This document shows positions 1-44,407 of a DNA stretch of 44,407 nucleotides, one piece after another. A model generated the notes under the pieces. That model ran no database searches, was not told where the DNA came from, and saw only the letters and a program-made list of their open reading frames with translations. Location: positions 1 through 44,407 of IMG/VR virus record IMGVR_UViG_3300044713_000046. One strand, written 5' to 3'. The number at the start of each line of letters is the position of its first letter. Positions within the stretch are counted from its first letter, which is position 1. Source of the DNA: a virus. Position numbers and translations under genes: made by a program.

Positions 1-127
1 GTCCGCTTTTTAGCCACGATCGTCGTCATAGCGACACACTCCTGCACGGGTCAAGGGAATTTTCTACAACCACATACAACCTAAGTAGCGGCAGCGCCCG
101 TACTCAGCTTCAGACGCTGCCGCCGTG
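1..127. repeat. Left copy of 127-bp terminal direct repeat (circular overlap)
   Basis: Bases 1-127 are identical to bases 44281-44407. A perfect overlap of exactly 127 bp is what a short-read assembler leaves when it closes a circular contig with that k-mer length, so it most likely marks circularity or circular permutation and not a physical terminal repeat. The copy holds the first nine codons of the leftward gene at 43908-44309 (bases 29-1, minus strand), its ribosome binding site, and the first of the CTGCCGCCGT repeats (117-126). Confidence 0.95.
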
Positions 128-164
128 CGCACGGGCTGGGGTGTGGAGGGGTCGCCCGTGCGCA
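126..164. repeat. Perfect 11-bp inverted repeat (hairpin)
   Basis: TGCGCACGGGC at 126-136 is exactly complementary to GCCCGTGCGCA at 154-164, leaving a 17-nt loop. It is the strongest of several hairpins in this non-coding segment. It could fold in RNA made from either strand. Confidence 0.75.
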
Positions 165-176
165 ACCCAGTTCAGT

Positions 177-199
177 TCGGCCAGATGCACCCTGGCCGA
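177..199. repeat. Perfect 8-bp hairpin
   Basis: TCGGCCAG (177-184) pairs perfectly with CTGGCCGA (192-199) across a 7-nt loop. It lies just after the 126-164 hairpin. Further palindromes follow: CCGTGCACGG at 227-236, CAGCCCGGGCTG at 256-267, and TTGGCC/GGCCAA at 288-293 and 308-313. There is no T-run after it, so it is not a terminator by itself. Confidence 0.65.
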
Positions 200-360
200 T
201 AGACGGCGGCAACAGCATACGTGGTGCCGTGCACGGGCGTGGATCACGACCACAACAGCCCGGGCTGCCGCCGTCACTCTTTCAGGTTGGCCAAGAGGTA
301 TCTCACGGCCAAGACGGCGGCAGCAAGCAGAGCCCGTAAACTCGGAGCGCCCTGCCGCCG

Positions 361-561
361 TCACTCTTTCCAATCCAGCCTGGTCACGACCTCCCGATCG
401 GGGCTGGGTGAGAGCGGGCGGCGTTGAGTGGGTCCCCTACTTATCTCCGCCGCCCGCTTTTTCCATTCAGCGAAGTCAATCACGTTCGACCGGTGTGGAG
501 ACTGGTCGTCCAAGACCGCCATCAGGCGGCGCAAGTCTACGGCATTCCAGACAGGGTCCAT
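361..561 (-). CDS. Possible small leftward protein, 66 aa
   Basis: Starts MDPVWNAVDLRRLM and contains a charged, coding-looking stretch (SNVIDFAEWKKRAAE, residues about 29-43). No family was recognised. The open frame continues upstream, but this ATG leaves room for a divergent promoter before the rightward gene at 597. On the circle it would lie upstream of, and in the same direction as, the gene at 43908-44309. Its codons run through the 10-bp terminator stem, and there is no strong ribosome binding site. It may equally be a chance frame in GC-rich DNA. Confidence 0.35.
   Translation of the reverse strand: MDPVWNAVDLRRLMAVLDDQSPHRSNVIDFAEWKKRAAEISRGPTQRRPLSPSPDREVVTRLDWKE
414..462 (+). terminator. 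Predicted intrinsic terminator, rightward
   Basis: GCGGGCGGCG (414-423) pairs perfectly with CGCCGCCCGC (448-457), followed by TTTTT (458-462). The loop is long (24 nt), which lowers confidence. It would stop rightward transcription arriving from the Cro-like gene side of the circle before the early gene at 597. That raises the possibility of antitermination upstream of the early operon. Confidence 0.5.
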
Positions 562-596
562 ACCTGACTGGATAACTACGAAGGGAGCGAGCAGAT

Positions 597-953
597 ATGG
601 GGATTTCGTCCATATGCATGGACTATTTGTCCAGGCGGAAATTACTGGAGGTGATCGGAGGCGATCTAAGGCCACAAGAAAACAGAACAATGTGGTTATA
701 CAGGATCGCAAAGCTCACAGGTCTTCATTACAGGGTCATCCGCGCCGTATGGCACGGGGAGACGCTTTCACAGGAAACACTAAAAACACTAAAGCAATCG
801 GTGAGATCAAATGACGACTATCTCGTTGAAAGGCTGCTCTGGGATGCTGAGTTACTTAATCAAGTGGACCCAGAGCTTTACCGGTCGGAAATTGATTATC
901 GCCGGCAGTTGGCTGACACGATTAGGCGCTTTTCTGATCGGAGAAGCAAATAA
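597..953 (+). CDS. Hypothetical early protein, 118 aa
   Basis: First gene of the rightward early block. A GGGAG sequence lies about 10 bp before the ATG. The middle (about residues 32-65, WLYRIAKLTGLHYRVIRAVW and onward) has the spacing of a small helix-turn-helix with a likely recognition helix around YRVIRAVW, so a DNA-binding role is possible but not shown. The C-terminus is rich in Arg and acidic residues. It ends 3 bp before the next gene, suggesting co-transcription. No exact family was recognised. Confidence 0.7.
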   Translation: MGISSICMDYLSRRKLLEVIGGDLRPQENRTMWLYRIAKLTGLHYRVIRAVWHGETLSQETLKTLKQSVRSNDDYLVERLLWDAELLNQVDPELYRSEIDYRRQLADTIRRFSDRRSK

Positions 954-956
954 GCC

Positions 957-1424
957 ATGACTTTACAGCCTTCGAGTCTCGCCCCCCCGCCAGTGAAGGC
1001 TGTGAGACGCCGTACCGGCGGCGGAAAGGTAGCACGTCAAGATGCTATCACCGGGTTAAATTACCGCGCCAAGATGTCAGAGGAAGAGGTGCAGAAGTGC
1101 GTTTTCCAGCATTTGACATCGCATGGCGTGCCGGGTTTGACGGCTTTCCATCCCAAGAATGGCGGATCGCACCAGGCCAGTGCAGCTCAGCGCGTGAAGA
1201 ATGCGCAGCAGGGCGTTTTATCGGGCATCCCGGACGTAATCATCGCCCATGGCGGCAAGGGATACGCCCTTGAGCTAAAGGCCCTGGGCGGCTCCATCAG
1301 TGTATCTCAGCTGGACGTATTGGATCAGCTTCGCAGGGCGGGATGGATCACCGGCATAGCGTTTGGAATAGACGAAGCGCTGTCGTGGCTAACCAGGCAC
1401 AAGCTTTTGAGGGGGAAGGTATGA
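957..1424 (+). CDS. VRR-NUC domain nuclease
   Basis: A 155-aa protein with the VRR-NUC fold, a PD-(D/E)XK-type nuclease found alone in many phages and related to Holliday-junction-type nucleases. Visible motifs: acidic residues at 42-44 (SEEEVQ), GVLSGIPDVII with Asp93, and YALELKA with Glu106 and Lys108, followed by a conserved Ser/Gln region. The first about 38 residues are a basic, proline-rich extension; a start at Met40 is possible. It likely processes branched DNA during replication or recombination. Its stop overlaps the next start (ATGA), so it is part of the early operon. Confidence 0.85.
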   Translation: MTLQPSSLAPPPVKAVRRRTGGGKVARQDAITGLNYRAKMSEEEVQKCVFQHLTSHGVPGLTAFHPKNGGSHQASAAQRVKNAQQGVLSGIPDVIIAHGGKGYALELKALGGSISVSQLDVLDQLRRAGWITGIAFGIDEALSWLTRHKLLRGKV

Positions 1425-2152
1425 GAGGAAAGCGCTACTCAGATGAGTATCGGAAACGTGTCATTGAGCTAACAAGGAAACGCGTTCCAGATGCAGATGC
1501 CGCGCGCATTCTTGATGGTGAATTTAACGCATATGGCGAATACGGAATAATAACATCCAGAACTGTGTTTCATGTGCGTGAACGAATTCGCAAGACGACA
1601 AGGGATGATACATTGCGGCTGCCCGGTAATAAGCTGGCACAAGATGTTACGAAAAGAGTTAAAGAACTTGTGGATAAGGGTATGTCAGCAATCAAAATTG
1701 CTGATGAGATTGGCCGGACCAAAGGATCGGTTATCGGCATCTGCCACCGATACGGATTCAAGCTGCATTCCCGACCAGGGTTCACAAAACATCATGGGCA
1801 GACCAAGGAAGAACTCTCCAGGGCCAGATGGGATGCGTGGCAGAAGCGCAATCCGACTGCCTTAAAGTTCTCCAATCGCAAACTAGCCCTAATCGAAATG
1901 ACCGCGGGAGATGCGATCATGAACCCTACCGAGATTTGGGACCTGCAATGGAATAACTGTCGGTGGCCGCTATGGTGCGATGATGCAACGCCGCATAGCG
2001 AGAAAAAATATTGCGGTGCAGAAACGGAAGGCAATGGTTGTTCGTATTGCGCAGCGCATATGCAGATGGCTGTGGGCGTACGTGTCCGGGGAAATTTTAG
2101 GGGCAGGCCGAATCCGCAGACAATCCGAGCGGGATCGTGGAGGGCAGCGTGA
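1421..2152 (+). CDS. GcrA-like cell-cycle regulator with two HTH segments
   Basis: A 243-aa protein. Residues about 72-115 match the GcrA N-terminal HTH (KRVKELVDKGMSAIKIADEI, then SVIGICHRYGF). The C-terminus carries the GcrA-type Cys/His cluster: Cys180, Cys186, Cys198, Cys207, Cys210 and His213. GcrA is a sigma70-associated alphaproteobacterial transcription factor that responds to GANTC methylation by CcrM. Residues about 1-58 look like a second, divergent HTH, so this is longer than typical GcrA (about 170 aa). The start is ATG 1421 behind GGGGGAAGG, overlapping the previous stop. It may redirect host cell-cycle promoters or activate phage genes; that role is inferred. Confidence 0.8.
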   Translation: MRGKRYSDEYRKRVIELTRKRVPDADAARILDGEFNAYGEYGIITSRTVFHVRERIRKTTRDDTLRLPGNKLAQDVTKRVKELVDKGMSAIKIADEIGRTKGSVIGICHRYGFKLHSRPGFTKHHGQTKEELSRARWDAWQKRNPTALKFSNRKLALIEMTAGDAIMNPTEIWDLQWNNCRWPLWCDDATPHSEKKYCGAETEGNGCSYCAAHMQMAVGVRVRGNFRGRPNPQTIRAGSWRAA

Positions 2153-2664
2153 TGGGTGCAGTTATTGGTTTTAAGGATCGATCCCTCGATGAAATGATGA
2201 ATGAGTTTCATCGCCAATTTGGAATTGCTTTGGATTTAGACACTAAGAGCCATAACGCCAGATTAAAAGCAGCTTCGTTATTAAAAGATATGCGGACTAG
2301 AGTTGAGGCTGGAGAGGCTGGCGAAGGCATCAAGTGGTGGGAATGGTTTCGAGAAAATTCTGTCCGCAGCAGGAAGGATGCTGAGAAGCTTCTTAAAATA
2401 GCAAATTCAGACGATCCAGAAGGCGCATACAAAGAGGAGAATTCAAAACGAAGAAACGAACAACATAAAACTCAACCAGAAGTTACCGCACCGTGCGGTG
2501 ACTTAGACGACAGCAACGAGAATGTCACAACCGCAAATAGCTGGGACGACAACAAGCTGGATCAAAGGCGTTTGTATCGCGACGCTCTGCATCTTGTTGA
2601 CCAGATGGATGATGACACGTTCGCTGAATTCCTCACAGAGCTTAAACGAAGAGGACTGATATGA
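2152..2664 (+). CDS. Hypothetical protein, DUF3102-like segment
   Basis: A 170-aa protein. The ATG at 2152 overlaps the preceding TGA and follows GGAGG by about 8 bp. The middle segment, IKWWEWFRENSVRSRKDAEK (residues about 62-81), resembles the W...W..ENF..S.RTA.R motif of DUF3102-type phage and plasmid proteins, but the match is short. The second half is acidic and Asn/Asp-rich (about residues 95-140), followed by a helical C-terminus. A replication-accessory or DNA-binding role is conceivable. ATGA overlap with the next gene. Confidence 0.65.
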   Translation: MGAVIGFKDRSLDEMMNEFHRQFGIALDLDTKSHNARLKAASLLKDMRTRVEAGEAGEGIKWWEWFRENSVRSRKDAEKLLKIANSDDPEGAYKEENSKRRNEQHKTQPEVTAPCGDLDDSNENVTTANSWDDNKLDQRRLYRDALHLVDQMDDDTFAEFLTELKRRGLI

Positions 2665-3167
2665 AGACGACTAAGGCTGTTGTTGAAAAGCTTAAAGCAA
2701 CCGCAAAGGTTATACAGAAAGACATCGATGAAGGCGATTGTCGGTGTCCAGAAAATTGTATGCACAAACTTGCGATCGCGCGCTCTCTACAGAGCATAGA
2801 CCCAAGCGGTGGAGATCATAAAATCAAAGTCGATGCCGGGATTATTATAGCTACGATTAAGGGATGGAAGTGGCGCGGGATTCTTCCGCTCGTCGCAAAG
2901 AGAAGTCTAAGGCAATTTGATCTTGAAGATAAAGAACGAGAAAAAGCAAAAAAATTAGGCGTTAAATTCAAATCAGCCATCAAGTCTCATAGCTATCGGT
3001 TCGTCTTGGAGAAGTGGAAGCCAGTTGTAAAGCTTGGGCCGCGAACTGAAGCAAGATTAGCACAAATTCGTGCCGCTCGCAAAGCGCGCGGAGAGACCAC
3101 CGGTGAAAAAGATCACATTCGATATAGCAGATGGTCTCGGCGTGTCGATGGTTTGGGAAATATTTGA
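2661..3167 (+). CDS. Hypothetical basic protein, 168 aa
   Basis: Not recognised. It has a Cys pair near the N-terminus (CRCPENC, about residues 27-33), a central hydrophobic patch (AGIIIATIKGWKWRGILPLV, about 59-78) and a Lys/Arg-rich C-terminal half, as in nucleic-acid-binding proteins. The base composition is more AT-rich than the surrounding structural genes, as is usual for early phage genes. The start overlaps the previous stop (ATGA). Confidence 0.65.
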   Translation: MKTTKAVVEKLKATAKVIQKDIDEGDCRCPENCMHKLAIARSLQSIDPSGGDHKIKVDAGIIIATIKGWKWRGILPLVAKRSLRQFDLEDKEREKAKKLGVKFKSAIKSHSYRFVLEKWKPVVKLGPRTEARLAQIRAARKARGETTGEKDHIRYSRWSRRVDGLGNI

Positions 3168-3222
3168 GTTGCCGACTGAACCCCGGCTAGGGGGCTGCGG
3201 TTGCCAGGCTTCGGCCTACTGA
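3103..3222 (+). CDS. Possible small protein, 39 aa (GTG start)
   Basis: Starts GTG with GGAGA 8 bp upstream, out of frame inside the end of the preceding gene. It encodes VKKITFDIADGLGVSMVWEI followed by a short Cys-containing tail (GGCGC). It fits the overlapping-gene style of this phage, but there is no family match and GTG is the only start. The end contains a UUCG-capped hairpin (AGGC-TTCG-GCCT, 3206-3217). Confidence 0.4.
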   Translation: MKKITFDIADGLGVSMVWEIFELPTEPRLGGCGCQASAY

Positions 3223-3261
3223 GTGACCACCCCCGACCGGGTTCATAATGGGGTTCAGATA

Positions 3262-3372
3262 ATGACGAAGGCTTGTCGGCGTGCCGGACGGAATCCGCCG
3301 AAGGGGAAGCAGGGGTTCTTTACCACCAAATGGTGGGTTTCCGGCCCAGCACTCGATGATGCAGTCGTGTGA
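3262..3372 (+). CDS. Possible small basic protein, 36 aa
   Basis: MTKACRRAGRNPPKGKQGFF and a further 16 residues: very basic N-terminus, aromatic centre. A GGGG run lies 8 bp before the ATG. It sits in a stretch otherwise without genes. The DNA contains a near-perfect palindrome, CCACCA-AA-TGGTGG (3323-3336). Low confidence; the palindrome could be the real signal. Confidence 0.3.
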   Translation: MTKACRRAGRNPPKGKQGFFTTKWWVSGPALDDAVV

Positions 3373-3561
3373 CAAGGCCACGCTCAATTATGGCATGCTC
3401 CTGAGGTCCTAATCCTCAGCCTGCGACGGTTGGCCACCGATAAAAGGCAAGCGTGGTCTTACTGCTAATGCATCTCGCCATCTCCGCATAGGCCGGGTCA
3501 CCTGCCTGCGATTGCGGAAAGCGGACTATGGGTAAAGATATAATATAACAGGAGACGCACT
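3373..3561 (+). promoter_or_regulatory. Gene-poor segment with hairpin and possible -10 element
   Basis: No gene is seen here. It holds a 6-bp stem with 7-nt loop, CTGAGG-TCCTAAT-CCTCAG (3401-3419), which is not a tRNA. It also holds a consensus TATAAT at 3539-3544; the nearest TTGCGG lies 21 bp upstream, too far for a standard -35. AGGAG then precedes the ATG at 3562. A promoter serving the 3562-5300 genes is plausible; the -35 is unconvincing. Confidence 0.35.
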
Positions 3562-3873
3562 ATGAACTGCGGTGAATGGCCTGCCAATGCGTTTGAGCTG
3601 TTCTGGTTTAGATATCCAAAGAAGGTAGCAAAAAAAACTGCACGTTTGGCGCTATTCAAGGTGATGAAGTCCGGGGAGGTAGAATTTGATAAGCTAATTG
3701 AAGCTGTAGATAATTTCGCGCGATTGGTGCGTGGTAAGGACCCGCAATACATCCCTCATCCGGCCACTTGGTTGAATGCCGGTCGATGGGATGATGAGAT
3801 CGAGGTGGCGCCTGTCGTGAATGATTTTACCTGGAAAGCCCTTCGGGGCACTCATGTGAGCAAATACCAATGA
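3562..3873 (+). CDS. Replication-protein C-terminal-like module, standalone
   Basis: A 103-aa protein starting 7 bp after an AGGAGACG ribosome site. It contains FELFWFRYPKKVAKKTARLA (about residues 11-30) and YIPHPATWLNAGRWDDE (about 60-76). These are hallmarks of the C-terminal region of many phage and prophage replication proteins, where a winged-helix N-terminal part precedes this module and which act in origin recognition or helicase loading. Here only the module is present. It could be a small replication accessory protein or a reduced initiator. It is the only replication-like gene recognised. Confidence 0.7.
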   Translation: MNCGEWPANAFELFWFRYPKKVAKKTARLALFKVMKSGEVEFDKLIEAVDNFARLVRGKDPQYIPHPATWLNAGRWDDEIEVAPVVNDFTWKALRGTHVSKYQ

Positions 3874-4106
3874 CCTGGAATTATCGCATAGTTCGGCATA
3901 GAGGCGGGGAAAACTATGTACTGCATGAAGTCTATTACGAAGACGATCGTCCCGTATCGATGACTGCGGACGGTTGCAGATTTGGGTGTGATGGAAGTGA
4001 CGATCCAAAGTCTGAAATTTGTGGTGCTCTTGAGATGGCGCTCAATGGCGCGCGCAATCGCCCGATCTTAGATGAGAATGATTTTCTAAATGAGGGCAAC
4101 AAATGA
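3870..4106 (+). CDS. Hypothetical protein, 78 aa
   Basis: Begins MTWNYRIVRHRGGENYVLHE, an N-terminal pattern (W-Y-R-I-V-R...Y.LHEVYYD) common in small phage and bacterial proteins of unknown function. The C-terminal half is acidic with a helical LEMALNGA segment. Overlaps both neighbours by ATGA, implying translational coupling. Confidence 0.65.
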   Translation: MTWNYRIVRHRGGENYVLHEVYYEDDRPVSMTADGCRFGCDGSDDPKSEICGALEMALNGARNRPILDENDFLNEGNK

Positions 4107-4375
4107 AACAGGTGGCAGATTTATTGATGGTCATGCACGACATCGATCGATTGAAGGGGCGCAGCTGCCGTAGCTGCAAATTTTGGCATAGTCGGCAAGG
4201 ATGGATATCTGAGTGCGACAAGGGAATGGCGCCATTAGATTGCTCAGATGGTTGTGATCATTGGAAGGACAAGCAGGGCGATCGAAACGCGAAGCTGACA
4301 GCGCTTGTGGTTGGCAGCTTGTGCTTGATGTTGGCGGCCATTCCCTACTGCTTTTTGCCGGGAGCGGGTGGATGA
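4103..4375 (+). CDS. Small cysteine-rich protein with C-terminal membrane segment
   Basis: A 90-aa protein. Residues about 22-52 hold a Cys cluster (CRSCKFW, CDKG, DCSDGCDHW) resembling a small zinc- or metal-binding site. Residues about 65-86 (LTALVVGSLCLMLAAIPYCF) form one likely transmembrane helix. Probably an inner-membrane protein with a cytoplasmic metal-binding head. Function unknown. Coupled to its neighbours by ATGA overlaps. Confidence 0.6.
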   Translation: MKQVADLLMVMHDIDRLKGRSCRSCKFWHSRQGWISECDKGMAPLDCSDGCDHWKDKQGDRNAKLTALVVGSLCLMLAAIPYCFLPGAGG

Positions 4376-4788
4376 AAGACTTTGAAAATATGACTAGAGA
4401 GGAGCAGCGCCGTGCAGGTGAGCGTTGTAGTGGTATGAATAGGGGAGATAGCGAATTTGAATTTGATCAGTGGTGGAAAGACAAATTTGGAGAAGATGAA
4501 TGTGACGTAATTGCTTGGTTGTTCGATAATGAACCGCCGGCTGTTAGCTTGCATCCGTCTGAAGACGGACAGTTAAGGCTTGGCGTTTATTTACCAGTGT
4601 TTGGGTGGGTGGCATGGACGTGTACATTACGATCAGAACTTGAAGATCAGATTGATTCCGTCACAAATAACAAAGGCGGAAAAATATATAGCAAGGAAGG
4701 AAAAGATCATATTCGTAAAATCATTGATGGATTGCGTGAGAGTGCCGATTGGTTAGAGGCAGAGTTGCTAACAAGGGCTGGTGATTGA
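4372..4788 (+). CDS. Hypothetical acidic protein, 138 aa
   Basis: Starts MKDFENMTREEQRRAGERCS, with GGGAGCGGG upstream; the longer frame upstream overlaps the previous gene fully, so this ATG was chosen. It is acidic, with aromatic patches (FDQWWKDKFGEDE; FGWVAWTC) and a helical C-terminus (IIDGLRESADWLEAELL). No family recognised. The stop overlaps the next start (TGATG). Confidence 0.6.
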   Translation: MKDFENMTREEQRRAGERCSGMNRGDSEFEFDQWWKDKFGEDECDVIAWLFDNEPPAVSLHPSEDGQLRLGVYLPVFGWVAWTCTLRSELEDQIDSVTNNKGGKIYSKEGKDHIRKIIDGLRESADWLEAELLTRAGD

Positions 4789-5300
4789 TGGCAAAGCGCG
4801 GCAGACCAAGGCGTGACCATGCTGAGCAAGCCGGCATAACCGGCAGCATGCTGCAAAGGGCCAGGGCGATCAGCCTGCATCCAATGCTGGAAACGCCCTT
4901 TGGCCAAATGGCGTTCTGCCGGGAATTCACGGACTATCAGATCGAGACGGTCGATCGCATTCGGCAGATTTACCGGGATTACGCGCAAGCTCACGGCTTG
5001 AAGCGCTGGCCTGCCAGTCCGGGCTTTGAGGTAGGGCGCGGCATGAGCCCGACATTCGAGGATGTGACCGACCGAGAACAGGCTGAGTCTGCCAAGAAAG
5101 CCTTCGAGCGGCTGCACGACATGATCAGCCGGTTTCCGCTTGGGCTGCAGTTTGCCTTGGATGAACTGATCGTGCAAGAGCGCCATTGCCCACCAGGATA
5201 CCTATCGGCAGTGAAGAATGCGCTCGACATGCTAGCTATTGGGCTTGGCTACAAAGTACGAAAAAAAAGACTTGACATTTCAAAGGTGGTAAATGATTAA
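4788..5300 (+). CDS. Hypothetical protein, 170 aa
   Basis: Starts MAKRGRPRRDHAEQAG, an AT-hook-like RGRPR basic head. A helical region with FTDYQIETVDRIRQIYRDYA (about residues 47-66) follows, then a C-terminal domain containing FPLGLQFALDELIVQE and a Cys-Pro turn. The ATG overlaps the preceding stop. It is the last gene of the early block before a predicted promoter. A DNA-binding or packaging-regulatory role is possible from the basic head alone; no family recognised. Confidence 0.6.
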   Translation: MAKRGRPRRDHAEQAGITGSMLQRARAISLHPMLETPFGQMAFCREFTDYQIETVDRIRQIYRDYAQAHGLKRWPASPGFEVGRGMSPTFEDVTDREQAESAKKAFERLHDMISRFPLGLQFALDELIVQERHCPPGYLSAVKNALDMLAIGLGYKVRKKRLDISKVVND

Positions 5301-5301
5301 T
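5272..5301 (+). promoter_or_regulatory. Predicted sigma70-like promoter before packaging genes
   Basis: TTGACA (5272-5277), 18 bp, then ATTAAT (5296-5301). It lies at the end of the early gene at 4788-5300 and just before the gene at 5327, where the gene content changes to packaging functions. The -35 is perfect; the -10 matches 4 of 6. Confidence 0.4.
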
Positions 5302-5326
5302 CGAACATCCCCCACTAGGTCTTGAC

Positions 5327-5500
5327 ATGGACGAGCTCCGAAGGCTGTCGATGCGGTTCGTTTCGCATCATGACCTGACAGCGCAGGAATATGCATTGCA
5401 GTTGATTGCCGAGCTGGCTATCAGGGCTGATAATCATAAGCAAATGCAAGGCATTGCAGAGATGTTCCTGGACATGAAGCCAGGTGGCGATGGACAGTAG
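5327..5500 (+). CDS. Small helical protein, 57 aa
   Basis: MDELRRLSMRFVSHHDLTAQ then EYALQLIAELAIRADNHKQM: an all-helical amphipathic protein, too short for most gene callers. It starts 6 bp after AGGT and overlaps the start of the histidine-phosphatase gene by 11 bp. Function unknown; its position right after the predicted promoter makes it the first gene of that transcript. Confidence 0.6.
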   Translation: MDELRRLSMRFVSHHDLTAQEYALQLIAELAIRADNHKQMQGIAEMFLDMKPGGDGQ

Positions 5501-6083
5501 AACGATTTACCTTGTCCGCCATGGCGACACGGCAGCCAATGCTGAATCTGCCGGTCCTGAGTTGGAACGTGGCTGGAAGCCATACCCGCTGGACGCAGAA
5601 GGCCGCAGTGAAGCTAAGCGGATCGCGGAAAAGCTGTCCAAGTTCGGTATCAGAACGATCCGTTCTTCTGATCTGCCTCGAGCTAAGCAAACCGCGGACA
5701 TCATCGGAGATTGGCTCGGCATAACGCCTGAATTTGACCGTGGGCTACGTACCTGGAATACCGGTCAATGTGCCGGAAAGACCAAGAAAAGCGTAGAACC
5801 GCATATAGCCCACATGGTGCGGTATCAGCCTGACGAGGCATGTTCCGGCGGCGAAAGCTTCGATTCGTTCTGCAATCGCGCACGCAAAGCATTGATTGGC
5901 GCGACTAAAGAGTCTGATCAGTCATATCCTATGGCAATCATTATTCACGCCAGAGTTGAACGACTATTCGCGGCAACTGACGAGTTTGAGCACCGCAAGG
6001 TCAATGCGGACGTGTTCCTCGCCAAGCCAGAGCAGCCAGGGCATATCGAAAAATGGACAGTAAGCCCCGGCGCCCGATCGTAG
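5490..6083 (+). CDS. Histidine phosphatase superfamily protein
   Basis: A 197-aa protein of the phosphoglycerate-mutase-like fold. It has the signature LVRHGDT with catalytic Arg10 and His11, the second conserved arginine segment RSSDLPRAKQTADII (about residues 55-69), and a later IIIHARVERLF with His153 at the second-histidine position. Family members remove phosphate from small molecules or proteins. The substrate here is unknown. A metabolic or host-signalling role during infection is possible. The ATG at 5490 (behind AGGTGG) is preferred over the upstream GTG. Confidence 0.85.
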   Translation: MDSRTIYLVRHGDTAANAESAGPELERGWKPYPLDAEGRSEAKRIAEKLSKFGIRTIRSSDLPRAKQTADIIGDWLGITPEFDRGLRTWNTGQCAGKTKKSVEPHIAHMVRYQPDEACSGGESFDSFCNRARKALIGATKESDQSYPMAIIIHARVERLFAATDEFEHRKVNADVFLAKPEQPGHIEKWTVSPGARS

Positions 6084-6250
6084 GCTTGGCTGAGGTGCCC
6101 AAGGGCGTGCGGTTCCGTTGCGGTGAGTGCGAGTACTTCGCTGGTGGCAAGTGTCACCATCCTGAAAAGCAGCTTCATATGCGACCGGTCAAGCCAGACT
6201 GGTGTTGCGATTTCTACGAACACCCCGGAATGAAGATCATCGTTAAATGA
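6053..6250 (+). CDS. Small zinc-finger-like protein, 65 aa
   Basis: Contains FRCGECEYFAGGKCHHPEKQ (about residues 21-40) and a later DWCCDFYEH, giving a Cys2-Cys-His-Cys2 arrangement suited to one metal. Small proteins of this pattern are frequent in phages of proteobacteria. It overlaps the phosphatase gene by 31 bp and the next gene by ATGA. Role unknown. Confidence 0.65.
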   Translation: MDSKPRRPIVGLAEVPKGVRFRCGECEYFAGGKCHHPEKQLHMRPVKPDWCCDFYEHPGMKIIVK

Positions 6251-6756
6251 TGGATCAAATCGCCGGACTAGTCGCGCGTGGATTGATATCGCCGGATGCA
6301 GCGCAAGGGCTCGTTGATAAGGCGTCTTATCTAAAAGGGAATTTGCCTGGAATGCCGCAGATTACAGGGCCAGAAATGGCGCCTCGCGGCGGTGCACGTA
6401 ATTATATGGGATCGTCAGGAAAGAAGATTACGGCGCCTGATTACTCCAATCAAAACCAGACGTATAGTGAATTTTCTTACAATCAGAAAGTCGATCAAAG
6501 GCAAAAGGCTCTCAGTAAGTTGATAGAAAATAAAGATTTCACTCCTGACATTTCCGATGGAAAAATGAAGTTCAAATCGCTGAATAAGAGTGAAAACCAG
6601 ACTGTCAACGGAATAGGATTCGGGCGCGCTCCTAATACCTCATATGAGGAAGAGCAATCGAGCCCGTCTACCGCGTGGGAAAAGAACATCCGCTATTGGC
6701 ATAAGCTTAGTCTTCCAGCAGATGAGTTTTACGCCACGATGGCGCCTGAGGAGTAA
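6247..6756 (+). CDS. Hypothetical protein, 169 aa
   Basis: Begins MMDQIAGLVARGLISPDAAQ with a Gly/Pro-rich linker (about residues 30-55), then a Lys/Asn/Ser-rich polar middle and a C-terminal WEKNIRYWHKLSLPADEFY. No family recognised. It lies in the packaging-side cluster, so it may be a minor virion or head-assembly protein. The start ATGATG overlaps the previous stop. Confidence 0.6.
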   Translation: MMDQIAGLVARGLISPDAAQGLVDKASYLKGNLPGMPQITGPEMAPRGGARNYMGSSGKKITAPDYSNQNQTYSEFSYNQKVDQRQKALSKLIENKDFTPDISDGKMKFKSLNKSENQTVNGIGFGRAPNTSYEEEQSSPSTAWEKNIRYWHKLSLPADEFYATMAPEE

Positions 6757-6761
6757 ATAAG

Positions 6762-7172
6762 ATGTGGCCAGGTTCAATCAGCAACAAGGCGCGCGGTAAG
6801 CTCAACAGCAAACTAGCTGTGCTCAAAGGCACGCGACCGCAAAAGAGCAAAATGGCCAGCTTTCACAACAAAACCAAAGATGAAGGCGAGCTGGGCAACC
6901 ACGGCCATATCGCGCCGGACGTTGAAATCAATGACACGAAGTTTCAGGGTGGTAGCGCCGCTCATGGCCGGCATGTCTCAAAAGGCGGCGGCATCGGAAA
7001 AGCAGAATCGCAAATGAAGCGTCACGCCATTGACGATCCTGTGAACAAGAAAGTCTGGCCACATGGCGGCGATGTTAAAGCCGGCAATCCCAAGACAGGC
7101 AACACGCGCATGAAAGGCCCGATCGCTCGTAGCGGTGGCCTGTACGGCGGTGGCGGTAGGGGAACGCAGTGA
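6762..7172 (+). CDS. Basic Gly/His/Lys-rich protein, 136 aa
   Basis: Lys- and Gly-rich, with several His and repeated GG turns, ending in a GGLYGGGGRGTQ tail. The composition suggests a disordered nucleic-acid-binding or packaged protein. The last coding bases (GGGGAACGCAGTGATG) recur at the end of the next small ORF. No family recognised. Confidence 0.55.
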   Translation: MWPGSISNKARGKLNSKLAVLKGTRPQKSKMASFHNKTKDEGELGNHGHIAPDVEINDTKFQGGSAAHGRHVSKGGGIGKAESQMKRHAIDDPVNKKVWPHGGDVKAGNPKTGNTRMKGPIARSGGLYGGGGRGTQ

Positions 7173-7287
7173 TGTGGTTTCTGGTGTGGAATGCGCCATT
7201 AGTCGCTAATTATGCGCTGCATCCGAATCCTGGAACTGGAAATTATATTGTGCTTCCGCAACCAGTTCGGGGAACGCAGTGATGTGG
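7159..7287 (+). repeat. 19-bp direct repeat at two gene junctions
   Basis: GGGGAACGCAGTGATGTGG occurs at 7159-7177 and 7269-7287, 110 bp apart. Each copy contains the end of one reading frame (ACGCAG TGA) and the overlapping ATG of the next. This looks like duplication of a junction or insertion of a 110-bp unit. Confidence 0.8.
7172..7282 (+). CDS. Possible 36-aa protein between repeat copies
   Basis: MWFLVWNAPLVANYALHPNP continuing to a VRGTQ end. It starts in the first repeat copy and stops in the second, so it shares its last codons (GTQ) with the upstream gene. Its hydrophobic start could be a membrane anchor. It is plausible by position only. Confidence 0.4.
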   Translation: MWFLVWNAPLVANYALHPNPGTGNYIVLPQPVRGTQ

Positions 7288-7449
7288 ATGTGGCCATGGC
7301 AGGTTCCACAAGTTCCAACTTATACAGCGGATCATACGTATGCTCTGGGACGCCAAGTCGTTCGCCAAGCACAACAGCAAGTTCGGCAAAGCGCAGAACA
7401 GCAAAGCTGCGAAGATCGCCAATCACGTGCTGCAATCGACTGGCGATGA
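7282..7449 (+). CDS. Possible 55-aa protein overlapping the next gene
   Basis: Starts MWMWPWQVPQVPTYTADHTY in the second repeat copy, then becomes Gln/Arg-rich where it overlaps the gene at 7340 by 110 bp. The N-terminus resembles that of the preceding 36-aa ORF. The overlap makes it doubtful; it may be a decayed or shadow frame. Confidence 0.25.
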   Translation: MWMWPWQVPQVPTYTADHTYALGRQVVRQAQQQVRQSAEQQSCEDRQSRAAIDWR

Positions 7450-7555
7450 AGGCGAGGCCATTGCTACTGCAAATAAGCTGGCGAAGCACACCAGCAAGCT
7501 CAAAAAGCGTGGACTAATCTCGCCCAAAGCTGAGAGGAACATGCATCGTGAGTGA
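7340..7555 (+). CDS. Small Lys/Ala-rich protein, 71 aa
   Basis: MLWDAKSFAKHNSKFGKAQN, then ANHVLQSTGDEGEAIATANK and a KKRGLIS end. The GDEGEAIATANK motif resembles small phage proteins with an (E/D)G.AIA.A..A pattern. It is helical and basic; possibly DNA-associated. It overlaps the GTG start of the next gene. Confidence 0.6.
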   Translation: MLWDAKSFAKHNSKFGKAQNSKAAKIANHVLQSTGDEGEAIATANKLAKHTSKLKKRGLISPKAERNMHRE

Positions 7556-7694
7556 CACAGATGCAATCAACGCAATCATCACAATGCTCGAAGCAACTGT
7601 TGCATTGTTGCAACGTTACGGAATTGAAGTGCCGGGCGTTGACGATCTGGTTGCTCAAGTCGCAGCGCTCAAAACCGCGAGGAACCTGCCATGA
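7548..7694 (+). CDS. Small helical protein, 48 aa (GTG start)
   Basis: VSDTDAINAIITMLEATVAL and a further 28 residues, forming an amphipathic helix pair. GAGAGGAA lies 11 bp before the GTG. Both ends overlap neighbours, and the stop is coupled to the next start by ATGA. No homologue recognised. Confidence 0.55.
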   Translation: MSDTDAINAIITMLEATVALLQRYGIEVPGVDDLVAQVAALKTARNLP

Positions 7695-7900
7695 CCGAAT
7701 ATACCTCAAAGCGGGACTATGAAGACCCAGCCTACGAAGAGGACAAGCAAGCCGAGCCGCACATCAACAAAATCTCCGAACTGGTGGACGAACTGCACAC
7801 TCAGGCCTGCCATCAGCGAGAGCACAACGCGCCAATAACTGATAGCATTATCAAGATGATAGAGGCTATTCAGACAAAGATCGCGCAGAGTGTAATTTAA
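7691..7900 (+). CDS. Small acidic helical protein, 69 aa
   Basis: An acidic N-terminal third (DYEDPAYEEDKQAEPH) is followed by two predicted helices ending IIKMIEAIQTKIAQSVI. No family recognised. It precedes the terminase genes by 33 bp. Confidence 0.55.
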   Translation: MTEYTSKRDYEDPAYEEDKQAEPHINKISELVDELHTQACHQREHNAPITDSIIKMIEAIQTKIAQSVI

Positions 7901-7933
7901 AGGCAAGTCAAAAGCTTAGAGTGGTTCTAAACC

Positions 7934-8302
7934 GTGGGAAACGCTAACTCAGGCAGAAGACAGGACAGATCAATTACGGACGCGCTTAGGTATGCGCTGA
8001 AATCAAATGACAATAAAGAGCTGAATAGCGTTATTTCGGTATGGATTGCGCGCGCCAAGTCTGGCGATATGACGGCGCTTCTTGGCATTGTCGATCGATT
8101 GGAAGGCAAGCCACTGCAGCAAGTTGACAGCAACACAACTGTCGAGCACCGCTACGTTAAAGCGCCTGAAAAGGCCAAGGATGATGATTGGAAGCAATAT
8201 CTGGCGCACAAGGCTAAACCGAAGGCGGTTCCTACAAAGTCTAGTGTGCGCACCGGTAGTGGCACCAATGGCACCAATGGCAGCAACGGCAGCACTCATT
8301 GA
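7934..8302 (+). CDS. DUF5681/TerS-like protein
   Basis: A 122-aa protein immediately before TerL. The N-terminus GNANSGRRQDRSITDALRYA and the later SGDMTALLGIVDRLEGKPLQ (about residues 41-60) match a common class of small proteins encoded next to large terminases: DUF5681-type N-terminus, then A..GD..A...I.DRLEGKP. It is a good candidate small terminase subunit that would recognise phage DNA. The C-terminus is low complexity (repeated GTNG units). The start is GTG with a weak ribosome site. The C-terminal 26 bp overlap TerL. Confidence 0.6.
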   Translation: MGNANSGRRQDRSITDALRYALKSNDNKELNSVISVWIARAKSGDMTALLGIVDRLEGKPLQQVDSNTTVEHRYVKAPEKAKDDDWKQYLAHKAKPKAVPTKSSVRTGSGTNGTNGSNGSTH

Positions 8303-9779
8303 TGACCCGCTCTGCGTATGGGAGGCTCAGTCCGGGCCTCAAAGTGACCTTATCAGATGTCCGACTTTTGAGGTCTTTTTTGGAGGGGCTAGAGGTGGCG
8401 GTAAGACTGATGGAGTCCTGGGAGAATGGCTTGTCCATTCCGATGAATATGGAGCGCATGCCATTGGACTTATGGTCCGAAGATCAATTACGCAACTTGC
8501 AGAGACTATTGAGCGATCTCGCGAAATCTATGCAGCTCTCGGAGCGGTCTTCAACGAACAATCTAAAATGTGGCGCTTCCCCAACGGCGCTCGATTGCGG
8601 TTCGCCTACCTAGAGCGGGATCAGGATGCTGACGCGTATCAAGGCCATTCTTACACGCGCGTTTACGTCGAGGAAATCGGCACGTTCCCCAGCGACAAGC
8701 CAATCCTCAAGCTTATGGCAACTCTCCGATCAGGAGCGGGAGTGCCTGTTGGATTCCGAGCTACGGGAAATCCTGGCGGTCCAGGGCATAATTGGGTCAA
8801 ATCAAGGTATATCGATCCTGCTCCCGGCGGATGGAAAATCATTAGTGATTCAGGGACGGGATTGGAGCGTATCTATATCCCCAGCCGAGTCACCGACAAC
8901 GCCTACCTTGGGCAGGACTACGTCCAGCGCCTGCGTGCTTCCGGGTCCGCAACGCTGGTTCGGGCATGGCTAGAAGGTGATTGGGATGCAATTGAGGGAG
9001 CGTTCTTTGACTGCTGGTCTCCACAAATGGTTATCGCGCCGTTCGCTATTCCGGATAATTGGGTGCGGTTTCGCAGCGGGGACTGGGGCAGCTTTAGCCC
9101 CTTCAGCTTCGGCTGGTGGGCAGTTGTCCAAGACGATTACACCATTTCACGTATGGACAAAGGAAGAGCTGGCGATATTGCGCGAACACTTCCGCGAGGT
9201 TCAATCGTTCGCTATCGAGAATGGTATGGCTCAACGAATCCCAGTAATTCTACTGGACTCAAACTCACAGCTGAGCAAGTGGCCGACGGCCTCATTAGTC
9301 GAGAACGTGGCGATAAAGTTGCCTATGGAGTAATCGACCCATCCACATTCAAGGTCGATGGCGGCCCGTCGATTGGCGAGCGCATCAATCGCAAGCTGGT
9401 GGAAGCTAAGCTCGCCTCGTTCCGGGCAGCTGACAACACGCGCGTGTCTCAGAAGGACGGCAAGAACAAGCGCGGTCCCATGAATGGCTGGGACCAGATG
9501 CGCGCCCGGATGGTCGGCATTGACGGCGTGCCGATGGTCTACTGCTTCAACACGTGCCTGGCATCGATTAGAACCATTCCAGTTCTGCAGCATGATCCTG
9601 TCAAGGCTGAAGACCTGGACACGGAATCAGAGGATCACGCGGCTGACGACTGGCGCTATGCCTGTTCTAGCCGGCCTTGGATGCGCACCGTGAAAGAGCC
9701 AGAGAAGCCTGCGGATGCGTATCGACCGCCGCGCGATGACATTGCCAACGATGTGCAGTCAAGCGTGAAGCTTTGTTGA
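8277..9779 (+). CDS. Terminase large subunit (TerL)
   Basis: About 500 aa; the ATP-driven packaging motor and headful or cos nuclease. The ATPase part has Walker A GGARGGGKT (residues 36-44), Walker B RVYVEE (about 128-133) and the coupling motif TGNPGG (163-168). The nuclease part has candidate metal ligands Asp269 (SGDWGS), Asp354 (VIDPS) and Asp457/458 (HAADDW). The frame is open far upstream (from 8082), but those residues lie inside the previous gene, so the start is placed at ATG 8277 (8268 is equally possible). Both fall in the GGCACCAAT repeats, without a good ribosome site. Confidence 0.92.
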   Translation: MAATAALIDDPLCVWEAQSGPQSDLIRCPTFEVFFGGARGGGKTDGVLGEWLVHSDEYGAHAIGLMVRRSITQLAETIERSREIYAALGAVFNEQSKMWRFPNGARLRFAYLERDQDADAYQGHSYTRVYVEEIGTFPSDKPILKLMATLRSGAGVPVGFRATGNPGGPGHNWVKSRYIDPAPGGWKIISDSGTGLERIYIPSRVTDNAYLGQDYVQRLRASGSATLVRAWLEGDWDAIEGAFFDCWSPQMVIAPFAIPDNWVRFRSGDWGSFSPFSFGWWAVVQDDYTISRMDKGRAGDIARTLPRGSIVRYREWYGSTNPSNSTGLKLTAEQVADGLISRERGDKVAYGVIDPSTFKVDGGPSIGERINRKLVEAKLASFRAADNTRVSQKDGKNKRGPMNGWDQMRARMVGIDGVPMVYCFNTCLASIRTIPVLQHDPVKAEDLDTESEDHAADDWRYACSSRPWMRTVKEPEKPADAYRPPRDDIANDVQSSVKLC

Positions 9780-9904
9780 TCCGAATATCCTGGTTCTGCA
9801 TTGTGCTCTTGTGGTTCGCATGTGCGATTATTGGGACGGGACTGGATTGGCTCTTAAGCTCAATTTCCCAACTGCAGAAGAGCAGGCATTTACGCTGCAA
9901 GTGA
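9776..9904 (+). CDS. Possible 42-aa membrane peptide (TTG start)
   Basis: Starts TTG overlapping the TerL stop and encodes IRISWFCIVLLWFACAIIGT then a short basic tail: one clear transmembrane helix. It overlaps the next gene by 85 bp in another frame. The rare start and overlap make it uncertain. Confidence 0.3.
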   Translation: MIRISWFCIVLLWFACAIIGTGLDWLLSSISQLQKSRHLRCK

Positions 9905-10137
9905 ACGAGCTGCTACGCGAGTGTGGGGCTCGGGTGACTGCGTATGAAGTGCATCATCCGGGCGATCATTGTTCGTATCATCTGACGTTCGAGCATGGCA
10001 GCAAGCGCAAGACCATCCATTCCGATGTGCCGTTCCATTATGATCCGCCACAGGCTGTAATGCAGCGTGTGCATGATTGGATTGCTGGCGTGCGGCTGAC
10101 GAACCGGTGGTCAACGGAAGTGCCGGTGGAGGATTGA
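9820..10137 (+). CDS. Hypothetical protein, 105 aa
   Basis: Begins MCDYWDGTGLALKLNFPTAE; His-rich in the middle (YEVHHPGDHCSYHLTFEHGS, about residues 47-66). A mixed alpha/beta pattern of a small folded protein. No family recognised. An upstream GTG at 9811 is an alternative start. It lies between TerL and portal, where small head-associated genes are common. Confidence 0.6.
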   Translation: MCDYWDGTGLALKLNFPTAEEQAFTLQVNELLRECGARVTAYEVHHPGDHCSYHLTFEHGSKRKTIHSDVPFHYDPPQAVMQRVHDWIAGVRLTNRWSTEVPVED

Positions 10138-10382
10138 TGGTGAAGGGATGGTCCGATCAGGATGCAGATATTTGCGCATCAAAAGTGCAAAAAAATCTAT
10201 ATACCTGGCGTAAGTACAGGGCAAAAATAAGTGGTAAGTTGGTATCACCAAATAGATGGCAATTTTCTTGTAAATTCAAGGATAAAATGGCGACGATTGT
10301 GGTAGAAAATGCTCTAGAGGTAAATTCGTTGCATCAGTATTTTCAAGATAAAATCTGGGGTTGGACTTGTGGCTATGACTAA
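10137..10382 (+). CDS. Hypothetical basic protein, 81 aa
   Basis: MVKGWSDQDADICASKVQKN then RWQFSCKFKDKMATIVVENA: probably one small alpha/beta domain. The ATG overlaps the previous stop (TGATG) with GGTGGAGG upstream. It is AT-richer than its neighbours. No family recognised. Confidence 0.6.
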   Translation: MVKGWSDQDADICASKVQKNLYTWRKYRAKISGKLVSPNRWQFSCKFKDKMATIVVENALEVNSLHQYFQDKIWGWTCGYD

Positions 10383-10716
10383 GCGCAAGAAACAGCCTGA
10401 CATTCAACTGCCGGCCGTTACCGACGACGCCTCTATCAGCACGACTACGATCTACCCGACCATTGAGGCGATGTTCCTTGAGGAAATTGCCTCAAAGCCT
10501 TGGTTTGAAAAGTTTTCACGTGAAACACGCAGGATGATCCGGTTCACGTTCATCACAGCGGTTGCTGAGACCATGCGCACGATCGCGTTTCGGATCAACA
10601 ACGACCAGGACACGCGCGTGTTCGATGAGTTCAGCAAGCAGATTCAGGCTTATGACTTGGAAATGCACGAAATGCGTGATCAGTATGCGTCTGCGATCTT
10701 AGGGTTGCCAAACTAA
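10375..10716 (+). CDS. Hypothetical helical protein upstream of portal, 113 aa
   Basis: After a short basic start (MTKRKKQ), residues about 30-100 are predicted helical (MFLEEIASKPWFEKFSRETR, then AVAETMRTIAFRINNDQDTR). It sits directly before, and overlaps, the portal start, so it may be a head-assembly or packaging accessory protein. That is inference from position. Confidence 0.6.
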   Translation: MTKRKKQPDIQLPAVTDDASISTTTIYPTIEAMFLEEIASKPWFEKFSRETRRMIRFTFITAVAETMRTIAFRINNDQDTRVFDEFSKQIQAYDLEMHEMRDQYASAILGLPN

Positions 10717-12794
10717 TGGTAATGGCGGTCAATAGCCCGACTGGCGGCGGCCCTACACGGTTCAAAAGCCAGACGGGCACGCTTGGCGATTGGTCAACGG
10801 AAGCGCCGGATGAGTATGACTGGTCCGGTAGTGATGATGGGTTCTTCCCGGTCACGCGGTTGCGGCAGCAGTACTTGGATTACCTGACCGCCAAGGTGCA
10901 GGAGTATGAAGAGCAGAAGCTATCGCGGCACTACTACCATGGCGCCCAATACACGCCGGAAGAGATACGCATTCTCCGAGAGCGACGTCAGCCAATCATT
11001 ACTATTAATCGGCTTGGTCGAAAGATCGACTCTATTGCCGGGCTTATTCTCCGCCTTCGACAGGACCCAAAGGCATACCCGCGTAATCCTAAGAACGGCG
11101 ACGGCGCGGAAGTTGCAACGCAATGCATCAGGACGGTGCTAGAGAGCAACGAGTGGTATTTCCTGGACAATTACGCCGTTACGCAAGCTGGCATTGAGGG
11201 TATTGCCGGCGTTGAGCTGAAGTTGATCCCTGGCGATCACGGCGATCCTGACCTAGGAATGGATTTCATTTTCGGAGATGACTTCTTCTACGATCCCAGG
11301 AGTTTCAAGCCTGACTTTAGCGATGCTAGATTTCTCGGGATAGCAAAATGGCTCGATGTAGAAGCTGCCGTAGAGCTGTTCCCCGACCGTGAGGAAGAAA
11401 TCCGCTCTCTTATGGTAGAGACTGGCTTCGACCTTACAACGCACGCGGACCGTGAATTCAAGTGGGTCTATGTCAATGAGCATCGCGTTCGCCTTGTTGA
11501 GCATTGGTATAAGCACAAGGGAATGTGGTACTGGGCATTTTATTGCAGCTTCATCCTGCTTGCACAAGGGGAGTCTCCGTTCCGCGATGAGCGTAACAGG
11601 CCTTGCCCTCGATTTATCATGTTTAGCGCTGCCGTCGATCATGATGGTGATCGCTATGGCTTTACACGTAATTTAAAGGGACCGCAGGATGAGATCAACG
11701 CGCGTCGGTCTAAGGCCCTTCATATTAGCAATGTTACACGCCTTACGCTGCAAAAGGGATCGGTTGACGACGTTGAGACAACCCGTCGTGAGGCTGCACG
11801 TCCCGATGGCGTTATTGAATATAACCCCGGCTTTGAGCCGCCGGCCGGTGCGGATAAGACGAACGATCTACAAGCCCACATGCTACTCCTACAGCATGCT
11901 ACGGCAGAGATAGACGGGTTTGCCAATGTCAATCCAGCGCTGATGACGCAGGATGGTAAGGATGAACATTCGGGAGTGGCAATTAACCTATTGCAAAAAG
12001 CTGGAATTGCAGAGATCGGAACATTCCTGCGCAACTACCGAGCCTGGAAAATCCGGGTGTACCGAGCCATCTGGAACACTATCCAGACCACTTGGCAGGC
12101 CGAGCGCTGGATTCGCGTTACTGACAACGACGGCGTTAAGCAATTCCTGGCCGTCAACAAGCTAGGACTCAATCAGTGGGGACAGCCAGAGATAACCAAC
12201 GCCGTTGGCTCGCTGGACGTAGATATCATCTTGGACGAGGGGCCGGACGTAGCAAACCTGATGCAGGACGCTTGGGAAGTTCTGTCTCAGATGCCTCCCG
12301 GAACGGTTCCGCCAGACGTTCTTATCGAATTGATGCCGCTACCGAACAGCGTCAAGAAGTCGATCCTGGAAAAAATGCAGCAGGCGCAGCAAGCTGCCGC
12401 GCAGAATCCTGATCCGAAGACTAAAGTTGAGATGATGAAGGGCCAGGTTGCGATGCAGCAGGGCCAGCAGAAGATGCAGATTGCTGCCCAGCAAGGCCAG
12501 GTCAAGCTGCAGGCTGAGCAGATCAGGGCGCAGGCTGAAGCGCAGAACGCTGCTCAGGACCAAGCACAGACGCAACTCGAATTCCGTATTCAGCAGGAGC
12601 GTGAGAACGCTGAGCGCCAGAAGCTAGCCATGGAAATGGAGCAGTCCCGGCGCGAGCATGAGTTCAAGATGGCTGAGTTAGCCGCGCAGCACAGTGCATC
12701 GCAGGCTGAACACGCTGAGCAGCGCAAGACTTCGCAGGTACAGCATGCGGCCAAGCGCAAGGCGGCCACCCAATCGAAGACAAAGGCGGCATAA
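10716..12794 (+). CDS. Portal protein, P22-like
   Basis: A 692-aa portal, the dodecameric channel at the head vertex. Recognisable features: an early RQPIITINRLGRKIDSIAGL segment (about residues 89-108), the FGDDFFYDPRSFKPDFSDAR region (about 186-205) and the later SGVAINLLQKAGIAE stretch, as in P22-type portals. The last about 140 residues are Gln/Ala/Glu-rich and helical, like the long C-terminal barrel of P22 portal (725 aa). The start ATG overlaps the previous stop; an alternative ATG lies 6 bp on. It works with TerL and later with the gp4-like and gp10-like proteins. Confidence 0.9.
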   Translation: MVMAVNSPTGGGPTRFKSQTGTLGDWSTEAPDEYDWSGSDDGFFPVTRLRQQYLDYLTAKVQEYEEQKLSRHYYHGAQYTPEEIRILRERRQPIITINRLGRKIDSIAGLILRLRQDPKAYPRNPKNGDGAEVATQCIRTVLESNEWYFLDNYAVTQAGIEGIAGVELKLIPGDHGDPDLGMDFIFGDDFFYDPRSFKPDFSDARFLGIAKWLDVEAAVELFPDREEEIRSLMVETGFDLTTHADREFKWVYVNEHRVRLVEHWYKHKGMWYWAFYCSFILLAQGESPFRDERNRPCPRFIMFSAAVDHDGDRYGFTRNLKGPQDEINARRSKALHISNVTRLTLQKGSVDDVETTRREAARPDGVIEYNPGFEPPAGADKTNDLQAHMLLLQHATAEIDGFANVNPALMTQDGKDEHSGVAINLLQKAGIAEIGTFLRNYRAWKIRVYRAIWNTIQTTWQAERWIRVTDNDGVKQFLAVNKLGLNQWGQPEITNAVGSLDVDIILDEGPDVANLMQDAWEVLSQMPPGTVPPDVLIELMPLPNSVKKSILEKMQQAQQAAAQNPDPKTKVEMMKGQVAMQQGQQKMQIAAQQGQVKLQAEQIRAQAEAQNAAQDQAQTQLEFRIQQERENAERQKLAMEMEQSRREHEFKMAELAAQHSASQAEHAEQRKTSQVQHAAKRKAATQSKTKAA

Positions 12795-12795
12795 G

Positions 12796-13221
12796 ATGGA
12801 TATGCGAGAGTTTCACAGGACGCTCGGCGAGTCTTTGGACGCATTGGACCGGGCAAGCGGGGCCGAAGAGCGTGTTAAGGGCGCCGAGCGCTTGCTTGCC
12901 AATAAGCAGCATGAGATTGACGCGCTGTCTGAGGCTCATGCTAAGCTAAAGAAGCAGTCTGATGATCATTTGGCAGCAAATCTTGCGCGCATGAATGAAG
13001 AGACTGAGAAGTGGAATGCATCCGTTGCTGATTTGAAGAGGCAGCATTTCGCACTTGAGCAGCGAAACAAGGAACAGATCGATAATTCCAGCTCGATGTT
13101 GACTAATATAAATACTGAGATTGGGGTTAGGCGCAAAGAACTTGATGCAATGCGAATTGAACACGAGCGGCGCAAGAACGAGGCTGTGGAATATGCCAAC
13201 AGGCTCGCTGGCGCTTCCTGA
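12796..13221 (+). CDS. Coiled-coil protein, 141 aa
   Basis: Starts MDMREFHRTLGESLDALDRA one base after the portal stop. Almost the whole length is charged heptad-like helix (HEIDALSEAHAKLKKQSDDH and on). It is a candidate head-assembly or scaffold-like factor, but a separate scaffold gene is present at 19901. No family recognised. Confidence 0.65.
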   Translation: MDMREFHRTLGESLDALDRASGAEERVKGAERLLANKQHEIDALSEAHAKLKKQSDDHLAANLARMNEETEKWNASVADLKRQHFALEQRNKEQIDNSSSMLTNINTEIGVRRKELDAMRIEHERRKNEAVEYANRLAGAS

Positions 13222-13526
13222 TGGCCGGCAAGGTCTTTCTGTCTGAGTATACCTGTTCGTCCGTGCGGGGAATGCAGGCAATGGTGGCGCCTGCGGTAGT
13301 TGTGCAAACGCCGATAACGGCGTCTGGCGCGGCGCAGAGTTTCAATCCGTTCAATGGCGCAACTGAGATGGTTCGTATTTCTGTTGATACGGGCGGGCCG
13401 GTGTGCGTCAAGTTCGGCACCAATCCGTCCGCTACGATCAATGACGAGCGCTGGGCGCCCAACCAGACCGAGGCAAGGGTTGTTCGGCCAGGTGACACTG
13501 TTTCCGTCATAGTGAGCCCCACATAA
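13221..13526 (+). CDS. Small beta-rich structural protein, 101 aa
   Basis: Val/Ala/Thr-rich with strand-forming segments (AMVAPAVVVQTPITASGAAQ; MVRISVDTGGPVCVKFG) ending VVRPGDTVSVIVSPT. The pattern resembles small beta-sandwich decoration or cement proteins. Coupled to the previous gene by TGATG. Assignment to the virion is inferred from location and fold pattern. Confidence 0.55.
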   Translation: MAGKVFLSEYTCSSVRGMQAMVAPAVVVQTPITASGAAQSFNPFNGATEMVRISVDTGGPVCVKFGTNPSATINDERWAPNQTEARVVRPGDTVSVIVSPT

Positions 13527-13964
13527 ATGTTTTCTCAGAGATCGTTTCAAGGCGAGGTCTTTGTGGACCATCGCGCTAGTCCCGGCTTGCCTGAGCACAT
13601 CGCTCGATTGGCCGGATATGACCCGCAGCAGTGCAAGGAGGGGCAGTTTTTCGAAGCTGCATCCAAGTACTGTTCTCACTGTAGAGCGCGAGTTATTTTG
13701 AATCCAAGCCGGACTCGCGAGCGTGCGACCTGCTTGAAGTGCGCCAGTCATTATATTTGTGATTGGTGCGATGCAGAGCGCCGGCAACCCGGCTACGTCC
13801 ACAAGCCTTTCGAGGCTAAACGTGATGAGGCTATATCATGGCAAAGCGCACCTTCTCTGGTGGTTCCTTCTCATACACAGCAGTCGCCCTTGGTACTGCG
13901 CCCGCAAGCGGATCAGGAATGGGGATCATCTGCGGTAGCGCCACTCAATACATCGACATTTTAG
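13527..13964 (+). CDS. Zinc-ribbon-containing phage protein
   Basis: A 145-aa frame with three CxxC-type pairs (CSHC, CLKC, CDWC, about residues 48-80) forming one or two zinc sites. They are preceded by VDHRASPGLPEHIARLAGYD, a sequence pattern seen in phage proteins next to structural genes. The last 42 codons overlap the next gene (13838), which has a convincing start, so the C-terminal part here is probably dictated by the overlap or the gene once ended earlier. Role unknown. Confidence 0.65.
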   Translation: MFSQRSFQGEVFVDHRASPGLPEHIARLAGYDPQQCKEGQFFEAASKYCSHCRARVILNPSRTRERATCLKCASHYICDWCDAERRQPGYVHKPFEAKRDEAISWQSAPSLVVPSHTQQSPLVLRPQADQEWGSSAVAPLNTSTF

Positions 13965-14353
13965 AATGCACGGTGCAGGGGACAGCGACGGCGAGTAATG
14001 TGTTTGGCGGGTGTCTTGCTCGTTGTAGCACTGCCAGCGCAACCAGGACGGCGCTTACTTCGCCGGCATCGGATGGTCCGCAGAATCCGTTTACTGCTGT
14101 TCTTGGCGCTCCGGCGGGCACTTATACTGCCGCAACCACGATGGGCACTCCATCTTCGGCCGCGACAGACACCAAGTTCCCGCTGGTGATCAACGGCTTT
14201 GGCGGTTTGTATCGCGAGAACTTTGCTCCGACCCAGCAATTCTCAATTTACGGAACTACCACGCCATTGGCTGAAGCGATTATTTTCAATTCCACTAGTT
14301 TTGCTGGAACGACGGGCTCAGCAGCGGTTGCGATGATTTACGAGCCGATGTGA
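13838..14353 (+). CDS. Beta-rich structural protein, 171 aa
   Basis: Starts MAKRTFSGGSFSYTAVALGT. It is Gly/Ala/Thr/Ser-rich with short strands and ends AVAMIYEPM; hydrophobic but with no membrane helix, typical of a virion surface or decoration protein. It begins inside the preceding zinc-protein gene (127-bp overlap). No family recognised. Confidence 0.6.
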   Translation: MAKRTFSGGSFSYTAVALGTAPASGSGMGIICGSATQYIDILECTVQGTATASNVFGGCLARCSTASATRTALTSPASDGPQNPFTAVLGAPAGTYTAATTMGTPSSAATDTKFPLVINGFGGLYRENFAPTQQFSIYGTTTPLAEAIIFNSTSFAGTTGSAAVAMIYEPM

Positions 14354-14361
14354 GGTGAGCC

Positions 14362-14769
14362 ATGGCTGCCGGAACACCAACGGACACTGATAGCTATTTT
14401 TTGTCTCAAAGCCCGGTATTTCAGCACCGGGTACAGACCGCTGTGATTGTGTACATGGAAGTAGTGGAGAGCGAAATTCCTACTGGCGTTACGGGAACCA
14501 TGCCGGATGTGGTACACCAGGCTCGTATGAATTTTGTCAAATCGGTAATGAGCCCTTCGAGTTTCACTACTTGGATGACGCAGTTTGTACAAGCTGCGGC
14601 CTCGGATGCCAATGTGGTCTCTGCGGCAACTAATGCTACTGTGACCTACACTCCTATCACTTCGTCTTCGATTGGGGATACTGCAGCAGCAGAGGGCGGA
14701 CTTGTAACCACGACATTGATATCGAACGCAGTCGCTGCTTCGTTCAATACGTTCGTGCCTGGTATCTGA
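14362..14769 (+). CDS. Hypothetical structural protein, 135 aa
   Basis: MAAGTPTDTDSYFLSQSPVF, then a helical central part (MPDVVHQARMNFVKSVMSPS) and a Thr/Ala-rich C-terminus. It starts 8 bp after the previous stop behind GAGGTGAGCC. It belongs to the cassette between portal and scaffold. No family recognised; virion location is inferred. Confidence 0.6.
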   Translation: MAAGTPTDTDSYFLSQSPVFQHRVQTAVIVYMEVVESEIPTGVTGTMPDVVHQARMNFVKSVMSPSSFTTWMTQFVQAAASDANVVSAATNATVTYTPITSSSIGDTAAAEGGLVTTTLISNAVAASFNTFVPGI

Positions 14770-17045
14770 TGTCGCAAGGTTGCCGGCCTGGACCAGGCAG
14801 TGGCGCGTCTGCAAATCCGGGTCAGATACTGATCAATCCGCAATTCATGCTGACTTCGGGAGGCTATGAACTTCTCGATTTAATGAAGATGTTGGATTTT
14901 TCTGCCGGTTGGACTACTGCCAGTAGCGGCGACATGTCACCTGCCAATATGGACGCGAATGGCTATCCGACATCGTTACCGCTTGGGGCAGTTCGTTCTC
15001 AAACGTCTACCCCAGGGGCGGGTCGGATCGGTCAATCTGCCCAGCATTATGTTCTGAGATTTGATGGCACAGGTACGGCTACCTGTGATGGAACGGTTGT
15101 AAGCGGTTCTCTAACTGGAGCGGGTCTCAACAATCGAGTCGTGATGGACACGACCGGCCATACCAACGTATTCATTGGCATTTCGGCAACGCCAGTGACT
15201 AATATGCACTTCTATCACATTGATGACGAGCCTGCTTTCTTGGCTGGTAAGATTGCAGGAACACAATTCAAGCAGCGGATCAAGCAGGCTCAGTCACCTG
15301 TTTTTCGTAATTTGAATTGGTTCGGGCCAGAGTTTGGTGGAACTAATCTGTGTAACGTTACTAACTGGGCAGCGCGCAAGCCAACAACTTATGTCAGTTA
15401 CAATGGGGATGAGTTCCGATCCTCATTATTTGCCGGAACCACCACGAACTCGGGGAATGATTACTCGATCACGTTCGGGTCTGGTGCGCCGGTCGATAAG
15501 CAGATCATCCATTTGTACTTTAATGCATCTCAAGCAGATACTTCGACGTGGAATGGCAGTTCTAGCACTCTGACGTTCGCCTCTGGCACGCCTGGCACGG
15601 TTAATTGGGGGGCGACGCTTCCTGCGAGCGTTGTTGCAAACGTTCCCATCTTGTTTGGCGGTTTTGCCGGGTTCAATGCTCCGCCGGATATTGTGCAATA
15701 CAGCACATATTATGTAAAGACCGTCACAGGGGCGCAGACTTTTACGATTTCGAAAACGCCAGGCGGTGCGGCTATTAATTTTTCTACGTCTGGTGGCAGT
15801 GGTGTTGTGGCCGTTCGCGCACCCTCTCTGAACCTAAATAGCACTGTAGCTGTGCCTATTTGGGATCAGCGTATGCAGATTATGTGGGGGCCCGGTGCTA
15901 ACCTGATAGCACTTAATCCAAACCAAAACTCAGGAACAACCAGCTCTATAGCTACCCTTGTCTACGATGCTGGTATCAACGTTTGGACGTTGTGGGGCGG
16001 CACAGCTTCAAACCCAGCCGGAATTGGTAGCGGCATTCCGCCTGAGGTATTTCTGCAGCTTTGTGCCGAGATAGGTTGCCATCCTTGGTTTTGCTCGCCG
16101 CAGTTTGCCTGCGATCCAATGACGGATTGGCACACACAGCTTGCCACGTATTGCAAGGGTAACGCACCATCGTGGATGGTACCGCGATTTGAAATTCTTA
16201 ATGAACCATGGAATATCGGTAATTCGGTTTCTGACTATGCACAGGCTAAGAGTTATTTCAACTGGGGCACCGAGGACCTGGTTAATTTCGTTGGTAAGGT
16301 CGCATCAACTGCCGGTCAGGACATAAGTGCTGTCTATGGAGGCACGCCAGGGACAGGCGCTCAATACCATCTGATGGTCAACGTTCAGACCGGGAATGCG
16401 CCTGGGACTGATAATGATATGCTGAACTCATCGACTTATGTCGGACAAGCGGCAGCAGCACAGTCTGGTTATATAAAGGCTGCGGCAAAGAATTACCTGA
16501 CGCATGTTTCTGTCAACCAGTATATGAACTCAGGGGAAAATCAATCGACTGCTGCTACTGCTTGGAACACTGCGACCGGTGGCACGATACAGCTGGTGAT
16601 CGATGCGTACCTCGATGGCACAGGACCTGGCGGCAATGGGTTCACCCCAACGGGTGTTGGCTTTGCTGCTTCTGCTGGAGCCAATTCGAATGGTGTGCTC
16701 GGGATGTCATCCGTTTATAGCTCGACATTTACATGGTGCCAGGGATTTACAAATCTTGCCGGCAACAAGATCAGGATGTGCGGGTATGAAGGTGGATTGG
16801 AGTTGGGCAACAACAACTTTCCGTCTGCGACCGTATTGAATTTCTGGAATGCGTGCATGAACAGCGGCACAAATACAAAGTTGTATTGCACGCAGAATTA
16901 TAACAATTTCCTGTCTGCTGGCGGTGAGCGTCCTGCTCTGTTCCAGCTTTCAGGACAAACTCAAGACAATTCATGGTCTTGCTTAATAGATGTCTATCAA
17001 TCGCCTGATCCGCTTGAGTGGCAGGCAGTGGTGAGCTTTGCCTGA
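14769..17045 (+). CDS. Glycoside-hydrolase-like virion protein (clan GH-A type)
   Basis: A 758-aa protein. Residues about 360-740 look like a (beta/alpha)8 hydrolase: FEILNEPWN puts a candidate acid/base at Glu479, and MCGYEGGLE puts a candidate nucleophile at Glu674. That is the NEP...E arrangement of clan GH-A enzymes such as cellulase-like families. The first about 350 residues are beta-rich and could be a virion-attachment or carbohydrate-binding part. There is no signal peptide, consistent with assembly into the particle. It may degrade capsule or exopolysaccharide during adsorption. It is coupled by TGATG to both neighbours. Exact GH family not assigned. Confidence 0.7.
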   Translation: MSQGCRPGPGSGASANPGQILINPQFMLTSGGYELLDLMKMLDFSAGWTTASSGDMSPANMDANGYPTSLPLGAVRSQTSTPGAGRIGQSAQHYVLRFDGTGTATCDGTVVSGSLTGAGLNNRVVMDTTGHTNVFIGISATPVTNMHFYHIDDEPAFLAGKIAGTQFKQRIKQAQSPVFRNLNWFGPEFGGTNLCNVTNWAARKPTTYVSYNGDEFRSSLFAGTTTNSGNDYSITFGSGAPVDKQIIHLYFNASQADTSTWNGSSSTLTFASGTPGTVNWGATLPASVVANVPILFGGFAGFNAPPDIVQYSTYYVKTVTGAQTFTISKTPGGAAINFSTSGGSGVVAVRAPSLNLNSTVAVPIWDQRMQIMWGPGANLIALNPNQNSGTTSSIATLVYDAGINVWTLWGGTASNPAGIGSGIPPEVFLQLCAEIGCHPWFCSPQFACDPMTDWHTQLATYCKGNAPSWMVPRFEILNEPWNIGNSVSDYAQAKSYFNWGTEDLVNFVGKVASTAGQDISAVYGGTPGTGAQYHLMVNVQTGNAPGTDNDMLNSSTYVGQAAAAQSGYIKAAAKNYLTHVSVNQYMNSGENQSTAATAWNTATGGTIQLVIDAYLDGTGPGGNGFTPTGVGFAASAGANSNGVLGMSSVYSSTFTWCQGFTNLAGNKIRMCGYEGGLELGNNNFPSATVLNFWNACMNSGTNTKLYCTQNYNNFLSAGGERPALFQLSGQTQDNSWSCLIDVYQSPDPLEWQAVVSFA

Positions 17046-18655
17046 TGGCAACCACTAATGACAATACCGGCACAGCATCAACGACTGCTGCGGTTGCTAC
17101 CTTAAGCGTTACGTTTACTGTTAGCGCTTCTGCTACAGCTATTTGGGCAGGTCTTGAGACTGACGTAGCCACGTCGGCGGTTACTTGCGTTTATGATCCT
17201 ACTGGAGTCAATCAGTCTTTTACTGCTATCGGTTCTGCCATCGGTGGCGGTGGTCAACACATCTACGCTTTTGGTTTGGTTAATCCAGGTGCGTCAGGTT
17301 CTAGAGTTGTCAAATTTAGTTGGACGACTTCCTCACGTGGTGCTTGCGGTGTCCAATCGTATTTAGGCACAGCCACTACTAGTGTTGCCAATACGTTTTA
17401 TAATAACAATACTGCCACTGGAGCAACCGGCACTACAGCACCTGTAGTGATAACCAGTCAAACAGGTGACTTGGTAGTTGGTCTTGTATGCGCTGACAAT
17501 ACGATCAGCTCGGTAAGCGGAACTCAGATTTGGCTTGATAACGCTCAATCTGATGATGGTGGCCATTACACGACTGGAGCCGCAACAGTCACATTGACTG
17601 CTGGTGTTCTCAGCGGATCGAATTGGGCGCACCAGGGATGTAGTGTTAGGCAATCGACAGCAGTTAGTCTACCTCCTGGCGGTCGATCGTTTGATACACC
17701 ACAGCCTGATCGCAACACCAATACCTACAATCCGCAGCTAAGGCATTGGCAGGCAGCCGCTCGGTTTCTGCTGATCGGGCAGGATCAGTTTCCGCCTGGA
17801 GTCATGCCAGGCAATCCGGTCTACCAACCGCCTCCTGCTTGGTTGGTGCCAGAGCGTTGGGCGCAATGGCGCTCTTGGACGTGGAGTTACAACCTAAACC
17901 TGATCGGGAAGGATCAGTTTCCACCAGGAATATTTCCTGGTAATCCGGTATACCAGCCTCCACCGGCTTGGCTCGCACCTGAAAGATGGGCGCAATGGCG
18001 TAGCTTTGCCTGGCAGTACAATCCGCTGCTGCATGTGGTGGCTCAGCCTCCCGGTGTCCAGCTTGATGAGACTCCTGCGGCCTGGCTGGTTCCGGAACGG
18101 TTTGCTCAGTGGCGTACCTGGACGTGGAGCTATAACCTAAATCTGATTGGCCAGGATCAGCTGCCGCCTGGCAGCATATGGGACAGGCTGGTCCCTGCAT
18201 GGTTCTTTACTGACCCGTTCGCGCGGTGGCGTTCTTGGACGGGCTCTTACAATCTCAACCTGATCGGGAAGGATCAGTTACCGACCGGAGATCAGACCAA
18301 CTACTTGCCGGTTGGCAATGCGTGGCGTCCTGAATCGCCTCAGCAGAACATTCTTGCAACGATACTTGCAGTTGTTCCGGCGTTGCCGCCTGGCAAGCAG
18401 GTTTGGGAGCTGTCACCTCGTGCTGCCGATCCGTTTGCGCAATGGCGCTCTTGGACTGGCAGCTACAATCCTAACCTGATCGGTCAGGATGCCTTCCCTG
18501 TTGGTGCGCAATGGGATGATGCGTCACCGAGGGCGGCGCAGCGTGGAATAGACTTCCAGGCTCAGAACCTGTTGCCGACATTATTGTCGGTCATTGCTCA
18601 GTTACCGCCGGGCAGTCAACTCTACGAACGGCCTCGCTTTTTTTTTCTAATGTAG
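17045..18655 (+). CDS. Repeat-rich structural protein, zero-frame part
   Basis: 536 aa from the ATG overlapping the hydrolase stop. Residues 1-about 205 are a beta-rich Thr/Ser/Gly domain. After that come repeats built on WAQWRSWTWSYNLNLIGKDQ followed by PPG and PPPAWLVPER; five WRxW/F copies lie here. The frame ends abruptly, reading FFFLM-stop right after nine T (18638-18646). A -1 shift there continues the same repeats to 19233. Without the shift the protein is truncated. It is likely a fibre- or surface-type virion protein; function unknown. Confidence 0.7.
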   Translation: MATTNDNTGTASTTAAVATLSVTFTVSASATAIWAGLETDVATSAVTCVYDPTGVNQSFTAIGSAIGGGGQHIYAFGLVNPGASGSRVVKFSWTTSSRGACGVQSYLGTATTSVANTFYNNNTATGATGTTAPVVITSQTGDLVVGLVCADNTISSVSGTQIWLDNAQSDDGGHYTTGAATVTLTAGVLSGSNWAHQGCSVRQSTAVSLPPGGRSFDTPQPDRNTNTYNPQLRHWQAAARFLLIGQDQFPPGVMPGNPVYQPPPAWLVPERWAQWRSWTWSYNLNLIGKDQFPPGIFPGNPVYQPPPAWLAPERWAQWRSFAWQYNPLLHVVAQPPGVQLDETPAAWLVPERFAQWRTWTWSYNLNLIGQDQLPPGSIWDRLVPAWFFTDPFARWRSWTGSYNLNLIGKDQLPTGDQTNYLPVGNAWRPESPQQNILATILAVVPALPPGKQVWELSPRAADPFAQWRSWTGSYNPNLIGQDAFPVGAQWDDASPRAAQRGIDFQAQNLLPTLLSVIAQLPPGSQLYERPRFFFLM

Positions 18656-19233
18656 CGCCGTTTGCTTATTCGGTTGCGCCTTGGCCTATAGCGCTTCTTA
18701 CGGCGCTGCCGCCAGGGAAGCAATCATTTGCTTTACCGCCATTAGGGTGGGTTCAGCGGCAAGACTCGCCGCAGCTAAATACGATACCGCTGCTTACGGC
18801 TACAGTTCCTGGGTTGCCGCCGGGTGTGCAGTTTTATGAACTGCCGCCTCGTGTTGCTGATGCATTCGCGCAGTGGCGTAGCTGGACTGGAAGCTACAAT
18901 CTTAACCTGATCGGTCAGGATGCATTTCCGGTCGGGGCACAGTGGGATGATTTATCGCCGGCTGGTAAGGTTCAGTGGCAGGTTACGCCACAGCCTTACA
19001 TGCTGGCGCTACTTGCGACACCGGCGGTACCGCTACCTCCTGGCGTTCAGATGTACGCTCTGCCGCCGCTTGGCGCGATTGACAACTTCGCTCAGTGGCG
19101 CACCGGAGCAAGTTTCAACATTAACCTGACGCCACCGCCACCGCCACCGCCGCCCACAACCGTTGTCTACAATACCGTGTTGCTGTCGATCCCCGGCGGC
19201 ATGTTCAGCATACCCGGAGACCCGCCGTCATGA
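18647..19233 (+). CDS. Repeat-rich structural protein, -1 frame continuation
   Basis: This open frame has no ATG; the best internal start is TTG 18814. It continues the repeats of the preceding frame: WPIALLTALPPGK, then FAQWRSWTGSYNLNLIGQDA and a final FAQWRT copy, an octaproline run and a VLLSIPGG tail. The fused product would be about 729 aa. The join needs a -1 shift on the T9 run (or one more T in the true sequence). Programmed frameshifting, transcript slippage, a real mutation or an assembly error are all possible. Confidence 0.65.
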
Positions 19234-19691
19234 TCCGCAAGATATTTGAGTTCGCAGCGTTCGTGGCGTTATTTGTTGTAGGCGGGTTGTACATTGCTTA
19301 TCTGGTTAATACGGCGTTCGGGCAGGCTAATCCGCCGAGTTGGACGCGATCAGCGCCTGCGACGGATACGGGTTATCCGCCAGGTGCGCAGCCTTTTGTC
19401 ATTACGGGGACAGGAACCACCACAGCTACAGCCACCACTGCTCAGCCTGCGGCCTATCAAAACAGCTTCCTCTGTACGCTGGTTATGACTGAAGCGGGCG
19501 GTACAGGAATTACTGTCAATGGCTCGATCACCAATACAATCAATGGAACGGTTACATTTTCGCAGCTGGGGCAACTGGTTGTGACGTTTACGCCGTGCCT
19601 TCCGAACAATGGTTCGAACATGGTGATCACTGCGCCGACATCGACGGCAGCTACTGCCAGCTCGATAGTCGCGACTGGCTTCTACTACTGA
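19230..19691 (+). CDS. Membrane-anchored or secreted beta-rich protein, 153 aa
   Basis: The N-terminus MIRKIFEFAAFVALFVVGGL is a hydrophobic anchor or signal segment (about residues 5-30), followed by a Thr/Gly/Ala-rich domain with strands (SFLCTLVMTEAGGTGITVNG and on) and two Cys. It overlaps the repeat-protein stop by ATGA. Last gene before the structured leader. No family recognised. Confidence 0.6.
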   Translation: MIRKIFEFAAFVALFVVGGLYIAYLVNTAFGQANPPSWTRSAPATDTGYPPGAQPFVITGTGTTTATATTAQPAAYQNSFLCTLVMTEAGGTGITVNGSITNTINGTVTFSQLGQLVVTFTPCLPNNGSNMVITAPTSTAATASSIVATGFYY

Positions 19692-19900
19692 GTTTCGACC
19701 GTCGGCAGCCTCTTACTCATCTGAGGAACGCTGCCAAAGCCGCGAGTAGCTTAGACTCGCAGAGGGATCGTGCACAGTCCCCCTAGGGGTGAAAGGCCCC
19801 ACATTAGGTTTCGCCCGCCTGAGCGATATCAGGCACCGCTTCCCGGTCTGAGCGATATCAGTCCGCCCCGCTAATCCCCAAAGCGAAATCTTGAGGAACC
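19692..19900 (+). promoter_or_regulatory. Structured leader before scaffold and capsid genes
   Basis: A 209-bp gap with several foldable elements. GCGAGT-AGCTTAG-ACTCGC lies at 19742-19760 and the palindrome CCCCTAGGGG at 19780-19789. Two copies of CTGAGCGATATCAG lie at 19819-19832 and 19848-19861; the first sits in a 6-bp-stem hairpin, GCCTGA-GCGATA-TCAGGC. GAGGAACC then precedes the ATG at 19901. It could be a 5' untranslated RNA regulating the most highly expressed head genes, or protein-binding sites. No T-run terminator. Confidence 0.5.
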
Positions 19901-20863
19901 ATGCCCGCCAAGACCAATGAGGAACTGTACCAGGAAGCAGAACGCGCGCTGATCGGTGAAGCGATTGCTGAAACTGAGCAGGAAATCCACGATTCTGCCT
20001 TTGACAATGCGCCAGACGACAACGACGGGGACACTTCCCTTGAGGAAATGGACTCCGATGACGTTGTTGATGACGACGTGTCCGAGGAAGATGAAGAGGA
20101 TGACATTCCGGAGGAAGGCGAAGGCGAATATGACGATGAGCCACCGCCGGAAAAGCCTCAGCCACAGCAGGAAGAGCGACAGCAGCGGGGTATCCCGCCT
20201 GGCCGGTTACGTGAAGAGGCTGAAGCCCGTAGAGCGGCAGAAGCTGAAGCACGTGAATTACGCGTCAGAATTGAAGCTCTAGAGCGCAACCGATATCAGC
20301 AGCCACCTCCGCAACAGCAACCGCCACAGCAGCAGGGTCCGGACATGTTTGCCGACCCGGAAGGCTGGGCAGCGGCTGAGCGTACGCGGATCATGAATGC
20401 GGTTCAGCTTGATCGTGTCAATATGAGTCTTGCGGATGCCGCCGAGCAACACGGCGACAAGTTCCAAGAGGCTTACAAGGCGATCAATAGCCTGAATCCG
20501 CAGAGTCCGGCCGATATGGCTCATGTGCAACGCATTTGGAACGCTCCCAATCCGGGGCGTGAACTGATGAAGTGGCACCAGCAGCAAAGTCTGTTGCATG
20601 AGATCGGCAATGATCCGACTGCATACCGGCAAAAGCTGCGTGACGAGCTGTTGGCCGATCCTGATTTCCGCAAAGAGCTGATTTCAGGCATGCGCAACGA
20701 TGCTGTGAACGGCGGAAATACGCGCGTACGACTTCCCCCATCCCTCAATGGTGCAACCGGCGGCACATCTCACCGCGGCAGAGACGGCAGAACCAGCCGT
20801 GACACTGCTGCAACTTCACGGTCGATAGAACGAGAAATCTTCGACTCGGCCTTTGATGACTAA
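19901..20863 (+). CDS. Scaffolding protein
   Basis: A 320-aa protein immediately before the capsid gene. It has an extremely acidic region (about residues 40-80), a Pro/Gln-rich centre with charged coiled coil (REEAEARRAAEAEARELRVR, about 107-126), a helical C-terminal part and a basic end: the usual layout of podovirus scaffolds, which nucleate procapsid assembly and leave. HDSAFDN near the N-terminus and FDSAFDD at the very C-terminus are matching acidic motifs. No protease gene was recognised, so it probably exits intact, as in P22. Assignment rests on position and composition. Confidence 0.75.
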   Translation: MPAKTNEELYQEAERALIGEAIAETEQEIHDSAFDNAPDDNDGDTSLEEMDSDDVVDDDVSEEDEEDDIPEEGEGEYDDEPPPEKPQPQQEERQQRGIPPGRLREEAEARRAAEAEARELRVRIEALERNRYQQPPPQQQPPQQQGPDMFADPEGWAAAERTRIMNAVQLDRVNMSLADAAEQHGDKFQEAYKAINSLNPQSPADMAHVQRIWNAPNPGRELMKWHQQQSLLHEIGNDPTAYRQKLRDELLADPDFRKELISGMRNDAVNGGNTRVRLPPSLNGATGGTSHRGRDGRTSRDTAATSRSIEREIFDSAFDD

Positions 20864-20907
20864 TCGGACGGCCGGAAGGTCGTCTGTGTGCTCAAGGATG
20901 ACCTACA

Positions 20908-22056
20908 ATGGCCGTCACTACCGTTTCTGCTAACAACAAACTGATTGTCTTCCGGAAGGAAGTCTATCGGGAATACATCCGCCAAAACCTGTTCTCGCCG
21001 TATATCGGCGCCGAACTGACCGCCATCATCCGGGTGATTCCGGACCTTAAGAAGGGCGGCGAGCAGATCAACATCCCGTTGGTTGCCAGGCTGAAGAACC
21101 AGCCGATTGCCACCGGTACGCTGGTCGGCAACGAAGAGGCGATCGACAATTATGGCGACAGGGCATGGATCGACTGGGCTCGTAACGCCGTACGCATTCC
21201 GCGCTCGGAAGAGCAGAAATCCTCCATCGACCTGTTCGGCCAGGCTCGGCCGCTGCTGGACGATTGGGGCAAGGAACTGCAGCGTGATGAGATTATTGAC
21301 ACGTTCTACGCTGTACCGCTCGCATCTACCGCTCCTGCGGGCCTTGGTACTAATAACGGCCAGCGCGTCAACGGTGCTCTGTTTGATGCTGCTACTTCTG
21401 CGCAGCGCAATACATGGATAACCGACAACGCTGATCGGGTGCTGTTCGGCGGCGCCCAGGGTAACCTGTCGGCCGGCAACTGGGCAACCAGTGCGGCTAA
21501 CGTCACGTCGGCCATGACGCTATCGGCGGCGGCGCTTGCCAAGATGAAGCGTCTTGCCAAGAAGGCTAATCCGCGCATTCGGCCTTACAAGCTCAAGAAT
21601 GGCCGTGAGTACTTCATCGTGTTCGTCGGCAGCAATTGCTTCCGCGATTTACAGAACGATACCACGATCATCACGGCAAATACGCAATCCCGTCCCCGTG
21701 AAGGCGATGGCCTGGACGCCAATCCGCTCTTCCAGGATGGCGATTTGCTCTACAACGGCATGATCATCCGGGAAATCCCCGAGATGGATATCCGGTTGCC
21801 GACCACCTATACGACCGCCGGTGCCAGCTCGATCCAGATCGCTCCGGTGTTCCTGTGCGGTCAAGGCGCTATGGCCTGGTGCTGGGGCAGGATGCCCACG
21901 CCCACGTTCCTCAAGGAAGATGACTACCAGTTCTTCCGGGGCGTTGGTGTCATGATGGCCTACGGCATGAAGAAGATCGCCAAACTCAACCCCACGAACA
22001 ACTATAGGGAATGGGGCGTATTCACCGGCTACTTCGCTTCGGCGGCCGATAGCTGA
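20908..22056 (+). CDS. Major capsid protein
   Basis: 382 aa; AAGGA lies 9 bp before the ATG. The sequence FRKEVYREYIRQNLFSPYIG (about residues 11-30), the VARLKNQPIATGTLVGNEEA loop and the C-terminal VMMAYGMKKIAKLNP are typical of HK97-fold capsids of the N4 gp56 / Phage_capsid_3 type, which are mostly not cleaved from a pro-domain. Strong codon bias toward C/G at third positions compared with neighbours fits high expression. Sits directly after the scaffold gene, as expected. Confidence 0.85.
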   Translation: MAVTTVSANNKLIVFRKEVYREYIRQNLFSPYIGAELTAIIRVIPDLKKGGEQINIPLVARLKNQPIATGTLVGNEEAIDNYGDRAWIDWARNAVRIPRSEEQKSSIDLFGQARPLLDDWGKELQRDEIIDTFYAVPLASTAPAGLGTNNGQRVNGALFDAATSAQRNTWITDNADRVLFGGAQGNLSAGNWATSAANVTSAMTLSAAALAKMKRLAKKANPRIRPYKLKNGREYFIVFVGSNCFRDLQNDTTIITANTQSRPREGDGLDANPLFQDGDLLYNGMIIREIPEMDIRLPTTYTTAGASSIQIAPVFLCGQGAMAWCWGRMPTPTFLKEDDYQFFRGVGVMMAYGMKKIAKLNPTNNYREWGVFTGYFASAADS

Positions 22057-22079
22057 TCGTGGAAATCAGGAGAAATCAC

Positions 22080-22673
22080 ATGCGAAAGCTCTCTTGGGGC
22101 TCGTTTGGCGCCGGGCTGTTGTCTGGCGCTTTTCTTGCCGCTGGCGTTGCGACCTGCATTCTGCCGGCGCTCGCCCTTATCGTCCCGGCGAACTATCCGC
22201 CTAGGAAGTTTCCGACACAGCAGACGCACTATCTGCGGTTCTCAATACCGTTTAATGCTTGCGTTCCGGTCGGCAACTGTTCGATTAAGGTGGGCGCTCT
22301 GCCCTACAATGCGTATCTGCTGCGCATTAACTATCAGGGCGTGACCGCTTTTGGCAGCACCACCAATCTGATTGCGCTTGGCACTACCAGTGCAGGCACG
22401 AACATCATGGCAGCCTTGACTGGCTTCCAGGCCGCGATCAATGCGACCACGGCAACCATTGTTGCGGCCAATGCCGGCGTCGGCAATGGTTCCGGTGTCG
22501 GCAATGGCGCTACACAGACCGGCGGTGATGGCGGGTTTGACGTGTGGGCAACCTTGTCGTTTACCGGTTCTGCACCGGCAGCTGGGCTTGCAGTATTCGT
22601 AATTGAATACGCCGCACCCAATGATGGTCAGTGCACCGATGTTCCGATGAACTCAACGGCCACTGCCTGCTAA
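22080..22673 (+). CDS. Secreted-type head-region protein, 197 aa
   Basis: The ATG at 22080 follows AGGAGA; the upstream GTG lacks a site. MRKLSWGSFGAGLLSGAFLA plus the next about 20 residues make a signal peptide or membrane anchor ending near ALALIVPANYP. The rest is beta-rich with Gly/Ala-rich loops (AGVGNGSGVGNGATQTGGDG) and four Cys. Placed right after the capsid gene, it could be a capsid decoration protein. The signal-like N-terminus is odd for that. No family recognised. Confidence 0.6.
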   Translation: MRKLSWGSFGAGLLSGAFLAAGVATCILPALALIVPANYPPRKFPTQQTHYLRFSIPFNACVPVGNCSIKVGALPYNAYLLRINYQGVTAFGSTTNLIALGTTSAGTNIMAALTGFQAAINATTATIVAANAGVGNGSGVGNGATQTGGDGGFDVWATLSFTGSAPAAGLAVFVIEYAAPNDGQCTDVPMNSTATAC

Positions 22674-22695
22674 TTATCCCGCACGCAGGTGCGAA

Positions 22696-22719
22696 GCCCG
22701 GGGGTTCAGGCTCCCGGGC
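22696..22719 (+). terminator. Strong GC hairpin between head genes
   Basis: GCCCGGG (22696-22702) pairs perfectly with CCCGGGC (22713-22719) around a 10-nt loop. There is no T-run, so it may act as a weak terminator, an mRNA 3'-end stabiliser for capsid transcripts, or an attenuator. Confidence 0.45.
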
Positions 22720-22739
22720 GCTACCCCATGGAGTGATCA

Positions 22740-23141
22740 ATGACTGTTGCTAACGATGCCCTTCTGATCGCCTGTGGTCAGAATCAATTCCCTGTTTATG
22801 ACGGGTTGGTTGGAGTTGCTGTTGCTACGCAAAATGCGGCGACTAGGCTGACCGGCAACGTCAATCGTGTCACCAAATCGGTCAACACCGGATCGTTTGT
22901 TCTTCCGCAGATGCTGACCGGTGAGGCGGATTCCAGCATGGTGTTTGTCATCAATGACAGCGCCAACACCATTAATATATATCCGTTTGTTGGTGAGACA
23001 ATGCAAGGGTCTGCCAACGCCACTTTTCAAATAACTACCGGCACGAGTGGATTTTTCTTACGCGTGTACGGCGCATCGATCGGCAAGGGCGGCGGCAATC
23101 AAACGCCAACCAATGACTGGCGCCCTGCCAGCATTCCATAG
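22740..23141 (+). CDS. Probable head decoration or fibre protein, 133 aa
   Basis: MTVANDALLIACGQNQFPVY then SMVFVINDSANTINIYPFVG and TFQITTGTSGFFLRVYGASI. The pattern of an N.I.IYP.VG strand followed by a G.FF strand is common in small phage surface or fibre beta-domains. GGAG precedes the ATG. Lies between capsid and gp4-like adaptor. Confidence 0.6.
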   Translation: MTVANDALLIACGQNQFPVYDGLVGVAVATQNAATRLTGNVNRVTKSVNTGSFVLPQMLTGEADSSMVFVINDSANTINIYPFVGETMQGSANATFQITTGTSGFFLRVYGASIGKGGGNQTPTNDWRPASIP

Positions 23142-23149
23142 GAGAGAAT

Positions 23150-23692
23150 ATGCCTGGTCCCTGGACTGACGAACGAAGAGCAAAGCAAGCCGCGACTATC
23201 GCGGCGCGTAAGCAAAATGCCGAATTCCGCAAAGACCGGCTTGCAAGAAAGGGGATGATAAATGAAACAGCTATTAAGACTGTTTCACATGAAACTGTTT
23301 CGCTTCCATCGGAAGTCTCAAAGCCAACAAAATCCGTCCAAGTAACTTACCGCCCCTATGATGGCGATCCACATTCCGTAAAATGGAATGGTGTTTTGTT
23401 CCGTGCCAATGTGCCGGTAACGCTGGACCGTGCCAATCGCGAGCATCACATTGAGCAACTGCTTCCGAAGCAATACCCAGGAACGAATGGCGAGACGCTG
23501 ACCAAGCATGTCCCAGCTTTGGTGTTCATGGGCGATATGGCCAGGACCAATCCGTCTTTTGAGGTGGATGGCGAGCGTGCGCGGCGCAAGATCAATACCC
23601 GTGTCGTGCCTGCTCCGGGCCAGGAGTGGTCGGAAGCGCATGAAGGGCAGATCAGCGAATCCTACGAGCGTGACGACAGCATAGCGGCATAG
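23150..23692 (+). CDS. Hypothetical head-region protein, 180 aa
   Basis: Basic N-terminus (WTDERRAKQAATIAARKQNA) followed by a small folded domain containing YRPYDGDPHSVKWNGVLFRA and a charged C-terminus. GGAGAG lies upstream of the ATG. No family recognised. Its position suggests a head-completion or structural role. Confidence 0.6.
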   Translation: MPGPWTDERRAKQAATIAARKQNAEFRKDRLARKGMINETAIKTVSHETVSLPSEVSKPTKSVQVTYRPYDGDPHSVKWNGVLFRANVPVTLDRANREHHIEQLLPKQYPGTNGETLTKHVPALVFMGDMARTNPSFEVDGERARRKINTRVVPAPGQEWSEAHEGQISESYERDDSIAA

Positions 23693-23694
23693 CC

Positions 23695-24084
23695 ATGGCC
23701 ATCTCAGGGCGTTTCCGGTCAGAAGCAGATTTGATCACCGAAACGCTCGCGAACCTTGGCGTGCTTGCTCCGGGCCAGTCGATAGATGTCGAGGACTACA
23801 ACTACGTTGCCGAGAAGCTGGACAGCCTCTTTCGGACGCTTGCGTTCCTTGACATATGCTACGTGCCAGACCAGAACAATATCCCGGGTGAGTGGTTCTC
23901 CTCATTGGCCGATATCATGGCCGGCGAATGCGCCACGAAGTTCGGTGGCACTCAGGAAGAGTACGCAAAGCTAAAGCAGCAGGGGTTGGGCATACCGCCC
24001 GGGTCTGGCGCTGGGGCAATGGCGCTCAAGCAGATTACGCGCGGCAGACCGACCTATGAGCGGCTTAGAGTGGAATATTTCTAG
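23695..24084 (+). CDS. P22 gp4-like head-tail adaptor
   Basis: A 129-aa helical protein: DLITETLANLGVLAPGQSID, then DYNYVAEKLDSLFRTLAFLD and a C-terminal QITRGRPTYERLRVEYF. The size, the ELI..AL..LGV.A.G......D......L....L pattern and the place just before the gp10-like gene match P22 gp4-type adaptors, which bind under the portal and help close the filled head. Overlaps the next gene's GTG start (TAGTG). Confidence 0.75.
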   Translation: MAISGRFRSEADLITETLANLGVLAPGQSIDVEDYNYVAEKLDSLFRTLAFLDICYVPDQNNIPGEWFSSLADIMAGECATKFGGTQEEYAKLKQQGLGIPPGSGAGAMALKQITRGRPTYERLRVEYF

Positions 24085-25556
24085 TGCCGACAGGTCCGGT
24101 TTCTATCCCGTTCCCGCTCTCTAGCTTCCCTGGATTGACGCCACAAGAGAGTGCCGGCCGCTTAATCAACTGCCATGCTGAGCCATTGGGGCCCGGGGGC
24201 CCTTCTCAGGCTGCTTATCACCGGTCCCCTGGGCTTTCGCAGTTCGCCACGACAGCTCAGATTGGCTACCGCGGTGGGATGGTTGTCAACAACCTGTCCT
24301 TTGAGACTTGGGCGAACAATGCTTCTACGGTCACCAGCGGCGGCGTTGTCACGTCACTGGGCGCACTGCCGGGTACGCTCAAGGTCTCGATAGCCAGAAA
24401 CCAGAACGGTGCGGGCCCGGATGTTGTCGCCTGTGACATTGGCAACGGTCCTTTTGTTCTTCAAGCTGCCGGCGTACCATCAACGCCGCCAACGGCGCTT
24501 GCTGTCAGCACATTTCCGGCGCCCAAGTCAGTTTGCTTCCAGGACGGATATTTCCACTTCCTGAGCGCCAATAGCACGCTGTTCGCGTCTCCGATTAATG
24601 CTCTGACGCCGTTCAATTCGCTGACGTTCGTTGTTCTGACGGCTAAGGCGGATGTAGTCGGGCAGCGGGTTATAGCCTTCTCCGGTTTGATCTTTGCGTT
24701 TACGACGGGTCATTGCGAGGTGTTCCAGGACACTGCGCAGCCGTTTCCTGCATATCCCTATAGCCGCGCGGTTGTTCTCAACTGGGGCCTGTTGCAAGAA
24801 AATGCCATCGCTGGTTTCGAGACTGGCTTTGATGATCTTCTATGGGTTGCTCAGGATTACGGCGTTTATCGTCTGCCTTATGGCAGTCTGGCGCCGTCCA
24901 AGGTTAGCCCGCCCGATCTTGACAGGCTCGTTGAGAAGCAGAACGCGGCCGGCAATATCCTTGAGGCGAGCTGCTACATTATCCAGGGCAAGAAATTCTG
25001 GGTGCTATCATCGCCCGGCGGGACATGGGAATTCAATCTCGGTTCGTCGCAGTGGAACGAGCGGCAATCGTTGAACCTGACGACATTCCAGCAGGGTCGG
25101 TGGCGGGCCAGTGGCGGCCATCCTGCGTTCAATAAGTGGATCGTAGGCGATACCCAGTCCGGCAATCTGGGATTTGTTGACGATACGGTCCTGATGGAAT
25201 TTGGATCGCCACAGCTGCGAAGGATCGAATCTGCACCGGTCAATAGCTTCCCCGACCGGTTGCGGGTAGCGCGGGCGGATTTCTCGTTCTCGACCGGTGC
25301 AGGCATCGCTACGGGTGCAACGGCGGCAATTGTGAATCCGTCCGTTGCTGTTTCCTGGTCGGACGATAACGGCGTGAGCTGGAAGAACCCGGTTGTGCGT
25401 TCTCTGGGCTTGCAGGGCAAATCTCTTCGCACGCGCATATCGGTGAAGAACACCGGCTATTCAGGACTGCAGGCAAGGCGCTGGCGGTTGGATGACACGG
25501 ACTGTGTTGCACCGTTCCTGAGTGCGATGCAGGACGACGACCCGAAAGTGAAGTAA
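24084..25556 (+). CDS. P22 gp10-like packaged-DNA stabilisation protein
   Basis: A 490-aa tail-hub protein with a GTG start overlapping the previous stop. N-terminus PFPLSSFPGLTPQESAGRLI NCHAEPLG (conserved S.P....QE..N..AE pattern), then a beta-propeller-like body (FHFLSANSTLFASPINALTP; FDDLLWVAQDYGVYRLPYGS) and a C-terminal beta-sandwich with SWSDDNGVSWKNPVV and ARRWRLDDTD. This family plugs the portal channel and joins adaptor to tail needle or spike in P22-like phages. No tail-needle (gp26-like) gene was recognised next to it. Confidence 0.8.
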   Translation: MPTGPVSIPFPLSSFPGLTPQESAGRLINCHAEPLGPGGPSQAAYHRSPGLSQFATTAQIGYRGGMVVNNLSFETWANNASTVTSGGVVTSLGALPGTLKVSIARNQNGAGPDVVACDIGNGPFVLQAAGVPSTPPTALAVSTFPAPKSVCFQDGYFHFLSANSTLFASPINALTPFNSLTFVVLTAKADVVGQRVIAFSGLIFAFTTGHCEVFQDTAQPFPAYPYSRAVVLNWGLLQENAIAGFETGFDDLLWVAQDYGVYRLPYGSLAPSKVSPPDLDRLVEKQNAAGNILEASCYIIQGKKFWVLSSPGGTWEFNLGSSQWNERQSLNLTTFQQGRWRASGGHPAFNKWIVGDTQSGNLGFVDDTVLMEFGSPQLRRIESAPVNSFPDRLRVARADFSFSTGAGIATGATAAIVNPSVAVSWSDDNGVSWKNPVVRSLGLQGKSLRTRISVKNTGYSGLQARRWRLDDTDCVAPFLSAMQDDDPKVK

Positions 25557-25828
25557 TGGCCTCTGAACCGGTCCCGCAGCCACTACAAAACATTCCGATT
25601 GTTGACACCGATCTAAGGCTGTCGCTGGCATGGCGGCAGTACTTTCCGAAGCTGGACGCTGCTGTAAGGGGCCTAGTGGCTATGGTTTCAGGGCAATTCA
25701 CGTCAAGTGTGCCGCTGATCGCGGTCGGTACGCCTACGAACGCCAATGCCGCCGCGGCAGGTGTGGCTATCGGGCAACTCTACACGGACGCGGCCAACCC
25801 GGCCAACGTTTACATACGGACGGCGTAA
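25556..25828 (+). CDS. Small tail-region protein, 90 aa
   Basis: MASEPVPQPLQNIPIVDTDL, then a helix containing AWRQYFPKLDAAVRGLV and a C-terminus ending GQLYTDAANPANVYIRTA, a motif frequent at the ends of phage tail proteins. Coupled to the gp10-like gene by TAATG. Exact role unknown; it could stand in the position of a tail-needle partner but is far too short to be gp26. Confidence 0.6.
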   Translation: MASEPVPQPLQNIPIVDTDLRLSLAWRQYFPKLDAAVRGLVAMVSGQFTSSVPLIAVGTPTNANAAAAGVAIGQLYTDAANPANVYIRTA

Positions 25829-26701
25829 ATGGGCATTTTTGATATTTTCAGCAATTCAGATGCCCAGAACGCTGCTCAAGCGCAGATTACTGGCCTTAAT
25901 AATGCCTACGCACAGGCTGTGCCATTGCTGCAGCAGGGTACAGGCGCAATCAATCAGTACTACCAGGCCGGTCAGGGTCAGCTGCAGAACAATGCTAATG
26001 CAGCCGGTGGCGCGCTTGGTACGAACTATGGCGGGGCGTTGCAAACGCTTCAGAACCAGCAGGGAACGAACGCTGCTGGCCAGAACCAGCTCGCAAACTT
26101 GCTTGGCCTGAATGGTGCAAACGGCAGCGCTACGGCACAGAACACACTGCAGAACTTGCCGGGATATCAGTTTGCCCTCAATCAGGGTTCCCAGAACGTA
26201 ATGCGCAATCAGGCCGCTACCGGTGCGCTCAATTCCGGCGCTACGCAGGCTGACTTGCAGGCTCAGGGACAGGGTTTGGCCAGCCAGAATTACAACAATT
26301 ACGTCAGCCAGCTGCAGCCGTTCCTGGGAGCGTCGAACACCGGCGCTGCGAACATTGCTGGCACACAGACAGGTTTGGGGCAGAACCTGGCCGCCAACTA
26401 CAACACGCTTGGCAGCAATATGAACCAGAACCTGATGGGTGCCGGCAATGCGATCAATCAGAACCTGGGCACGCAGGCACAGGCGGCTTATGGCACGCAG
26501 GCCGGCATCGGCAATGCTCAGGCTCAATCAGACTACGCGCAACTTGCGCAGTCAGGTGCTATATTTGGCGGGTTGATGGGTCTTGGCGGTGCCGCTCTTA
26601 AAGGTGGCGCTGGTGGCGGGTTAGGTTCTGGCATTTCCAGCGCTTTTGCTCCTGGTGGAATGTTTAACTATTCAACATCTCCGACGTTTGGGTTTGGTTG
26701 A
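25829..26701 (+). CDS. Ejection/DNA-transfer-type internal virion protein, 290 aa
   Basis: Starts MGIFDIFSNSDAQNAAQAQI and is dominated by Asn, Gln, Ala and Gly in long helical segments, ending with a Gly-rich hydrophobic stretch (GAIFGGLMGLGGAALKG, about residues 246-262). This composition and the place after the gp10-like gene match the first of the P22 gp7/gp20/gp16-type proteins, which are packed in the head and ejected to build a channel through the cell envelope. Sequence identity to P22 gp7 is not claimed. Confidence 0.6.
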   Translation: MGIFDIFSNSDAQNAAQAQITGLNNAYAQAVPLLQQGTGAINQYYQAGQGQLQNNANAAGGALGTNYGGALQTLQNQQGTNAAGQNQLANLLGLNGANGSATAQNTLQNLPGYQFALNQGSQNVMRNQAATGALNSGATQADLQAQGQGLASQNYNNYVSQLQPFLGASNTGAANIAGTQTGLGQNLAANYNTLGSNMNQNLMGAGNAINQNLGTQAQAAYGTQAGIGNAQAQSDYAQLAQSGAIFGGLMGLGGAALKGGAGGGLGSGISSAFAPGGMFNYSTSPTFGFG

Positions 26702-26706
26702 TAGCT

Positions 26707-28260
26707 ATGGCATCAGGTCCTTGGGATAACGTACAGCTACCTGGTCCGCCGAATGGGCCGGCTTACTTGAGCGCATTTGGTAACCTGTTAAACTCTACCA
26801 ATAATGCGGTTAGCGGTCTCGGTACTGCGTATCAGCAAGGCCAGGAATTTCAGCAACAGCAGCGGCTGCAAAATCTGTTTCAAAACGGAGTCCCCACTGC
26901 TCCTAATGGACAACCAGACTTCAACGCTATTTCCAATAAGCTTATCCAAACTGGAGGTGCAGACTACGCGGCAAAGTTGATGCCATTTGTCATGCAGCAG
27001 AGTGCCACTCAAACAGCTAATTCTTTAGATCAGTCGCAGCAGCCGCAGACAAATACCGGTCCAGGAACATCGAATGCAGCCGCCGGCCCGTCAAACATTC
27101 ACGGAGATTTCGGCAATCAACCGCGGCAAACGGCCGGTAATGATTTTGGTGCGCTGAACAGGATTGCTGCTAAGTCTGGAACGGACCTTGACGCGTTTTT
27201 AACTGCATACCCTAGGTTCAAGCCGTACCTGGATATGGAGTCATTATCTCCTAGCCAGACCAGTGCGGCTACTGCGGCCATGCTGAAGTTCAATTCCAGT
27301 GGACAAGGCGGTGCGTCTCCTGATCGTGGAGGTGACAATCCCGTTGCGCAGGCTGGGACAGGCAATGAAATAACGCCATCCGGCACTGGTGGCAGTTCTG
27401 CTCAATCGCCGCGTCAGACCGTTGAGCGACGGCTTTCCAAAGATACTGCTCGTGCACCGCAAGCTCCGCAGCAATCTGGTGGCTATCAGCCGCCAACAGA
27501 GGCAGAAATTGAAAACCATGAAAAGTTATCCGATAGAAGATATAATCAATCGAGAGTTTTAGGTCTGAATAAAGAACAGGCTGAATCCTATGCAAGACAG
27601 GCGAAGGATCAGCAAGAGGCCGCTAATCAAAAGCGTAAGGAACGAGAAGAATGGGCAAGGGCAACTGATCCAGCTATAGCACGGGCTGCAGCGGCCAAGG
27701 AATCTCTCACAGAAGAGCAGAAGGGATATGCTGCCGACCTTAAGCAGTTTGCCTTGGAGGGTCTGGAAGCGAAAGGACACGCAGCTCAAATTGATGAGAT
27801 CAACAAACTTGGGGCAAAAGTTCCTTACGGTGTCATTCCTAAAATTCAGAGCAAATTGGGCAGCTACGGCATCGAAACAAAGGGGCTCAGCGACATCCAG
27901 GCTTATGAACGAGCCATTGACTATATGGCTCCGCAGCTGCGGCCTATTGGTTCCGGTCGGTTGATGCAGCAAGAGTTGACGGCGTTCAAAGCGTCTCTTG
28001 GTGGCCTGATGACAACGCAAGAAGGCAGAGCGATTTCCGGTGAAAATCTAAAGTTGATTTCTCAGTATAAAGAACAAATTGGTAAAATCGCGGTTGACTC
28101 CCGGCTTTCGCCTGAAGAGCGGATGCAAAGAATTTACCAACTGCCGCCTCCGCATTTGAAGACTCTGGATGAGATCAAGGGCCAACCGGCACAGCAAGGT
28201 CAATCTTCTGGTAACAAGCGCTTCCAATGGTCGCCTGATGGTGGCTTAAGGCCCATGTGA
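26707..28260 (+). CDS. Ejection-type internal virion protein, 517 aa
   Basis: ATG 26707 is preferred over the in-frame TTG 26698. The first about 190 residues are Gln/Ser/Pro-rich and flexible. Residues about 265-340 are a highly charged coiled coil (RQAKDQQEAANQKRKEREEW), followed by a helical domain to the end. It is the middle gene of three large ones between hub and fibre, as with P22 gp20. Probably translocated with the DNA. Assignment is by position and composition. Confidence 0.55.
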   Translation: MASGPWDNVQLPGPPNGPAYLSAFGNLLNSTNNAVSGLGTAYQQGQEFQQQQRLQNLFQNGVPTAPNGQPDFNAISNKLIQTGGADYAAKLMPFVMQQSATQTANSLDQSQQPQTNTGPGTSNAAAGPSNIHGDFGNQPRQTAGNDFGALNRIAAKSGTDLDAFLTAYPRFKPYLDMESLSPSQTSAATAAMLKFNSSGQGGASPDRGGDNPVAQAGTGNEITPSGTGGSSAQSPRQTVERRLSKDTARAPQAPQQSGGYQPPTEAEIENHEKLSDRRYNQSRVLGLNKEQAESYARQAKDQQEAANQKRKEREEWARATDPAIARAAAAKESLTEEQKGYAADLKQFALEGLEAKGHAAQIDEINKLGAKVPYGVIPKIQSKLGSYGIETKGLSDIQAYERAIDYMAPQLRPIGSGRLMQQELTAFKASLGGLMTTQEGRAISGENLKLISQYKEQIGKIAVDSRLSPEERMQRIYQLPPPHLKTLDEIKGQPAQQGQSSGNKRFQWSPDGGLRPM

Positions 28261-30359
28261 TGCCAATCGAGGTGCAGGGTCCTGATGGCAGTGTTGTTGA
28301 ATTTCCGGAAGGGACTGAGCCCGGTACAATTCACAGCGTGATGAGCCAGCATTTTGGCGGCCCGCAACCTTCTACGGCAGAGGATGTAGCTAAGTCGGCT
28401 GGTATTGGTCTGGCCAAGGGTGCCATAGGCATCCCTGGATTGCCCGGCGATCTGGCAGCTGCTCTGCCACATGCGGCTGATTATCTGCGTGGCAAGGCTG
28501 TCGATTATGGCCTGATGAGCAAAGAGGCTGCTGAAAAGGACCGGGCCAGGGAAGAAGCTAAGGGGATGCGGAATATTCCGCTCCCAAGCTCTGCTGATAT
28601 TCGAGGAGCTGTCGAACAAAAGACGGGGCCATTCTATGAACCGCAAACCCGTGCTGGTAGGTATGCTCAGTCGGCTACGGAATTTGTTCCGGCTGCCGTT
28701 CTAGGCGGCGGCGGCGTAGCTAGGAATGCTTTGCGATACGGCGTTGCGCCTGGTCTTGCTGCGGAAGCTGCTGGAGAGGCCACTCAAGGCACGGGACTAG
28801 AGACGTGGGCTCGGGTTGGGGCCGCTCTTGGCGTTGGCGGCATTGGAGGTCTTGTCAGTCAGCCCAGAACTGCGGAGCGGTTTATTAGAGCGCAGTTACC
28901 GGAGTATGTGGATGAGGCTGCTGTCAACTCCGCCGATTCGCTCATTCGAGACGCTAATGCACGTGGTGTAAGGCTGACCTGGCCTGAAGCTCTATCGCAG
29001 GTAACCGGCCAGCCTGTACTTAATGATACACAGCGCATTCTGGAGGCATCGAAGCAGACCCGTGCCACGATGCAACAGACGCTAGGTGATCGCCCTGCCG
29101 AGATTGCGCAAGCTGGTGAGAATGTAGCGACCGGCATTGCTCCGCCGAACGCTCAGCCATCTACTATTGGTCCGCAGGCCGGGCAGGCGGCTGAGGGTGC
29201 TGTAAACGATGTTCGCGAGGCGATAAATCAGAAAACCAAGCCCTTTTATGATCGGGCCGCCAACATTCGTTTGACACCCCAAGAAATGCAGAGGGTGGTT
29301 GCTCTCCCAGGTTGGGATGAGGCAGTCAAGGCCGTGCGGGGTGATCCTCAGCTTAACCGCTACGTTGCCAGACTACCTGCGAATAGCGTTGGGTTCCTCA
29401 ATGAGGTAAAGAAATACTTCGATCAGCAGGCAACCAATGCAGCTCGTCCACTTGCTCAGAATCCCAATATGCAGAGAGCTGCAGGATACAGCAGTGATGC
29501 GGCTGCGGCCCGCGAGATAGGCATAAACGCTAGTCCGGAATATGCGACGGCGTTAGGTGCTCAGGCTCATTACCGCGAAACCTATCTAGAACCTCTATTG
29601 CAAGGCCCACTTGGTAAGCTTGCCGATAAGGACATTACCACCCAAAAGGCTATCAATGCGCTGTTCCCGGATAAGCCATTGGCGGGAAGCGCTAAAGAAG
29701 TGTCTACCACCGTATCTGCCTTATCGAGCAAAAATCCAGAGGCAGCGCGGCAGCTGGTTCGCGCTCATGTCGAGGGAAAGCTCGAAGAAGCATTCAACGC
29801 TGCCGGTCGAAGTCCTGAAACGTCACAATTCTCGGGTGCTGAATTTGCCAAGCGGATAACCGGCAATCCGTTGATTGAAACTGCCAGAGCTGAGAATTTC
29901 AGGGCTGCCGTGGAAGCTCTACCCAATGGTAAGCAAATATGGCCCGGCATTGAGCGGTTCCTTGACATTACGCGTGCGACTGGATGGCGGCAGCCGATTG
30001 GCTCTAAGACCGCCTTTAATGAGGCTGAGCTGCATGGGATGGCGACCGGGCAGGTTCTGGGGAACATCGCTAAGACTGCTGCCTCGCCTGGTGAATGGTG
30101 GCACGCTGCCCACGAAATGTGGGGCAAGTGGCAGACTGGCAACAACCTAGCTGATCTTGCCAAGATCATTACCGATCCGCGGTCGGCTGGCGTCTTCAAG
30201 AAGATCGTTTCCATGGACCCGTACTCGGCGTCTCAGGCGGCCGCTAGAGTCACGGCTGTAGCTGCTGGGCTTGTAGGTGGGTCTACGGTTGAAAAGCGAG
30301 AACCTCTTCGCATCACTGTACATCCCACGAGTTCTAAAACACTCAACCCAGGTCGATAG
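28260..30359 (+). CDS. Large ejection-type internal virion protein, 699 aa
   Basis: MPIEVQGPDGSVVEFPEGTE opens with a short domain seen at the start of many phage internal or injection proteins (V..PDG..V.FP.GT....I...). Then come an Ala/Gly-rich amphipathic region (LGGGGVARNALRYGVAPGLA, about residues 148-167, able to enter membranes) and long helical segments to the end. Likely the largest component of the ejected channel, comparable in place to P22 gp16. There is no transglycosylase Glu motif I can identify. Confidence 0.6.
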   Translation: MPIEVQGPDGSVVEFPEGTEPGTIHSVMSQHFGGPQPSTAEDVAKSAGIGLAKGAIGIPGLPGDLAAALPHAADYLRGKAVDYGLMSKEAAEKDRAREEAKGMRNIPLPSSADIRGAVEQKTGPFYEPQTRAGRYAQSATEFVPAAVLGGGGVARNALRYGVAPGLAAEAAGEATQGTGLETWARVGAALGVGGIGGLVSQPRTAERFIRAQLPEYVDEAAVNSADSLIRDANARGVRLTWPEALSQVTGQPVLNDTQRILEASKQTRATMQQTLGDRPAEIAQAGENVATGIAPPNAQPSTIGPQAGQAAEGAVNDVREAINQKTKPFYDRAANIRLTPQEMQRVVALPGWDEAVKAVRGDPQLNRYVARLPANSVGFLNEVKKYFDQQATNAARPLAQNPNMQRAAGYSSDAAAAREIGINASPEYATALGAQAHYRETYLEPLLQGPLGKLADKDITTQKAINALFPDKPLAGSAKEVSTTVSALSSKNPEAARQLVRAHVEGKLEEAFNAAGRSPETSQFSGAEFAKRITGNPLIETARAENFRAAVEALPNGKQIWPGIERFLDITRATGWRQPIGSKTAFNEAELHGMATGQVLGNIAKTAASPGEWWHAAHEMWGKWQTGNNLADLAKIITDPRSAGVFKKIVSMDPYSASQAAARVTAVAAGLVGGSTVEKREPLRITVHPTSSKTLNPGR

Positions 30360-30420
30360 ACATCCGCATACGACGGATATCACGGCACCGTAGATCGCTA
30401 TGCACACTATGAAGGTCAAC

Positions 30421-31560
30421 ATGCGGCGCTTCCTCCCATTCCTCGCTCTGCTTCTGCCTTCCTTGGCTCAAGCGCAAGGCACTCTGCCGATCGCCCTGCA
30501 ACAACAGTTCAGCTTTACGAATTGCCAGACGTTTACGAACGCATGCGGCACGCCATTACAGGGCGGCCTGCTGTACTTCTACCAGGTCGGCACTGTTGCC
30601 ACGGTGCAACAGTCATTCCAGGATACAGGGCTTACGCTGACGAATCCATGGCCTTTAACCCTGGATGCCAACGGCCGCATCCCACTATTTTACCTCGCTA
30701 ACGGCGCCGTACACGCCCGGTTAACGGACGCAAATGGCGTTGTCCAGTTCGACATTCCGAACGCTCTGGTCATTGGTCCGAGTTCGGGCGGTGGTGGTGG
30801 CGGGTCGGTCGATCCAACGACGGTCCTGTCAACCGGTGACATCAAGTTCAGGATGACACAGGAGTTCGTGACGGGCTGGGTCAAGATGAACGCCCAGACG
30901 ATCGGCAATGCGATTTCCGGGGCAACCCAGCGCGCCAATGCTGATACGCAAGCTTTGTACGTCTATTTCTGGACGAATTGCTCGCAGCCCACATCCAATT
31001 CAGCCAACCATTGTCCGGTCACCGGCGGTCTTGGCGCCAATGCTCTGGCCGATTTCAACGCCGGCAAGCCTCTCCAACTTCCTGATTGGCGCGGCCGCGG
31101 TCCCATGGGCGTTGACGACATGGGCAATACGGCAGCTGGCCGCATCTTTAATCAGAACGTTACAAGCGGCGGTGGGGATGGTGTAACGACGCCAGGGGCA
31201 AGCGGCGGCGAAGCATTGCACACGATGTCGTTAAGTGAATTGGTAACGCACAATCATTCTGCAAGCTCTTCGTCGTCCGATAGCGGCCACGGCCATAGTG
31301 ACAGCGGTCACGGTCATGGCTTTAGCACAGGAAGTGGTAATACCCACTTCGCCACGCGGGGCACCGGGCCTAATGCAGATACGGTTGGCGGATCAACCAT
31401 ATCACTAGGCGATACGTTCTCTATCAATACGGGATTTGCCAATATCCAGACCGGCTTTGCCAATATCACGACATCGACCACAGTCAACAATAACGGTTCA
31501 TCGACGCCCTTCAATCAGATGCAGCCCTTCATTATGGGCAGCTGGTACGCGAAGCTCTGA
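30421..31560 (+). CDS. Tail fibre with collar domain and HxH motifs
   Basis: 379 aa from ATG 30421 (AAGG five bases upstream; 30400 and 30409 are alternatives). It has an N-terminal signal-like segment MRRFLPFLALLLPSLAQAQG, a beta-rich shaft, a Gly6 linker (about residue 120) and a collar-type domain with LPDWRGRGPMGVDDMGN and PFNQMQPFIMGSWYAKL at the end. Between them lies SDSGHGHSDSGHGHGF, repeated HxH motifs like those that bind metal at the tips of trimeric fibres. Probable receptor-binding fibre. The signal peptide is unusual for a virion protein. Confidence 0.75.
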   Translation: MRRFLPFLALLLPSLAQAQGTLPIALQQQFSFTNCQTFTNACGTPLQGGLLYFYQVGTVATVQQSFQDTGLTLTNPWPLTLDANGRIPLFYLANGAVHARLTDANGVVQFDIPNALVIGPSSGGGGGGSVDPTTVLSTGDIKFRMTQEFVTGWVKMNAQTIGNAISGATQRANADTQALYVYFWTNCSQPTSNSANHCPVTGGLGANALADFNAGKPLQLPDWRGRGPMGVDDMGNTAAGRIFNQNVTSGGGDGVTTPGASGGEALHTMSLSELVTHNHSASSSSSDSGHGHSDSGHGHGFSTGSGNTHFATRGTGPNADTVGGSTISLGDTFSINTGFANIQTGFANITTSTTVNNNGSSTPFNQMQPFIMGSWYAKL

Positions 31561-31563
31561 ACC

Positions 31564-32325
31564 ATGTGGCAGATCGATACGCGACTTCCACCGTTTAGCA
31601 ACCGGGAAGACTACCTCCTTACGCTGGCAGCCTTCGATGACGATACGCTGCTGCCGATTGACCTGTCTGGCATTACGCTGGCCAATACCGGAACTCCATT
31701 TACGGCATCTTCTTGGACTGTTGTGGCCGGCGGGATCGTTACCAGTTCCAGCACGTCTATTACAATTCCCACGTTTCCTATTATAAATAGCAATAACCTG
31801 ACCGCATTGTCTTTGACGGTCGGTGCCAGTCTTGCCATTAGCCCGGGCTTTCCCGTTCAGATGAAGGATACGGCCACGGGTTTAAACAGCCTGATCGGCT
31901 ACGTAGTGTCCTATGCATCCGGTACCGGTGTTCTGACGGTCCAGATTGGATGGTTGTTTCAGTTCGAAATCAGGCGCGGCGGTGCACGGAACGTTGGGGA
32001 CGGTTATCAGACCTGGTGGGACTGGGGCGTCCCAGACGATCTCGGGCCACTGCTGCAGGCCAACTTCGCCAATGGCTATCTATCGCTGATCAGCAACAAC
32101 GTGGTGCAAATCCTTATACCGGCATCGATCATTTCGACTCTCGGCAGCACCAGCATGTTCGGCACGGACAATCAGCCTGGAACGTTCAAAGCTGCTATGA
32201 TCGGAAGCGATAGCGTAAACACTCGGCAGTTTCTGATCGGATCGCAGCCGTTCTACTTTGGCGGCGTGCTTACCATGATCCCAGGCACTCAGCAGTCACA
32301 AGCTAACTGGCAGGCAATATTCTGA
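31564..32325 (+). CDS. Tail-associated beta protein, 253 aa
   Basis: MWQIDTRLPPFSNREDYLLT then a long run of alternating strands (ITLANTGTPFTASSWTVVAG), with FQFEIRRGGARNVGDGYQTW in the middle. It lies between two fibre-type genes and is coupled to the next by TGATG. No family recognised; probably part of the tail or fibre assembly. Confidence 0.6.
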   Translation: MWQIDTRLPPFSNREDYLLTLAAFDDDTLLPIDLSGITLANTGTPFTASSWTVVAGGIVTSSSTSITIPTFPIINSNNLTALSLTVGASLAISPGFPVQMKDTATGLNSLIGYVVSYASGTGVLTVQIGWLFQFEIRRGGARNVGDGYQTWWDWGVPDDLGPLLQANFANGYLSLISNNVVQILIPASIISTLGSTSMFGTDNQPGTFKAAMIGSDSVNTRQFLIGSQPFYFGGVLTMIPGTQQSQANWQAIF

Positions 32326-32870
32326 TGGTCGCACCCGCCAACATACGAATAAATACGCAGGTTCCATTCCCGGCCATGGTTGTCGGTTCTGGCCCGATCA
32401 CGGTTGCCAAGACGGTCGGCGGCGTCTGGACGATCGGCGCCAATGGCCGGATTATCAACACGGCCAACCCCGGTCTTGTGGCAACGGACTATGTGCTTGT
32501 TTGGGATGACGTTGCGCAGGCATGGCTTAAGATATCGTTGCCGAACCTGATTACGCAGGCGGCTCAAGTAAGAACGCAACGCAGTGTTACCTCAAGCCCG
32601 ATTACGGTTGGCCCTACCGATCAAATCCTCAATGTCAACATCTCGGCAGGAACACCATCCTGCACATTGCCGCAAGCTTCTAGCCGGGCTGGATTGGCTG
32701 TTACGTTCAAGGACGTTGGGGCTAATTTCGTGGCGCATCCGTTGAACGTCACGGCATTTGCTGGCGACACGATTGATGGGGTCGGCGGCATGACACTTAA
32801 TCAAAATCGTATGGCCGTGACGCTCGTTCCGTTCAATGACGGCACCAATATCGGCTGGGCTGTGGAGTAA
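32325..32870 (+). CDS. Fibre-domain protein, 181 aa
   Basis: MVAPANIRINTQVPFPAMVV, then a short carbohydrate-module-like part, and a C-terminal half (SSPITVGPTDQILNVNISAG and AVTFKDVGANFVAHPLNVTA) typical of phage fibre beta-domains, in which a planar N/T-rich repeat ends in D.TIDG. It overlaps the 31564 gene and is followed 4 bp later by the spike gene. Likely a virion surface protein. Confidence 0.6.
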   Translation: MVAPANIRINTQVPFPAMVVGSGPITVAKTVGGVWTIGANGRIINTANPGLVATDYVLVWDDVAQAWLKISLPNLITQAAQVRTQRSVTSSPITVGPTDQILNVNISAGTPSCTLPQASSRAGLAVTFKDVGANFVAHPLNVTAFAGDTIDGVGGMTLNQNRMAVTLVPFNDGTNIGWAVE

Positions 32871-32874
32871 TCAG

Positions 32875-34146
32875 ATGTTGAGAAAATGGCTCGCCCTGCT
32901 ATCCGTGGCGGGGATCGCGGCGCTATTGCTTGCGCAGACCTATCCGGGTTCTATTTCGCCTCAGACGATAGCCGTCAATCAATTCCCGTTCAATGCTGTG
33001 TGCGATGGCGTTACCAATGATGCGGCGGCCATTCAGAACGCGATGAATTCAGTATCTTCCAGCGGCGGAACGGTTCTGTTTCCATCAGGGCGCATTTGCA
33101 AGGTAAACACCTCACTTTCGATCGGGAACGGATCATCCAGCGCGGCTTCCACTAACAATGGAATGGTGTTGGATTGTGCGTCTAATCCACTGTCAACGTC
33201 CTTCTTTGGTGGGATGTCCGGCACAGGTGGTTGCCGCATTCTCTGGGGCGGCAGCGGTAGTACTGGGGTGATCAACGTATTTGGACCCTATCAGGGATTG
33301 AGCATTCGCAACCTGTTCATTGACTGCAATCTGGTGGCCACATCGGTCGGCTTGAATACGATCTCGTTACAGGGCGCAGAAATAAGAAACAACGTATTCA
33401 ACAACTGTCAGGACAGCATCGAGCTAGCTACTGTTCCGCAGGGGGGCATCTTCGGTGACTCCAATGCCGAAACAAATCATTTCGAGAACAACATCATTTC
33501 TATGCCAAACATCGCTAATGCAACTGGCATCCTGTTGACCGGTGAAGTCACGGACACAACTTCCGTTAGCTTTGCCAATATTTTCACCAATACGAAGATA
33601 TTGCTGCCGTTGGTCAATACCACGATGATCGGCATTCAAGTACAGCGGGCAGATTCCAATCAGTTCTACAATACGATTGTATTCGGTGGCGGGACAGGCT
33701 GCACAGCAGTCCTTTTTGATTACAGTTCGGTTAATACGTTCCCGGTAAGCAACGTGTTCTTTGGGATCGATCCTGGCCCCAATCACTGCATGGGATCGTT
33801 CGCCAACCTCGGCACACCTACCGCGGGCGACAAACCCAATTACGTTTATGGGCTGATAGAGACCAATGGCGCCACCTGTCCGAATATAGCCAATCTATCC
33901 TGCTTCGAGTCAAACAAGATGGTGATGTCACCCGGCGGCAACACGAGCAATGTGCAGTATCTACCGATCCCTTCCACGATTGCAGGCTTACCGGTGTGCA
34001 ATGCGGCTGCTAAGGGCTCTACGGCGTTCGTCAGTGATACCGTGGGCAGTGCCGCCCCTACCTTTCATTTAATCGTCGCGGGAGCGGGCGCAACCACTGT
34101 CAATAGCCTGGTTTCCTGCAACGGGACAAACTGGGTCTATGATTGA
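32875..34146 (+). CDS. Tailspike-like protein, pectate-lyase beta-helix
   Basis: 423 aa; GGAG lies about 8 bp before the ATG. After a hydrophobic signal-like start (MLRKWLALLSVAGIAALLLA) comes FPFNAVCDGVTNDAAAIQNA and GGTVLFPSGRICKVNTSLSI, the signature of pectate_lyase_3 (right-handed beta-helix) tailspikes: D(G).TDD..A.Q.A......V..P.G.Y. The rest has regular beta-helix turns (FENNIISMPN; NQFYNTIVFGG). It probably binds or cleaves host surface polysaccharide. Catalytic residues cannot be assigned by eye. Confidence 0.75.
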   Translation: MLRKWLALLSVAGIAALLLAQTYPGSISPQTIAVNQFPFNAVCDGVTNDAAAIQNAMNSVSSSGGTVLFPSGRICKVNTSLSIGNGSSSAASTNNGMVLDCASNPLSTSFFGGMSGTGGCRILWGGSGSTGVINVFGPYQGLSIRNLFIDCNLVATSVGLNTISLQGAEIRNNVFNNCQDSIELATVPQGGIFGDSNAETNHFENNIISMPNIANATGILLTGEVTDTTSVSFANIFTNTKILLPLVNTTMIGIQVQRADSNQFYNTIVFGGGTGCTAVLFDYSSVNTFPVSNVFFGIDPGPNHCMGSFANLGTPTAGDKPNYVYGLIETNGATCPNIANLSCFESNKMVMSPGGNTSNVQYLPIPSTIAGLPVCNAAAKGSTAFVSDTVGSAAPTFHLIVAGAGATTVNSLVSCNGTNWVYD

Positions 34147-34598
34147 TGCCGAGGGTTGATGCGACAAACCTTCTAGATGCTGCGCTGGTTGCAGCTGTCA
34201 AAGGCTTCGAAGGTTTCACTCAGGTAGCTACGTGGGATTATCAGCAATGGACCAACGGATATGGGACGCGGGCGCACTATCCGCATGAAGTCATTACCGA
34301 AGCTGAAGCTGAGCGGCGACTGAGCATTGAATTGGACGCTGCACAGGGTTCGATAATGCATTTCCAACCAACCATGCCGCAAGGCGTCAAGAACGCTCTC
34401 ATCGATCTGACATTTAATACTGGTACTGCCTGGATGCATTCCGGGCTTGGTGAAGAAGTGAAACTACAGAACTGGGACGAAGCAAAGGTTCATCTTCTGC
34501 AGTACGACAAAGCCGGGGGCAAAGTGCTCAAGGCTTTGCAGGAGCGCAGGGATGCGGAGGCCTCGTGGTTCCCAAAAAAGGGGGATTTAATCACATGA
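34146..34598 (+). CDS. Endolysin, GH24 (T4-type) lysozyme
   Basis: A 150-aa muramidase that cleaves peptidoglycan between MurNAc and GlcNAc. The catalytic triad of the family is visible: Glu22 (KGFEGF), Asp31 (WDYQ) and Thr36 (WTNGYGT), with the usual spacing. The later ALIDLTFNTGTAW and LQERRDAEASWF segments are standard. There is no N-terminal signal or SAR helix, so export should depend on the holin encoded next (ATGA overlap). Confidence 0.9.
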   Translation: MPRVDATNLLDAALVAAVKGFEGFTQVATWDYQQWTNGYGTRAHYPHEVITEAEAERRLSIELDAAQGSIMHFQPTMPQGVKNALIDLTFNTGTAWMHSGLGEEVKLQNWDEAKVHLLQYDKAGGKVLKALQERRDAEASWFPKKGDLIT

Positions 34599-34888
34599 AC
34601 CAAGACCAATTTTTAGGCATGCTCAAAATAGCTGTTCCATCTGCGGTCGCATGGGCTGTAGGCAAGGGATACATTCCTGGTGAATCCTCTGCCGATGTTG
34701 GCACGGCAGTCCTGACGGTTGCGGCTGCGTTGTGGTCGTTCTTTGCACATTCGACCAGCGCCAAAATTGCTGCCGTGACAGCCATGCCGGATATCAAGAA
34801 GGTCATCACGATAACCCATCCTGTGGATTCTGCTGTCAAGGCGGCATCTGAAGATGCGTACCAAGTCAAAGTTTCATCGGCTCAATAG
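34595..34888 (+). CDS. Holin, Pam3-gp28-like
   Basis: 97 aa. Two hydrophobic segments (about residues 9-26, MLKIAVPSAVAWAVGKGY, and 34-52, VGTAVLTVAAALWSFFAHS) are separated by a GYIPGESS turn and followed by a polar tail. Size and layout match the Pam3-gp28 family of putative holins (short, two helices, V...G.Y...G turn). It would permeabilise the inner membrane to release the endolysin. Start ATG overlaps the lysozyme stop. Confidence 0.75.
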   Translation: MNQDQFLGMLKIAVPSAVAWAVGKGYIPGESSADVGTAVLTVAAALWSFFAHSTSAKIAAVTAMPDIKKVITITHPVDSAVKAASEDAYQVKVSSAQ

Positions 34889-34902
34889 AGAAATAAGCCT
34901 CT

Positions 34903-35094
34903 GTGCCATTTATGCCACTGCGAACCCCTTTATTCTGCGAGAAGCATCAAAAGCGGTATGTCCGGTTTGAAAGCCGAACCGGACATTCGTGGGGGTGCCC
35001 AGTGTGCGTTGCGATCATAAGGGCGGATGTGGAACGGGTTCTCTATCCCCGCAAGGAAGATTGGCTCGATCGGCTGAAAGGAAAACGGATATGA
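34903..35094 (+). CDS. Small zinc-finger-like protein, 63 aa
   Basis: Starts GTG 34903 (or ATG 34912). CEKHQKRYVRFESRTGHSWG with a following CPVC gives a CxxH...CxxC metal site, and the C-terminus is basic (DRLKGKRI). The stop overlaps the outer-membrane-protein start by ATGA. Role unknown; translational coupling to the next gene is likely. Confidence 0.55.
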   Translation: MPFMPLRTPLFCEKHQKRYVRFESRTGHSWGCPVCVAIIRADVERVLYPRKEDWLDRLKGKRI

Positions 35095-35813
35095 AAAAGC
35101 TTCTTCTCGCTACGGCGTTTGCTCTGGCTTCCTGGTCGGCGGTCGCGGCTGATCTACCTACGAAGGCACCATTCTTGCCTCGTGACATTCCTGCAACTGG
35201 CTGCGGAACCTATATGACGGTTGGGGCCGCTGGTGGGGCTGGACCGGTAAGTAATTCACCTGTTCCTGGCGCATCTGTGGTGCAGGGCGAGATTGGTGCG
35301 GGATTTGGTTACACCTGTGCCACTGGTCCCACCTCGCTGTGGTTCGTGGAAGGAACTATCTGGTTCGCCAATCTCAATGGCGCAACCAACGGGTTCTCCC
35401 TGTCGGGGCCGCTCGATGGGATGATCCGCGCTGGATATGGCAACGCTGCGATCGCATCGTTCTTAGGTCAGTTTGGCTTCAGCAATATCGCCGTGCCGAG
35501 CCTTCCCATCCTACCTGTTGGTGTGACTACCGGCACGCCAGTTCCTTACGCAGCCCTTGCTGGGCATTTCCAGGATGTCAGTTCGCAGTTCATCGATCCG
35601 AATACCGGTAATCCCTTCACAACCAATAGAGTTTGGGAAGTGTCTCCAGCGTTTCAAATTGGGGCATGGAGTCGTCTGAGCAACGGCGTTGTGGCTGACG
35701 TGTATGGCGAGTATCAGGTCAGGACTACAGGGGCGTGCTTTGGCGGTGGCTTAAGTGGCGTGTGTCCTGGCCTAGGCAATATGTACCGCGGTGTGGTGAA
35801 ATTTAACTTCTAG
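35091..35813 (+). CDS. Outer-membrane beta-barrel-like protein
   Basis: 240 aa with AAGGA 7-8 bp before the ATG. A clear Sec signal peptide, MKKLLLATAFALASWSAVAA, is followed by DLPTKAP, the mature start typical of Bradyrhizobium-type porins and Omp25/31-like proteins. The body alternates polar and apolar residues in strand-like stretches (EIGAGFGYTC; WFVEGTIWFANL; VVADVYGEYQVRTT) and ends in Phe (GVVKFNF), the usual BAM-recognition ending. A phage-encoded surface protein could change receptors or block superinfection, as Lom or phage porins do; this is inference. Confidence 0.7.
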   Translation: MKKLLLATAFALASWSAVAADLPTKAPFLPRDIPATGCGTYMTVGAAGGAGPVSNSPVPGASVVQGEIGAGFGYTCATGPTSLWFVEGTIWFANLNGATNGFSLSGPLDGMIRAGYGNAAIASFLGQFGFSNIAVPSLPILPVGVTTGTPVPYAALAGHFQDVSSQFIDPNTGNPFTTNRVWEVSPAFQIGAWSRLSNGVVADVYGEYQVRTTGACFGGGLSGVCPGLGNMYRGVVKFNF

Positions 35814-35822
35814 GTGATCGCC

Positions 35823-36569
35823 ATGAAATTCAAATACGGCAAGAAGCCTCCCAGACCTGGAGCGATGAAACTCAAGCTGCGGGATTACCTCGATAAGGCA
35901 AATCTACCTTCGGTTCCGAATAAGTTCGGCAACCTCAAGGCATGGAATACCATGCAATGGGGCATGCTGGGCAATGACAACGTAGGTGATTGCGTCATTG
36001 CTGGATTCGCACATCAAGTGAAGATGTGGGCTGCTACAGGTGGCATCTCAGTCAATTTCACGGATAGCCAAGTCCTTGGAATTTACAGCGAAATAACGGG
36101 ATATGATCCGACTGACCCATCAACCGACCAGGGCACTGACATGGTTGAAGCCTGCCAGTACTGGAAGGACAATGGCTTCATTGGTCATCAGATACTCGGT
36201 TTCGTTAGCGTTGGAGTTCCGTACATAGCGGAGGCCGCGTACTTGTTCGGTTCGTGTGGTGTTGGCCTGCGGATGACTGACGCCCAACAGGACCAGTATG
36301 ATCACAACGAGCCGTGGGATGTAGTACCGGATGCGGTGGTAGACGGCGGCCATTATGTGCCGGTCATTGGCCGCAACTCTGCCGGCGACTATCTTGCTGT
36401 GACGTGGGGAAAGGTTCAGGCCATTACGCCGACATTCATAGAGGCATCATGCGATGAGGTGGTGTGCCAGGTGTCTAAGGACTGGCTCAACGTGCAGCAG
36501 ACGATAACGCCCAGAGGTCTGAATCTCACGGACTTGATCAACGATATGAAATCGATGGCCAATAGTTGA
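35823..36569 (+). CDS. Papain-like fold protein, possible cysteine peptidase
   Basis: 248 aa from ATG 35823 (the upstream GTG lacks a ribosome site). It contains MLGNDNVGDCVIAGFAHQ with candidate nucleophile Cys57 and DGGHYVPVIGRN with candidate His177, followed by the YLAVTWGK strand: the Cys...His order of papain-like peptidases and the form of a widespread uncharacterised bacterial and phage family (GND..GDC). No signal peptide. It is unclear whether it cuts proteins or peptidoglycan peptides; its lysis-side location fits the latter. Confidence 0.65.
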   Translation: MKFKYGKKPPRPGAMKLKLRDYLDKANLPSVPNKFGNLKAWNTMQWGMLGNDNVGDCVIAGFAHQVKMWAATGGISVNFTDSQVLGIYSEITGYDPTDPSTDQGTDMVEACQYWKDNGFIGHQILGFVSVGVPYIAEAAYLFGSCGVGLRMTDAQQDQYDHNEPWDVVPDAVVDGGHYVPVIGRNSAGDYLAVTWGKVQAITPTFIEASCDEVVCQVSKDWLNVQQTITPRGLNLTDLINDMKSMANS

Positions 36570-36573
36570 AGTC

Positions 36574-36786
36574 ATGGACGCAGATTTTATTCACGATCTC
36601 ATTCTGGTGGCGATAGCTGTCTTTAATGCCGGCACCGCTTATATGGCCTGGAAAACTCATCAGTTGACCAGGCAGGTGGAGATTGCAACCAACAGCATGA
36701 AGGATGCTCTAGTCGCCGCTGAGAAGAAAATATCTTTCGGAGAGGGTCAGGTGGATCAGAAAGCACGGGACACGACGAAGGAGTAG
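36574..36786 (+). CDS. Small membrane protein, 70 aa
   Basis: MDADFIHDLILVAIAVFNAG begins a single N-terminal transmembrane helix (about residues 6-27); the rest is a charged amphipathic helix (QLTRQVEIATNSMKDALVAA) ending in Lys/Asp. The layout, inner-membrane anchor plus short coiled coil, would suit a spanin-like or holin-modulating role, but it is short. First of four small genes before the convergent junction. Confidence 0.55.
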   Translation: MDADFIHDLILVAIAVFNAGTAYMAWKTHQLTRQVEIATNSMKDALVAAEKKISFGEGQVDQKARDTTKE

Positions 36787-36790
36787 CGCC

Positions 36791-36958
36791 ATGTCAATTG
36801 GTATGATCTTTTGGATTGTATGGCTTTTTTCTCTCCTATTCTGGGGTTATGGGCGCCCTTGGTCTCAAGCCAACTTTGGTTGGGGAGGCGGCTTGTTACT
36901 GCATATCTTGACTGGATTGCTCGGCTGGCATGACTTCGGATTCATCATCCATCAATGA
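36791..36958 (+). CDS. Tiny hydrophobic membrane protein, 55 aa
   Basis: MSIGMIFWIVWLFSLLFWGY then a Gly/Trp-rich loop and a second hydrophobic stretch (GGGLLLHILTGLLGWHDFGF). Two likely membrane segments and unusually high Trp content. It begins 4 bp after the previous stop. No family recognised; a second holin or antiholin is possible. Confidence 0.55.
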   Translation: MSIGMIFWIVWLFSLLFWGYGRPWSQANFGWGGGLLLHILTGLLGWHDFGFIIHQ

Positions 36959-36964
36959 ATTATC

Positions 36965-37135
36965 ATGATCACCCACAGAGAGCGGGAAAGATTGGAGAAG
37001 CAAGCCGCTCGTCTGCCGACGATTGATGATATGGCTATCTTCCTGCATAGGGAGAGCGGTAAACCTATGTGGATTTGTAAGATATGGGCCAATCTGATCG
37101 CTTACAAGCACCGCCGCGACATAAGTGAGCAATAA
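36965..37135 (+). CDS. Small basic protein, 56 aa
   Basis: MITHRERERLEKQAARLPTI then DDMAIFLHRESGKPMWICKI and a Lys/His/Arg-rich end. Helical and positively charged. It sits between two small membrane-protein genes with 6- and 8-bp gaps, so it is probably co-transcribed. No family recognised. Confidence 0.5.
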   Translation: MITHRERERLEKQAARLPTIDDMAIFLHRESGKPMWICKIWANLIAYKHRRDISEQ

Positions 37136-37143
37136 GGTACAGT

Positions 37144-37455
37144 ATGGCAATCCCTGATGAGGTACGGTTGTTGATTGAGGGTGCCGGTATCCTGGGGTCA
37201 GCGGCGATGATCCTGGTAAGGCTTGGCCGTCTTGGAGAGAGGTTTGATCACCATTCGGCCGATCTTAAGGATGCGAGGGACGACTTGAAAGATACAAAAG
37301 AGGATATCAACAAAATCAAGGACGCCCTTGCAATTGTGGCGGTCCAGAAGGATCAGATTCAGTCTATCCGTGAAGCGCAGACTGCTAACACCAAGCGTAC
37401 GGATGAGACATTCACTCGTGTATTTGCGATTTTGGATCGGATGCAGCAGCGGTAG
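37144..37455 (+). CDS. Membrane-anchored coiled-coil protein, 103 aa
   Basis: A moderately hydrophobic N-terminal segment (VRLLIEGAGILGSAAMILVR, about residues 7-26) is followed by a heptad-rich helix (DLKDARDDLKDTKEDINKIK, about 40-59) and a polar tail. This resembles XhlA-like or i-spanin-like topology. It is the last rightward gene, and its end overlaps the leftward gene at 37412-37780 by 44 bp tail-to-tail. Confidence 0.55.
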   Translation: MAIPDEVRLLIEGAGILGSAAMILVRLGRLGERFDHHSADLKDARDDLKDTKEDINKIKDALAIVAVQKDQIQSIREAQTANTKRTDETFTRVFAILDRMQQR

Positions 37456-37780
37456 GTACCGGCGGTAGTGGCTGCCAATGGGTGGGAAGGGCAGCGTTAT
37501 AGGTACAACCTTCCGATATCCATCCTGCTTCGTCCCAGCAGGCAACAGAAAAGCAGTATGACCCTTCGCTGGGATTATCTGGACGAGTTGGTAACGCCAG
37601 CAATATATCGTTATCCTTAGGCGCCGTCATGATCGGCTGCCATGCTTCTGCCTCCGCAGATTCTAGGGCAGATTTGGCAAAGCGCCATGCATTGTCATAC
37701 GACCATGTGCTGCCGAATACAGATAGACATTCTTTACGCAATGCCTCTACCGCCGCATCAATCTGCTTTTGGGTGAACAT
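37412..37780 (-). CDS. DUF551-like protein, 122 aa
   Basis: The C-terminal half contains WQPIMTAPKDNDILLALPTR, a Cys/Trp segment, and THWQPLPPVP: the W.PI..APKD...LL........HW.PLP pattern of the small DUF551 domain found in many phages. The N-terminal half is helical (QKQIDAAVEALRKECLSVFG). GGAGG precedes ATG 37780, which overlaps the upstream stop. Last gene of the leftward operon. Function unknown. Confidence 0.7.
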   Translation of the reverse strand: MFTQKQIDAAVEALRKECLSVFGSTWSYDNAWRFAKSALESAEAEAWQPIMTAPKDNDILLALPTRPDNPSEGSYCFSVACWDEAGWISEGCTYNAALPTHWQPLPPVPTAAASDPKSQIHE

Positions 37781-38283
37781 CACTCCTCCATCTTGTTCTC
37801 TGGCTTGTACCGTCTCAGCAGTTCCATATATTCCGGATGCGTCGTGCGGGTAGCCAGAATTTCGATTAACTCTTCCTTCTCCGCGCGAAGTTGGTCTCGC
37901 TCCGCTCCTAGCTCCCTGATGCGGTCGAATTCCGAATCGTCTATCTTGCTGAAAGATTCTAGCGCTATCAGCAGCTTCGCATTATCTGCGCGTAGGCGGC
38001 CTAGCTCGCCACAATGCCAATCGATTTCAGCTTTCAGGATACCGATCTGCGCCTGTATTTCCGGTATCACGGCAATGGCGCGGGCAAGGGGCTCACTCTG
38101 CACAAAGCAGATTAAGCCGCCATCGGCTGCGCGTATCTCCCAAGCGTGCTCAAACTGTCGCACAGTCCACGGTACTGGCGGCAGGTCATCCTCGGGGCCG
38201 GGTTGGGTGTCCGGTATATTATCTCGAATACGTTTGGCTATTTCACTAAGGCTAGATTTCTTGTCCGGGCTGGGTTGGGTCAT
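37780..38283 (-). CDS. Coiled-coil protein, MTQPSPD paralogue B, 167 aa
   Basis: Begins MTQPSPDKKSSLSEIAKRIR, sharing its first seven residues and general plan with the gene at 38898-39434: a short beta domain (WTVRQFEHAWEIRAADGGLI), an ARAIAVI helix, then a long coiled coil with RLRADN and QLRAEKEELIEIL. The two genes look like products of duplication. Function unknown; the coiled coil suggests oligomerisation or partner binding. Confidence 0.65.
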   Translation of the reverse strand: MTQPSPDKKSSLSEIAKRIRDNIPDTQPGPEDDLPPVPWTVRQFEHAWEIRAADGGLICFVQSEPLARAIAVIPEIQAQIGILKAEIDWHCGELGRLRADNAKLLIALESFSKIDDSEFDRIRELGAERDQLRAEKEELIEILATRTTHPEYMELLRRYKPENKMEE

Positions 38284-38287
38284 GTGG

Positions 38288-38587
38288 TCAGTCCTCCTCT
38301 GCTCGGACTGTCAGGTTACCCTTTGCTCTAATCCACATGCACACGCGTGGGATGTCGCCGCCAGGATAGAACCCGATCCATAGCGACTTGTTGTCCATCA
38401 TCTCGGCATGCACCAAGCACTTCTCTCCATCGCACATGAGAAGTTCATCAAAGCTGCCGTCTTCATTAGGACGAAGGCAAATTGCACCCCCTAATAGGGT
38501 CTGTTCACGGGAAGTCATGTGGGCCGTGTCCTCATTCTGGGTACCTTTTAATTTCTGATCTTCTCTCAAGCCAATGAGTCCATTCAT
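38288..38587 (-). CDS. Hypothetical protein, 99 aa
   Basis: The core from Met24 (MTSREQTLLGGAICLRPNED) to the end looks like a compact beta-rich domain with three Cys and KSLWIGFYPGGDIPRVCMW. The first 23 residues may not be translated: ATG at 38518 has GAGG upstream, while 38587 has no clear site. No family recognised. Confidence 0.55.
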   Translation of the reverse strand: MNGLIGLREDQKLKGTQNEDTAHMTSREQTLLGGAICLRPNEDGSFDELLMCDGEKCLVHAEMMDNKSLWIGFYPGGDIPRVCMWIRAKGNLTVRAEED

Positions 38588-38634
38588 ATTTTTCTATCTT
38601 GCCGATCCCAGCCGAGGACCAGCCAACGTTGAAA

Positions 38635-38901
38635 TCATTTGAGAATTCCTCGGACTTCGGCAGCTGTTGGCAGAGCTTCCTGTGCGTCTGTTTCCGTCTC
38701 GTTCGTCTTGGCGAGAATGGCATCAGCCCTCTCATGACAACCTTGTTTGAGATTGAGCAAGTCTTCTAGCGCCATCACCAACTCCGCCTTCTCCGCGCGG
38801 AGGCGGTCTAGCTCTGTTTCATATGTTCTGGGAACGACACCAGAACCGTCACAAGCTTTGCATCGTACAATCGAAGCATCGGGCAATACCTTAGCCATCA
38901 T
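38635..38901 (-). CDS. Small protein with CxxCxGxG motif and coiled coil, 88 aa
   Basis: RCKACDGSGVVP (about residues 13-24) is one DnaJ-type zinc half-motif. It is followed by ETELDRLRAEKAELVMALED, a coiled coil encoded by one of the dispersed DNA repeats in this operon. The ATGATG start overlaps the upstream stop. Probably binds metal only as a dimer, if at all. Function unknown. Confidence 0.6.
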   Translation of the reverse strand: MMAKVLPDASIVRCKACDGSGVVPRTYETELDRLRAEKAELVMALEDLLNLKQGCHERADAILAKTNETETDAQEALPTAAEVRGILK

Positions 38902-39434
38902 TTACCATCCGTCTCGTTCTCCTTGGCGAGAGCGCGGATGGCGTCGCCAACAGGTATCTCTGTGCCCCCTTCGAATGGGTCATGAGCATCCGCCAATTTA
39001 GCGCACCGCTCTATCGTGGCAGCTTCGATGGCACTAGCATAAGCGCCCACTGCTTGCGCATTCTTTACCAACTCCGCCTTCTCCGCGCGGAGGCGGTCGA
39101 TCTCCTCTTTATGTTCTTCATTAACCTTTCGCAGGCGTTCGTTTTCCGGCTTTAGTCGTCGCCATTGCTCCAATTCCGCGCGGAGGCGGTCGATCTCCAA
39201 CACAGCCTGCTGATGCCAGCCGTTGTACTTTTCAGCTTCAATCAATTGGGCGGCAAGCTGATTGATCTGCTCCATCCGCTCCGATATCGCGGCAATTGCG
39301 CGGGCGATGGCATAACCTTGCTCTGGTGTCTTACCGTGCGCCCACGCAAAGACTGTTCCATCTTCGGTGAGAACCGTATGGCCGTCTATACGGTACGGTC
39401 CTGGCGGCAGGTCATCTGGGCTGGGTTGGGTCAT
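38898..39434 (-). CDS. Coiled-coil protein, MTQPSPD paralogue A, 178 aa
   Basis: MTQPSPDDLPPGPYRIDGHT and VLTEDGTVFAWAHGKTPEQG form a short beta domain, followed by an AIARAIAAI helix. A long coiled coil carries two RLRAE units (LEIDRLRAELEQ; EEIDRLRAEKAELVKNA), and the C-terminal part contains ERCAKLADAHDP, a motif common in phage ead/Ea22-like proteins. The start overlaps the upstream zinc-ribbon gene by ATGA. Probably an accessory early protein. Confidence 0.65.
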   Translation of the reverse strand: MTQPSPDDLPPGPYRIDGHTVLTEDGTVFAWAHGKTPEQGYAIARAIAAISERMEQINQLAAQLIEAEKYNGWHQQAVLEIDRLRAELEQWRRLKPENERLRKVNEEHKEEIDRLRAEKAELVKNAQAVGAYASAIEAATIERCAKLADAHDPFEGGTEIPVGDAIRALAKENETDGK

Positions 39435-39607
39435 TGGATTGTCTCCGAACGGTCGGCAATGTGATAGCCGACGCTGTCGCTACGGCACTTCGGGCACCTA
39501 AGCTTATCCCCAGCAATCAATTTGCCTGATCGTCCGACCCAATGGCAATCCGCGCATGAGGCTAAGCGGTCCAGACAATCAATGGAATCGGACGTGGGTT
39601 TGGTCAT
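39431..39607 (-). CDS. Small zinc-ribbon protein, 58 aa
   Basis: MTKPTSDSIDCLDRLASCAD then CHWVGRSG and RCPKCRSDSVGYHI: Cys18/Cys21 and Cys38/Cys41 form a classic two-CxxC zinc ribbon. Too short for many gene finders. Its stop overlaps the next start by ATGA. It may bind nucleic acid or a protein partner; no specific family recognised. Confidence 0.65.
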   Translation of the reverse strand: MTKPTSDSIDCLDRLASCADCHWVGRSGKLIAGDKLRCPKCRSDSVGYHIADRSETIQ

Positions 39608-39674
39608 GTGGGCTTCGTCTCACTTGCTAGCCGAGCGGCGTAGCTATCCTAATTGACTGTCTACAACTAAGGCT

Positions 39675-40091
39675 TCAGTCACCTTTTACGGGGAAACTTG
39701 CCATTGCGATCTTCATCGAGTTCGCGGTTTTATCTAGATAATTGCGATATTCTGCTATTTCATGCTCTTCTAATTCGCATGTTAGGGAATGAATAAGCCG
39801 GTGTCGCAGCTCCTCATTCTCGGCGCGGAGGCGGTCTAGCTCTGCCTTAGTCTTCTCGGCGCGCTCAATAACGAACAATTCTGCTGGTTTAGATTCGGCC
39901 CCAGTGCACCACCCCTTTGAGATAGCAAAGTCGGCAATGGCTTTAAGACGCCCTAGCGGGGTTCCGGGCTCTTCGGCCTCCAACTCCGCCTTCTCCGCGC
40001 GGAGGCGGTCTATATCTCGTGACGCCTCTTCCCACGCTTGATTATATCCCATTTTCCAGTGCTGTGTTTCCTCTGGCCTGACCTGCATCAT
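39675..40091 (-). CDS. Coiled-coil protein, 138 aa
   Basis: The start MMQVRPEETQHWKMGYNQAW follows the strong site GGAGAGGGAGAGGAA and overlaps the integrase stop (ATGA); the longer upstream frame is antisense shadow of the integrase coding frame. Two RLRAE units (DIDRLRAEKAELEAEE; AELDRLRAENEELRHRL) flank a small domain with ISKGWCTGAESKPAE. Function unknown; it shares the dispersed repeat with its neighbours. Confidence 0.65.
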   Translation of the reverse strand: MMQVRPEETQHWKMGYNQAWEEASRDIDRLRAEKAELEAEEPGTPLGRLKAIADFAISKGWCTGAESKPAELFVIERAEKTKAELDRLRAENEELRHRLIHSLTCELEEHEIAEYRNYLDKTANSMKIAMASFPVKGD

Positions 40092-40999
40092 TTCCTCTCC
40101 CTCTCCAATTTGATAACGCGCCCCTCCAATTGCTCCATAGCAGCTATAGCATTCGCTCTTTGGTCGCTGAGCCTGCAATACCTCGCGACCATCTGCTGCG
40201 ACATCCCCACCACATCGCAAATCTGGGCTATGCTGACGCCGGCCCGGCGTAGCCTGACTACGGCTGTGGCGCGCAAGCCATGCAGGTGCAGATGACGCAG
40301 CGGCTCTAGCGCCGGGTTGCGGACCCTCTCCCAGTACCAAGCCTTAGTCAGCATATCCCGCACATACGGTGTTCCATCTGGACGCACCAGGATGTAGCCT
40401 GGCCGGCGCTCCCATGTCTCAATCTTGCTTATCAGTGCCTGCGTGAACGGCACCCATAGTTTCCGGCCTGTCTTCTGCTGGGTCACATTGATTCCCGGAT
40501 GGCCGCCCACCGTCTCGATGTCGGTCCACCGCATGCGCACAAGATCGCTGCCACGTTGGCCAGTATTCGCAGCCAAAGTTATGGCATGCGAGAGGTGTGT
40601 CACAGAAACCATCTCCCCAACAGACACCTGCTCGTCTGTCCATGGCTCATGTCCTCCGTCTGATCCTGGCGCCTCGGTACCTTGTGTGATTGACCGCGGC
40701 AGCAAATCCCGTACTATCGCCCAGCTTTCCAGTGCCTTCAGAACACGCTTGGCTTTTTGTTGGGCTGCCGGGCGGCCCGCCAAGCCGTCTAGAAATGCTT
40801 GCACTAAGGCTGGCCGCATCTCATCGACTGGGATCGAGCCGAGCCCATCCTGATGTTCCGCCAGCAATAGGGCTCTCCGGTAGCTCCGCTTGGTGTTCGG
40901 CGCCAGTCCCTGAAACTTGGGCGAGGCCAGATACGCCTTGATCACGCCCGCGAATACCCCTTCGTTGATCCCGTCGTAAGACTTCCTCCCGCGTCGCAT
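40088..40999 (-). CDS. Tyrosine integrase
   Basis: 303 aa from ATG 40999 behind GGGGAGGATTAGGA. The N-terminal SAM-like core-binding domain (about residues 15-100) is followed by the catalytic domain: Arg149 (NTGQRGSDLVRMRW), Lys176 (QQKTGRKLWVP), His240 and Arg243 (HLHGLRATAV) and nucleophile Tyr274 (MVARYCRLS). The second conserved His before the Tyr appears as Met (VVGMSQQ), a tolerated change. It would join attP to the host chromosome. The attachment site itself was not found. Confidence 0.9.
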   Translation of the reverse strand: MRRGRKSYDGINEGVFAGVIKAYLASPKFQGLAPNTKRSYRRALLLAEHQDGLGSIPVDEMRPALVQAFLDGLAGRPAAQQKAKRVLKALESWAIVRDLLPRSITQGTEAPGSDGGHEPWTDEQVSVGEMVSVTHLSHAITLAANTGQRGSDLVRMRWTDIETVGGHPGINVTQQKTGRKLWVPFTQALISKIETWERRPGYILVRPDGTPYVRDMLTKAWYWERVRNPALEPLRHLHLHGLRATAVVRLRRAGVSIAQICDVVGMSQQMVARYCRLSDQRANAIAAMEQLEGRVIKLERERK

Positions 41000-41213
41000 T
41001 CCTAATCCTCCCCAGCACGTCAGCCGCATTATCCTGCGGTCCTTCTATTGTGCGCTGCACCTCAGCCCATGACCAGCGTCTCATGCCGTTGGGACCTATC
41101 CGCTTTGGTGCCGGGAATTTGCCCTGGCCAACCCATGCCTCAATGGTGGATTCCCCAACGTCCAAGGCGGCCGCCAGCGTCTCTAGGCTCATGTAGCGAG
41201 GCGCGGTGGTCAT
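40821..41213 (-). CDS. AlpA/excisionase-like HTH protein
   Basis: MTTAPRYMSLETLAAALDVG, then ESTIEAWVGQGKFPAPKRIG and RRWSWAEVQRTIEG: the MerR-like winged helix of AlpA/Xis proteins (A..L.VS..TI..W...G.FP.P...G...RW....V). These proteins direct integrase toward excision or act as regulators. The frame runs on to 130 aa, overlapping the integrase gene by about 180 bp; the likely functional part is the first about 75 residues. ATG 41213 overlaps the upstream stop. Confidence 0.75.
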   Translation of the reverse strand: MTTAPRYMSLETLAAALDVGESTIEAWVGQGKFPAPKRIGPNGMRRWSWAEVQRTIEGPQDNAADVLGRIRNATREEVLRRDQRRGIRGRDQGVSGLAQVSGTGAEHQAELPESPIAGGTSGWARLDPSR

Positions 41214-41443
41214 GACTTGATCACAATCCAATTGCCAAGGTCAGGACGGCGCTTGATCACTTCCTGCAGCACGCGCGGTGAATTGGTATTCGTGAATTCA
41301 TCGCCCGTCACAGCCCGATAGTGTTCCCGCAGGTAGTTGGCGCTGAACTTGCGCCAACCTCCTTCCTTAATCTGCGCTATCAGGAAATCGGCTGCCCGGG
41401 TAAAGCCAGCCACAGCCCGTTCGAATTGTGCGCTAGTCACCAC
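41210..41443 (-). CDS. Hypothetical protein, 77 aa (GTG start)
   Basis: VTSAQFERAVAGFTRAADFL, then KFSANYLREHYRAVTGDEFT and VLQEVIKRRPDLGNWIVIKS. It looks like a small helical DNA- or protein-binding domain. It starts at one of two tandem GTG codons overlapping the SSB-like stop. No family recognised. Confidence 0.55.
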   Translation of the reverse strand: MVTSAQFERAVAGFTRAADFLIAQIKEGGWRKFSANYLREHYRAVTGDEFTNTNSPRVLQEVIKRRPDLGNWIVIKS

Positions 41444-41949
41444 GGCACCTCATCGTTAAACTCGGCCGGAGGATTGCGCTCGTCAATTGGCATCGGTTTG
41501 GGGGCATCCGGGCGTTTGCCGGACTGGGTAAACCCGCGTTCGTTAACCTGTTGCGGTAAACCGGATACAAAGCCGGATCGTTCTGGTAGTTCGGTTGTGA
41601 CTGTAGGCATTGTCGAGCTAATCGATTTATCGCGGATACGGATACCTAGTGCAGGGTTACCGTCTGCATCATTCGTCTCTACCGTGTAGAGAGTCACTTC
41701 CTGACTGATCCAGTTATCGGTTTCCTTGCCGAACATATTGACCATGCGTTTCTTATTGGTAATATTCAGCCCCAGTTTCTTCCTGGCGCCAAAAAACTTA
41801 AGAACAGCCTGATGTTTCTCGGTTCCGTCTCTCTGTTTGAATTTTGTCGCACCAACGGATTCAATTCTGAGATGCCATTCTGCGCGACTTTCGAGGTCGG
41901 GGGCTCTAAGCCAATCCTCGCTGCCGCTATAGATTTCATCGATGTTCAT
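41437..41949 (-). CDS. SSB-like protein with acidic C-terminal tip
   Basis: 170 aa; GAGGAACC precedes the ATG. Residues about 20-110 form a beta-rich domain (HQAVLKFFGARKKLGLNITN; ISQEVTLYTVETNDADGNPA; LGIRIRD). After a Pro/Ser linker it ends in FNDEVPW, closely resembling the DDDIPF tip with which bacterial SSB recruits repair and replication partners. It is probably a phage ssDNA-binding or recombination-associated protein. The OB fold is inferred, not proven. Confidence 0.6.
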   Translation of the reverse strand: MNIDEIYSGSEDWLRAPDLESRAEWHLRIESVGATKFKQRDGTEKHQAVLKFFGARKKLGLNITNKKRMVNMFGKETDNWISQEVTLYTVETNDADGNPALGIRIRDKSISSTMPTVTTELPERSGFVSGLPQQVNERGFTQSGKRPDAPKPMPIDERNPPAEFNDEVPW

Positions 41950-41958
41950 TTCGGTTCC

Positions 41959-42138
41959 TCAGTAGGGCACTTCATCATCTATGGGGTGAGGCTCACTGCC
42001 GTTCCATTCATGCCAGCGCCGTCTGGCGCGGGCCAAGATCGCTCTGTGGGCTATGCCCGTTTCATCATATGTTCGTTCCGGCGCAGGTTCTCCTTTCATC
42101 TGCTTGCAGACTGCGATTACTTCAGCTGCGGTTTTCAT
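41959..42138 (-). CDS. Small protein with SSB-like C-terminal tip, 59 aa
   Basis: MKTAAEVIAVCKQMKGEPAP then basic RARRRWHEWNGSEP and the end HPIDDEVPY. The last residues again mimic an SSB tip (DDEVPY), here without an SSB domain. The start overlaps the upstream stop by ATGA. No family recognised. Confidence 0.6.
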   Translation of the reverse strand: MKTAAEVIAVCKQMKGEPAPERTYDETGIAHRAILARARRRWHEWNGSEPHPIDDEVPY

Positions 42139-42320
42139 TGAACTTTCAGTCTGAGCCAGTCTATTTGGTCTTTTTCCAAGCGCAGGCGATTAATCGTCTG
42201 TTCAAGTTCTTCGATCTTGTCGGCAGCCGCTACGAGGATAAATTTATGGTCCCCGTTAGGTAGACCGCCTGACCATTCATCAAGCCGGTTGACGATTTCC
42301 TCTGCTGTCCATGCATTCAT
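42135..42320 (-). CDS. Small helical protein, 61 aa
   Basis: MNAWTAEEIVNRLDEWSGGL followed by an amphipathic helix (AADKIEELEQTINRLRLEKD), related in style to the other coiled-coil proteins of this operon. ATGA overlaps at both ends. Function unknown. Confidence 0.6.
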   Translation of the reverse strand: MNAWTAEEIVNRLDEWSGGLPNGDHKFILVAAADKIEELEQTINRLRLEKDQIDWLRLKVQ

Positions 42321-42481
42321 GAGTAGTGGCTCGATCTGGACGGTTCTGGCACGTCTGGCGGATTAAGATAATCAGCCAGCTTTCGAAGGTCGTCAGAATT
42401 CCATGACATTACGTCGATGGTCGTGGCCATAGTACGCAGCAGATGCGCCCACGCCTCTCTTTCCTTGTTGTCCATTTCCAT
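42317..42481 (-). CDS. Small helical protein, 54 aa
   Basis: MEMDNKEREAWAHLLRTMAT then DVMSWNSDDLRKLADYLNPP: acidic and helical. Its ATG overlaps the previous stop (TGATG), and its own stop overlaps the next start (ATGA). No family recognised. Confidence 0.6.
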   Translation of the reverse strand: MEMDNKEREAWAHLLRTMATTIDVMSWNSDDLRKLADYLNPPDVPEPSRSSHYS

Positions 42482-42687
42482 CATTTGTTCTCCAATGCGT
42501 TGAAAGCCTCGTTAATGCGAGTGATCGGTAGCAGGTAGTCAGCCAGCAGCTTTCCTTCCTGTGGTGTTACACGGTTTTCCCGTGGCTTGGGCATTGGCAC
42601 AAGAAAACCTTTGGCTACATAATAGCCATAGGTGTACTTTGCCGGTTCATAATGCTTCCGGTGTCGGGCGGTAGCGTCGGAGGTCAT
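42481..42687 (-). CDS. Hypothetical basic protein, 68 aa
   Basis: MTSDATARHRKHYEPAKYTY, then GFLVPMPKPRENRVTPQEGK and a helical end. The start is uncertain: ATG 42687 overlaps the upstream gene by 41 bp, and ATG 42594 (MPKPREN) would give a 37-aa product. No family recognised. Confidence 0.5.
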   Translation of the reverse strand: MTSDATARHRKHYEPAKYTYGYYVAKGFLVPMPKPRENRVTPQEGKLLADYLLPITRINEAFNALENK

Positions 42688-42835
42688 CAAGAAGCTCATA
42701 CAAAGCGCGCTTGTGATACTCGCGCCGCATATCGTCAATTTCCTTAGCAACACGGTCCTGGTCCTCCCTTGAGTGAGATATTCCGCGCAATAGCCATGCT
42801 GCGGCTGTGTCGGTTTCGCCAAATGGACTAATCAT
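42647..42835 (-). CDS. Small acidic helical protein, 62 aa
   Basis: MISPFGETDTAAAWLLRGIS then a charged helix (QDRVAKEIDDMRREYHKRAL) ending PEAL. The ATG lies inside the stop region of the 32-aa gene upstream. No family recognised. Confidence 0.55.
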   Translation of the reverse strand: MISPFGETDTAAAWLLRGISHSREDQDRVAKEIDDMRREYHKRALYELLDDLRRYRPTPEAL

Positions 42836-42926
42836 GTTTTCCCCATCGATAGCTGTTGAGCCAACAAACCACAAAGCCATAGAACAGCGTGGCATACAGG
42901 CCGATTTCAAATGAGCGCTCGATCAT
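42828..42926 (-). CDS. Membrane microprotein, 32 aa
   Basis: MIERSFEIGLYATLFYGFVV plus CWLNSYRWGKHD: one transmembrane helix with a basic C-terminal end. ATGA overlap with the gene before and an 8-bp overlap with the gene after. Too short for standard gene calling but firmly placed in a chain of overlapping genes. Confidence 0.5.
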   Translation of the reverse strand: MIERSFEIGLYATLFYGFVVCWLNSYRWGKHD

Positions 42927-43084
42927 TTCTCCCTCCGTGTCGCGCCGGCGGACTTAAAGGAGAGGCGGCCGATACGAGCAGCCTCAAGCTTCTGCTCGTC
43001 CGTCAGATCAGAGCGAAGCTGAGCCTCGAGAACCTTCATCATGAAGGCTGCTTTTTCCTGTGCGGAATGTTGATGGTCGGTCAT
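42923..43084 (-). CDS. Small charged helical protein, 53 aa
   Basis: MTDHQHSAQEKAAFMMKVLE then AQLRSDLTDEQKLEAARIGR and a basic end. Strongly helical. ATGA overlaps at both ends. No family recognised. Confidence 0.55.
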   Translation of the reverse strand: MTDHQHSAQEKAAFMMKVLEAQLRSDLTDEQKLEAARIGRLSFKSAGATRREK

Positions 43085-43152
43085 TGACTAACTCCTTCCA
43101 CGAAGCTGGCCGCGAAGAGGAACAAGACTGTCAGGATCAGAAGGCTGGTCAT
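43081..43152 (-). CDS. First gene of the leftward operon: 23-aa membrane microprotein
   Basis: MTSLLILTVLFLFAASFVEG plus VSQ, essentially one hydrophobic helix. GGGAGA lies 6 bp before the ATG, about 20 bp after the predicted PL start point, and its stop overlaps the next start (ATGA). It may be a membrane-active peptide or only a leader for coupled translation. Confidence 0.5.
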   Translation of the reverse strand: MTSLLILTVLFLFAASFVEGVSQ

Positions 43153-43179
43153 GGTGCATCTCCCGTTGCATCTGGGGAG

Positions 43180-43208
43180 ACGTTGCCAGATCGGCAACCG
43201 GCAGTCAA
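43180..43208 (-). promoter_or_regulatory. Predicted leftward promoter PL
   Basis: On the minus strand: TTGACT (43208-43203), 17 bp, CAACGT (43185-43180). The -35 is near-consensus and the -10 is poor. Operator O1 covers the spacer and -10, and operator O2 lies upstream of the -35, so repressor binding would block it. It would serve the whole leftward integrase operon. Confidence 0.5.
43183..43197. promoter_or_regulatory. Operator O1 (TTGCC-N5-GGCAA)
   Basis: TTGCCAGATCGGCAA, a perfect 5-bp-arm inverted repeat extended by one more base pair on each side (GTTGCC/GGCAAC, 43182-43198). It overlaps the predicted -10 of PL. Confidence 0.65.
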
Positions 43209-43217
43209 GCGAAAAAC

Positions 43218-43232
43218 TTGCCGACCCGGCAA
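43218..43232. promoter_or_regulatory. Operator O2 (TTGCC-N5-GGCAA)
   Basis: TTGCCGACCCGGCAA, a perfect inverted repeat with 6-bp arms (TTGCCG/CGGCAA). It starts 35 bp from O1 and lies 9 bp upstream of the PL -35, between it and the repressor stop codon. Confidence 0.65.
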
Positions 43233-43237
43233 CATTT

Positions 43238-43585
43238 TTATGATGGGGGGTGTTCTTTAAGGAATCGCGCCAGACGTTCCCGATCTTTGGGGTCTGTAAT
43301 GTGCGCCGCGGCGGCGTCTAAGCTGATGTGCGTGGTATTACGGTAAAGATCAGCCGGTTCTATCCCGAGCGCCTTGGCAATCTTAGGAATCGTTCCCTTT
43401 GTGGGTTGACGCTCTCCGGTCTGCCAGCGCCACACGGTTTCGCGTCGGACGCCAATTTTTTCTGCCAAATCTTCGTCGCTGATTTGTAGTCTTTGCATCC
43501 ACAGCCCGAGTGTAAAGCTTGCCGGCGGAGCTTTGGCGGCCTGTTCTTTACGTGTGGTGGATGATTTCCGCTTTTTCGTTGCCAT
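43238..43585 (-). CDS. XRE-family repressor (CI-like)
   Basis: 115 aa. The HTH lies at about residues 28-80: LGLWMQRLQISDEDLAEKIG, then RRETVWRWQTGERQPTKGTI and PKIAKALGIEPADLY, a classic XRE/Cro-CI fold. The N-terminal 22 residues are a basic Lys/Ser tail. There is no LexA-like peptidase domain, so induction by RecA-stimulated self-cleavage is not expected. Divergent from the Cro-like gene across an 89-bp gap, with operator-like sites at both borders. Probably the lysogeny repressor. Confidence 0.75.
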   Translation of the reverse strand: MATKKRKSSTTRKEQAAKAPPASFTLGLWMQRLQISDEDLAEKIGVRRETVWRWQTGERQPTKGTIPKIAKALGIEPADLYRNTTHISLDAAAAHITDPKDRERLARFLKEHPPS

Positions 43586-43620
43586 GACGGAACTTTAGCG
43601 GATGAGCCAAAAATCGTCTG

Positions 43621-43635
43621 TTGCCGTGTCGATAA
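43621..43635. promoter_or_regulatory. Operator O3 (variant site)
   Basis: TTGCCGTGTCGATAA matches TTGCC-N5-GGCAA with two differences in the right arm. It lies 9 bp upstream of the PR -35, exactly as O2 lies 9 bp upstream of the PL -35. Confidence 0.5.
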
Positions 43636-43644
43636 CAAAAACAC

Positions 43645-43674
43645 TTGACACGCTCGATGCCGATTTGGTAACAA
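43645..43674 (+). promoter_or_regulatory. Predicted rightward promoter PR
   Basis: TTGACA (43645-43650), 18 bp, TAACAA (43669-43674). Perfect -35, weak -10. The expected start point, about 7 bp downstream, falls on or near the second ATG (43681) of the Cro-like gene, so the transcript may be leaderless. O3 and O4 flank and cover it. Confidence 0.5.
43657..43671. promoter_or_regulatory. Operator O4 (variant site)
   Basis: ATGCCGATTTGGTAA matches TTGCC-N5-GGCAA with one difference in each arm. It begins 6 bp after the PR -35 and reaches into the -10, as O1 does at PL. Confidence 0.5.
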
Positions 43675-43902
43675 ATGGACATGACGCATCCTTTGAAGAA
43701 ATTCCGTGAAAAACAGACACCTCCGCTTAGTCAGCGGGCTTTGGCGAAAATTCTTGGGGTTTCGTGGGCATCTATTTCCCGGTGGGAATCTGGTGTCAGG
43801 GCTCCTTTGCCGCGCCATCTCAAGATGATTGCAAGAAAGACCGGCGTTTCTCCCAGGGAGCTTCGTCCCGATCTTGCTCGCGCGATGGAATCCGCAGAAT
43901 GA
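43675..43902 (+). CDS. Cro-like HTH regulator
   Basis: 75 aa (73 if the second ATG, 43681, is used). HTH: LSQRALAKILGVSWASISRW then ESGVRAPLPRHLKMIARKTG, an XRE-type fold without any further domain, the size of Cro proteins. No ribosome site precedes either ATG; leaderless translation from 43681 fits the predicted PR start. It ends 5 bp before the convergent gene at 43908. Probably antagonises the repressor at the shared operators. Confidence 0.75.
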   Translation: MDMTHPLKKFREKQTPPLSQRALAKILGVSWASISRWESGVRAPLPRHLKMIARKTGVSPRELRPDLARAMESAE

Positions 43903-43907
43903 CCCGG

Positions 43908-44309
43908 TCACTGCGTCCTGGATCGGCGGCCTCCGCCATCATCGGGAACGCCACTCAGGTGGCCGGCAGCGATCTGCTCATAAATCCATTTGAATTGCTG
44001 CCCGGCCTCGTGCCAGTCGTGATCCGGCCAGAGCAGGCTAGCCGCCTGGACGGTCTGCATAAGGCCGCCAACGCCGGAGTATTCGGACGCGAACGTCACC
44101 TGGATAATGCCGCCTGGCCTTCGATAGACGCCGCCGATCTTGTTGACGAACAGCGTAGGGGCCAAAGGATTTGGCGTGTAGGCTGTAAGTTCGATCATTT
44201 CTACCCTTCCCCCAGGCCCGCGCCTCACTTCCACACCATGTGGAACACGGCCCCGAATTGTGGCAGACCGAACACGTGGTGTCCGCTTTTTAGCCACGAT
44301 CGTCGTCAT
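43908..44309 (-). CDS. Hypothetical protein, 133 aa
   Basis: ATG 44309 lies 9 bp after AGGAG; a GTG 18 bp upstream is less likely. Basic N-terminus (MTTIVAKKRTPRVRSATIRG), then a compact domain with NPLAPTLFVNKIGGVYRRPG and GIIQVTFASEYSGVGGLMQT, a DW.EAG..F.W helix, and a Gly/Arg tail. No family recognised. It faces the Cro-like gene and its start lies in the duplicated contig end, so the complete upstream region must be read across the circle. Confidence 0.7.
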   Translation of the reverse strand: MTTIVAKKRTPRVRSATIRGRVPHGVEVRRGPGGRVEMIELTAYTPNPLAPTLFVNKIGGVYRRPGGIIQVTFASEYSGVGGLMQTVQAASLLWPDHDWHEAGQQFKWIYEQIAAGHLSGVPDDGGGRRSRTQ

Positions 44310-44407
44310 AGCGACACACTCCTGCACGGGTCAAGGGAATTTTCTACAACCACATACAACCTAAGTAGCGGCAGCGCCCGTACTCAGCTTCAGACGCTGC
44401 CGCCGTG
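44281..44407. repeat. Right copy of 127-bp terminal direct repeat (circular overlap)
   Basis: Identical to bases 1-127. Joining the two copies gives a circular molecule of about 44,280 bp in which the leftward gene starting at 44309 is preceded by the repeat-rich region now at 30-360. Confidence 0.95.

Follow-up and report, generated by a model that had tools for sequence, protein, structure and literature searches.

A predicted clan GH-A glycosidase, and candidate exopolysaccharide depolymerase, in an exchangeable cargo slot between the portal and scaffold genes of a podovirus

Characterised phage depolymerases are almost all found in tail fibres or spikes, and depolymerases occur both virion-bound and as a soluble form released at lysis (PMC5380687). 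Glycoside hydrolases (GHs) are also encoded by soil viruses, as for an active GH5 endomannanase (PMC6786970) and an active GH75 chitosanase (PMC9485262), both interpreted as auxiliary metabolic genes (AMGs). The record analysed here, a 44.4-kb virus DNA (44,407 nucleotides, the whole of which is called the window), encodes a putative glycosidase among its head genes. With a probability of about two in three, this protein is an exopolysaccharide (EPS) depolymerase of an unnamed clan GH-A family carried in an exchangeable late cassette, a reading in which we infer catalysis, EPS substrate, late expression and delivery.

The enzyme ORF (Table 1) is intact and, as the initial annotation had it, its translation contains FEILNEPWN (E479) and MCGYEGGLE (E674). 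No in-frame ATG, GTG or TTG that would extend it upstream was found. Also as first described, the enzyme has no signal peptide, either by eye or by a heuristic, and neither P0001 nor P0002 carries the Sec or Tat signal peptide of a secreted enzyme. The viral contig L001 encodes a protein 74% identical to the enzyme, and the codon comparison of this pair gives a pS of 0.80 (saturated) for a pN of 0.157. Amino acids have thus been kept while synonymous sites became saturated, and the enzyme is under strong purifying selection. Such selection, together with a homologue this close in an otherwise unrelated phage, means that the ORF did not arise by chance, and the pS/pN values of the pair rule out a pseudogene as well. 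Searches of Pfam, NCBIfam, PHROGs, PDB sequences and GenBank phages with the enzyme sequence gave no match, and naming the family in this way was dropped. Therefore, the family is unnamed, with neither a Pfam, NCBIfam or PHROG model nor a solved relative by sequence.

The fold was predicted by AlphaFold2 with the homologue alignment (pTM 0.80). The pLDDT is 75-96 over most of the barrel core, and residues 255-391 are poorly modelled. Strands of the barrel are placed near residues 21, 178, 438, 473, 534, 579, 669 and 720. N478-E479 stand just past strand 4 (473-476) and E674 within strand 7 (669-677), while R180 is on the strand at 178-181, Y585 on that at 579-586, and W736 comes after the 719-726 strand region. 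The model thereby displays the features of clan GH-A, namely a barrel, the N-E pair at strand 4, the Glu on strand 7, the Arg of strand 2, the His/Tyr of strand 6 and the Trp of strand 8. The TIM barrel anticipated for this protein is present in the prediction and Glu479 and Glu674 both occupy the expected strands, an agreement that concerns strand positions only. Among 76 aligned homologues, six residues never vary (W440, P444, E475, N478, E479, N482), and conservation is at least 90% for R180, Y585, Y673, E674, G675, G676 and W736; R180, N478-E479, Y585, E674 and W736 form the clan GH-A signature. The stretch of residues 206-415 is missing from the aligned plasmid-borne bacterial homologues.

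Structural comparison by VIA-align gave Z-scores of 21.5 for GH51, 19.5 for heparanase and 19.4 for beta-glucuronidase (GH79), 18.9 for GH39, 17.9 for GH164 and 17.4 for GH5_4; clan GH-A enzymes or comparable barrel glycosidases filled the top rows. Foldseek by itself gave weak matches, the best being GH5_4 at E 0.01, and no whole-domain match of significance was found between the enzyme fold and viral proteins. The predicted fold and the conserved signature residues strongly support a clan GH-A barrel, and they back the hydrolase class first proposed. Membership of GH5 (PF00150) was rejected, with no Pfam hit and an hhalign probability of 0.4% against 11 GH5-type proteins. GH51, GH39 and GH79 have the best structural Z, with values that differ by about 3 units at most, and no Pfam or PDB-sequence match; the Bradyrhizobium members of GH39 were too few for mapping catalytic residues. 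A catalytically dead barrel serving as a lectin or decoration domain would suit the head-region location, as barrel folds can be recruited to bind, but it is highly improbable given that both catalytic Glu and the other signature residues are conserved over the 76 homologues.

The initial annotation had placed the enzyme between portal and scaffold and not with the tail fibres. This is confirmed, as the gene is downstream of a P22-type portal gene (PF16510) and upstream of a scaffold-like gene and of the major capsid protein (MCP) gene. About 14 kb separate it from the tail genes, among them the gene of a beta-helix tailspike-like protein (32836-34146). A tailspike-type depolymerase (a beta-helix trimer among tail genes) was rejected for this predicted TIM barrel, whose gene lies between those of portal and scaffold. 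The start of the enzyme gene overlaps the stop of g135 as TGATG, and the gene after the enzyme most likely starts by a TGATG overlap too. These stop/start overlaps suggest that g135, the enzyme and the following repeat protein are a translationally coupled trio.

Table 1. Features of the window around the enzyme gene, in order of position.
Feature	Position	Strand	Remarks
P22-type portal protein	10716..12794	+	PF16510, 6e-98
Portal-scaffold cargo slot	12795..19900	.	43-7341 bp in relatives
Cassette wholly replaced in sister phage L009 (its 12800-20340)	13524..19162	.	Flanks 86-97% identical
135-aa partner gene (g135)	14362..14769	+	26%, E about 1e-8, syntenic to pre-enzyme gene of L001
Clan GH-A glycoside-hydrolase-like enzyme	14769..17045	+	758 aa, no signal peptide, TGATG-coupled to preceding gene
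Beta-rich domain (residues ~60-150), barrel strands 1/2	14946..15218	+	Common to bacterial homologues
~200-aa stretch (residues 206-415), strands 2/3	15384..16013	+	Low model confidence
Codon of Glu479, predicted acid/base	16203..16205	+	Invariant in 76 homologues; model strand 473-476
Codon of Glu674 (YEGG, strand 7), predicted nucleophile	16788..16790	+	At least 90% conserved; model strand 669-677
Next cassette gene	17045..18655	+	Probable ATG start 17045; beta-rich N-terminal domain and W/P-rich repeats
Scaffold-like protein, acidic	19901..20863	+	By position and homologues in related phages
Major capsid protein (MCP)	20908..22056	+	phrog_334, 6e-64

The N-terminal beta-rich domain of the gene after the enzyme recurs in L001, where it is also found fused to GH5, and in L009. 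Its predicted model (17045-17680) has a pLDDT of 44, and the domain may be an anchor or a carbohydrate-binding module. A universal pair of enzyme and beta-sandwich is not claimed, as the profile of this domain missed the look-alike neighbours in L023, L024 and L231. The same gene includes tandem W/P-rich repeats of roughly 40-45 aa each (17771-18951), which continue into another ORF (18814-19233). Similar repeat proteins, though of other sequence, also close the cassettes of L009 and L001. Sec signal-like or membrane N-termini, such as MRRFLPFLALLLPSLAQA, are found in the window in a collar-type tail protein (30400-31560), in the tailspike-like protein and in a 153-aa cassette protein (19230-19691). 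Signal-like N-termini are unusual for tailed-phage virion proteins, and the tailspike-like protein of L009 has one too.

The interval between portal and scaffold was surveyed in 60 loci with a portal and an MCP (41 once near-identical MCPs were removed). It spans 43-7341 bp, whereas the scaffold-MCP gap is 20-152 bp. Many relatives have an almost empty slot, so its cargo is dispensable. When filled, it includes by Pfam GH5 (L208, 9.6e-24), SGNH/GDSL (L121, 8.8e-12; L151, 1.4e-10), pectate-lyase-like (L146, 6e-9), LamG (L152, 8e-18) and Wzy_C O-antigen ligase proteins (L189, 4.6e-9; L185 and L182, under the curated cut-off). Non-carbohydrate cargo is represented by DUF7178 (L154) and LPD23 (L181), and several more proteins have no assignment. 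The slot is rich in polysaccharide functions, not exclusive to them. The sister phage L009 encodes portal and scaffold proteins about 99% identical to those of the window, with most aligned DNA blocks above 90%, and the enzyme is absent across its whole record. The two phages also diverge at the tailspike-like gene, at the gene that follows the MCP and at the ejection-protein genes, most of these being host-interaction genes. The portal-scaffold interval is thus an exchangeable, hypervariable cargo slot. No description of it was found in the literature searched and, of the results here, this slot and its cassette swap are the more novel.

Signal-bearing SGNH-type proteins are found in the slot of the Bradyrhizobium prophages L121 (12802-14385) and L123 (reverse complement 12255-14024), the assignment in L123 resting on a motif only. 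Wzy_C-like membrane proteins are encoded among phage structural genes in L182 (7542-8687), L185 (2127-3281), L189 (7533-8705) and L015 (6544-7719), the first three within the slot. As judged from sequence, such O-antigen ligase/polymerase proteins suggest surface-polysaccharide conversion. Several unrelated cargo enzymes share a motif [FW]x(0-3)HG just past the signal peptide (AFTHG, AWTHG, AFWHG, AWPRHG or SFTHG), as in L208:4865-8318, L163:5556, L174:5462, L151:7581 and L015:9890, some of these cases being homologous. The motif is found in 24 of 1311 ORFs overall and could conceivably be a sorting tag.

The enzyme family is not restricted to one phage type. L001 is an otherwise different phage: at E 1e-4, BLAST matched none of its portal, scaffold and MCP to those of the window, and its cassette sits after the MCP. 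There, the gene right after the homologous enzyme (12245-14473) combines a GH5 cellulase domain (1.6e-13) with TIG domains, a signal peptide and the beta-rich domain described above for the gene after the enzyme, giving two different barrel hydrolases in tandem. Family members stand beside head or connector genes in phages of five MCP PHROG families, i.e., 334 (window), 212 (L015), 371 (L021), 283 (L023) and 9953 (L231), the enzyme being upstream of the portal in L231. On the jumbo-phage contig L016, the enzyme domain is fused to collagen-like repeats in a tail-fibre-like design.

This recurrence beside head genes and the L016 fusion, collagen-like repeats being typical of virion fibres, are consistent with a structural part of the virion, located on head or neck, that would digest the matrix as the particle nears the cell. 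The position between portal and scaffold, the absence of export and the coupling to cassette neighbours argue in the same direction. However, no known virion-binding domain was found in the enzyme, and several slot proteins of sister phages have Sec/Tat-like signals, an unexpected feature in a virion component made in the cytoplasm. Of 54 slot ORFs with 240 aa or more, some of them probably spurious frames, 33 had such signals by a heuristic. Two tail proteins of the window have signal-like N-termini as well, so a signal, or the lack of one, cannot decide the question of virion binding. The enzyme may instead be soluble and freed at lysis, clearing the matrix round the burst cell and aiding progeny dispersal as a halo-type depolymerase. 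The lack of a signal peptide and the late-gene location fit with this, depolymerases being known in both forms (PMC5380687), and the signal-bearing slot enzymes of sister phages would reach the same substrate through export. A soluble enzyme needs no head-cluster location, yet the family recurs there. Virion binding and lysis release are about equally probable, each falling somewhat short of even odds, and the virion-bound, possibly capsid-borne depolymerase of the initial annotation stays a hypothesis. That a soil podovirus lineage keeps a recombination-exchangeable portal-scaffold slot for surface-polysaccharide tools and here deploys a new-family TIM-barrel depolymerase on head or neck, and not on the tail, is as a whole a tentative and rather doubtful proposal.

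Distant homologues of the enzyme were identified by tblastn on Rhodobacterales plasmids, several of them being RTX calcium-binding proteins. A single-protein query gave no match in bacterial genome contigs; an alignment query then succeeded. Profile-led scans led to more viral loci and to 80 bacterial loci, mostly in Rhodobacterales and also in Bradyrhizobium, Cyanobacteria, Planctomycetota and Saprospiraceae. The bacterial kin are RTX calcium-binding or signal-bearing proteins, and a Sec or Tat signal peptide is carried by L044 as well as by the phage homologues L015 and L021. Among 142 genes neighbouring 46 bacterial homologues, 31 encode glycosyltransferases (13 GT1/GT4, 10 GT2) or Wzx-type flippases (8). 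No GT1/GT4, GT2 or Wzx family had two or more hits in a control of 102 genes, mostly from the same contigs and away from the homologue. As single-hit families of the control were listed for the first 25 only, the Fisher p was computed for 0-3 control hits and ranges from 1e-8 to 8e-6. The Bradyrhizobium japonicum homologue L044, with a Tat-like signal, is surrounded by what reads as an EPS-type locus (rml genes, glycosyltransferase, acyltransferase and flippase). In a maximum-likelihood tree, the enzyme of the window groups with L001 and L015 (100/100), and these three with L021, L017 and the B. japonicum protein (100/99), on long branches. The bacterial members are candidate enzymes of alphaproteobacterial EPS.

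The closest MCP relatives (67-68% identity) are prophages in three of the 242 genomes of a Bradyrhizobium set. The best MCP match among 397 genomes of the order is at 38%, and none was found at E 1e-60 among 385 genomes of the class. A Bradyrhizobium-like host is thus likely, the closest MCP relatives being confined to prophages of this set, and the rhizobial setting proposed in the initial annotation is supported. Its exopolysaccharide target gains indirect support from the EPS-locus kin and the other slot cargo. The enzyme could also be an AMG that feeds the host by degrading plant or soil polymers, the interpretation given to active soil-virus hydrolases (GH5 endomannanase, PMC6786970; GH75 chitosanase, PMC9485262). 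This is unlikely, considering the lack of a secretion signal, the structural-gene location, the kin in EPS-synthesis loci, the action of other slot proteins (SGNH esterases, Wzy/WaaL-like ligases) on surface polysaccharides and the little obvious benefit in feeding a host about to lyse.

Under the preferred reading of an EPS depolymerase, the gene product would be a retaining glycosidase from an uncharacterised family of clan GH-A, its gene probably having been captured from an alphaproteobacterial EPS locus by a podovirus of Bradyrhizobium-like hosts. Host matrix polysaccharide would be cut by double displacement, with E479 as predicted acid/base and E674 as predicted nucleophile. The head-gene location and the coupled run of g135, enzyme and repeat protein imply probable late expression, and the enzyme, having no signal peptide, would reach its substrate on the virion or through lysis release. 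The exchangeable slot would let related phages swap one surface-polysaccharide tool for another. The ORF, its purifying selection, the fold, the signature residues, the slot variability, the cassette swap and the EPS-locus kin form the observed basis of the depolymerase reading. Against it, sequence does not connect the enzyme with a characterised GH family, and the slot is almost empty in many relatives and elsewhere includes non-carbohydrate and unassigned proteins. In addition, the tailspike-like protein of the window already resembles a polysaccharide-binding tool, so that needing another is an assumption.

If this reading is true, the head-cluster slot is a second, modular site of host-surface adaptation besides the tail, where GH-A and GH5 hydrolases, SGNH esterases, pectate-lyase-like and lectin-like proteins and O-antigen ligases would be swapped between related phages. 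Some soil-virus glycoside hydrolases called AMGs may likewise cut bacterial matrix and not plant polymer.

The enzyme presumably shares with tailspike and tail-fibre depolymerases (PMC5380687) the role of removing a polysaccharide barrier, but those are mostly trimeric beta-helices on fibres or spikes, whereas it is a predicted TIM barrel encoded with head genes. Like the soil-virus hydrolases interpreted as AMGs (PMC6786970, PMC9485262), it is virus-encoded and relates to soil metagenomes; those belong to other families and are considered as degraders of plant or fungal polymers, whereas the family context points here to bacterial EPS. With GH51, GH79, GH39, GH164 and GH5 of clan GH-A, it shares the (beta/alpha)8 barrel, N-E past strand 4, E on strand 7 and the R/Y/W residues. 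It is only 8-16% identical to them, without a sequence-profile match, and differs in that strands 1 and 2 are separated by the beta-rich domain and strands 2 and 3 by the ~200-aa stretch. PslG belongs to GH39, also in clan GH-A. As for glycoside hydrolases of EPS operons such as PslG (Psl) and PelA (Pel), the bacterial homologues sit among EPS biosynthesis genes. Unlike PslG and PelA, the phage copy lacks a signal peptide and is encoded within a phage head cluster, the likeness drawn here being one of gene context.

Follow-up and report, generated by a model that had tools for sequence, protein, structure and literature searches.

Introduction

Frameshift sites of the phage lambda type occupy a conserved position and lie in tail-assembly chaperone genes. 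In Shigella flexneri mxiE, transcriptional slippage on a U run joins mxiEa and mxiEb (PMC1088944, PMC6260861); the bacterial polymerase slips on runs of nine T, mostly by insertion (PMC6260861; PMC1088944), and the slippage threshold is at about nine A or nine T in a row (PMC1088944). In Citrobacter rodentium tssM1, slippage on an 11-A tract rescues an interrupted gene and yields about 25% of rescued protein (PMC4256274). In the GeneTack survey, a frame break that stands alone in an otherwise intact family was usually put down to an indel or an error (PMC3711429).

The window analysed here, that is the whole stretch of 44,407 bases, comes from a phage of the P22-portal type (portal PF16510, capsid PF13252/phrog_334, head closure phrog_578) and carries a gene for a repeat protein that is broken at a tract of nine T (T9) and continues in the -1 frame. 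The locus resembles mxiE in having a T9 tract, two overlapping frames, a stop soon after the tract and a longer product upon insertion of one U, while slippage in mxiE has been experimentally demonstrated and is required, whereas the window case is known from sequence and its tract is absent in relatives. As in tssM1, one member of an otherwise intact family is interrupted at a homopolymer and the remainder is conserved in another frame; the differences are that tssM1 has A11 instead of T9, that it is a bacterial secretion gene and that both of its forms have been shown to be needed (PMC4256274). With the phage lambda G/GT tail-assembly gene the locus has in common that a phage gene is read in two frames through a -1 shift, but the window site lacks conservation, lies in a podovirus-type cargo gene and has no clear stimulator.

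Results

The repeat gene and its T9 tract

The repeat gene starts with a single-base overlap with the previous gene (TGATG, 17043-17047). The first-pass annotation had described a frame from 17045 to 18655 ending just after the nine T, with the repeats carrying on in the -1 frame to 19233, where they overlap the next gene by ATGA, and products of 536 and 729 aa; exact coordinates and translation agreed with this description and both lengths were reproduced from the two frame readings. The features of the locus are listed below; L002 denotes the closest phage found, a sister phage of the window phage, and L086 the closest architectural homologue of the repeat gene.

17045 to 18655, plus strand: portion of the repeat gene read in frame 0, 536 aa, with a beta-rich N-terminal domain (about residues 1-205) and the first repeats, from translation and alignment with L086
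18638 to 18646, plus strand: T9 tract and site of the frame change, at exact position, with no T-run this long in 1.17 Mb of relatives
18647 to 19233, plus strand: -1 continuation of the repeat gene, with more repeats, a proline run and a C-terminal end common with L002, from the open frame, synonymous divergence and codon likelihood
18653 to 18655, plus strand: frame-0 stop TAG, two codons past T9
19162 to 19233, plus strand: last 24 codons (VVYNTVLLSIPGGMFSIPGDPPS and the stop), shared by the window gene with its uninterrupted counterpart in L002, with nine differences, all synonymous
19230 to 19691, plus strand: next gene, 153 aa, with a signal-peptide-like start, overlapping the -1 stop by ATGA (19230-19233), with 98% identity to its L002 counterpart, where the junction is the same

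Located at about 73% of the length of the gene, the tract has the frame-0 context CGC TTT TTT TTT CTA ATG TAG, and the 536-aa product ends in RPR FFF LM. The -1 frame is open from 18520, just after a TGA at 18517-18519, to the TGA at 19231-19233, and it encodes the repeats LPPG, FAQWRSWTGSYNLNLIGQD and FAQWRTG; reading in this frame from T9 onward gives 729 aa. Both frames are open over only 136 bases (0.3% of the window) and the switch must fall there. T9 is the sole homopolymer of at least 9 and the only T-run of at least 7 in the 44,407 bases, while the 1.17 Mb of related phage contigs contained no T-run of at least 9, the runs found there being T8 (three times) and A9 (once). Since the switch is confined to the 136-base overlap and T9 is absent from the 1.17 Mb, the presence of this tract at the frame change is not due to chance. 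The arrangement is that of slippage sites of the mxiE and dnaX type, with about nine or more A or T inside a coding sequence followed by a stop (TAG at 18653). A frame-0 heptamer of the form X XXY YYZ, T TTT TTT, is also present, as it is in any T9.

One gene across the tract

Judged by codon-usage likelihood, coding passes from frame 0 into frame -1 in the stretch from about 18540 to about 18690. The profile of the repeat RxWTxSYNxNLIGQDxLPxG gave six hits 5' and three hits 3' of T9 in the window gene. Comparison of the repeat copy at 18386 (frame 0) with that at 18817 (frame -1) revealed 16 synonymous and 7 non-synonymous differences among 45 codons, with 19 of the 29 base changes at third positions, and all nine differing sites in the final 24 codons were synonymous with respect to L002, the 23 shared residues being VVYNTVLLSIPGGMFSIPGDPPS. 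The repeat unit that crosses T9, when read in the -1 frame, spans 35 residues from PPG to PPG as counted by eye, the usual length of that type being 35-36. The 195 codons of the -1 frame contain neither a stop nor any other damage.

Because the switch in codon likelihood, the synonymous divergence of repeat copies and from L002, and the usual length of the T9-crossing unit all agree, 17045-19233 is one gene split at T9; the earlier suggestion that both halves belong to one gene family product is thereby borne out. The downstream half was also considered as a separate gene and rejected: the -1 frame has no ATG, GTG or TTG until the TTG at 18814, which is inside a repeat.

Protein type and the repeat-protein family

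The window repeat protein, in which alternating Trp/Pro-rich repeats come after the N-terminal domain, had no PHROG match at E 0.001. Its N-terminal domain is 32% identical to that of L086, and phrog_553, a minor tail protein, is matched by the corresponding domains of L086 and L103 with E values of 1.9e-5 and 2.1e-12, respectively. The likeness to phrog_553 is by way of these two proteins, one of which aligns with the window domain; the window protein itself gives no match and its repeat region belongs to no described family. Since the L086 and L103 domains match phrog_553 and a third family member, L112, has a laminin-G domain, we infer that the repeat protein likely has a role at the virion surface. 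An AlphaFold model of the N-terminal domain had a mean pLDDT of 43 and contained strands only, and it did not enter a fold search.

A repeat profile with the consensus RSWTWSYNLNLIGQDxLPxG was run on viral_contigs and on bacterial genomes, and degenerate profiles were needed. This search revealed 28 loci in viral_contigs, while the pattern hits in bacterial genomes led to no confirmed locus. The hits of each locus share one open frame, 102-1502 aa in length, and contig ends cut some of these ORFs. All 25 distinct repeat-family ORFs from other viral contigs (16,436 aa) are uninterrupted; none of their 16,436 residues form an encoded FFF, and their T-runs are of 3-7 only, the longest one lying in the N-terminal domain of L091, outside the repeats. 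L086, which is on the same contig as L091, encodes 532 aa with an N-terminal domain followed by FAQWR/PPG repeats in one frame. In L002 the gene at the same position is a different repeat gene, of 364 aa and uninterrupted.

The comparison with relatives proposed in the first-pass annotation, in which a conserved T9 and frame offset would support programming, thus found neither: L086/L091, L002 and the other family ORFs each consist of one frame and have no comparable T-tract. The repeats of these intact relatives have diverged from those of the window, and they indicate that the family needs no frameshift rather than providing a test of the exact T9 site. No second copy of the tract region, with tract lengths of 5-16, was found in viral_contigs, collections from which records very near the window may be absent; no cultured-phage relative of either half was detected by tblastn or DNA search, and exact peptides of both halves had no match in viral_contigs except at the L002 C-terminus. 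From these comparisons the T-tract appears to be private to the lineage of the window phage.

The long Trp/Pro-rich repeat proteins with the motifs YNxNLIGQD, FAQWRSW and PPG are apparently a widespread, undescribed family of uncultured phages: tblastn revealed no cultured phage carrying the family (the window gene, L086 and L091-L118), and Pfam and PHROGs do not cover it as a whole. The N-terminal domains vary and may be of the phrog_553 type, laminin-G or Gly-rich. Two further candidates were rejected. L112 was considered as a second split gene and has a normal stop/start overlap before the laminin-G domain; L087, a repeat match of the first round, is a chance match in a helicase-like protein. 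As to a possible origin of the tract from a neighbouring repeat unit, DNA alignments suggest material inserted with respect to the A-type units but are too loose to serve as proof.

Genome setting and gene module

Positions 1-127 and 44281-44407 are identical and constitute an exact 127-bp direct terminal repeat. Because of this identity the record probably represents the whole genome as a circular map, 44,280 bases long. A terminal overlap of the 127-bp kind was not found in the L002 record, and no host-linked record was found for the window phage.

The capsid protein of L002 is 99% identical to that of the window phage and the scaffold and capsid DNA is about 95% identical, while the cargo block between portal and scaffold, which holds the repeat gene, has been replaced wholesale between the two phages. 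Among capsid relatives the size of this block ranges from about 1 to 7 kb. Long repeat proteins with other motifs, each in one frame, are encoded at the equivalent place upstream of the scaffold in L002, L058, L011, L013 and L024, which suggests that repeat motifs turn over rapidly at this gene position. The genes in question are L013:4411-7926, L011:1692-3575, L024:6664-8322, L058:7483-8385 and L002:7348-8442; their repeats are of the types FSESPxAFKxP/DISFLQIAYTP, TVQEQPxHP, NPAQPFxQxxW and Arg-rich, and several of them end in a similar RARRRGRR-like tail. Repeat profile A1 had no match in 42 capsid-relative records; the repeat genes present in some of them carry other motif types.

Two genes located upstream in the window accompany the repeat gene elsewhere.

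13527 to 14353, plus strand: gene pair comprising a CxxC-type gene (13527-13964) and a gene for a small beta-like protein (13838-14353)

Of 21 repeat-family loci, 16 (among L092-L118) also have homologues of both genes on the upstream side of the repeat gene, in phages with no detectable similarity to the other window genes. Because of this recurrence, the repeat gene is part of a shared or mobile module of uncultured phages. In the window the gene at 13527 is without the conserved C-terminal stretch and stop of its relatives (13800-13964) and runs 127 bases into the next gene, an altered end that looks like a small deletion. The gene immediately preceding the repeat gene, 14769-17045, encodes a 758-aa protein that has no Pfam or PHROGs match and whose FEILNEPWN motif resembles the one in clan GH-A glycoside hydrolases.

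Discussion

The reading that we favour, and hold to be probable, is that of a real and recent tract-length frameshift, specific to this lineage, in a fast-evolving and probably virion-exposed protein, the site being leaky rather than a conserved two-product switch. The T-tract would have arisen within one repeat unit in this lineage, and its length of T9 would now put everything downstream of it in the gene into the -1 frame at the DNA level. Such a tract may be unstable in length and possibly phase-variable, with in-frame and out-of-frame lengths interconverting, and RNA polymerase slippage on the nine T would add one U and give some in-frame messages, the products being mostly the 536-aa form with a minority of the 729-aa form. 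Tracts of nine T are known to slip during transcription, and full-length protein is therefore probably still produced to some extent. The C-terminal half is without any decay, which counts against this reading; it might be explained by the passive leakiness of the site or just by how recent the change is. A conserved programmed frameshift is unsupported because the site is seemingly private to the lineage. Of the interpretation first given to the locus, the single gene, the -1 change at T9 with repeats on both sides and the slip-prone length of the tract stand, while a programmed, conserved site does not: the annotation had itself named relatives with one uninterrupted frame as a refutation, and such are the relatives found.

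The same tract could instead be a newly evolved and selected recoding site, where the 536-aa and 729-aa forms would be produced in a useful ratio by transcriptional slippage or by -1 frameshifting of the ribosome; we regard this as rather unlikely. A slippery T9 with a stop right behind it, as in mxiE, a frame-0 heptamer U UUU UUU, a C-terminus under purifying selection and a run of a length otherwise absent from related genomes are all in its favour, as is a possible 10-bp stem from 5 nt past the tract, a stem length found at 2.4% of gene positions; the rarity of T9 in these genomes is as compatible with a retained site as with a mutation. Against this, the tract is missing from the relatives, none of which needs a frameshift, and no upstream Shine-Dalgarno-like stimulator is evident. 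Downstream folding energy also speaks against it, since it reaches only the 4-40th percentile within the gene, according to the size of the folding window, with z from -0.3 to -2.3; a downstream RNA structure would be at most a weak candidate for a frameshift stimulator. Slippage of the ribosome by -1 on U UUU UUU is possible, with an unremarkable structure downstream. In a hypervariable surface-type repeat protein a newly evolved T9 slippage (or phase-variable) site might set the ratio of short to long forms per population, a proposal that we put forward tentatively.

A plain loss-of-function indel, after which the 536-aa protein alone would be made and the dead remainder has yet to decay, is improbable. 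Loss may be tolerated here since the cargo block is fast-changing and its repeat genes are swapped wholesale, and the repeats 5' of T9 already give a protein as long as the 532-aa homologue L086; nevertheless, the -1 frame remains undamaged over its 195 codons, every change that the C-terminus has undergone since its divergence from L002 is synonymous, and T9 should slip at some rate anyway. A sequencing or assembly error in a true genome with an in-frame tract and an intact gene, the one-base homopolymer error that the first-pass annotation had allowed for, would explain why the only break falls at the longest homopolymer of this genome and affects an otherwise intact family, but it is likewise improbable, because the exact 127-bp terminal overlap, which we take to be what a short-read assembly with k=127 leaves, suggests such an assembly, because no other gene common with L002 is frame-broken and no other single-base breaks occur, and because homopolymers of 6-8 in conserved stretches have the same length as in L002, substitutions aside.

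The preferred reading of a recent and leaky tract-length frameshift makes this locus a case in which a homopolymer frame break can pass for programmed recoding until the gene family is sampled. If T9 is used, it would represent a rare transcriptional slippage in a phage structural-type gene and offer a view of the beginning of such a site; with every other member of the family devoid of it, this would be a recoding site observed at its very origin. The Trp/Pro-rich repeat family, carried in a shared module of many uncultured phages, deserves a study of its own.
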